Shown here: piece by piece, positions 1 through 35,372 of the stretch
Layout: each line of letters starts with the position of its first letter
Position numbering within the stretch: the first letter of the stretch is position 1
From: Rickettsiales bacterium
Lineage (GTDB): Bacteria > Bacteroidota > Bacteroidia > Cytophagales > Cyclobacteriaceae
DNA length: 35,372 nucleotides
Direction: 5' to 3'
Assembly: GCA_002729235.1 (NCBI GenBank)
Contig: PBTY01000053.1
Coordinates: 100,030-135,401 of the forward strand
Translations under genes and position numbers: made by a program
Notes under the pieces: generated by a model
The model's database searches: none
The model's input: only the letters and a program-made list of their open reading frames with translations
What the model was told of the DNA's origin: nothing

Positions 1-1229
1 ATGTCATAATCTCCTTTGGAATGAATCCTGTTGGAACTAAAGTATCCTGAAGTCTCATCAGGGTTCATTTTGAAATGAATTTCATCGTCTGGCGAGTTGA
101 TTGGCCACCCCATATTGACTGGTTCAGACCAGCTTGATGACACATCATCATAATTAGATACATAGACATCATAGCCACCAACTCCACCGGGTCTATCAGA
201 GAGGAAATAGAACTTTTTCTCATCATGTGAAAGAAAGGGGCTGTCTTCGTTAAACTCTGTATTGAGATTTAAGGCGAAAGGATGAGGCTTCTCCCATTCT
301 CCGGTTTCATGATCTCTAAATGATTCCATTAAATCAAGCCCGGTGTCTTTGTTTTTGGTAGAGAAGATGATTCGATCTTCATGTTCGTTAATGTAAAAAT
401 GTGATTCCAGATGAGTAGAAGTAATTTTACTATCAAACTCCACTGGCTTGTTCCATCCATTCTCACCCGGCTGGCTGTAGAACAAATCACCTTTGCTTAC
501 ATCCTGAAATATGAAAAGCTTCCCATCTTCGTTGACCACCTCTACGTTTGCCTGCTCTCTTTCAAAAGTACCCAGAACATCAATGGAGGTAGGCGCTGAC
601 CATCCCGTTGTATTGCCTTTACTATGATAGATTTTGAATGCATCCTTGTCAGGATTTGCGCGATTGGATGCAAACAATAATTCGTCTTTAGCCTCTGAAT
701 ACACTGGAGTCATCTCCGCGAATTCCGTATTGATCGGAGACTCTAGCTGATGAATTTCAAAATTGTCAGGATTGTCAAAGTAGGTTACCAGCAATTCAGC
801 TTGTTCGAGATATCCTTTCGTTTCCTCAACGATCTCCTCACTTTTATAATTTTTTCTGTTTAGGAATTTGTTCCAGGCATCTACTGCTTCCGGGAACATG
901 TACTTGTTCGCATAGATTCTTCCCATCCAATAGTAAAAGAATTTGTCAGATTGGGACTTGAATCGCTCGAACTTCAACATTTTCTCCAATGACTTTTCCC
1001 TGTTAGCAGGCTGAATGAGATAAGCAACCTCCAACCGGTATTCAGAATCTTTGATGGGTTTGCCAGTTGCATGCAGTTCTTCGAAATGGACAATCGCGCC
1101 TTCAAAATCTTCCTTGAAAAATGCTTCAAGACCTCTGTTGTACATTTTCTCTCGATTCTGACCGTAGGTGGTGCCACTGAAAAATAGAACCGACGTGAAT
1201 AGTATAATTCCTAACTTGTTCATGTTCAT
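1..1229 (-). CDS. TPR and PD40 beta-propeller envelope protein, partial (C-terminus beyond window)
   Basis: An open frame on the minus strand starts at ATG 1229 (or 1223) and is still open at base 1, so the C-terminus is missing. The product begins with a signal peptide (hydrophobic GIILFTSVLFFSG, then TTYGQ). About 120 residues of TPR-like helices follow, and then PD40/WD40-like propeller blades: short motifs such as ELLFASNR, KFYFLSDRPGG and SGYFSSNR recur. In Bacteroidota this order often continues into a carboxypeptidase-regulatory-like fold and an OmpA peptidoglycan-binding domain, as in the T9SS protein PorE, but that part is not visible here. It is a likely periplasmic or outer-membrane-associated protein. 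A promoter match lies upstream at 1295-1326, so it is probably transcribed separately from the polysaccharide genes. Family assignment is firm; the exact role is inferred. Confidence 0.8.
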   Translation of the reverse strand, partial: MNMNKLGIILFTSVLFFSGTTYGQNREKMYNRGLEAFFKEDFEGAIVHFEELHATGKPIKDSEYRLEVAYLIQPANREKSLEKMLKFERFKSQSDKFFYYWMGRIYANKYMFPEAVDAWNKFLNRKNYKSEEIVEETKGYLEQAELLVTYFDNPDNFEIHQLESPINTEFAEMTPVYSEAKDELLFASNRANPDKDAFKIYHSKGNTTGWSAPTSIDVLGTFEREQANVEVVNEDGKLFIFQDVSKGDLFYSQPGENGWNKPVEFDSKITSTHLESHFYINEHEDRIIFSTKNKDTGLDLMESFRDHETGEWEKPHPFALNLNTEFNEDSPFLSHDEKKFYFLSDRPGGVGGYDVYVSNYDDVSSSWSEPVNMGWPINSPDDEIHFKMNPDETSGYFSSNRIHSKGDYD

Positions 1230-1294
1230 CCCTGGATTTAAGTAGTAGTCAATAAAGATGGATGATTAAATCTATGTTAGCTGAATGGGTGTTG

Positions 1295-1326
1295 TAAACC
1301 TACAAATTTGTTAGGTCAAATAACAA
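1295..1326 (-). promoter_or_regulatory. Bacteroidota-type promoter for the TPR-PD40 gene
   Basis: On the minus strand there is TTG (1326-1324), 21 bases, then TAGGTTTA (1302-1295). This matches the Bacteroidota -33 TTG / -7 TAnnTTTG pattern with one mismatch, the last base. It leaves roughly 60 bases of leader before ATG 1229. Found by eye; no transcript evidence. Confidence 0.4.
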
Positions 1327-1379
1327 GAATCATTCGATGACCCTAATTTTAACCAAGTTGGATAGGTGCTATTTGAAGA

Positions 1380-2078
1380 TTATTGGAAGAGTGTGTAGTT
1401 GCCAAATTGATCAGAAGGGGCAGCTGGTTGTATCAATTGTTTGTCATTGGCACCAAGATCCGTTATTCGGGGGCTGACAGCATGCATGAATAATTTGGAA
1501 TCATTGATGCTTTCCAGGATGGCAGAAAGGTCCTCGAGTGATGCTTCCAGGTCCAGCCATTTTTCACTTAGCTCTTTGTTGAGGATGGCAGGCATGGTTT
1601 CACCATAAGTGGCGATTCGTTCTCCAGCAGGAACTAGCATCATATTGAAGGTGTGAAAGGCATTGCCATCAAAGTCCTCAAACTCTTCATATATCCCTGC
1701 AATACCAAACGGTACGTGGTGTTGCTTATAGCAGAAATAGGGGACGCGTTGCTTTTTACTCACTTGTTTCCAGATGTAGAATCCATTGGCTCCAATAATG
1801 CATCGCGTTTGGGATAATGCTCGTTTGTAAGCAGGGCGCTGAAATGCCGTTTCACTGACCAGGTTGAAGAGGCGAGGGGATAGCGTCTTGTTATTGGCAA
1901 GCTCCTGTGTCTGGCCCCAATGAAAGAATTGGATCATGTCTCTTCGATGCATGGTAACTACAGGTAGTGGTTGTGTAGGAGCGGCATTGTAGGTGACGAA
2001 TTGCTCCACGGGTAATTCGGCCTCTAGAAACTTTTCTAACTCTGGCTTTTCGCAAAATATGGTGTACCTGTCATACAT
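1380..2078 (-). CDS. SRAP-family protein (HMCES/YedK-like) lacking the catalytic residues
   Basis: 232 residues, close to the usual SRAP length. Family landmarks are clear: YNAAPTQPLPVV (30-41), the NLVSET segment (72-77, matching the usual NARxET with its Asn kept), RCIIGANGFYIWK (92-104) and ETMPAIL (160-166). Active SRAP proteins use Cys2 (start MCGR) to crosslink to abasic DNA, helped by a Glu in GFYEW and a His in HDRMP. Here the start is MYDR (Tyr2), the Glu position is Ile102 and the His position is Gly159. No upstream ATG, GTG or TTG in frame would restore an N-terminal Met-Cys before a stop codon. It is therefore probably a pseudoenzyme or a divergent subfamily with another activity; DNA binding may survive. 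It follows the polysaccharide genes by 73 bases but has its own promoter match at 2085-2115, so it is probably unrelated to them. Confidence 0.85.
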   Translation of the reverse strand: MYDRYTIFCEKPELEKFLEAELPVEQFVTYNAAPTQPLPVVTMHRRDMIQFFHWGQTQELANNKTLSPRLFNLVSETAFQRPAYKRALSQTRCIIGANGFYIWKQVSKKQRVPYFCYKQHHVPFGIAGIYEEFEDFDGNAFHTFNMMLVPAGERIATYGETMPAILNKELSEKWLDLEASLEDLSAILESINDSKLFMHAVSPRITDLGANDKQLIQPAAPSDQFGNYTLFQ

Positions 2079-2084
2079 GGTGCT

Positions 2085-2115
2085 GAAAGATACACATGAT
2101 TTTTAGGGAGTTCAA
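2085..2115 (-). promoter_or_regulatory. Bacteroidota-type promoter close to the SRAP start
   Basis: Minus strand: TTG (2115-2113), 20 bases, TATCTTTC (2092-2085), matching TTG / TAnnTTTG except for the last base. Only six bases separate the -7 box from ATG 2078, so transcription would begin at or next to the start codon and give a leaderless or nearly leaderless message. Seen by eye only. Confidence 0.4.
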
Positions 2116-2151
2116 CTAAAGTCCTTCACTTTGACCAATGAAGGCAAAGAA

Positions 2152-2856
2152 TTACTTCATAAGCATGCGGTAGGAAATGCTGCCTTCCAGGTATTTCATT
2201 TCTCTCACTAAGGCGAGGAGTTGCAAGCGATTCCAGAAGAGCGCTTTGATTCCTGCATTGATATCCCGACTGTCGTATTCCAGGATTAGCTCATAATTGG
2301 AGAAGTCTTGATGGGCAATAGAAAGTCCACCAAATACCCCTTCTAGTTCATGATGACTAGCAGATAAGATCCCAAATCCATATCCGCCATTTACCTTTAA
2401 TAGGTAATCACTAACTGTAAAATTCTTAGTTAAAACGAGATAGGATGCTTCAAAATGTTTGGCTCCTCCACCGCTCACAGAGGAGATGTCATGCATTCCC
2501 ACGGCAATAGCGGGCAGCTGATTCGTTTCTTTCAAAAGACGTAATCTGAAGGAAGGCATCCGATCCGGGAAGTTGTTATTTTCCTCTGAGATGGTCCTTA
2601 GCTGGGAGGTATATCGAAAAGAGAGTTCTACAAATGGTAAAAAGGTCAAAGACGCATATCCAGCGACTCCATTGTATTGGTAAAAACCATATTCAAAGTT
2701 GTGGTGATCAAAATAAGATCCTCCAAGGATGAATGTTCCATTGGGATGCATTTCTGCAGAAGGAGTTAATCCTAGTCCATTTAAACCAGATAATGATTGG
2801 CTTTTTACCTGGAAAAAAAGAAAGAGAATGAATACTAAAAATAGGAATTTCTTCAT
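2152..2856 (-). CDS. YjbH-like outer-membrane protein, N-terminal-barrel half
   Basis: The preferred start is ATG 2856 (MKKFLFLVFILFLFF, a clear signal peptide); a TTG at 2862 is possible but sits right against the preceding stop. The mature protein opens with SGLNGLGLTPSAEMHPNGTF, the hallmark N-terminal motif of YjbH/GfcD proteins (G-x-x-G-L-x-x-T-P-[ST]-A-x-M-x-x-[DN]-G-T). It then alternates aromatic, amphipathic beta strands such as LPFVELSFRYTSQ and NYELILEYDSRDINAGI. At about 235 residues it covers only the first half of the roughly 700-residue proteobacterial YjbH. It begins six bases after the WbpM-like gene, so it is probably the last gene of the polysaccharide operon. YjbH and GfcD are outer-membrane proteins linked to exopolysaccharide production; a role in secretion or attachment is inferred. 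The other half seems to be encoded at 33839-34996. Confidence 0.75.
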   Translation of the reverse strand: MKKFLFLVFILFLFFQVKSQSLSGLNGLGLTPSAEMHPNGTFILGGSYFDHHNFEYGFYQYNGVAGYASLTFLPFVELSFRYTSQLRTISEENNNFPDRMPSFRLRLLKETNQLPAIAVGMHDISSVSGGGAKHFEASYLVLTKNFTVSDYLLKVNGGYGFGILSASHHELEGVFGGLSIAHQDFSNYELILEYDSRDINAGIKALFWNRLQLLALVREMKYLEGSISYRMLMK

Positions 2857-2862
2857 GAGCAA

Positions 2863-4791
2863 CTACGCATATGCCTGACTTGATTTCTTATCAAGCCTTG
2901 AATATACTGAGTTCTTGCTAATGTATTCGGGTACGAGTTGCTTCAAGCCGCCAACGACCCCTTCGTCATCACCATGAAGTACTTTTTCGTGGAGTCTATC
3001 CATGAGCACTTTCACCTCATCACTTACTACCGGCTGGATTTGTGCCCGCATGATTTTCGGGTGGTGGGTAGATAGTGTGTTTTCTTCTACAGCTAATAGT
3101 TCCTCATATAGTTTCTCACCTGGTCGTAGACCAACGAATTCTATATCAATGTCTTTGCCTTCCTGAAGCCCGGATAATTGGATCATTTTCTTAGCCAGAT
3201 CAAGGATTTTGACGGATTCACCCATGTCAAAAACGAATATCTCACCGCCATTCCCAATTGAACCCGCTTCGAGTACGAGGTTACACGCTTCAGAAATGGT
3301 CATAAAGTAACGAGTGATGTCTTTGTGTGTGATGGTAATAGGTCCACCTTTCTCGATTTGTTTCTGGAATAGTGGAATAACAGATCCATTGGATCCAAGA
3401 ACGTTCCCAAACCGAGTAACGATATAATGCGTTGAATTTTGCTGGCTATTCAGTGCCTGCACGTAAATCTCAGCTACGCGTTTGCTTGCACCCATTACGT
3501 TCGTCGGGTTGATGGCTTTATCAGTAGAGACCATCACAAACTTCTGTACTTTATATCTGAGCGCAAGATCTGCAATGTTTTTCGTGCCAAATACATTGGT
3601 TTCCACAGCTTCACTCGCATTGTTTTCCATTAACGGCACATGCTTGTAAGCTGCTGCATGAAATACAAGGTCTGGTTTGTATTTGCTAAAAATCTGCTGC
3701 ATACGTCTAAAATGCGTGATGTCTGCGATGACGATCTCACATTTCGCTGCAATGTCCTCTGGCAATTTCTTTAGTGTGTTGCCCAATTCGTAGCACGGGG
3801 TTTCACCCTGATCCAGTGCAATGACTTTCTTTGGCTTGAAAAACAAGGCTTGTCGGACAATTTCACTACCTATGGATCCTGCACCACCTGTTACGAGAAC
3901 TGTTTTTCCTTGCAGTTCATTTTGGATATTGATGCTATCCAATTTGATTTCTGATCGACCCAATAAGTCTTCGATTCTTACTGGTTTGATTTGGTTCTCT
4001 GTCAATTCACCGTTTACCCATTTTTCATGAGGTGGTACTTCTCTCACTTTGATATTGTACTGAAGTGCAGAGTCTATTACGGCCCTTTTCTGAGCTGGTC
4101 CTAGTGTTGCATCGGAGATGATGATCTCATCTATGCCTTTTTCTTTCAGAAAGCTGGAATTAATCACATTGTCCAACTGGAATACCGGGCTTCCATCTAA
4201 TTTCTTACCTTGTAGTTTGGGGTGATTGTCTACATGACCAATCACACGAATGGAATGTTTGGAGCTATTCAGAAGCGTGCTTTTGGTCATTAAACTGGAC
4301 ACATCTGCTCCTACAATCAACACGTTGCTTTTCAATGCAGATGAGCTATTGAGGAACGTTGCATAAATGGATTTCGCTGCCAGTCGATACCCAGAGATAC
4401 CCAACATCACTAAAAGTGCTTGAATGATGAGGATGGATTTAGGAATCAGAAAGATACCGGTGTAATCCATTCCCTCATAAAGGAACACATCCATGCCAAT
4501 CAAAATAGCTAAACTGAAAACGACCGCTTTGAAAATTCCATGAATATCGGTGAAACTGGTATGCCGCATGACCAAATCGGAGGTCTTACTCAAAGAGAAA
4601 ATCACCAAATAAACAGCGCAGGTAATCAAACTTTGTTCTAACAATTTGGAAAGTGAGATGGATGCCACTTCAAAATTGAAACGTAACAAGCTTGCTAGTA
4701 CAAATCCTACAAATACTACAATTAAATCAAGGAATTTTATTATCCAGGACGCGAGGTATTTATCCGAATAATAGTTAAACATTTTTTTCAT
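2863..4791 (-). CDS. Membrane UDP-GlcNAc 4,6-dehydratase, WbpM/FlaA1/CapD type
   Basis: 642 residues, the usual size of long WbpM-type enzymes. Four hydrophobic segments lie within residues 14-140. A Rossmann-like region follows (about 155-270), and then a short-chain dehydrogenase domain with TGGAGSIG (301-308), STDK (422-425) and an M-x-x-x-K pair (Met433, Lys437) in place of the usual Y-x-x-x-K. The Met variant is characteristic of WbpM-like C6 dehydratases. They convert UDP-GlcNAc to UDP-2-acetamido-2,6-dideoxy-4-hexulose at the inner face of the cytoplasmic membrane. The product could feed the WbpV-like reductase at 9407-10276 and then the WbpL-like transferase at 4945-5895. A 153-base gap separates it from that upstream gene. 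I found no convincing promoter there, only a lone TAATTTTA -7-like box without a well-placed TTG. Confidence 0.9.
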   Translation of the reverse strand: MKKMFNYYSDKYLASWIIKFLDLIVVFVGFVLASLLRFNFEVASISLSKLLEQSLITCAVYLVIFSLSKTSDLVMRHTSFTDIHGIFKAVVFSLAILIGMDVFLYEGMDYTGIFLIPKSILIIQALLVMLGISGYRLAAKSIYATFLNSSSALKSNVLIVGADVSSLMTKSTLLNSSKHSIRVIGHVDNHPKLQGKKLDGSPVFQLDNVINSSFLKEKGIDEIIISDATLGPAQKRAVIDSALQYNIKVREVPPHEKWVNGELTENQIKPVRIEDLLGRSEIKLDSINIQNELQGKTVLVTGGAGSIGSEIVRQALFFKPKKVIALDQGETPCYELGNTLKKLPEDIAAKCEIVIADITHFRRMQQIFSKYKPDLVFHAAAYKHVPLMENNASEAVETNVFGTKNIADLALRYKVQKFVMVSTDKAINPTNVMGASKRVAEIYVQALNSQQNSTHYIVTRFGNVLGSNGSVIPLFQKQIEKGGPITITHKDITRYFMTISEACNLVLEAGSIGNGGEIFVFDMGESVKILDLAKKMIQLSGLQEGKDIDIEFVGLRPGEKLYEELLAVEENTLSTHHPKIMRAQIQPVVSDEVKVLMDRLHEKVLHGDDEGVVGGLKQLVPEYISKNSVYSRLDKKSSQAYA

Positions 4792-4944
4792 TTGCGGCGC
4801 TGTTTGATGAGTTTAATCTGTGTTCACTACGGATTGGAAGATAAAATTACGGATTTAATCGATTAGATCATAGAAATATCAATAAAATTCTAAGGATTAT
4901 ACAGTTTTTTTAAAAATCAGTTAATCTATTGATAATCTGATTAC

Positions 4945-5895
4945 TTAGAGGATTTTAAACAGAATCTGTTTTGAAATTACGTATAGGATTGAAAGCGTTA
5001 TAAGCAATGAAAGGATGATCCATTGAAAAATGGAAGTTTGTGCCCAGTGAATAACAATCATATTGATGCCGAGCTGAAGTAATGCATATCCGGAACTGAT
5101 GATCAAATGTGGAATTTTACGATCATTGGCCAGACGTTGATAGAAATGCAAGCGGTGCGGTTCGAAAATGTTTTCTCTCTTAAGCAAACGCTCAATGATG
5201 GTGCCTACCGAGTCAATGGCGTAGATCAATAAAAAGCCCAAATAGCCCACTTTTCCAGTGGTGATAATCAACGAGACAAGAATAAAAGACAGGATGAAAG
5301 CAATTGAAACTGAGCCAATATCTCCGGCAAAACATAATGCTCGTTTGCGAAAGTTAAACATGGCGAATACCACTAAGGCAATAAGAGAGTATTCCAATAG
5401 TTCATTGTTTACGAAGGAAACCTGATAGGTATACATAAACCACAAAGTGCCTGCTGTCACCAATGAATAGGCGACGGTGATGCCATTGATCCCATCCATA
5501 AAGTTCATGGCATTGATCCAACCAATAACCAGAACGAATGCTACTGGTAAAATGAACCACTGAAACTCCCACAAATCCAATTGGAAGAACAATAAGGAAA
5601 CGGCCAGGAAATGAATCAACAATCGAACTCTACTTGGCAGTGGTTTGATGTCGTCAACGAAACTGATCCCACTTATTAGAAGAGTACCCAGAACGAAGAA
5701 ATGGTATTGTTGATAAACCGACCAAAATATCAATATGGCAATAGGAACAACGATTCCTCCACCTCTAATGGTGATCTGTTGATGGGAACTACGATGGTTT
5801 GGTAAGTCTAGAATTTGCTTTTTACGTGCAATGTGAAGGTAGCCATACAAAGCCAGTGTCAGCACGACAAAAAGTATGACGAATTCCAGAATCAT
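4945..5895 (-). CDS. WecA/WbpL-type undecaprenyl-phosphate sugar-1-phosphate transferase
   Basis: 316 residues, almost entirely membrane segments, as in the MraY/WecA/TagO family (GT family 4, PF00953). Signature cytoplasmic motifs appear in order: PNHRSSHQQITIRGGG near residues 32-47, NAMNFMDGINGI around 130, CFAGDIGSVSIAF near 190, and EPHRLHFYQRL near 246. The Asp residues of MDG and GDIG are the expected metal and substrate ligands. The enzyme would start each repeat unit by moving a HexNAc-1-phosphate, or a 6-deoxy-HexNAc-1-phosphate, onto undecaprenyl phosphate. Being next to a WbpM-like dehydratase resembles the WbpL-WbpM pairing of Pseudomonas, which favours a FucNAc or QuiNAc donor; the sugar is inferred. 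It begins four bases after the fcl stop codon. No WcaJ-type initiating transferase is present in the window. Confidence 0.9.
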   Translation of the reverse strand: MILEFVILFVVLTLALYGYLHIARKKQILDLPNHRSSHQQITIRGGGIVVPIAILIFWSVYQQYHFFVLGTLLISGISFVDDIKPLPSRVRLLIHFLAVSLLFFQLDLWEFQWFILPVAFVLVIGWINAMNFMDGINGITVAYSLVTAGTLWFMYTYQVSFVNNELLEYSLIALVVFAMFNFRKRALCFAGDIGSVSIAFILSFILVSLIITTGKVGYLGFLLIYAIDSVGTIIERLLKRENIFEPHRLHFYQRLANDRKIPHLIISSGYALLQLGINMIVIHWAQTSIFQWIILSLLITLSILYVISKQILFKIL

Positions 5896-5899
5896 TGGA

Positions 5900-6835
5900 T
5901 TACCAGTCTGACTTATCTACTGCGTCATACACTTGCTGAATTCCTTGCTCCAAACCAATTTTTGGTTTCCAGCCCAAAGCGTGAATTCGTTCGCTACTCA
6001 TTAGCTTACGAGGAGTGCCATCTGGTTTGCTGCTATCAAAAACCAGTTCTCCTTCAAATCCAACAATCTGCTTGATAGTCAATGCCAGATCTTTGATGGA
6101 GAGGTCTTCCCCAAAGCCAACATTCATCGTCTGACCATCGCTATAGTTCTTCATCAGGAACAAACAAGCTTCGGCCAGATCATCCACATGTAGAAATTCT
6201 CGAAGTGGACTTCCTGAACCCCAAACTTCTACGGTTGGTGCATTATGCACTTTGGCTGTGTGAAACTTGCGAAGCAATGCAGGCAGTACATGAGATTTGT
6301 TTAGGTCGTAATTGTCATTGGGTCCATAGAGATTCGTAGGCATGGCACTGATAAAATCAACCCCATACTGATCTCTGTAGGTTTCACATAATTTAATCCC
6401 GGCAATTTTAGCAATCGCATAAGGCTCATTCGTGTACTCCAAAGGACCCGTCAATAGACTGTCCTCATGAATCGGTTGTGCAGCCATTTTCGGATAGATG
6501 CATGAGCTTCCTAAGAAGAGTAATTTCTTACATCCATTCACGTAAGCCTGATGAATGATGTTGGATTCAATCATCAGGTTGTCATACAAGAATTCTGCTC
6601 TGTAAGTATTGTTGGCATGAATGCCTCCTACTTTCGCTGCAGCCAGGAAAACGTAATCTGGTTTTTCAGCTTCAAAAAAGGACGCCACCTGAGCCTGATT
6701 ACGCAAATCCAATTCTTTGGAAGTTCTGGTCAGAATGTTGGAGTATCCTTGTTGCTCTAAAAGACGAACAATAGCACTTCCAACCATGCCTCTATGGCCC
6801 GCGATGTATATTTTATCTTCTTTGTTCAAATCCAA
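5900..6835 (-). CDS. fcl: GDP-L-fucose synthase
   Basis: 311 residues, typical for Fcl/WcaG. It is an extended short-chain dehydrogenase with the nucleotide-binding motif [11 protein letters not shown] near the N-terminus, the strongly conserved [14 protein letters not shown] segment near residue 108, and the catalytic [20 protein letters not shown] and GFGEDLSI complete the family pattern. It performs the epimerisation and NADPH-dependent reduction of GDP-4-keto-6-deoxy-mannose to GDP-L-fucose in the cytoplasm. It directly follows gmd (63 bases), which makes its substrate. The fucose would serve one of the glycosyltransferases encoded at 10349-22993. Confidence 0.95.
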
Positions 6836-6898
6836 GTGATTTTAATCCTGAAAATCATTGTAAAGATGCTGAAATTCATCAGCATGACTAAAACTTGA

Positions 6899-8011
6899 TT
6901 ATTCGGCTTGATTTAGAATATCGTGACCACCTTCCATGAGGTATTTGTCGCGTTCAAATAATTTCAAATCAGACTCCATCATTTCTTTGATCAGCATGGG
7001 TAGATCGTATTCCGGTTTCCAGCCTAGTTTTTCTTTTGCTTTGGTAGGATCACCAATTAACAATTCCACTTCGGTAGGACGGAAGTATTTCGGATCGATT
7101 TTTACCACTTCCTGGCCCTCTTTTAGATCGTATTTGCTATTAGAAGCTTTAACTACATAACCAACTTCATCCACTCCTTCACCTCGGAAGCCAATTTCTA
7201 CGCCAACTTCCTTGAAAGCAGCAATCATGAAGTCACGGATGGTAGTGGTAACACCCGTAGCCAATACAAAGTCTTCTGGTTTGTCCTGCTGAAGAATCAG
7301 CCACATCCCTCGAACATAATCTTTAGCATGTCCCCAGTCCCTTTTGGAATCCAGGTTACCCATATACACACAATCTTGAAGTCCTAAAGCCATTTTCGCC
7401 ACAGCTCTGGTGATTTTACGTGTTACAAAGGTTTCTCCTCTCAAAGGTGACTCATGGTTGAACAATATCCCATTACACGCATACATGTTATAAGCCTCTC
7501 GGTAATTGACGGTGATCCAGTACCCGTACAACTTAGCAACCGCATAAGGTGACCTTGGGTAAAAAGGAGTAGTCTCTTTCTGAGGAACTTCCTGAACCAA
7601 ACCGTACAACTCTGATGTAGAAGCCTGATACACCTTTGTTTTTTCAGTCAATCCCAACAAACGAACTGCTTCTAAAATTCTTAGCGTTCCGATTGCATCT
7701 ACATTAGCTACGTACTCTGGGGTATCGAAACTGACTCGTACATGCGACATGGCTGCCAGGTTGTAGATTTCATCCGGCTGGATTTCCTGGATCAGCCGCG
7801 TGATGTTCATGGAGTCTGTCAGGTCGCCATAGTGTAGGAACATTTTGGTGTTTTCTCCATGAGGGTCCTGGTACAAATGGTCAATTCGATCAGTATTGAA
7901 CAACGAAGATCTTCTCTTGATACCGTGTACCTCATAACCTTTCTCCAAAAGTAACTCGGCTAGATAAGCCCCATCTTGTCCTGTGATCCCTGTGACTAAT
8001 GCTTTTTTCAT
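6899..8011 (-). CDS. gmd: GDP-mannose 4,6-dehydratase
   Basis: I place the start at ATG 8011 ([19 protein letters not shown]), giving 370 residues, the family norm. An in-frame ATG at 8053 would add 14 residues not seen in this family. The Rossmann motif GITGQDG lies at residues 8-14, then [10 protein letters not shown] with the Ser/Glu catalytic pair, and [10 protein letters not shown] with Y-x-x-x-[18 protein letters not shown] and [12 protein letters not shown] are diagnostic Gmd segments. It makes GDP-4-keto-6-deoxy-D-mannose, which fcl downstream turns into GDP-L-fucose. It lies immediately downstream of the large repeat island, so it may need its own promoter, but I could not find a convincing one. 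No GDP-mannose synthesis gene (manB/manC) is in the window. Confidence 0.96.
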
Positions 8012-8121
8012 AGTTGATTCAATTAATAGCAGTATTCCTTGAATGGATTGCAAGTTTAGCGAATGTGAGTTAAAGATTTTGTATAGTAGTGGAAGTTTGG
8101 GGTGGAGATTAACTTTTATAG

Positions 8122-8203
8122 AACCCCCTCTGTCAATTTCCTAGCGGAGAATTGACATCTCCCCCTTGTTAATGTGGAGAATTGATTGTCGAAAGGATCT
8201 ACA
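8122..8203 (+). repeat. Solo B module of the dispersed repeat family
   Basis: Starts AACCCCCTCTGTCAATTTCC. The first 45 bases (8122-8166) are identical to 8982-9026, and the right end keeps the family ending GATTGTCGAAAGGATCTACA. It contains an inverted repeat, GTCAATT...AATTGAC, that can form a hairpin. A MITE-like element begins directly after it at 8204. From 8012 to 8121 I see nothing recognisable. Confidence 0.75.
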
Positions 8204-8354
8204 GTCATTCCCTGAATGCCACCTAAATCGCAATCGAAGATGTACTATTGATATGCATTCTAAGGGAATCTGTCCCTAGGACTTATAGATTCCCCTAGAA
8301 TTCTAAGTGATTTTTAAATCGGATTATTGCTTCTGCAAGAATTCGGGGAATGAC
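8204..8354. mobile_element. MITE-like nested palindrome, copy 1
   Basis: A 151-base element. Its ends are GTCATTCCCTGAAT (8204-8217) and ATTCGGGGAATGAC (8341-8354), inverted repeats matching at 13 of 14 positions. A second inverted pair is nested inside: ATTCTAAGGGAATCT (8257-8271) and AGATTCCCCTAGAAT (8287-8301), 14 of 15 matching, with a 15-base loop. There is no coding capacity. A second copy starts at 35283. The ends share GTCATTCC with the A modules next to it. Small non-autonomous elements of this form are often moved by transposases encoded elsewhere; that is inference here. Confidence 0.65.
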
Positions 8355-8374
8355 GGTACTAAGATGGTTGGTTC

Positions 8375-8388
8375 CACTAGCCGTGTGC
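8375..8388 (+). repeat. 14-bp minisatellite unit, single copy
   Basis: CACTAGCCGTGTGC, one unit of the 14-base family with consensus CACTRGYCGTGYRC, followed by the start of a second (CACTTG). It lies 20 bases after the MITE-like element. From 8395 to 8489 I see only unremarkable AT-rich sequence. Confidence 0.6.
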
Positions 8389-8489
8389 CACTTGACAATG
8401 GGAGGAGTCAGATTGGTTAAAAAGTTTGATATCTCATTTAAGAAGATATGGGTTGATGTATTGTGAATAAATTAATTCCTAGCTATTTA

Positions 8490-8517
8490 CATTGGTCGTG
8501 CACCACTAGCCGTGAGC
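8490..8517 (+). repeat. 14-bp minisatellite, two tandem units
   Basis: Units CATTGGTCGTGCAC and CACTAGCCGTGAGC lie back to back and end exactly where the A module (GTCATTCC) begins at 8518. Confidence 0.7.
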
Positions 8518-8595
8518 GTCATTCCTGCGGAGGCAGGAATCACATCATGATTTTTCAGAATAATATGCTGTTAGATGAACCCCCTCTGTGTCTCC

Positions 8596-8637
8596 CACAA
8601 GCCGTGCGCCACTGGTCGTACACCACTGGTCGTACAC
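8596..8637 (+). repeat. 14-bp minisatellite, three tandem units
   Basis: CACAAGCCGTGCGC followed by two identical copies of CACTGGTCGTACAC. The array is inserted inside a B module, between its CTCCC and its CCCCTT hairpin arm. Confidence 0.8.
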
Positions 8638-8874
8638 CCCTTGAAAAAGGGGGGAGGTGATTGTTGAAAAGATCTGTACTCGATCCTTCAATTTGTCATT
8701 CCTGTGGAGCCTGCCTGCCGTGGTAGGACAGGAATCGCATGATATAGATTATTTTTTAAATAAGCTGTGAAATGAACCCCTCAGCCTCCGGCAGCTCCCC
8801 TTGGAAATGGGAGCAATGGATTACAAATTAAAATATATTCTTTCCCTTTATTTGACATTCCATTTTTCGGGCAC

Positions 8875-8902
8875 CACGGTTTGTGTGCCACTAGCCGTGT
8901 GC
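8875..8902 (+). repeat. 14-bp minisatellite, two tandem units
   Basis: A diverged unit CACGGTTTGTGTGC and a good unit CACTAGCCGTGTGC, ending immediately before the A module that begins GTCATTC at 8903. Confidence 0.7.
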
Positions 8903-9348
8903 GTCATTCTTGCGGAGCCTGCCTGCCGGTGGGCAGGGCAGGAATCGCATCATGATTATTCAGAAAAATATGCAGTCAAATAACCCCCTCTGTCAATTTC
9001 CTAGCGGAGAATTGACATCTCCCCCTCGGAGATGGGGAGAGTAGATAGTCGAAAAGATTGTAGTCATTCTCTTGTCGGGCACGTCATTCCTGTGTAGACA
9101 GGAATCGCATGATATAGATTGTTTTTTAAATAAGCTAAAAGTGAACCTCTCAGCCTTCGGCAGTTGACTTGAATAGGTTATTAATTAGTGTATGAATTAT
9201 CGCTCCTTATTTGCCCCGTCCCTAAAGGGAGGTAATTTGAATGGCATATCACAATGTTATTCATGCAGCCTGACTGCCGTGGCAGGGCAGGAATCGCATC
9301 ATGATTTTCAGAAAAATATGCAGTAATATGAACCCCCTCTGTATCTCC

Positions 9349-9376
9349 CACTAGTCGTGCGCCACTGGCCGTGCAC
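9349..9376 (+). repeat. 14-bp minisatellite, two tandem units
   Basis: CACTAGTCGTGCGC and CACTGGCCGTGCAC, inside the last B module and at the same internal position as the three-unit array at 8596-8637. Confidence 0.75.
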
Positions 9377-9406
9377 CCCTTTTTAAAGGGAGCAATTCGT
9401 TGTAGT

Positions 9407-10276
9407 TTATTTGGACTTCAAATAATGCTCACACATCAGACGGATGCCGTCTTTGGAGCTGTAGGGTGGAGTAAAATCTATTTTGTCATAACTCTCTGTT
9501 GAGTCAACGACTAAGGATTTGAAGAGGCGTTGGGCGATGGCAGGTTTAAAGATACCAATCAATTTTTGCCCAATTTTAGGAATGGGCAGAAGTTTTTTGG
9601 AAGGATTGATATGCTGAAGGATCTCTTGCATCAATTCGGATGTGGAAAGTGTAGGGGAGTCTGATGGAAGATAGGTTCCACTGGCTTTGTGCTCGATGAT
9701 GTGATCTGTTATGGCAATCAGATTGTCCACGAAAACCATGCTTCGCTCATTTTGGATGCCACCCAGAGGAATGGGTTTATTTCGTGATGAGAACTGCATC
9801 AACTTTAGCAAGTTACCCTTGGCTCCTGGGCCGTAGATCAATGGGGGTCTGATGATGGCTACTGTGAAGGAATCATCTTCTAGTTTCAAGAGTTCTTGTT
9901 CTGCTTCATATTTGCTGGATCCGTAAGCGTCATTGGGATGACATGGAGTAGTCAACGAAATGGGAGAGGTGCTAAAGTCCAGGCCATAAACCTTGATGGT
10001 AGATAAGAAAATGAACTGCCTGACACCAGCTGCTTTTGCTGCTTTTGCAAAATCTAAAGTTAGATCTCTATTGACCTGAAAGTACAACTCATCAGGAGTA
10101 GGTTCCATCCGATGGGCTATGCCAGCACAGTGGATTATGGACTCTATGCCCTTGAAGTCAACTTGTGTTGGAGCTACACTTTGAAGTGATATGGTATTAA
10201 TCTGGTCTTGATTCTTAGAAATTTCTAAGATTCTGGAGCCAACGAAGCCTGAAGAACCGGTGAGTAGGATTTGCAT
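9407..10276 (-). CDS. WbpV-like NAD-dependent epimerase/4-ketoreductase
   Basis: The start is set at ATG 10276 (MQILLTGSSGFVGSRILE), giving 289 residues. A longer in-frame start at 10321 would encode a leader read from a dispersed repeat (10307-10347) and is not credible. Extended short-chain dehydrogenase: GSSGFVGS near the N-terminus, IIHCAGIAHRM, FLSTIKVYG, and the catalytic Y-G-S-S-K. The segment around IHCAGIAHRM...FLSTIKVYG resembles WbpV and related reductases that act on the product of WbpM-type dehydratases. The likely reaction is reduction of UDP-4-keto-6-deoxy-HexNAc to UDP-QuiNAc or UDP-FucNAc; the C4 stereochemistry cannot be told. The stop codon lies two bases from the repeat island. 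An alternative is a UDP-hexose 4-epimerase. Confidence 0.8.
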   Translation of the reverse strand: MQILLTGSSGFVGSRILEISKNQDQINTISLQSVAPTQVDFKGIESIIHCAGIAHRMEPTPDELYFQVNRDLTLDFAKAAKAAGVRQFIFLSTIKVYGLDFSTSPISLTTPCHPNDAYGSSKYEAEQELLKLEDDSFTVAIIRPPLIYGPGAKGNLLKLMQFSSRNKPIPLGGIQNERSMVFVDNLIAITDHIIEHKASGTYLPSDSPTLSTSELMQEILQHINPSKKLLPIPKIGQKLIGIFKPAIAQRLFKSLVVDSTESYDKIDFTPPYSSKDGIRLMCEHYLKSK

Positions 10277-10306
10277 GGATGAACTCACCCTGGCCGGGCG
10301 CCCCCA

Positions 10307-10347
10307 ACCCCCTCTCTTCACCAGAGAGGAATGGTGATTGTTAAAAG
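10307..10347 (+). repeat. Solo B-type module between the WbpV-like and GT2 genes
   Basis: Begins AACCCCCTCTCTTCACCAGA and ends GGTGATTGTTAAAAG, close to the B module ending GGTGATTGTTGAAAAG at 8656-8671. CCTCTCTTCACCAGAGAGG can fold into a hairpin. It fills most of the gap between the two genes. Confidence 0.6.
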
Positions 10348-10348
10348 T

Positions 10349-11098
10349 TTATTTCTTCAAATATTCAAAAACTTTTCTAAAGTACTTCAGACTTAACTTA
10401 AACATATTGGTTTTAATACCATTTTCAGCGCAAGCACGGATAATTTCTTTGTTCAGTCGCCAGCGTCTTTCTATGGTGCCGTTGCTTAGACCGCCAGGGA
10501 GCATGTCTACAGTCAGCAATGGTAGGTATTGGTAAGTGATTTCATGTTTGTACAATACTCGCGTTAGCCATTCATAATCAGCTGCGATCTTGTAGTCTAT
10601 CTGGAAATTACCAAATTGCTCATAAACGGACTTCTTGCAATAAAAGGAGGGATGAGCAGGCATGTAACCCCATTCAAATTTGGATGGATCAAAGCGAGCA
10701 GAGGAATAATATCGGGTGGTTTTACTTCTGTCCTTTGGCGAGACAAAACGGATGTCTGCAAAAACAGATTCTAAACCGTTATCCTTTTCAAAAGCATCCA
10801 CTATTTGTGAAATGATTGTGGTATTGTGCAAGACATCATCAGAGTTTAGGATGCCGATAATCTCGCCTGTAGCTAAAGCAATTCCTTTGTTCAGCCCATC
10901 GTACATTCCTTTATCTGGTTCTGAAATGAGCTGAGCAACATGCGGATATTGCTTGACGACTTCTAACGTATTGTCCTTAGAAGCTCCATCTATGACGATG
11001 TGCTCGATATCCGAGTGGTTTTGTTCTGCTACACTGCGTAAGGTCTCTCCAACAGTAGAATCACTATTAAAAGTGACTGTAATAATGCTTACCTTCAT
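10349..11098 (-). CDS. Glycosyltransferase family 2, WcaE-like
   Basis: 249 residues with a GT-A fold: VSIITVTFNSDSTVGETLRS at the N-terminus, HIVIDGASKDNT, KGMYDGLNKGIALATGE near 82-98, and the metal-binding ILNSDD. Acceptor-side motifs GYMPAHPSFYCKK and KIAADYEWLTRVLY follow. This pattern, particularly DKGMYDGLNKGI and PAHPSF, is that of colanic-acid WcaE-type transferases. It overlaps the WcaF gene by four bases (ATGA), and the same pair stands near gmd-fcl here as in enterobacterial colanic acid clusters. Cytoplasmic; the donor sugar is unknown, with GDP-fucose possible from context. Confidence 0.88.
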   Translation of the reverse strand: MKVSIITVTFNSDSTVGETLRSVAEQNHSDIEHIVIDGASKDNTLEVVKQYPHVAQLISEPDKGMYDGLNKGIALATGEIIGILNSDDVLHNTTIISQIVDAFEKDNGLESVFADIRFVSPKDRSKTTRYYSSARFDPSKFEWGYMPAHPSFYCKKSVYEQFGNFQIDYKIAADYEWLTRVLYKHEITYQYLPLLTVDMLPGGLSNGTIERRWRLNKEIIRACAENGIKTNMFKLSLKYFRKVFEYLKK

Positions 11099-11667
11099 TC
11101 TTCAATCTTTCGGTCTCTAACTTTCACTGCTGGGTTTCCTTGATAAATGCTATAGGCTTCCAGGTCTTTGGTGGCCACACTACCAACGGATAATATGGCA
11201 TGTGACTTCAAAGTCACTCCAGGGCAAACGGTGGACTGAGCACCGACCCAGGCTCCATCTTCCAGGATGATTTCTCCAATCATTAAATCAAAAGTGGACT
11301 TTTTGTAGTTGTGATTTCCTGTTAGTAACATGGCTCCTTGAGAAATGCAGCAATTGTTACCAATAGTTACCTTCGTCAGGTTGTCAATCCAGACCTTTTC
11401 TCCGATCCAGGAGTAATCACCAATTTCGAGTAACCAGGGGTATTTGATATTGACCGATGGATTGATGCGAACACCTTTGCCCACTTTGGCTCCAAATAAT
11501 CGCAGTAAACTCACCTTGAGACTACTAAGAGGATTCAATGGATTAACAAAGAATAGGATATTAAAGAAATACCAGAACAAACGTTTGATGGTAGAGCCTC
11601 CTGTATTGTACCAGGAATTGTTATATGTAGATAAACTTGTTTTATTCACACTTAGAAGCTGATTCAA
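11095..11667 (-). CDS. wcaF: WcaF-type O-acetyltransferase (hexapeptide repeat)
   Basis: 190 residues, near the 182 of E. coli WcaF. The N-terminal motif SLSTYNNSWYNTGGS and the FFVNPLNPLSSLKVSLLRLF region are WcaF landmarks. Then comes a left-handed beta-helix of hexapeptide repeats (IGDYSWIGEKVWIDNLTKVTI) with LLTGNHNYKK, which carries the expected catalytic His, and the closing YSIYQGNPAVKV. It transfers acetyl from acetyl-CoA to a sugar of the repeat unit in the cytoplasm. The gene start lies 26 bases inside the upstream glycosyltransferase gene in another frame, and its end overlaps the GT2 start by four bases, so translation is probably coupled. Confidence 0.9.
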   Translation of the reverse strand: MNQLLSVNKTSLSTYNNSWYNTGGSTIKRLFWYFFNILFFVNPLNPLSSLKVSLLRLFGAKVGKGVRINPSVNIKYPWLLEIGDYSWIGEKVWIDNLTKVTIGNNCCISQGAMLLTGNHNYKKSTFDLMIGEIILEDGAWVGAQSTVCPGVTLKSHAILSVGSVATKDLEAYSIYQGNPAVKVRDRKIEE

Positions 11668-12787
11668 ACATTGTTTGGTATTGCGATTTCAAATCTACGT
11701 TTTTCATGTAATTCTCAGCTATTTTTCGAGCACCTGATTGTAAATTTTGATATTCCTGCTGATTAAGGGAGATTGCGTGGTTAATTGTTGATTGCCACTG
11801 ATTTTCTTCTAGTGGTATGTCCCAACCAGCTTGTTTATTTTGCAAACCGTTCCAGGGGGTATGAGGTGAAATGATAACCGGAGTACCAACATTAAAAGCT
11901 TCAAAAATTGCATGCCCAAAGTTTTCTCCCTTAGTTGGTAGAATAAAGTAATGATAGTTTTGCAAGGTTCTTTGAACTTCTGATGGCTTTATTGCGGAGT
12001 ATATATTGACAGTGATGTTTTTGGGTAGTTTCTTTATTTGTTGCTTTAATAAACTCAGATATTCTTGATCGGCAGGACCATATATGTCATATGCTAAAGG
12101 TGTAGTGATGTTTGAGTTCTTAAGAATTTGGATAAACCATAGATGATTTTTCTTTGGAGCGATGAGTGAAATGGTCACTAATCTGATTGGCAGATCTACC
12201 TTATGTGTTTTAGGTAAAAAGTTTGGCGTGAACGTGGGTGCATTACCCACCACCCACGTTTTGTTGTAAGAGCTGGAATAGTTTAGAATGTCTTTTTTTT
12301 CTTGTTCATCTGTAGCATGCCAGCCAAGATGCTTAATCCGGTTAAGATAAAGATGCTTTATTAAGAAAAGGTAGATTTTTTTCTTGAATGGCTTGATGGA
12401 TAAGGCTCCTTGCTGTAGCATGCCTCTTGGAGCAATTAATACGGGAAGGCTGTATTTTTTAGCTAAACGAAGCGGAGAAATGGTTGTGAACGAAGAAAAA
12501 ATTCCATTGATATAAATGAGGTCTATTTGGATGTCCTGAATTAGTTTTTCAATAGTTTGAAGATTCCTTGAATTTTGATTTAAATAGGCTACCTGGCATC
12601 GTTCAGAATAAGCAGTCCATTGATTGACAGGAACATCCAGGATATAAAGGTCATGATCCTGGTTGGTAGTGATTATCAGGTATTCCATTTTGTTCACTGA
12701 CAGTTGAACGAGATTATCCAATGATCTAATGGGGCCACCTGCTTTAAAAGCCGGAGTGAAATAATCGTAAAAGACTAGAACTCTCAT
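11642..12787 (-). CDS. Glycosyltransferase family 4
   Basis: 381 residues with GT-B fold. The N-terminal MRVLVFYDYFTPAFKAGGPI carries the GG loop of the acceptor domain. IAPRGMLQQGAL (118-129) is typical of a GT4 subgroup. The donor domain begins near LVTISLIAPKKN (203-214), and the E-x7-E motif is Glu288-Glu296 (ENFGHAIFE). Retaining transfer from a nucleotide sugar is expected; the sugar cannot be told. It overlaps the next upstream gene by four bases and the downstream wcaF gene by 26 bases. Confidence 0.88.
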   Translation of the reverse strand: MRVLVFYDYFTPAFKAGGPIRSLDNLVQLSVNKMEYLIITTNQDHDLYILDVPVNQWTAYSERCQVAYLNQNSRNLQTIEKLIQDIQIDLIYINGIFSSFTTISPLRLAKKYSLPVLIAPRGMLQQGALSIKPFKKKIYLFLIKHLYLNRIKHLGWHATDEQEKKDILNYSSSYNKTWVVGNAPTFTPNFLPKTHKVDLPIRLVTISLIAPKKNHLWFIQILKNSNITTPLAYDIYGPADQEYLSLLKQQIKKLPKNITVNIYSAIKPSEVQRTLQNYHYFILPTKGENFGHAIFEAFNVGTPVIISPHTPWNGLQNKQAGWDIPLEENQWQSTINHAISLNQQEYQNLQSGARKIAENYMKNVDLKSQYQTMFESASKCE

Positions 12788-13800
12788 TTAATTACAGATA
12801 AAAGTTCGTTCACCCAAAGTTCGGGAGTTATTGTTTTGCCTAATGATAAGCTTCTTTGAGCCATTAGGTTTAACTCATTATCTTTTAAACAAGATATTTT
12901 TTTCATGGCTTTGAATAGGTTATTCGCGTCACTTCCGTGTATTTTAAAACCGTTATAACCGTTAATAAGGAATTGAGTGGTTGCCCCTGATTCATGTGTG
13001 CCGATAATAGGCATTCCCGATAAAGCAGCCTCTTGTATCGCTACACCCCAAGCTTCATATTTGCTGGGAAGTATAAAGACACCTCCCTTTTTAAGCTCTT
13101 CTCTAAGTTTATCAGGTTGCATGAAGGGTCTAATTGTACAACCCTCAGATGCTTTGATTTGATCTTCAAAGGGTCCATTTCCTATAAATTCCAAATTCCA
13201 GTCACAGCCAGATTCTCTTAAATCACTGTATGCTTTCAGGAGAACATCTACTCCTTTATGGTCTACCAGCCTTCCAAAGAAAAGGAAACGTTTTTGAAAA
13301 ACAGGAGAGGTTACCGTACTGTTGCTGTCTGCTACATATAAGTTTTTTAAAATTTGATTTGTTTTAAACCCAAGACGTTGTGCAAACGAGTATTGTAAGA
13401 GTCCCGGCACCCAAATATGAGAGAACTTGTTGTGAATTATAAGAGGCGCAAGGAAACAACCAATTCGTTGACGCAAAGTGCCTAACCAGTGGTTATCCAT
13501 TCCGCACACAACAGGAATATTTTGGTCTCTGTATTTTTTGGCTAGTTTATTGTAGAAGGGGTTTCCCCATCCAGCAACGTAGACAATGTCTGGGTTAAAA
13601 TTGATCAACTCGATCTCAGACAATGAGTGATCAAGTTCCAGTATTTTTATATCCATTTCAGGTTTAAATTCGAAAGGAGCTTCATTCGACCGTTTTTGTC
13701 TAACAATTACGCTTACACTCCCTGGAATTTCTTGATGTAACTTATTGACACAGGACAGCCAGTAGCCTGTGAGTCGAGTATATAAAAAAAGGAATTTCAA
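12784..13800 (-). CDS. Glycosyltransferase family 4
   Basis: 338 residues, a slightly short GT-B enzyme. The donor-binding half starts at RFLFFGRLVDHKGVDVLLKA (171-190), with EFIGNGP and the E-x7-E motif at Glu249-Glu257 (EAWGVAIQE). The N-terminal half lacks the usual Gly-rich GG loop and has instead PDIVYVAGWGNPFYNKLAKK, so the acceptor domain is divergent. It overlaps by four bases both the polymerase gene upstream and the GT4 gene downstream. The sequence here is already more AT-rich than that to its left. Confidence 0.85.
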   Translation of the reverse strand: MKFLFLYTRLTGYWLSCVNKLHQEIPGSVSVIVRQKRSNEAPFEFKPEMDIKILELDHSLSEIELINFNPDIVYVAGWGNPFYNKLAKKYRDQNIPVVCGMDNHWLGTLRQRIGCFLAPLIIHNKFSHIWVPGLLQYSFAQRLGFKTNQILKNLYVADSNSTVTSPVFQKRFLFFGRLVDHKGVDVLLKAYSDLRESGCDWNLEFIGNGPFEDQIKASEGCTIRPFMQPDKLREELKKGGVFILPSKYEAWGVAIQEAALSGMPIIGTHESGATTQFLINGYNGFKIHGSDANNLFKAMKKISCLKDNELNLMAQRSLSLGKTITPELWVNELLSVIK

Positions 13801-15134
13801 CTGTTGATTTTTTTTTGATAAGCTGATAAGTTTTCTCTTAATGGAATTGATTGTAGAGCAAAATAGATGAAGAATAACGGTGTATAAATATTCATACTAG
13901 CAGCCATCCATGATTCAACAATCGCCGAAAATAATGCGGATAATAAAAATGCTCTAGCTAACACTTTATCTTGACAATGTGAAAAAAGCTTTTTAATGAA
14001 AATGAAATAAAGGAAAAGACCAATTATTCCAACATCAAGAAGAATTGATAAATAACTATTCCATACCCCATTCCATTGTCTGGCATAAATACCTCCTAAT
14101 ACATTATTTCTATAATCCTCAACAAAATATTGATCATAATAAACTCCTTTTCCGATCCAAGGGTTTTCTTTTATCTTTTCCCATACTACTTTCCATATAT
14201 CTGCTCGTCCTGAAGCATTTTCTAGGCTTTCTACTCTTAAATAGTTCTCCAAACCCAAGCTGTATATTATTTGAGGAAAGTTTATGTTTGAAATGAACAA
14301 ATATCCAGCAATAACTAGTGTAATAATTATCGCGAATCTTGAGAAATTATATGCATAACGCTTTGTTATTTCATAAATCAGTAACGAGAATAATGCATTT
14401 CTACTACCACTAAGAACCACTGAAATAAATATGATGCTAAAAAATACTTTGTAGTATTTAATCTCATTAGTAGTTAAAAGTTTTTTCTTGCGGCAGTAGT
14501 CAAAGAAAGGATATAGCAAAAAAGACAATAATCCTACACCATTAGGATTGCCCATTAATCCAGCAAATCGGCCATTTACCGAAACAAAGTCTCTAATAGG
14601 AGTAAAGAACAAAATGAGCCCAATAGTATAGTAGCAAAATATTATCCAATAAAATACATTAACAAAAAAGCGAAGATTGTCGCGTTGATAAAAAAACAGT
14701 CGAAATACATCGATAAAAATAAAAGCCACTAAAAAGAAGCCTACACTCCTTGGTATTGCCTCCATAGGAACAGGGCTTAAGAAGATGCTTGTAAATAGAG
14801 CGTAAATTGAGAATGGTAAAAAGAATACAGATATTTTATCCTTCCCATCTAATAAATAAGACGACACAAAGAGAAGGATTACCCCTAAGGAAGTAAACCT
14901 TAAGGTCTTAACAAAACCTAATGAATTAAATTGATTATCTGCAAAAACAAATATTAAAATAATAATCAAAAAACCAGAGATTACATTCTTTTGGTTAAAA
15001 TGATAGTATAAAATCCCAAGTGAAAGTAACATCGCACCATAGATTCCTACTCCAATTCCTCCAATGAGAATTATAAGAAAATGACCAATTACGCTTTTGG
15101 TGAACTGATTAATTGGCTTATACTTTAATAACAT
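13797..15134 (-). CDS. Wzy-like O-antigen polymerase/ligase family membrane protein
   Basis: 445 residues with about ten to twelve hydrophobic segments. The motif NGRFAGLMGNPNGVGLLSF (around 190), SGSRNALFSLL (around 240), and a long periplasmic loop with GRADIWKVVWEKIKENPWIG followed by WNSYLSILLDVGIIGL are characteristic of the Wzy_C/O-antigen ligase family (PF04932). As the only such protein in a locus that also has wzx, wza and wzc, it is most simply the repeat-unit polymerase, joining undecaprenyl-linked repeats at the periplasmic face. An O-antigen ligase role cannot be excluded from sequence. It overlaps the upstream acyltransferase gene by 17 bases. AT-rich. Confidence 0.85.
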   Translation of the reverse strand: MLLKYKPINQFTKSVIGHFLIILIGGIGVGIYGAMLLSLGILYYHFNQKNVISGFLIIILIFVFADNQFNSLGFVKTLRFTSLGVILLFVSSYLLDGKDKISVFFLPFSIYALFTSIFLSPVPMEAIPRSVGFFLVAFIFIDVFRLFFYQRDNLRFFVNVFYWIIFCYYTIGLILFFTPIRDFVSVNGRFAGLMGNPNGVGLLSFLLYPFFDYCRKKKLLTTNEIKYYKVFFSIIFISVVLSGSRNALFSLLIYEITKRYAYNFSRFAIIITLVIAGYLFISNINFPQIIYSLGLENYLRVESLENASGRADIWKVVWEKIKENPWIGKGVYYDQYFVEDYRNNVLGGIYARQWNGVWNSYLSILLDVGIIGLFLYFIFIKKLFSHCQDKVLARAFLLSALFSAIVESWMAASMNIYTPLFFIYFALQSIPLRENLSAYQKKINS

Positions 15135-16263
15135 TCCTTGTTTTCTTTAAAAGCTCCTTATACCAATTAGGATCCATACATGGACGCTCAATTAATAAAT
15201 AAAAAACACCAGATCCTAATAAAGTAACTGGAGCAATTACAAGAAATAGAATGGCGTAATCAAGAATAAAACTGCCTGTATTTAAATAATTCTTTAAGAC
15301 TATTACTGGGATTGATATTAATCGCCCATGCAATAAGTATATTGAATAACACATTCCTCCGACAATTGAAATGAACGGAAACTTTAGGAATTTATTGATT
15401 AAAGTACCCTTTAAAGCCCCCAACATTAAAATATTCACCATAATTAGAATGTACCATTGAATTAAATAGAAACCATAAAGATTGTTAAGACAAATACCAA
15501 TTAAAAAAGCAGTAAGAGCAAAAAGATCAAATAGATAATTAGTGCTTTGAAACCAATCATTATGTTTAATGTATAAATATGCCCAGCCAATACCTGTTAC
15601 AAATAAATGTATGAATTTATGCAGACCGGTGTGATTATAATCTAGGATATGAAAAAGTAATACAGAGTAAAGCAGAGAGAATAGAAAAAGCATAAATATT
15701 CGATTTCTAAACACTTTGTAAAATGTGGGTAAAACAATAGGGACAAGTAAATAGAATTGCACTTCTATCTCCAAGCTCCAAGCGGCTTTATTTATTATTG
15801 ACCCGTATCCAAAAGTGAAGTTATGAACATAAGCTAAAGTGGCTAGAAGGTGTTGAAGTAAATCAATTGGTTGGTATTTATTAAGAATTATTAATCCAAA
15901 AAAAAATAAAATACTAGATATAACATAAGGAGGCTCTAAGCGTGTTAGCCTCCTTAGATAGAATCTCTTAATCGACGGTGTCTTTTTACCTTCTTCAAAT
16001 GCTTTTATCCAAGGAACAGCTAAAATGAAACCGCTTATTAGAAAGAAAAGATGTACTCCACCTTCTCCAATGTTAATTGTATATGCTAAACATTTATCTA
16101 GAAATGACAATTCATATACTAAACCGCTATGCTCAATCCAAATCCCTCTAAGATGAATAAGAAAAACTAAAAATATCGCAATAAATCTTAACCCATCAAT
16201 TTCATCAATAACTCTACTATTTGATATACGTTTAAATTTAAGATTTGTAAACCATTGGATCAT
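15118..16263 (-). CDS. Acyltransferase family 3 membrane protein
   Basis: 381 residues with about ten membrane segments. The family start motif DEIDGLRFIAIFLVFLIHL (20-38) carries the conserved His, LRRLTRLEPPYVI carries the conserved Arg pair, and AAWSLEIEVQFYLLVP is the third family landmark (PF01757). Such proteins move acyl groups, usually acetyl, across the cytoplasmic membrane to O-acetylate surface sugars. It ends 17 bases inside the polymerase gene. It is one of two members of the family in the locus. Its 46-base upstream gap is among the wider ones in this block. Confidence 0.9.
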   Translation of the reverse strand: MIQWFTNLKFKRISNSRVIDEIDGLRFIAIFLVFLIHLRGIWIEHSGLVYELSFLDKCLAYTINIGEGGVHLFFLISGFILAVPWIKAFEEGKKTPSIKRFYLRRLTRLEPPYVISSILFFFGLIILNKYQPIDLLQHLLATLAYVHNFTFGYGSIINKAAWSLEIEVQFYLLVPIVLPTFYKVFRNRIFMLFLFSLLYSVLLFHILDYNHTGLHKFIHLFVTGIGWAYLYIKHNDWFQSTNYLFDLFALTAFLIGICLNNLYGFYLIQWYILIMVNILMLGALKGTLINKFLKFPFISIVGGMCYSIYLLHGRLISIPVIVLKNYLNTGSFILDYAILFLVIAPVTLLGSGVFYLLIERPCMDPNWYKELLKKTRNVIKV

Positions 16264-16309
16264 AGCATTATATGGTTATTTGAAAGAGAAAATGATTATA
16301 TTTTCAATA

Positions 16310-17470
16310 TTACGATGGAAGTTTTTGCTTTGAAATAGCATTTATTAAATGGTTAAAAACCTTTTCCCAAGTAAATTGATCTGATACGATTTCTATACTC
16401 TTTATTTTCATTCTTCGTAATGTTTCATTCTTCAAATCAAGACTTTCAAAAATTGCTTTTGAAAGGTTGTATTTGATATTTTTTATTGAAATTAACCAGC
16501 CATTGTCTCTGTTAACGAGTTGATTAACAGCGCCAATATCAGTTGCAATAATAGCATTACCTGTTGCCATACCTTCTAAAATAACATTCGGCATTCCTTC
16601 TGAATAGCTTGGGCACACTAGAATATCACTTTTTGTTAAAACATTTTTAATTTTTTCATTATCGGTGATACTTCCTAAATAAGAAATTCTCTTGTCAATT
16701 ATCTGATGAACTTCAGGTATTGGTCCTATAAATGTGAATTGAAATTCCACATTTGTTTTAATTAAGTCGTTCAAAACTTGATGTAATTCTTCAATTCCTT
16801 TCCGGCGCTCATATCTACCTATGAATACGAATTTACGGATTGAATCTTCTTTAGACTTTGTATATGGTTCAATCCACCACTCATCTATTCCTGATGGAAT
16901 TTCAATTATTTTAGATTCATCGATTAGCAATTTGCTCGAAATAATATCCGTAATTTTTCCACCATAAGAGAATACAAAATCGGCATTTTGATTCACGTAC
17001 TCGAATGCTGGTCGGAGTAACAAGTGTTGTAACTTAATTTTCCAGTTTGGTGCAAACTGATACATTTCATAACCATGTACTTTAACACCAACTCTAGTAC
17101 TTATTTTACCACTTTTTCTTTTACGAATGGTTTCCCATCCTGCCAACCCTTTTGTGTAAATGAAGTCACTTGGTTTTTTACGTAGAATTTTAAATATTTT
17201 TCTAGAGTACAAGTAAGAAGTTAACAGATAATGTCCCGGAAACTTAAATTTTAATTGAGGATAAGGGATGCATATATTCGTAATATTCCTTAGCTCTAGT
17301 TCTGTGAATCCCTCTAAATTATCTATTTGCCATTTTTTTTGCTTGTTAGTATGATACAAGTCTACTTTAACACCATTCTTGGCAAGATACTTGGCTAAGT
17401 AAAAAGAATGGCGTTGCATGCCTCCAATTACATATGGGTAAATACCGTCGGTAATTAAACTAATTTTCAT
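16310..17470 (-). CDS. Glycosyltransferase family 4
   Basis: 386 residues with GT-B fold. MKISLITDGIYPYVIGGMQR gives the Gly-Gly acceptor loop. VHGYEMY, the donor domain start FVFIGRYERRKGIEEL (214-229), FTFIGPIPE, and the E-x7-E motif at Glu291-Glu299 (EGMPNVILE) are all in place, followed by MATGNAIIATDIGA. A complete, ordinary enzyme of this family. The gene lies in the AT-rich block; the sugar it moves is unknown. Confidence 0.9.
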   Translation of the reverse strand: MKISLITDGIYPYVIGGMQRHSFYLAKYLAKNGVKVDLYHTNKQKKWQIDNLEGFTELELRNITNICIPYPQLKFKFPGHYLLTSYLYSRKIFKILRKKPSDFIYTKGLAGWETIRKRKSGKISTRVGVKVHGYEMYQFAPNWKIKLQHLLLRPAFEYVNQNADFVFSYGGKITDIISSKLLIDESKIIEIPSGIDEWWIEPYTKSKEDSIRKFVFIGRYERRKGIEELHQVLNDLIKTNVEFQFTFIGPIPEVHQIIDKRISYLGSITDNEKIKNVLTKSDILVCPSYSEGMPNVILEGMATGNAIIATDIGAVNQLVNRDNGWLISIKNIKYNLSKAIFESLDLKNETLRRMKIKSIEIVSDQFTWEKVFNHLINAISKQKLPS

Positions 17471-17491
17471 AATTGATTAATCATTTTATTA

Positions 17492-18685
17492 CTATCGACA
17501 GTTATTATAAAGATTCTGATAAGCAGTGTAAGTTTTGTTTATGGAGTGTTCACTTTTTATTTTATTTCTCGCGTTTTCACCAATTTGTTTTATTCTGGAA
17601 GGAGCTTTAATCAATGATTCAAGTTCTTTGCAGAGAGTGACTTCATTTTTACTACAGATTTTAATACCACTTTTACCGTCATCAAACCATTCACACGTTC
17701 CTCCTGAATCAAAAGCCACTACAGTTAACCCTGCTAACATTGATTCCGCCACCGCGTTTGGAAAATTATCTGGATAAGTGGAAGGAATTACGGAAATATC
17801 AGCTTGTTGATAGATATTTTGTAAGCTTGATCGCGAGAGCCAACCATGAAAGTTTACAAATTCATTCATTTTGTAAACTTGGACTAAGTTTTTCACACGG
17901 TCACTTTCTGGACCATTACCACAAATTTCTATCTTGAAATTTTTTATACCTCTTTCGATTAATAGTTTGCCAGCTTTAATTAAATAAGAAACACCTTTTT
18001 GTCTTGATAACCTGCCAACAAAAATGATTGAAATATTTTCCTTATTAACCTTTTTCTTTCTAAGGTCAGGAAAGTTGTCAAATTGAGGAGATGGAATTTT
18101 AAATATCTTGGATTCTGGTATTCCGGATTGAATTGCCTGCATTTTCATATAATTAGAATAAACTAATACCCCCTTATATTTAGGAACAGCTACTTCGAGT
18201 TCAAACTTGACTCTATTGAATTCGTATATCAAATTTGAAGGTTTGCGTGATCTTGTGCATTTCTTAATGTACGCATTGAAAAGGCACTTATAACCATAAG
18301 ATACTTTACAAGGACTATCTTCTTTCAGCCAATATTTACTCCAGCCAGGACATACAATCATGGCCTCATGCATGGATCTGAATATTGGTAATCTTAAATC
18401 TAGAATAGATTTAAGTATGAAAATTGATGGTAGACTGTGTGCGTGAATGATGTCAATCTTGAGAGATTCTATTAAGTCATTTAAAAAACCATCTAACAAA
18501 TCTCGAGAAAATGTTTTTGGTTCCAAGTCATGACCATATAACATGGATTTGATTTTTCCATTTTCTTCGTTAAGTAACAAAAGATAATTTTTGAGATCAG
18601 ACCTTTCAAATACGCTTAAGAGTTTAAGAATATCGTATTCAGCTCCTCCTTTTAAATCAAAGTTATAGTGTATCCTCAGGAGCAT
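17492..18685 (-). CDS. Glycosyltransferase family 4 with a four-cysteine motif
   Basis: 397 residues with GT-B fold. After FRSMHEAMIVCPGW come four cysteines at residues 112, 126, 134 and 143. This spacing recurs in a GT4 subgroup and may bind metal or stabilise the acceptor domain (inference). The donor domain has ISIIFVGRLSRQKGVSYLIK (219-238) and EICGNGPE. The E-x7-E motif is present with Asp in the first position (Asp306, Glu314). It starts one base before the acyltransferase stop (18687) and ends 21 bases from the next gene, so it belongs to the same transcript. Confidence 0.88.
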   Translation of the reverse strand: MLLRIHYNFDLKGGAEYDILKLLSVFERSDLKNYLLLLNEENGKIKSMLYGHDLEPKTFSRDLLDGFLNDLIESLKIDIIHAHSLPSIFILKSILDLRLPIFRSMHEAMIVCPGWSKYWLKEDSPCKVSYGYKCLFNAYIKKCTRSRKPSNLIYEFNRVKFELEVAVPKYKGVLVYSNYMKMQAIQSGIPESKIFKIPSPQFDNFPDLRKKKVNKENISIIFVGRLSRQKGVSYLIKAGKLLIERGIKNFKIEICGNGPESDRVKNLVQVYKMNEFVNFHGWLSRSSLQNIYQQADISVIPSTYPDNFPNAVAESMLAGLTVVAFDSGGTCEWFDDGKSGIKICSKNEVTLCKELESLIKAPSRIKQIGENARNKIKSEHSINKTYTAYQNLYNNCR

Positions 18686-18686
18686 C

Positions 18687-19757
18687 TTAATTAAATCTAT
18701 TTTTAAGCGTCAAGAATTTCTTTTCAAAATAATTATAACTCAGAAAGCTGATTATAACAGAAATAAGGAATAATATAAATGTCTTAATAAAGGTAGAAAA
18801 AGGATCATTCCAAGATGCAAAAAACGTTTCCAGCTTTGGTCTTAACATCAAGATTACAATGTAATGGTAGACGTAAAAACCATAAGACCAAATACCAAGC
18901 TTTCTAATAGTTTTTAGTCTAAGCGCATTAATAAACCAATTATTTCTATTTTTTTGATCCGATTTGAAACAATAATAAATGACCAAACCAAAGGATATAC
19001 TTAGAGCTGTTTCTGAAAGAAAATTGAACTCATCATATTTTACACAAAGAAGGAAGAGTAGAAAGAAAATAGGTGCTGCCCAGGTTAGTTTATCGAGAAA
19101 TACTAAGTTGTTTGAACTTTTAGAATTGACCATCATAGCAATAAGTGCTCCTATCAATAAAGAGTCCATTCTAGTGAAAGTAAAAGTTTGAATAAAAATA
19201 TCATTAATGCCTTGTAGTTGAAGGAAGAGGCGGAGTAAAATAGCTATAGCTATAAGTAAAGCGGTTGTGCGAATCTGTATCACAAATTTGGATCTCATTA
19301 GAAAGAGAGTAACAGGCCATAACATATAGAACTGCTCCTCTATGGCTAGTGTCCATAAATGGTTCAGATAACCTGGATGAGTCCAACCATTCAATCCATG
19401 ATAAATATTTTGGACATAAAAAAGATACCATATTCTTATATCAATAAGAGAATCTTGAAGACTTTGAGAGAGAAAAAGGGGTAAAACGATTAGGAAGAGG
19501 ATAATTATCAGGTAGTATAGTGGGAATATTCTTAAGGATCTTCTTATATAAAAGTTTCTGAAAAAATTTGGATGATTTATAGAGTCAAGAATTATGGTAG
19601 AGATCAAAAAACCAGAAAGAACAAAAAACAGATTGACACCAATCCAGCCAAATGAAAAGAAATCAGGATTGATGTGATATAAGAAAACCGCAAGAATTGC
19701 TAACGCTCTCAAGCCATCAAATGTTGGATAGTATGTTTTGGATATATGCCCCATCAA
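18687..19757 (-). CDS. Acyltransferase family 3 membrane protein
   Basis: 356 residues. TFDGLRALAILAVFLYHI near the N-terminus has the family Asp, Arg and His. FFVLSGFLIS, RRSLRIFPLYYL and LWTLAIEEQFYMLWP follow, an unusually complete OafA-type pattern. Ten or so membrane segments, without the periplasmic SGNH domain that longer OafA proteins carry. Expected to O-acylate the polysaccharide or its lipid-linked repeat. It overlaps the upstream GT4 gene by four bases. Confidence 0.92.
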   Translation of the reverse strand: MMGHISKTYYPTFDGLRALAILAVFLYHINPDFFSFGWIGVNLFFVLSGFLISTIILDSINHPNFFRNFYIRRSLRIFPLYYLIIILFLIVLPLFLSQSLQDSLIDIRIWYLFYVQNIYHGLNGWTHPGYLNHLWTLAIEEQFYMLWPVTLFLMRSKFVIQIRTTALLIAIAILLRLFLQLQGINDIFIQTFTFTRMDSLLIGALIAMMVNSKSSNNLVFLDKLTWAAPIFFLLFLLCVKYDEFNFLSETALSISFGLVIYYCFKSDQKNRNNWFINALRLKTIRKLGIWSYGFYVYHYIVILMLRPKLETFFASWNDPFSTFIKTFILFLISVIISFLSYNYFEKKFLTLKNRFN

Positions 19758-20887
19758 TTCATATTGATTTTAGATACTATTGTTCTGAATACCTCTTCCC
19801 AATTGTGTTGGAGCGCGATTTGTCTGTAAATTCGATTTCCCATAGAAAGAATTTCTTCCGATTCATTTAATAAATTCTGTATTGTTATGGCTAATGATTC
19901 ACTATCATTTTTGTTAAAAAATACAATTGAGTCTTGAAACCAAATTTTAAAATTATGAACAGAGGGGGCAATAACTGCACATTTCGCACATCCATAATCA
20001 AATAATTTCATTGCTGATTGGAATTCAGGAGAACCAGCGATTATTCCAACATGCATCACTGATAAGATCTTTTTAATTTCATTTCTATTTAAAAAACCAT
20101 GATTGACTACTGCTATATCTTTATGTATAGATGCTTCTAAGGAATCTAATCCGCTTCCTATTAAATGCAAGGTAAATTGCCCTTTATCGTATATTTGGTT
20201 TAAAGCATCAATGAGTAATTCGGGTTTTTGGTGAGCCATCAATCGAGCAATAAAACAGATATTCACTTTATCTTCAATCACTTTATTGTGATTTTGGAAA
20301 TATTGAATTAGTTCATTCTCCACTCCATTTTCGATATTACTCCAATTGTTGTATTTTATTTTCCAAAAATCACCGTAAGATCCAACAAAGAAGGAGTGAG
20401 TCGAATACATATATGAAAGCTTTTCTAGTAATCTCGAACTTTTGTTAAAGTAAGATTCGTAATATTTCCTACTTATCTCAAATTGTAATCCATTTGCTTC
20501 ATAATAATGAGGAATTCTGAGAAGACGGGCTATGATTAAGCCTGAAAAATTGAGATATGATGCTCTTTCATAAATAAATTCTGGAGCAATTTTTTTGTAA
20601 CTTTTTAAGGTGTGAAATATTTTCTTATGGTTCTTGAATAAAAGATATAGATCTCTAATAAGCCCTTTTAGAGGTTTTTTTTCTGCGTTGGTCTTAATTG
20701 AGTTATTGAGTTCAAAAGTTTCCTGAATATGCTTCTTATCTATGGAGATTTCTTGATTTTGGAGAAATAAGTGTACTTTAAAAGTCTTGCTAAGTTGCAT
20801 AAAACCAATTCTAATGTGCTGATAAGCACCGGTTGACGGTTTTAAACAAGCGGCCTCAGATATTAAATAAATTCCTGATCTTTTCAA
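19754..20887 (-). CDS. Glycosyltransferase family 4, divergent
   Basis: 377 residues with GT-B fold. The donor domain begins at VNICFIARLMAHQKPELLID (208-227), and LIGSGLDSLE follows. In the E-x7-E region only the first Glu is kept (Glu288, in SPEFQSAMKLFDYGCAK); the second position is Phe, with Asp297 next to it. This S-x-M-K-L-F-[DE]-Y variant is common in GT4 enzymes. PHYYEANGLQFEI fits the acceptor side. It overlaps both neighbours by four bases. Confidence 0.82.
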   Translation of the reverse strand: MKRSGIYLISEAACLKPSTGAYQHIRIGFMQLSKTFKVHLFLQNQEISIDKKHIQETFELNNSIKTNAEKKPLKGLIRDLYLLFKNHKKIFHTLKSYKKIAPEFIYERASYLNFSGLIIARLLRIPHYYEANGLQFEISRKYYESYFNKSSRLLEKLSYMYSTHSFFVGSYGDFWKIKYNNWSNIENGVENELIQYFQNHNKVIEDKVNICFIARLMAHQKPELLIDALNQIYDKGQFTLHLIGSGLDSLEASIHKDIAVVNHGFLNRNEIKKILSVMHVGIIAGSPEFQSAMKLFDYGCAKCAVIAPSVHNFKIWFQDSIVFFNKNDSESLAITIQNLLNESEEILSMGNRIYRQIALQHNWEEVFRTIVSKINMN

Positions 20888-22008
20888 TGACTAGTAGTTA
20901 ACTTGTTAGATATAATTCTAACAACTTGATCAATAGATTTTTCCCATGAAAGGTTTTCTTGAGCAAATTTCTTAGCATTAACCTTCATTTCGCTTAATCT
21001 CTGTGGATCTTTTGCTGTTTTTAGTATCCAATTGCTAATTTCAAAAGGTTCTGAAGATAATTCGAACAGTTTTCCACAGGAACTATCCATTACAGAAGGA
21101 ATACCCCCTACATTATGACTGATTACGGGTACTCCATTTGATAAGGCTTCACCAATAACCATTGGTGTACAATCAGCTTCGGTTGGAAATAATAGAAAAT
21201 CTGATTGAGTTAATATATCCTGAAATTGTTTTAATTGAATAGAGTTACTTTTCATTAATCGTCCATGATAGATAGTAAATGGGTTTTCAAGAAAAGCATC
21301 AAGACCGATAACATGAAGTCTTGATTTCATGCCTTTTGAGTTTAGTTGATTAACAATTTCAATGCTCTTTTTTAGGCCTTTTCTTATCGGGTCTAAACCA
21401 ATCCACAAAAGATGTAAATAATCAGTTTCTAAAATCAACTTATTAGGTGTGTTATCAACTTTAGAAGTTCCAATGCCGTAAGGAATAAAGTACAAATCTC
21501 CACGTGTCCACTCGGTTTTTTTCGCAGTATTTAATGCCCATTCAGAACTAAAGAATGTTGCTGATGCTTTTTTATAATAACTTTTGGATTGTGCTATTCC
21601 ATTATTGATTGAGAGCGTGGACCAAGGCTGAGAATAGAAATTGACAAAATCTGTGAAGAAATTATCGGGCCAACAGAAAATTGGTTTTTCAGTATTGAGA
21701 TAACATAATAGCCATTCGTAATGTGAGAAGACTATATCATACTCTATGTTTTTAAGCTTACTATTAATTCTTTTTAGGAGTTTATTAATAACATAATTGT
21801 CTCTTTTATATATATATACTGATCGGAATAATCTAAAAATCAAGGATTTCAAAATATTTACCCAGCCAATCTTGGGGATGGGTTCCACTAATTCGATAAC
21901 TTCCATATTTCTTTTAAGGAACCCTTCTTTGATGAGTTTGGCTGTTCCTGAAAAAGTAAAATCTAGAGATTCATTAGAAATGTAGACAACCCTTATCTTC
22001 TTATTCAT
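20884..22008 (-). CDS. Glycosyltransferase family 4
   Basis: 374 residues with GT-B fold. The donor half contains YLHLLWIGLDPIRKGLKKSI, LHVIGLDA and the catalytic-loop region FPTEADCTPMVIGEALSNG, where an Asp replaces the first Glu of E-x7-E. VISHNVGGIPSVM completes it. The N-terminal half is poorly conserved. It overlaps the downstream gene by four bases and the upstream GT2 by eight, so translation is probably coupled. Confidence 0.85.
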   Translation of the reverse strand: MNKKIRVVYISNESLDFTFSGTAKLIKEGFLKRNMEVIELVEPIPKIGWVNILKSLIFRLFRSVYIYKRDNYVINKLLKRINSKLKNIEYDIVFSHYEWLLCYLNTEKPIFCWPDNFFTDFVNFYSQPWSTLSINNGIAQSKSYYKKASATFFSSEWALNTAKKTEWTRGDLYFIPYGIGTSKVDNTPNKLILETDYLHLLWIGLDPIRKGLKKSIEIVNQLNSKGMKSRLHVIGLDAFLENPFTIYHGRLMKSNSIQLKQFQDILTQSDFLLFPTEADCTPMVIGEALSNGVPVISHNVGGIPSVMDSSCGKLFELSSEPFEISNWILKTAKDPQRLSEMKVNAKKFAQENLSWEKSIDQVVRIISNKLTTSH

Positions 22009-22993
22009 GATTTTCTTTTATGAACTTGCTTAATAGAAATGTATTGTAGCATAATAGATAGGTTAACCAATTTGATAGAATTACTTTCATTGATTTTCCT
22101 CGTTTGTACATTTTATTCCTTTCAAAAATTTGTCGCAATTTGAATTTTAATTCAGAGAGAGGTTTTTTCTTCTCGTATGCCAGTTTAGCATACCATTTAA
22201 GTGGTTGACAATCGCCAAGAATTAGGTTTTCTAGATTATTATGTACTTTTTTTGATATATTCAAGGGAAGTTTTAATAGCTCTGGTTTGTTAATTTGGAA
22301 ATCCAGAACAGACCAACTGGTCTCACTGCTAAATTCTAGTTCTTGGAATATATACTCTTGAGATAAAAGTACTTTGTGTTTTGCACTTTCATTTAGAGCT
22401 AATAGTTGAAGACCAAAATGAGGTATCAGTGTTTTTAGTTGAGTTCTGGCCAAGTGAATATAACTTTTAATAGATGAGTTACGGTAGACTGTCGTTGGAA
22501 GGAAAATGCTATTTTTGAAGGAATCCAAATTGGTTACAAAATCTTCCAAACCATAGAATTCGAGATTCTTGGTTCTGCTAACCCAAGGACTATTAAAATT
22601 AATAAAAATCACATCATCATCTACTCTACTAATACTTGATATAACTAGTTGTAGGCTGTCAAAGGTTAATGGGTCATCATCACCAATAACCCAAACCCAA
22701 TCAGCTGAACTTATCTCAAAACATTTCATGATGTTAGCACTCATCCCAATATTGCTTTCATTCCGAATTACACTAAGGAAGTTGCAATTCATTAATTCCG
22801 GATACTGAGATGTAATGGTGTTCTCAACAGATTCATCTGATTTGTTGTCAATGATTGTGTATAATACATTTTGTGGATAAGTCTCAACGGAGGGAATAAG
22901 AGATCTTAACAGATCTACAAGATTCTGATTACGATTATAAGTAGGAATGATGATGTCAAGACGGTTCCCTGTGCCAGCAGATGTAACGGTCAT
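22001..22993 (-). CDS. Glycosyltransferase family 2
   Basis: 330 residues with an N-terminal GT-A domain: LDIIIPTYNRNQNLVDLLRS, TIIDNKSDES, VIRNESNIGMSANIMKC and the metal-binding VWVIGDDDPL, followed by a C-terminal region without membrane segments. An inverting transferase adding one sugar to the repeat unit is expected. It overlaps the flippase gene by four bases upstream and a GT4 gene by eight bases downstream. Confidence 0.87.
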   Translation of the reverse strand: MTVTSAGTGNRLDIIIPTYNRNQNLVDLLRSLIPSVETYPQNVLYTIIDNKSDESVENTITSQYPELMNCNFLSVIRNESNIGMSANIMKCFEISSADWVWVIGDDDPLTFDSLQLVISSISRVDDDVIFINFNSPWVSRTKNLEFYGLEDFVTNLDSFKNSIFLPTTVYRNSSIKSYIHLARTQLKTLIPHFGLQLLALNESAKHKVLLSQEYIFQELEFSSETSWSVLDFQINKPELLKLPLNISKKVHNNLENLILGDCQPLKWYAKLAYEKKKPLSELKFKLRQIFERNKMYKRGKSMKVILSNWLTYLLCYNTFLLSKFIKENHE

Positions 22994-24423
22994 TTCTTTT
23001 TTAAAATATCAAGGATTAGCGATAAAGACTTGGCTTTGAATAAAAATGACAAACCTGAGTAAATAAAAATACCAACTAATGTTGATGTTATAAGCAGGAT
23101 AAATTGATTTAAAACACCATCCAACAATTCCACTGATATATACATAATTCCACACATAATAAGGCTTAATACAAGATTCAATTTTATTGAACTAATGACA
23201 TCTTGAATTTTTATTTCAACTTTTTTGCCAGCTCTTTGTATAAGTAATGGTGTGATAATAAAATTAGCGATCATATAAAAAAGGGCGACAAATTCTATGC
23301 TTCCTAAAACAACTCCAACTAAGATGAAAGTTAAAACTATTACAGAATTGATGAGGCTTAATTTAAATTGCTCACCTGTTCGTCCTGTTGAAGAGAATAA
23401 GACACCAGTCAAATTTCCTGGTAATTGTATTATACTAACTAAACATAGAATTCGAAAGACGGAAAGCATTTCAAGCCAATTATTACCGAAAACTGTGATA
23501 ATAAATGGTCTTGATATGGCAAGAAGTCCAAACATTAATGGAAAGGAAATAAACGATGAGATTTCTTGTACATTAAGATAAATTGATTTGATTCTTTTAC
23601 TATCCTCATTAATCTTAGTTAAAGCTGGAAATAATACTTGGCCAATTACGGAATTTATTTGAGTGATTGGCAATAGCATTACAGAATAAGCTCGATTGTA
23701 CAAACCTAGAGGTCCAGCTCCTAGTACTTTTCCAATCATTAATGAATCTCCTTGACGGGACCAATAATTAACAAGATTAAAACCGACGAGACCCTTACCA
23801 AACGCGATAAAGTCTTTGATTTCCGAAATTGTTAAGATAAAAGTTGGCCACCAATTACATCCCAATAAGAAGAGTAGTGATTGGATTAATTTAATGCAAA
23901 TTTGGTAGACAATTAAGGCCCAAACACCATATCCACTTACAGCAAGAAAAATTCCAACAGCACCAGATATTAGAGTTGAAATAATTTCAACAATCGCGAT
24001 TTTCTTAAAAACCAAATCCTTCATTAGTAGGTTTCGTGGAACAATTCCAATAGCTCCGATAACGAAAATTATCGATAACGATTTCGTAACGATAATTAGT
24101 TCTGCAATCCCATAAAATCGAGAGATTAAACCAGATGAAAGATAAAGTATTGTTCCAAAAAATAGACCAAGTAAAATATTAAGCCAGAATACGGATGAGA
24201 TTTGGCGTTGGTTAACACTTTTAACGTATACAACAGAGCTTCCTAAGCCAAGTTCCACCAGTATATTAGCAAAACCAATGAAAATTGTTACCATGGCTAC
24301 TTGACCGTAGTTTACTGGTAATAAAAATCGAGACATTACAATAGTCACCAATAATTGTCCAGCTTGGCTACTAATTTTCGAAAAAGAACTCCAACCTACG
24401 CCATTCCTAATTTCTGTAATCAT
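22990..24423 (-). CDS. Wzx flippase, WzxC/TuaB-type polysaccharide transporter
   Basis: 477 residues with twelve or more hydrophobic segments spread over the whole length. The N-terminal pattern GVGWSSFSKISSQAGQLLV, SRFLLPVNYGQVAMVTIF and VELGLGSSVVYVK is that of the MOP-superfamily Wzx proteins related to colanic acid WzxC (PF13440). YWSRQGDSLMIGKVLGAGPL lies in the central region and is also typical. It would flip undecaprenyl-diphosphate-linked repeat units to the periplasmic face for the Wzy-like polymerase. It lies eight bases after rfbH. Its AT content is like that of the glycosyltransferases to its left, unlike the rfb genes. Confidence 0.92.
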   Translation of the reverse strand: MITEIRNGVGWSSFSKISSQAGQLLVTIVMSRFLLPVNYGQVAMVTIFIGFANILVELGLGSSVVYVKSVNQRQISSVFWLNILLGLFFGTILYLSSGLISRFYGIAELIIVTKSLSIIFVIGAIGIVPRNLLMKDLVFKKIAIVEIISTLISGAVGIFLAVSGYGVWALIVYQICIKLIQSLLFLLGCNWWPTFILTISEIKDFIAFGKGLVGFNLVNYWSRQGDSLMIGKVLGAGPLGLYNRAYSVMLLPITQINSVIGQVLFPALTKINEDSKRIKSIYLNVQEISSFISFPLMFGLLAISRPFIITVFGNNWLEMLSVFRILCLVSIIQLPGNLTGVLFSSTGRTGEQFKLSLINSVIVLTFILVGVVLGSIEFVALFYMIANFIITPLLIQRAGKKVEIKIQDVISSIKLNLVLSLIMCGIMYISVELLDGVLNQFILLITSTLVGIFIYSGLSFLFKAKSLSLILDILKKK

Positions 24424-24431
24424 GAATTTGA

Positions 24432-25742
24432 TTACTTGTGGTTATTAATATAGTTTCTTAAACAGAGGTTAATATAGTCGTAATGTCCTTGATTTAAGCC
24501 GGGCCACACTCCTAACCAGAAAGAATCATTCATCACTTTATCTGTATTTTCAAACGTACCTACTGTTCGTTTTTGGATATTAACATAAGCAGGTTGACGC
24601 ATCAAATTACCAGCAAACAAAAGGCGAGTGCCAATCTTGTTTTCCTCCAGATACTGGACCAAATCATGTCTTTTCAACGGACTTCCATCACGGATGGTGA
24701 TTAGGAAACCAAACCAGGAAGGATCACTATTTGGAGTGGCCTCATGCAATATGAAATGTTCTTCAAATGGTTTAAGTGCCTGATACAATAACTGGTAGTT
24801 TTCCCTCCTTTTGGCAACGAAATCATCGGCTTTGTCTAATTGACTTAAGCCAACAGCAGCCTGCATGTCAGAGACTTTTAGATTAAACCCAATATGGGAA
24901 TAGGTATATTTGTGATCATATCCATGTGGCAGATCTCCTAATTGCCATCCGAAACGTTGCTTACAGGTATTGTCTTTGCCTGGTTCACAATAGCAATCAC
25001 GTCCCCAATCCCGGAAACTTTCAACTAGCATCTTAAGTTTCATGTTGTTAATTAGCACCGAACCTCCTTCACCCATGGTGATGTGGTGAGCAGGATAGAA
25101 GGATACAGTCGCCAAATCACCAAAAGTACCTGTCTTTTGACCATTGTAGGTTGCTCCTAAGGAGTCACAATCATCCTCTATCACCCATAGGTTGTGCTTT
25201 TTAGCTACTTCCATCACTGTTTTTAAATCGAACGGATTCCCTAAAGTATGCGCCATCATAATGGCTTTAGTCTTTGGTGAAATTGCTTGTTCTATTAATT
25301 CTGCTTTTACATTGTAAGTAGGGATATCGATATCCAGAAAAACTGGAACAGCTCCATACTGGATCATTGGGTTGACAGTGGTTGGGAAGCCTGCAGCTAC
25401 GGTGATGACTTCATCCCCTGGTTTAATTTGTCGATCTCCTAGTTTTGGAGAAGTCAATGCGTAAAAGGCACACAAGTTTGCTGATGACCCAGAATTGACC
25501 AGAATAGAAGTTTTGGACCCGAAATATTTTGCAAACTGTCTTTCAAATTTTTTGGCAAATCGGCCAGCTGTTAACCAGCCATCCAACATAGCATCAACGC
25601 CTAGGAGAATGTCAGCTGCGTCCATCACCTTTCCTGTAACCGGTATGTAATCTTCACCTGGTTTTATCGTTCTGATTGCGTTTTGAGAGGCAACTTTATA
25701 AAGCAGACCCTCCATTTCTTGACTAATGTTTTTGAAATCCAT
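24432..25742 (-). CDS. rfbH: CDP-6-deoxy-4-hexulose-3-dehydrase (E1), RfbH/DdhC
   Basis: 436 residues, the family length. It belongs to the aminotransferase-like PLP fold, but His220 ([13 protein letters not shown]) takes the place of the PLP-binding Lys, the mark of E1 dehydrases. Four cysteines at 192, 250, 252 and 260 fit the published E1 [2Fe-2S] spacing C-x57-C-x-C-x7-C exactly. With a reductase partner (E3) and PMP it removes the C3 hydroxyl of CDP-4-keto-6-deoxy-glucose. The E3 gene (ddhD/ascD type) is not in the window, so the electron donor is either encoded elsewhere or supplied by another ferredoxin system. It follows the short-chain reductase gene by six bases. Confidence 0.96.
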
Positions 25743-25748
25743 TGTCCT

Positions 25749-26615
25749 CTATTTGTAATAATTAATTGTTTCTAATATACCTTTCTCCAGTGTATATTGG
25801 GGATTCCATCCCAATTCACGAAGTTTTTCAATATTGGCTTTTGATTGCTCAAACTCTCCGCTGCGTTGCGGAAGTGCTCCCCAATTCAAAGTTGTTTTCG
25901 ATTCAGGAATTGATTTCATTATGATATTCATCAAATCTCGAATAGAATGTGAGGTGGAATTGCCAACTTCTAAATTATTCATCCCTGATTTAAATTGGTT
26001 CAAATTATCCAGAATAGTAGAGTATGCCGTGCAAGCATCTTTTACGTAAGTAAAATCTCTTTTCTGATTACCATCAGTTAAATCAATTTCCTTTTCATCA
26101 GAGACTATTTTTTTTATCATCGTAGGAACGAATTTATTTTCACCATCACGTGGCCCATATATGTGTTCCAATTTTAAGTTAATTATGACTTGATTGATAT
26201 AAGTTTTTAATGCCAACTCCAACAAATGTTTAGAATGAGTGTAATTTCCCAGATAAGCGTAAGACCTACTTCCTTTATTAAAGAAAGTGTCCGTGTTGAT
26301 AAAGGCAATCTTGGCATTTGATCTGGAAAGTTTATCTAAAATTTTCAATGGCCAGATTAAATTGATGTCCAATAAATCACTGAAACTTTTATCACGTCCA
26401 TAGTCTGTTGCTACATGTATGATAGCATCAAATGAGGAGGTGATGGTTTCAATTTCAGACGAAAGGGATAATTTTAATTGACCTAGAATAGGGGTAATAT
26501 TATCCAGTTTAGATTCTTTCCGTACGATTCCGGTAATTTGATGTCCACGGGTTAGTAGTTCTTCAGCCAAATGACTTCCCAGAAATCCAGTAATACCTGT
26601 AAGTAAAATGTTCAT
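25749..26615 (-). CDS. CDP-paratose/CDP-abequose synthase-like reductase
   Basis: 288 residues, a short-chain dehydrogenase: MNILLTGITGFLGSHLAEEL, then AIIHVATDYGR, INTDTFFNKGS with the catalytic Thr, and Y-T-H-S-K as Y-x-x-x-K. The length lies between Salmonella RfbS (paratose) and RfbJ (abequose), and the pattern KLEHIYGPRDGENKFVP fits that group. It stands between rfbG and rfbH, so it most likely reduces the 4-keto group of the rfbH product to give the final CDP-3,6-dideoxyhexose. Which epimer forms cannot be decided by eye. No tyvelose 2-epimerase is present. It overlaps rfbG by four bases. Confidence 0.75.
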   Translation of the reverse strand: MNILLTGITGFLGSHLAEELLTRGHQITGIVRKESKLDNITPILGQLKLSLSSEIETITSSFDAIIHVATDYGRDKSFSDLLDINLIWPLKILDKLSRSNAKIAFINTDTFFNKGSRSYAYLGNYTHSKHLLELALKTYINQVIINLKLEHIYGPRDGENKFVPTMIKKIVSDEKEIDLTDGNQKRDFTYVKDACTAYSTILDNLNQFKSGMNNLEVGNSTSHSIRDLMNIIMKSIPESKTTLNWGALPQRSGEFEQSKANIEKLRELGWNPQYTLEKGILETINYYK

Positions 26616-27697
26616 TTCAGATATTCGTCCAGATCTGTTTTAATTAGCTCAATCGTTGTTGCTCCGTCAACCTGATTTTTATACCAATTGAGGGTGTGAT
26701 GAATAGCTATTGTTGCACCCCATTTCGGTTTCCAGTTCAATTCCGCCATTGCTTTAGAAATATCCAACTTTAACAAGCCAGCTTCGTGAGGTTGATTGAT
26801 TTGTTTTGGAGTGGTAAATGTTCCAGCGCCCCAACATTTGATGGCGATTTTAACAAGACTTTCTACATCCAGATTATCATCAGCTTGAGGTCCAAGATTC
26901 CAGGCCTGCGCATATTTTACGGGATCCTTTACAAGCAATGCCCCCAGAAGTAAGTAACCCCCAAGTGGTTCGAGAACATGTTGCCATGGTCTGACGGCTT
27001 TAGGGCTTCTTACCACAATTGGTTGGTTGTCATTCAATGCCTTAACAATATCTGGAATGATTCGATCTTTGGCCCAGTCGCCACCACCTATCACGTTTCC
27101 AGCTCTTGCTACAGCGATCGACTTTTGGTGATTTTGGTAATCTTTTGTGTTGAAAAAAGAGTTTCGATAACTAGAAATGACTAACTCGGAGCAGGCTTTG
27201 CTAGCGCTGTATGGATCATAGCCACCCAATCTGTCAGTTTCTCTGTAAGGATGATGCCATTCTTTGTTCTCGTAGACCTTATCCGTAGTAATCATCACTC
27301 CAACACATGGTTTGTTTAACGCTCGAATGCCATCCAATAAATTTGCTGTGCCAATGGCATTTACTTCAAAGGTTTCGGATGGGGTCTCATAAGAGAGACG
27401 CACCAGTGGTTGTGCTGCCAGATGAAAAACAAAATCGGGTTGGAATTCCTTGATTTCTTGAGTCAATCTTTCCTTATCTCGGATGTCAGCTATGACAGAA
27501 TCACACATTAAATCCCCATTCATGCTGTTGTAAAGAGCTTCAGACTGTTGTGGATCCAAAGCATAGCCTTTTACTTCTGCACCTAATTCTTTGAGCCAGT
27601 AGAGTAACCAGGAGCCTTTAAAGCCAGTATGGCCAGTTAAAAAGACTTTTTTATCTCTGTAAGTAGATTGAAGTAAGTAGATCTGGTCTTTGGTCAT
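26612..27697 (-). CDS. rfbG: CDP-glucose 4,6-dehydratase
   Basis: 361 residues, as for Yersinia and Salmonella RfbG. VFLTGHTGFKGSWLLYWLKE has the NAD-binding glycines and the family-specific FKGSW. FHLAAQPLVRLSYE, MITTDKVYENKEW (catalytic Thr-Asp-Lys), GGYDPYSASKACSELV with Y-x-x-x-K, and ARAGNVIGGGDWAKDRIIPD are all diagnostic. It converts CDP-D-glucose from rfbF to CDP-4-keto-6-deoxy-D-glucose in the cytoplasm. The gap to rfbF is 36 bases. GC content returns here to that of the flanks. Confidence 0.96.
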   Translation of the reverse strand: MTKDQIYLLQSTYRDKKVFLTGHTGFKGSWLLYWLKELGAEVKGYALDPQQSEALYNSMNGDLMCDSVIADIRDKERLTQEIKEFQPDFVFHLAAQPLVRLSYETPSETFEVNAIGTANLLDGIRALNKPCVGVMITTDKVYENKEWHHPYRETDRLGGYDPYSASKACSELVISSYRNSFFNTKDYQNHQKSIAVARAGNVIGGGDWAKDRIIPDIVKALNDNQPIVVRSPKAVRPWQHVLEPLGGYLLLGALLVKDPVKYAQAWNLGPQADDNLDVESLVKIAIKCWGAGTFTTPKQINQPHEAGLLKLDISKAMAELNWKPKWGATIAIHHTLNWYKNQVDGATTIELIKTDLDEYLK

Positions 27698-27733
27698 TTA
27701 AGATGTTTAAAGGTTCTACAAGTAGGAGAGTGA

Positions 27734-28504
27734 TTACCACAGCTTCCAGGGAGCAGCCCCTGATTCCCAAAGTTTTTCTAATTCTTGCTTGTCACGGAGT
27801 GTATCCATTGGTTTCCAAAAACCTTCGTGCTTGAATGCTTTCATTTGACCATCTTTAGCAATTTGTTCCATGGGATCTCTTTCCCAAATAGAATCATCTG
27901 CCTCTATGTATTCGATGACTTCAGGTTGACAAACAAAGAAACCTCCATTGATCCAGGCTCCATCTCCTTTTGGTTTTTCCATAAAGGATTCAACCTCCAT
28001 TTCAGAATTAATATTTAATGCCCCAAAACGGCCGGAAGGTTGAACGGAGGTAACTGTCATCAATTTGCCATGATCTTTATGAAAATTAACTAAAGAATTA
28101 ATGTTAACATCTCCAACGCCATCACCATAGGTGAGGAGGAACGGTTCATTACCAATATAGTCTTTGACCCGCTTAATTCTGCCTCCAGTCATGCTATTGA
28201 TACCGGTATCTATCAAAGATACTTTCCAGGGTTCTGCTTGGGATTTATGGTATTCGAAGCTGTTTGCATTCATGTCTATAGTCACATCTGCTTGATGTAA
28301 AAAGTAGTTAGCGAAATACTCTTTAATGACATACCCCTTATAGCCAAGACAAATAATGAATTCCGTAAAACCAAAGCGGCTATAAATTTTCATGATGTGC
28401 CATAAGATTGGCTTTCCCCCAATTTCTACCATGGGTTTGGGTTTAAGTGAAGTTTCTTCAGATAATCGGGTACCTAAGCCTCCTGCCAATAAAACTACTT
28501 TCAT
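27734..28504 (-). CDS. rfbF: Glucose-1-phosphate cytidylyltransferase
   Basis: 256 residues, matching RfbF/DdhA. MKVVLLAGGLGTRLSEETSL and KPKPMVEIGGKPILWHIMK form the nucleotide-binding loop. LTYGDGVGDVNI has the metal-binding Asp. INGGFFVCQPEVIEYI and HEGFWKPMDTLRDK are family landmarks. It makes CDP-glucose from CTP and glucose-1-phosphate, the first step of the CDP-3,6-dideoxyhexose pathway completed by the next three genes. It starts 35 bases after wzc. Confidence 0.97.
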   Translation of the reverse strand: MKVVLLAGGLGTRLSEETSLKPKPMVEIGGKPILWHIMKIYSRFGFTEFIICLGYKGYVIKEYFANYFLHQADVTIDMNANSFEYHKSQAEPWKVSLIDTGINSMTGGRIKRVKDYIGNEPFLLTYGDGVGDVNINSLVNFHKDHGKLMTVTSVQPSGRFGALNINSEMEVESFMEKPKGDGAWINGGFFVCQPEVIEYIEADDSIWERDPMEQIAKDGQMKAFKHEGFWKPMDTLRDKQELEKLWESGAAPWKLW

Positions 28505-28539
28505 AAACTTAATTGATTGTGTACATAAAGGATGTGCTC

Positions 28540-30864
28540 CTAATCTTCGTAATATCCATATCGTTTACCATATCCATATCCATATTCCAATCTATTGGAT
28601 AACTTGGAGTAATCTAATCCATTGTATATGATTCCAATATTATTGATTAATTTTTTTTGTTGGATGTCGTTTAGAATCTCCAATGACTTGTTTGGGGTCA
28701 TTTTATGTCTGATAACAAAAAGAGTTACATCTGCGTGTGTTGCTATATCAAAGGCATCACTTACCAATCCTATTGGCGGGGTGTCTATAATGATGTATTC
28801 GTAACCTTGTTTTAATTCTTTGATTAATTGATGAAAGGCTGGTTTCAAAAAGACCTCATTGGGTATGGGTGGTGTCGGGCCTGATAGAATCAAATCAAGA
28901 TTATCCACTTCGGTTTGCAAAATAATATCCTTTGATTTATCTGGAGTTATTAAAAGATTACTTACTCCTACCTCATTACTGAACCCAAAGGAGTCATATA
29001 TATTAGGTTTCCTCAAATCAAGACCCAATAGAATGGTCTTATATCCTGATTTAGCCATCATTAGTGCAGTATTCATAGCCGAAAAAGTCTTACCATCACC
29101 AGAAGTGAAAGAGGTAAACATTATGGTTTTGGTTCCCTCAATACCATTCATAAGGTATTTAAGATTGGCTCGCATGTTTCTGAATCCTTCAGCGGTCTGA
29201 GATCGAGGATACTCATGAAGAATCAGCTCTGATTTCTTATGACTTAAGGCGATATTAGATAAAATAGGCACAGTTGTTCTCTTAGAAACGTCCTGAGAAC
29301 TTTGAATGGTAGTAGTCAGGAAGTCTCTAATCAATAGGAAACCGAGTGGTATGGCTACAGCAAGACCAAAAGCCATCATGTAGTTTTTTCCTTTTTGAGG
29401 TTTGGTCTTTGCGATCAGCATAGGTGGATCTAATACTTCGGATGATGGTGTGGTGCTTGCTTTAGCAATCCCGGCCTCTGCTTTTTTCTGCAAGAGGTAC
29501 ACATACAAGTCATCGTTGAGAGTAAACTGCCTTTGTATGTTGATTAATTTTCGTTCACTTCCTGGTAGTTTGTTTAGTTCAATTTCGGTTTGTTTGATTC
29601 TGTTTTTGAGGTTTCTTTGAGCAATTTCCGTTGTACTGATCAAGTTTCTAACGGTTTCGATCATACCTGAAACCAATGTTTCTACCTGCTTCTTGAGAGA
29701 TTTTATTTGTGGATTTATTTCAGAGGCGAATGATTCAGATACGGATAATTCAGCTCTCAATGCATTTAGCTGGGATATTAGATTACTTAAAGAAGGGTCC
29801 GCTATACTTGCAATGGATGGGCTGACCAGATTTGCATCTTGTTTTGGACTGTTGAGGTACTGCAATAAATAGTTGTAGTATTCAAGCTGCAAGTCTGTTG
29901 ATTGAGCTTCTTTCTCAAGTTCTTGTAAATTTAAATAGATTGTCTGCCCTTCCTGGCTGATATCTATAATGTTGTTTTTAGCTCTGAAATTTTCCATTTC
30001 AGACTCTGTTTCAAACAATGATTCCTGGGTTTTAGACAATTGTTCATCAATAAACTCTAGAGTTCTTACAGCAGCTTCATTTTTCAACTGGAGGTCCCTA
30101 TTGCTGTAGGTGTTCATTAACAAGGAGATAATTTGTATTGCAATTTCTGGATTAGTGGTGCTCATCCCAATATTGATAATGCTAGTCTCTCGATCTGATT
30201 GGGAAAGTTGAATTTGGCTTCTTAAAACATTGGTGACATCTTGCGGTTGATTCAATACTATCTTGAAGATTTGACCGATGTTTTCGGTATTGAATGTTTT
30301 GGAAAGATGGACCGTGAATGATGCATTTGGAAGTAGTACTAGTTCTCCAAAATTGGCTATGGTTTTATCTTCACTATCGATGGATAAATCAACTTCAAAA
30401 GTTGAGGTATCAATTATCTTAACAAAGATTTCTGCAAAATATAAACTGTCAGGGGCAGTGCTTAATTTGAAAATTATAGGAGAGGCTTTCTTGTCAATTT
30501 CAGAATCCTTGAATCGTCCAGTTTTGAATATTCGAATGTAGAGCTCTAGTGAGTCGACCACACGTTTAGTAAGGGAATGTGAACGCATGATGGCAATCTC
30601 ATTATTTAAATTGACCGCACTATTGAAGATGTCCAGTTCCTTTAAAACTTCTCCTGTTGGATTAGATTCCTGATCTTTTATTAGGAGGGTACCACTTACA
30701 GAATACTGAGGGATTGTATAACGATTAACTAAATAAGCTCCTGCCAGGCATAGAATAACCGAAATTAGGTAAAATTTCCAGTACTGAAATGACAGAAATA
30801 AATAGTGTTTGATCGGTGATTCACCATCAGACTCATCTAATAGATACTGTTGATTCTGATCCAA
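28540..30864 (-). CDS. wzc: Wzc-like polysaccharide co-polymerase and tyrosine autokinase
   Basis: 774 residues. An N-terminal Wzz domain has one membrane segment near 30-50 and a second around 490-515 (MMAFGLAVAIPLGFLLI). A long periplasmic coiled-coil region lies between them. The cytoplasmic BY-kinase domain has Walker A TSGDGKT (587-593), Walker A' ILLGLDLRKP, and Walker B YIIIDTPP (near 694). The C-terminus is a tyrosine cluster, seven Tyr in the last 25 residues, in GYGYGKRYGYYED. In the family, cycles of Tyr phosphorylation control chain length and export through Wza. The Wza gene lies two bases upstream. A Wzb phosphatase gene was not found. Confidence 0.95.
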   Translation of the reverse strand: MDQNQQYLLDESDGESPIKHYLFLSFQYWKFYLISVILCLAGAYLVNRYTIPQYSVSGTLLIKDQESNPTGEVLKELDIFNSAVNLNNEIAIMRSHSLTKRVVDSLELYIRIFKTGRFKDSEIDKKASPIIFKLSTAPDSLYFAEIFVKIIDTSTFEVDLSIDSEDKTIANFGELVLLPNASFTVHLSKTFNTENIGQIFKIVLNQPQDVTNVLRSQIQLSQSDRETSIINIGMSTTNPEIAIQIISLLMNTYSNRDLQLKNEAAVRTLEFIDEQLSKTQESLFETESEMENFRAKNNIIDISQEGQTIYLNLQELEKEAQSTDLQLEYYNYLLQYLNSPKQDANLVSPSIASIADPSLSNLISQLNALRAELSVSESFASEINPQIKSLKKQVETLVSGMIETVRNLISTTEIAQRNLKNRIKQTEIELNKLPGSERKLINIQRQFTLNDDLYVYLLQKKAEAGIAKASTTPSSEVLDPPMLIAKTKPQKGKNYMMAFGLAVAIPLGFLLIRDFLTTTIQSSQDVSKRTTVPILSNIALSHKKSELILHEYPRSQTAEGFRNMRANLKYLMNGIEGTKTIMFTSFTSGDGKTFSAMNTALMMAKSGYKTILLGLDLRKPNIYDSFGFSNEVGVSNLLITPDKSKDIILQTEVDNLDLILSGPTPPIPNEVFLKPAFHQLIKELKQGYEYIIIDTPPIGLVSDAFDIATHADVTLFVIRHKMTPNKSLEILNDIQQKKLINNIGIIYNGLDYSKLSNRLEYGYGYGKRYGYYED

Positions 30865-30866
30865 GG

Positions 30867-31658
30867 CTATAATCTGTTAATGGTTAGAAAGAGTACTAAT
30901 GCGCTGGATACTAATGACAGAATGGTTGCTGTGGTTTGAAAACCGGTGACACCAACACCAAGCTGTCTGACAGGTAGGGGTTGAGCGTACAATTGATCGC
31001 CGGGCTGGATGAAATAGAAAGGAGAAGTTAGGATTTTTTCATCCGTCAGATCTATTTCGTGACGTTTGATTCCCTCCGGGTACTTTCGAATTAGGGTTAT
31101 TGCCATACGGTCTGCTAAAATGGTTAAATCCCCTGCATTGGCAATTGCTTCGAAAATAGTTAACGAAGATTGTCGAAGCCATTTTTGACCAGGCTCATTG
31201 AATTCACCAATGGCGGTATAGTTAATACCCCCTAGTCTAATTAATACATAAGGCTCTGAAATGAATCGAGATATTTCCTTTTCTATTTTTTGTTGGGTTT
31301 CTTCGAGCGTCAACCCAACAACAGCAACGAAACCTACATAAGGTAATTCAACATCGCCTTTTTCATTAATTTGGTAGCCCGTTAAAAAGTTTTGATCTCC
31401 AGAAGATGCACCTCCGGCATTGCCAATGATAACAGGCTGAAAAATTTGTGTTAACTGAGGATCCGTAGATCTAAGATCTAGACTTATGATGTCACCTACC
31501 ATCAAGTGGTATTCATTTCTGGTGACCTCAATTAATGAGTCAAGAATTAGGGGTGATTGCTCAGAAGGTTGCATGTAAACAACCTTCTTATTAGATATGC
31601 ATGACTGCCCTACAATAGCTAAAAGTATTATGCCCCAAAGAGCAAGCTTTATCCTCAT
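30867..31658 (-). CDS. wza: Wza-like polysaccharide export lipoprotein
   Basis: 263 residues, smaller than E. coli Wza (379), as is usual in Bacteroidota. The signal peptide ends at a lipobox with Cys20 (IVGQSC). The Poly_export domain follows (YHLMVGDIISLDLR, NEKGDVELPYVGFVAVVGLT), then an SLBB-like segment (YTAIGEFNEPGQKW...TIFEAIANAGD). The C-terminus ends in a hydrophobic stretch, ATILSLVSSALVLFLTI, rather than Wza's amphipathic pore helix, so it may anchor in or cross a membrane differently. It forms the outer-membrane or periplasmic part of the export channel with Wzc, whose gene starts two bases downstream. Confidence 0.93.
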   Translation of the reverse strand: MRIKLALWGIILLAIVGQSCISNKKVVYMQPSEQSPLILDSLIEVTRNEYHLMVGDIISLDLRSTDPQLTQIFQPVIIGNAGGASSGDQNFLTGYQINEKGDVELPYVGFVAVVGLTLEETQQKIEKEISRFISEPYVLIRLGGINYTAIGEFNEPGQKWLRQSSLTIFEAIANAGDLTILADRMAITLIRKYPEGIKRHEIDLTDEKILTSPFYFIQPGDQLYAQPLPVRQLGVGVTGFQTTATILSLVSSALVLFLTINRL

Positions 31659-31700
31659 AGTAATGCGGCGAATGAATTTGGTGGAAAATACGGCGATTAA

Positions 31701-32474
31701 TTATCTCCTCTTTGCTCTGTTACTTCTAAATAGCCTGGAGAACAATCCTCCGCGATGGTACGGTTTGGAATGATAGGTTCTTCTTCTGCCGTAGGAGCTA
31801 CCACTATGTCTCGCTACACTATACAATGGATATGATACCGTTAGAAAGGCTTTAGGCCCTTTGAAGGATACTGATTCCTGACCCTCCGTACCGTTACCGT
31901 AGATGTACGTTTGTAAGTATTCTCCAAAAACGTATTGTCCTTCCACTCCAACCGTCACTGGTCCGACAGGTACCTGGATTCCTGCTAAGCCATGGTAGGT
32001 GAGTGTTGCACCCGTATTTTTTTGAGCAGATCCAGTGTCCGTAGAGTATTTGATAAATAGCAGGCTGTATCCTCCGCCTCCTCCCATGTAGAAGTTGGGA
32101 CTAAATCCTCCAGAGAATTTTCGGGATCCACTACCAACCGTGTAGTTGATTAATAATTCGGCATTGAATGGCATGATGCCCAAAGATTGGTACTCATTCC
32201 ATTCACTGGTAATCACCTGGGTGCCTTTGATGTGATTGTAGCCCACACCTAGTCGGACACCAACTATTGTGTTCAGAGCTATAGTACCAGTGAATTGGCC
32301 TGACAGTCCTTGATTGAAGTCATAGTTGAATTGCTCAGTGTAGTAATCCATGGAAGGCCAAAAAGCCCCTAGTCCAACACCAAATTCTTTTAATGAGGGA
32401 CCTCTGCTGTATCGGCTTTGACTAAATGCGCTTACAGTTAGAGATAGAAATGCAATGACAAGTAGTTTTTTCAT
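31701..32474 (-). CDS. Small outer-membrane beta-barrel protein with a basic C-terminal tail
   Basis: ATG 32474 is preferred (MKKLLVIAFLSLTVSAFSQS, a clean signal peptide); ATG 32489 would add five residues. The mature protein has alternating, glycine- and aromatic-rich strands (FGVGLGAFWPSMDYY, VGVRLGVGYNHIKG, FYMGGGGGYSLLFIKY, PVTVGVEGQYVFGEYL), which suggests an eight-stranded barrel of the OmpX/OmpW size class. It does not end in an aromatic residue but in a 30-residue tail rich in Arg, His and Lys (RRRTYHSKPYHRGG...SNRAKRR). I do not recognise a specific family. Its position between a lipoprotein and wza suggests a role in anchoring or exporting the anionic polysaccharide, which is inference. 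Confidence 0.75.
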   Translation of the reverse strand: MKKLLVIAFLSLTVSAFSQSRYSRGPSLKEFGVGLGAFWPSMDYYTEQFNYDFNQGLSGQFTGTIALNTIVGVRLGVGYNHIKGTQVITSEWNEYQSLGIMPFNAELLINYTVGSGSRKFSGGFSPNFYMGGGGGYSLLFIKYSTDTGSAQKNTGATLTYHGLAGIQVPVGPVTVGVEGQYVFGEYLQTYIYGNGTEGQESVSFKGPKAFLTVSYPLYSVARHSGSSYGRRRTYHSKPYHRGGLFSRLFRSNRAKRR

Positions 32475-32505
32475 AATAGTTTGGCTCATTTAGCAGGTTA
32501 ATGGA

Positions 32506-33648
32506 TCAGCCTCCAGAATCATGACACTCCGTACTCGTGTAAGTAACGGTGTAGCATTCTGAACACAGTGGGATGTTGCTTCTCTGTTCTAATAACGTAC
32601 CAGACAAAGTTTCCAATCTATAGTTAATGGTAAATGCCGTTGCTGTTCCTGTTAAAGTAAAGAAAGCAATTGGCTCTTTAACTACTGTTCCATTAATAGT
32701 AACCGTTTGATATGAAGAAGGTATTTGCAACAAATTAGCCACTATAGGCCCATAAGTTCCGCTAAAGGTAAATGACTCATCTAACCCTTCTCCACAACTT
32801 GATGTGAAACCTTGACTTCTTGTTGCGTTTGTAATCGTTAATCTCATATCCAGTACAACTGTCCAGGTAGAGAAGTGCGAGATCTGCGTGGTTCCGGTTT
32901 GACCATCAGCACTTAGATTGACCGGTTGTGTTTCACCATCCTCATATTCGAAAACAACCAATGCACCACTATTAACTGCCGATTGAGGTAAACCCAACGG
33001 CATATCAATGGTAATCGGTGTATTGAACGTCAAACCATCCGGCTCAAAGTGAAACTGGACACCCCGCATACCATTGGAAGAAGTAGTTCCATCCGATGGA
33101 GTAGGGGTGACGCTAATGCTTGTGCTTCCAGATCCAGAGATAGCACCTGGAGGAATGGTAATTGTTGTTGGTAATGAGCCCAATCCACCGGCTCCTGTAC
33201 CCATGGCAGGAACATTGATTGACCCACCTGCTGCATTGTCGATGGACACAGGGGCGTTTTTAGTGGTTAGATAGAAATCTGTTCCAACAGCATAATCCGC
33301 CGAATTATCGGCAGGAACATTGGTGACAATTTCTTTGGTTTGCCCAATATGTGTTCCGGCATCTGTACTGATCGTAATGGAGTACGTACCTGATGTAATT
33401 GGATCGATGATAAATTCCGCTTCGCTTCCTGATTCTGTGGATGTAGATCCATCAGGTGCAGTGATGCTTACTGTATAGGATGGTAATGTAGAGCCATCAG
33501 TTGTGGCTACAGCCAATGAGATGTACTGATTACCACTAGGTAGTGGAGGGGTATCTCTGTCGATACCGCCGATCGTTCGTTTGCAGGCAATGAAGATTAT
33601 CAATGCTGCAATACTTATAATAAAAGCCGATTGCCTGATGAAATTCAT
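32506..33648 (-). CDS. Putative surface lipoprotein with Ig-like and ZU5-like regions
   Basis: 380 residues from ATG 33648; ATG 33666 would add six. The N-terminus ends in a lipobox-like IIFIAC (Cys22), so a lipoprotein is likely. An Ig-like or carboxypeptidase-regulatory-like domain follows (SYTVSITAPDGS to YSITISTDAG). Next comes a region with TTITIPPGAISGSGSTSISV and GVQFHFEPDGLTFNTPITI, which resembles ZU5-type modules of bacterial surface proteins. The last part has cysteines in SSCGEGLDE and CSECYTVTYTSTEC, which could form disulphides outside the cytoplasm. No enzyme motif was seen. It is the second gene of the export end of the locus, with a 190-base gap upstream and 31 bases downstream. 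The specific function is unknown. Confidence 0.7.
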   Translation of the reverse strand: MNFIRQSAFIISIAALIIFIACKRTIGGIDRDTPPLPSGNQYISLAVATTDGSTLPSYTVSITAPDGSTSTESGSEAEFIIDPITSGTYSITISTDAGTHIGQTKEIVTNVPADNSADYAVGTDFYLTTKNAPVSIDNAAGGSINVPAMGTGAGGLGSLPTTITIPPGAISGSGSTSISVTPTPSDGTTSSNGMRGVQFHFEPDGLTFNTPITIDMPLGLPQSAVNSGALVVFEYEDGETQPVNLSADGQTGTTQISHFSTWTVVLDMRLTITNATRSQGFTSSCGEGLDESFTFSGTYGPIVANLLQIPSSYQTVTINGTVVKEPIAFFTLTGTATAFTINYRLETLSGTLLEQRSNIPLCSECYTVTYTSTECHDSGG

Positions 33649-33838
33649 GGCGGAGTTTGGTTTCATGTAATCACTTCAGCATTACACACTTGTGCAATTA
33701 AGTTAGTAAAGGTACGGATAAATATTGGTTCTCCTTCACTTTCAAACAATTAACCAGTAAAAATCTGGCTAAAATTATCATCCTACTAAAATAATAAAAG
33801 AAATGATTGATTGCTTATGAAATTTGCAATTTATTGTC

Positions 33839-34996
33839 TTATTCGAATAATTTATTGTATAAAAATGCAGGTTGCAGTTCGGTCAGCTTATTGATCAGGT
33901 CATAGTTGGCCTGCAATTCCTTTCCTCCGAATGTCTGACCTCTGAAACGGTACTGGTACTGCAGATAGCGTTCTGTTCGTACGCGAATATGTTTGATTGG
34001 ACGGTATTTTTTTATTGGTATGGGAAGTAGTAAAGAGAATCCTGCATTCGAGATGAGTGAAGTTTTGATGGCATGAACACCAATTTGCGCTTCTCCAAAC
34101 TGTCTGACTGCTTCTATCTTGTATCCCAAATCCTCATACAAAAATGAGCCATAGGTTGCTTTGATGGTCAGGTCTTGCTCTAGCCATCGAAAGGATCCAT
34201 TGACTCGGGCGATGATTGCCGGGTAGTCTTCGTAGAATTCACTTAAAGGTTCACCCGAGATATTGGACAATTGGGTATATCCCAATGTGGTTCCCAGACC
34301 AAACATGCCACCTTTGGTATATTTCATTGCATTTAGTCGAGCACCGTACCGTCTGGGGTTGTAATGACCAACAGAAGCAGTAGCAAACACATTCCAGGGC
34401 AGCCTAACGGATTGCTCCAGAGTAATAATCCCTGGTCGAACGCCATCTTCGGAGTAATTGTTAATCACTGGAACCAAAAGCTGTCCGGTGAATTTCAGTC
34501 CTTTTGTTAATTGCAGATGCAGAGTAGGCGCTGCGTCTAATTCTATTTTGATGGCATCATCGTAATTTCCGATTTGTGTGGCATAGATATAGGGGCCTAT
34601 GCTCACATCTGCTTTGAGGTAGGTTTTGTTAACGGATTCTACCTGATGAACACCACTGGAGGTCCAAAGATCGGTATTGAAGGAGATGGAGGTCTGATTT
34701 TTATCTGAAGGAATTAGGGTAATCTGAACAATGGGAATGTTTTGGTATTTGGGAAAAAGTACTAGTGCTTCTATACTCTCATCTACAAGAAGGTTAGTCA
34801 TGATCTCTTTTAAGGCAGCTACTTCGTAACGGAATACCCGATTTTCATATCCTATATATAAGGTGTCATTTTTTCGGAGACACTGGACGTTTTCGAAACC
34901 TGTAGAGGTCATCCAATTAATGATTGGCTTTTCCTGTCCGAAAAGATGAAATTTCGTACAGAACAGCAATAGAAGAAAAGTGAGTTTTTTCAACAT
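33839..34996 (-). CDS. YjbH-like outer-membrane protein, middle and C-terminal-barrel half
   Basis: 385 residues with a signal peptide (MLKKLTFLLLLFCTKFHLFG). Residues of about 28-110 match the central linker domain of YjbH proteins: TGFENVQCLRKNDTLYIGYE, NRVFRYEVAALKEIM, and a VLFPKYQNIPIVQITL strand. The rest reads as a beta-barrel matching the YjbH C-terminal half: LHLQLTKGLKFTGQLLVPV, FATASVGHYNPRRYG, YGSFLYEDLGYKIEAVRQFG, GFSLLLPIPI. It lacks the first-barrel start motif, which is instead found in the protein at 2152-2856. It is the first gene on the right of the locus, so it may lead the transcript, but no convincing promoter was seen: TATTTTGC upstream of the ATG is one base short and has no spaced TTG. 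Its role is inferred from YjbH/GfcD, which act in exopolysaccharide production. Confidence 0.72.
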   Translation of the reverse strand: MLKKLTFLLLLFCTKFHLFGQEKPIINWMTSTGFENVQCLRKNDTLYIGYENRVFRYEVAALKEIMTNLLVDESIEALVLFPKYQNIPIVQITLIPSDKNQTSISFNTDLWTSSGVHQVESVNKTYLKADVSIGPYIYATQIGNYDDAIKIELDAAPTLHLQLTKGLKFTGQLLVPVINNYSEDGVRPGIITLEQSVRLPWNVFATASVGHYNPRRYGARLNAMKYTKGGMFGLGTTLGYTQLSNISGEPLSEFYEDYPAIIARVNGSFRWLEQDLTIKATYGSFLYEDLGYKIEAVRQFGEAQIGVHAIKTSLISNAGFSLLLPIPIKKYRPIKHIRVRTERYLQYQYRFRGQTFGGKELQANYDLINKLTELQPAFLYNKLFE

Positions 34997-35090
34997 GGCT
35001 GCAAAATAGTGAAAAGTTGGATGTCAGATGCTGGAAGTTAGAGGTTCGTAGCTTGGAGTTGGGTGCTTGATATTGAGTGCAGGAAAACAC

Positions 35091-35126
35091 AATGCGATTC
35101 CTGCCCTTTCACGACCAGGGAGTGAC
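35091..35126 (-). repeat. A-type module, diverged
   Basis: On the minus strand it reads GTCACTCCCTGGTCGTGAAA then GGGCAGGAATCGCATT, an A-type module with a partial 14-bp-like CTGGTCGTG inside. 34997-35090 holds nothing recognised beyond short repeat fragments. Confidence 0.5.
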
Positions 35127-35160
35127 ATACGGAGTGACTGATTCATTTTTTTAGCGATAC

Positions 35161-35254
35161 AGGTCTCCCCTTTACTAAAGGGGAGATTTAGAGGGGGTTC
35201 GTGTACTAGTAATATCTTACTAAATGATGCGATTCCTGCATGAGCAGGAATGAC
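35161..35254 (-). repeat. A-B module pair in inverted orientation
   Basis: On the minus strand an A module (35254-35224: GTCATTCCTGCTCATGCAGG, AATCGCATCATT) is followed by a B module (35200-35161: GAACCCCCTCT...). The B part contains a perfect palindrome, TCTCCCCTTTA-C-TAAAGGGGAGA (35164-35186). The order A then B is the same as in the 8518-9405 island, but the strand is opposite. Confidence 0.75.
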
Positions 35255-35282
35255 GTTGGATATAGTAGAATTATGAACAAGC

Positions 35283-35372
35283 GTCACTCCCCGAATCAGT
35301 GGAAGAGTGTTTACCCTTTAAGTTATACTGTTGATTCTAGGGGAGTCTGTTTGTGATTCGCTACTGAGATTC
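35283..35372. mobile_element. MITE-like nested palindrome, copy 2, cut by window end
   Basis: Outer arm GTCACTCCCCGAAT (35283-35296) matches the right end of copy 1, read in reverse complement, at 13 of 14 positions. Inner arm ATTCTAGGGGAGTCT (35334-35348) matches copy 1 at 13 of 15. After an 18-base loop the return arm AGATTC begins at 35367 and runs off the window. The spacing between outer and inner arms (51 bases) is close to the 53 of copy 1. Confidence 0.6.

Follow-up and report, generated by a model that had tools for sequence, protein, structure and literature searches.

The intergenic space between gmd and a neighboring SDR-family gene in a marine bacterium contains an ordered array of hairpins, for which we favor, as reasonably probable, an explanation in three parts: the array would be a mosaic of the neisserial (NIME) type, it would act as a recombination joint, and it would harbor a unit of 14 bp that inserts into hairpins. 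The window (the whole stretch of 35,372 nucleotides that was analysed) spans positions 100030–135401 of contig C54 in a genome of 6.55 Mb and 116 contigs. Eight of the 14 repeat places computed are no more than 250 bases away from the end of a contig, and the copy numbers given below are therefore minimum values.

Structure and recurrence of the array

An ordered hairpin array between the two genes was proposed in a preliminary description and is borne out: five A heads begin at positions 8518, 8695, 8903, 9083 and 9256, and their tails alternate in the order alpha–beta–alpha–beta–alpha (alpha in units U1, U3 and U5, beta in U2 and U4). A is a hairpin of the CGTC-1 REP type and B a C-rich hairpin; the two alternate head-to-tail, giving five A–B units. 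The array is real but larger than first reported, occupying 1284 bp of intergenic space (8122–9405): the start formerly placed at 8518 is preceded by an older B at 8122 and by two C repeats in inverted orientation (8204–8354). Likewise, the assertion that every junction falls at GTCATT or GAA|CC is nearly correct, but the fifth head reads GTTATT and B3 follows ATAA.

6899–8053, minus strand: gmd, GDP-mannose 4,6-dehydratase, conserved side; TIGR01472 590 bits (cut-off 415), 95% to Marinoscillum pacificum
8122–8190, plus strand: B0, older alpha-unit B that carries a 27-base hairpin insert (8131–8157); 86.5% to 8982–9069 over 89 columns
8204–8354, no single strand: inverted pair of the second GTCATTCCC repeat (C repeat); 74% over 203 columns to M. 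pacificum L090 7939–8136
8375–8388, plus strand: 14-bp micro-unit, one mismatch
8490–8517, plus strand: two micro-units abutting A1
8518–8545, plus strand: A1, CGTC-1-type REP hairpin of U1 (alpha)
8579–8657, plus strand: B1 with three micro-units (8596–8637)
8695–8740, plus strand: A2, long loop, U2 (beta)
8775–8816, plus strand: B2, beta type (CCCCTCAGCC...), without micro-unit
8889–8902, plus strand: micro-unit abutting A3, preceded at 8875 by another in a more decayed state
8903–8950, plus strand: A3, long loop, U3 (alpha)
8983–9041, plus strand: B3, 27-base hairpin insert (8991–9017), without micro-unit
9069–9082, plus strand: micro-unit abutting A4
9083–9110, plus strand: A4, U4 (beta)
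9144–9175, plus strand: B4, decayed, beta-type B
9256–9299, plus strand: A5, U5 (alpha), degenerate head GTTATTCATG
9331–9396, plus strand: B5 with two micro-units (9349–9376); B5–gene junction common to M. pacificum
9407–10321, minus strand: SDR-family gene, exchanged side; M. pacificum has a 27%-identical gene instead, with 3' remnants left
10288–10301, plus strand: micro-unit CCCTGGCCGGGCGC, within a C-rich hairpin close to the SDR gene's 5' end
35161–35254, minus strand: A–B pair near the contig end

Measured between starts of A heads, the super-period is 385 and then 353 bases; a repeat finder returned 405/348 and 370. Self-BLAST aligned the alpha tail of U5 to that of U1 at 88% over 93 columns and to that of U3 at 88% over 92, and the beta tails of U4 and U2 at 89% over 72, with matches between alpha and beta limited to the A hairpin and the bases preceding it. 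The motif CAGGAATCGCAT (up to two mismatches) has 11 occurrences in the window as against 2.5 on average, and 11 was reached in none of 100 shuffles; GTCATTCCTG alone is weaker (6 against 2.4, with 6 reached in 3 of 100 shuffles). Three of the five A heads sit directly 3' of a micro-unit. The heads of the C-repeat pair, GTCATTCCCTGAAT (8204, plus strand) and GTCATTCCCCGAAT (8354, minus strand), face outward, and the tails (8257–8271 and 8287–8301) inward. A second kind of insert, the 27-base hairpin TGTCAATTTCCTAGCGGAGAATTGACA, occupies two B modules (8131–8157 and 8991–9017) at the place where other B modules carry micro-units.

The A–B pair is recurrent in two of four genomes. Pairing was counted over 43 A-like matches at 16 loci of these genomes, two of the matches being the palindrome read on the reverse strand. 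In the examined loci of the present genome B lies 5–75 bases downstream of A, on the same strand, for 13 of 23 A copies (5 of 5 inside the array, 8 of 18 outside); the corresponding figures are 6 of 10 for M. pacificum (G098), 0 of 4 for G099 and 1 of 6 for G088. A same-strand B upstream of A was found five times in this genome, once in G098 and not at all in G099 or G088, and an inverted B downstream of A in none of the 43 matches at the 16 loci of four genomes. Within the window, the two-part unit had been reported at two further places: the minus-strand A–B pair at 35254–35161 stands, but the copy at 10307 lacks an A.

The preliminary description took the four-part alternation to be the architecture of the family, and named as the mark of a local duplication that the arrangement be found in one place only and that modules elsewhere have unrelated neighbors. 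Used as a BLAST query against this genome, the whole array gave 19 matches; those to beta units end at the hairpin or fall within B, and three that span an alpha unit (A–B copies on C100 and C70) have 72–76% identity. Close counterparts of either tail, alpha or beta, were found only in this array and at the orthologous locus of M. pacificum. By the description's own measure, then, the alpha–beta–alpha–beta super-unit is a local duplication and not a family architecture.

A looser exact pattern for A is present 17 times in this genome (reversed control 0) and a strict pattern 12 times; among 98 genomes of the family, which do not include M. pacificum, this genome is the only one positive for the strict pattern. 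In a collection of named genomes the strict pattern matched 12 stretches (7 from Rhodanobacter, 2 from M. pacificum, and 1 each from Confluentibacter, Lacinutrix and Aestuariibaculum), so the A hairpin is not peculiar to this genus. On C100 (L025) another structured stretch, of about 110 bases and starting CTCAGGCCGCTAGGCCTCG, recurs at approximately 6220–9020 and 12900–13700.

Affinities of the A hairpin

A fits the CGTC-1 class of REP by tag, stem and loop, and departs from it by tail and order. The base before GTC is C in 36 of 41 copies and T in the other 5, which gives the CGTC (or TGTC) tag of the class. A1 folds with an 8-bp stem beginning AT and a 4-base loop, as do the other short-loop copies; about 9 of the 23 A copies in this genome have a longer loop. 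The tail is CGCA, CACA or CTCA, followed by T, in 38 of 41 copies, rather than the unpaired CCA that the excerpted text of PMC3733652 gives for most, hence not all, CGTC-1 elements. The A copies run head-to-tail, an order that the same excerpts call negligible for CGTC-1 REPs, among which head–head dimers predominate; the C repeat at 8204–8354 does form such a pair. They are also clustered, whereas CGTC-1 clusters are there called rare outside Neisseriae and Wolbachia (PMC3733652).

The CGTC-1 elements of Neisseriae are, according to these excerpts, the dRS3 repeats (PMC3733652), and dRS3 together with RS elements build the NIMEs (PMC3898611, in the portion excerpted). As NIMEs are portrayed in that portion, the likeness is one of CGTC-1 hairpins alternating with other repeat families (30–160 bp) in intergenic space, of size (200–2700 bp for NIMEs, 1284 bp here), and of an adjoining surface locus with a 3' gene scrap in the orthologous array, the SDR scraps described below being comparable to the 28-bp region for which a NIME figure legend states identity with the 3' terminus of a silent cassette. 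There are differences. The core is ATTCCT...AGGAAT here and ATTCCC...GGGAAT in NIMEs; B and neisserial RS are apparently unrelated; tens of copies were found here against about 700 in Neisseria; and other arrays of this genome adjoin non-surface genes, unlike NIMEs, for which the excerpts of PMC3898611 make no mention of micro-units. Exchange of neighboring surface genes at the array, a feature of NIMEs, is seen here at one locus in one species pair, and a general association with surface genes was not seen in a small sample.

We read the array as a further instance of an architecture already known: it would be an intergenic repeat mosaic like those of Neisseria, here in a Bacteroidota genome, and its A–B composite has probably been amplified locally, as an alpha–beta pair, 2.5 times.

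Handling of the hairpins by a REP-associated tyrosine transposase (RAYT), which would spread and process them, had also been suggested; we consider it highly improbable. Five Y1-transposase matches are present in the genome: L020 is of the IS200 type, L021 is a RAYT that is intact by model score (NF047646, 100 bits, cut-off 80), and L022–L024 have RAYT scores of 54–57 bits against the same cut-off, with partial, broken-looking frames. The presence of a RAYT above cut-off speaks for such handling, as do C-type repeats some 140–340 bases upstream of one of the broken RAYTs. Yet no exact GTCATTCCTG lies within about 1.5 kb on either side of the five Y1-transposase loci, no RAYT was seen to be flanked by the same REP, and CGTC REPs are described, in the excerpts of PMC3733652, as being without association to transposase genes. 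The RAYT genes L021–L024 each adjoin palindromes of their own, and those that are visible differ from A. The same point separates the array from BIMEs and REPINs, which it resembles in having intergenic hairpin pairs and clusters (the C repeats being outward-facing inverted pairs): the tag is CGTC, not GTAG, and the RAYTs of this genome bear other palindromes.

The polysaccharide locus and its border

The long minus-strand frames around the array constitute, as far as tested, a polysaccharide locus. In a profile scan of ten proteins around the array, gmd, GDP-L-fucose synthase and a tyrosine autokinase domain scored above cut-offs; sugar-dehydratase, WecA-like and glycosyltransferase matches fell below them, and two proteins were without match. 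Both genes that flank the array are on the minus strand, which removes the notion that it lies at convergent gene ends.

Comparison with M. pacificum L090 shows the array to lie at the border between conserved and exchanged polysaccharide genes. On the conserved side gmd (95%), fcl (91%), a PseB-like gene (86%), a WecA-like gene (67%) and two further genes (75% and 72%) are retained; on the exchanged side the values are 27% for the SDR gene, 39% for a glycosyltransferase, and 64% and 41% for the next two genes. M. pacificum has kept pieces of the SDR gene's 3' end: residues 238–304 (the last 67 codons) persist as a scrap inside its array, at 79%, and a second scrap, of 54 bases, stands just after the new gene. 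The junction of B5 and the SDR gene, along with several array segments, is common to both species, with the order of segments changed; the longest match confined to the array covers 203 columns at 74%.

We suggest, from one species pair and one exchanged gene, that the array serves as a recombination joint bordering the exchangeable portion of a surface-polysaccharide locus: its homologous ends would let adjoining genes be swapped, with 3' scraps left behind. The earlier view of a dispersed, recombinogenic family of REP-like hairpins is upheld in that A followed by B recurs and the array stands at a gene-exchange border. Finding an array of the NIME type beside polysaccharide genes of a phylum remote from that of Neisseria suggests that such joints may arise repeatedly at variable surface genes.

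The genes beside four other arrays of this genome are HINT/peptidase-like, WD40-caspase, lipoyl acyltransferase, sigma-54 regulator and helicase genes; among the ten proteins scanned there, a small sample, none was a polysaccharide or surface protein. Confinement of the arrays to polysaccharide loci is accordingly rejected, and the association with surface genes is shown for one locus only.

A 14-bp unit in host hairpins

The array also contains a micro-unit of 14 bp, CMCTNGYCGKGCRC, which is inserted in whole multiples and was absent from the preliminary description. The window holds 11 copies with at most one mismatch (ten in 8375–9376 and one at 10288), where 0.07 are expected and 0 of 100 shuffles gave as many. 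The exact 14-mer occurs 19 times in this genome (reversed pattern 0) and 94 times in eight relatives (reversed control 6): 31 in G007 (control 1), 15 in G098 (1), 7 in G088 (2), 3 in G099 (0), 11 in G100 (0), 2 in G104 (0), 22 in G141 (2) and 3 in G030 (0), the counts for G030, G088 and G099 being near chance level. Of 295 family genomes, four contain the tandem 28-mer (this one, G007, G104 and G141; control 0 everywhere), and a tandem unit with one mismatch is present in 1 of 395 genomes of a phylum sample and 3 of 291 of an order sample; the samples overlap. The third genome of the order-sample search, G883, belongs to another family and has 11 near-identical units in a row (L242, L246), nine of them exact. 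Its end units differ at position 11, as in the window.

Insertion of the unit into host hairpins is shown by the occurrence of one and the same host both with and without it. A host hairpin of G007 is represented by 14 copies, with lengths of 38 (four copies), 52 (two), 66 (three) and 94 bases (three) and two off-register lengths of 53 and 61; 12 of the 14 are thus exactly 38+14n bases long, with n = 0, 1, 2 or 4. All eight stem pairs are intact in each of the four empty hosts, one of them doubly changed; all ten filled hosts keep 3–7 of the eight, although in off-register copies the arms are possibly misplaced. Among 20 aligned attC-like elements, chosen from 33 matches, the unit is present at one place in four, of which two share the left half only. 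The 16 copies without a unit at that place led us to reject a longer element as its source. In the B hairpins of the genus the micro-unit sits in the C tract of the stem.

Across the examined loci there are 87 distinct sites, with one unit at 62, two at 15, three at 4 and four at 6. The hosts of single units include B, C and A hairpins, attC-like elements and the G007 hairpin, several of which have empty copies. At 54 of 70 sites outside long open frames at least two of the three right-hand bases are C, while 11 have fewer than two C on both sides; a C tract is therefore common, not required. Entry would take place into DNA able to form hairpins, for the most part at C tracts; the unit would arrive as one or several whole copies and would afterwards multiply in place. 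A phage or plasmid origin was considered and rejected: one match to a Burkholderia plasmid (32 bases, E 0.01) and three to phage records (E 0.2) were taken as chance, and the exact tandem pattern occurred 0 times in viral_contigs.

Two pairs of positions covary within the unit. In 113 exact units, retrieved with a pattern that allows all 16 combinations at positions 2, 7, 10 and 13 and no other letters there, Watson-Crick pairing holds for 2:10 in 106 and for 7:13 in 105; at distinct sites it is kept in 103 and 102 of 110 units. Seven of the 110 break 2:10 and eight break 7:13, and all seven of the former lie in open frames of at least 200 codons. Outside such frames, a limit chosen after the contexts were seen, the pairs are kept in 93 of 93 and 87 of 93 units (r2 1.00 and 0.72), as compared with an r2 of 0.01 for positions 2–7 and at most 0.01 for 5–7. 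Related units are not independent, and the pairs were first noticed in the same loci in which they were later counted; with one unit per non-coding site the counts are 70/70 and 68/70, for sites with a single unit 46/46 and 45/46, and with each of 18 unit types entered once 2:10 pairs in 18 and 7:13 in 14, including one G-U. Position 5 varies freely, and all twelve combinations (two pairs by A, G or T at position 5) occur. Overall, base 2 assorts independently of base 7 (p 0.21); in this genome alone the two are linked (p 0.017). The covariation score is 0.339 against 0.142 when shuffled (0/500), and slid partners all score lower; two of five covariation measures, the number of covarying pairs and the number of pair types, show no excess.

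Since the two pairs covary independently and cross one another, we infer that a single strand of the unit folds back on itself. Pairs that cross in this way could be those of a small pseudoknot, of hairpins formed in alternation, or of two dyads that overlap, and conservation of pairing without conservation of letters would favor one-strand folding over a protein that recognizes the bases themselves. Energy folding of four units in tandem, by a method that excludes pseudoknots, was no better than for shuffles (z +1.18).

A possible, though rather unlikely, source of the covariation is template switching during replication, which would make or repair inverted repeats with neither selection nor a fold-reading enzyme. 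Such switching is proposed, in the excerpted text of PMC8794818, to create and maintain hairpin stems, and here the stems are short and adjoin other hairpins; set against this is the joint retention of two crossing pairs, even where the unit is single (46/46, 45/46), and no unit having its loop inverted came to notice in passing.

The array could alternatively act as RNA, its hairpins being terminators or signals for processing or attenuation in the polysaccharide operon. Its place between two same-strand genes agrees with such a role, as do the empty B and G007 hosts, which fold better than shuffles (z −3.4 and −4.9). The micro-units, however, abolish the fold of the B and G007 hosts tested, their number and order vary between species, and no Rfam family reaches its gathering score in the window, all of which makes this role very doubtful.

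The region would need neither mobility nor a part in gene exchange if REP-like repeats had simply been duplicated locally in tandem and had decayed, the 14-mer being a common minisatellite that slippage lengthens. The alpha–beta duplication is indeed local, the two members are identical in 9 of 41 pairs of adjacent units, U1 has two identical neighboring units, and the 11-unit array of G883 is nearly homogeneous. But 32 of the 41 adjacent pairs differ, single units occupy 62 of 87 sites in unrelated hosts, several of which have empty copies, and slippage neither seeds new sites nor explains covariation with free assortment. We regard this account as unlikely.

We return to the inserting unit of our preferred explanation. 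The same short unit lies at unrelated places that have empty counterparts, as is characteristic of small dispersed repeats. Those of cyanobacteria, reportedly treated by Elhai in 2008 in a study that PMC3116915 and PMC2884548 cite, are said to be about 20 bp or more in length. The present unit resembles them in being very short, dispersed, variable in tandem number and possibly mobile, and differs in its length of 14 bp, its Bacteroidota host, its two covarying crossing pairs and its insertion in hairpins. A search of openly licensed PMC literature found no description of it. We take it to be a very small variant of a dispersed repeat and possibly more, perhaps a very small mobile or self-expanding element. 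If mobile, it is far below the size that can hold the usual paired ends.

A more specific proposal is tentative, and we put it forward as conceivable but on balance unlikely: the unit is a self-contained mobile micro-element, one strand of which takes the shape of a tiny pseudoknot or of either of two hairpins (1–3:9–11 and 6–7:13–14). A putative enzyme, such as an HUH nuclease or a telomerase-like reverse transcriptase on a repeating template, would recognize the fold and add whole units to C tracts in hairpins, REPs and attC-like sites in at least two families of one order. The three variable slots (2:10, base 5 and 7:13) assort freely, though bases 5 and 7 are two apart, and this pattern makes the choice between fold and mutation process one that can be put to strain comparison.

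Three further kinds of repeat were noted. Elements of about 115 bp with ends TAACAAACACTAAAATGAAT...CTCATTTTAGTTGGGCGTTAT, ends that we take to be attC-like, lie downstream of small genes in at least five of six genomes of the genus (L172, L173, L176, L178 and others), which suggests gene cassettes; an integron integrase over cut-off was found in 0 of the six. At L097 (contig C13 of G007) tandem repeats of about 300 bases contain look-alikes of a tRNA-Leu 3' end, and ARAGORN detected no tRNA there. A possible second micro-repeat, around CGGCGGACCG / CGTCGGACCG, is present beside micro-units at L219, L220, L221 and L226.
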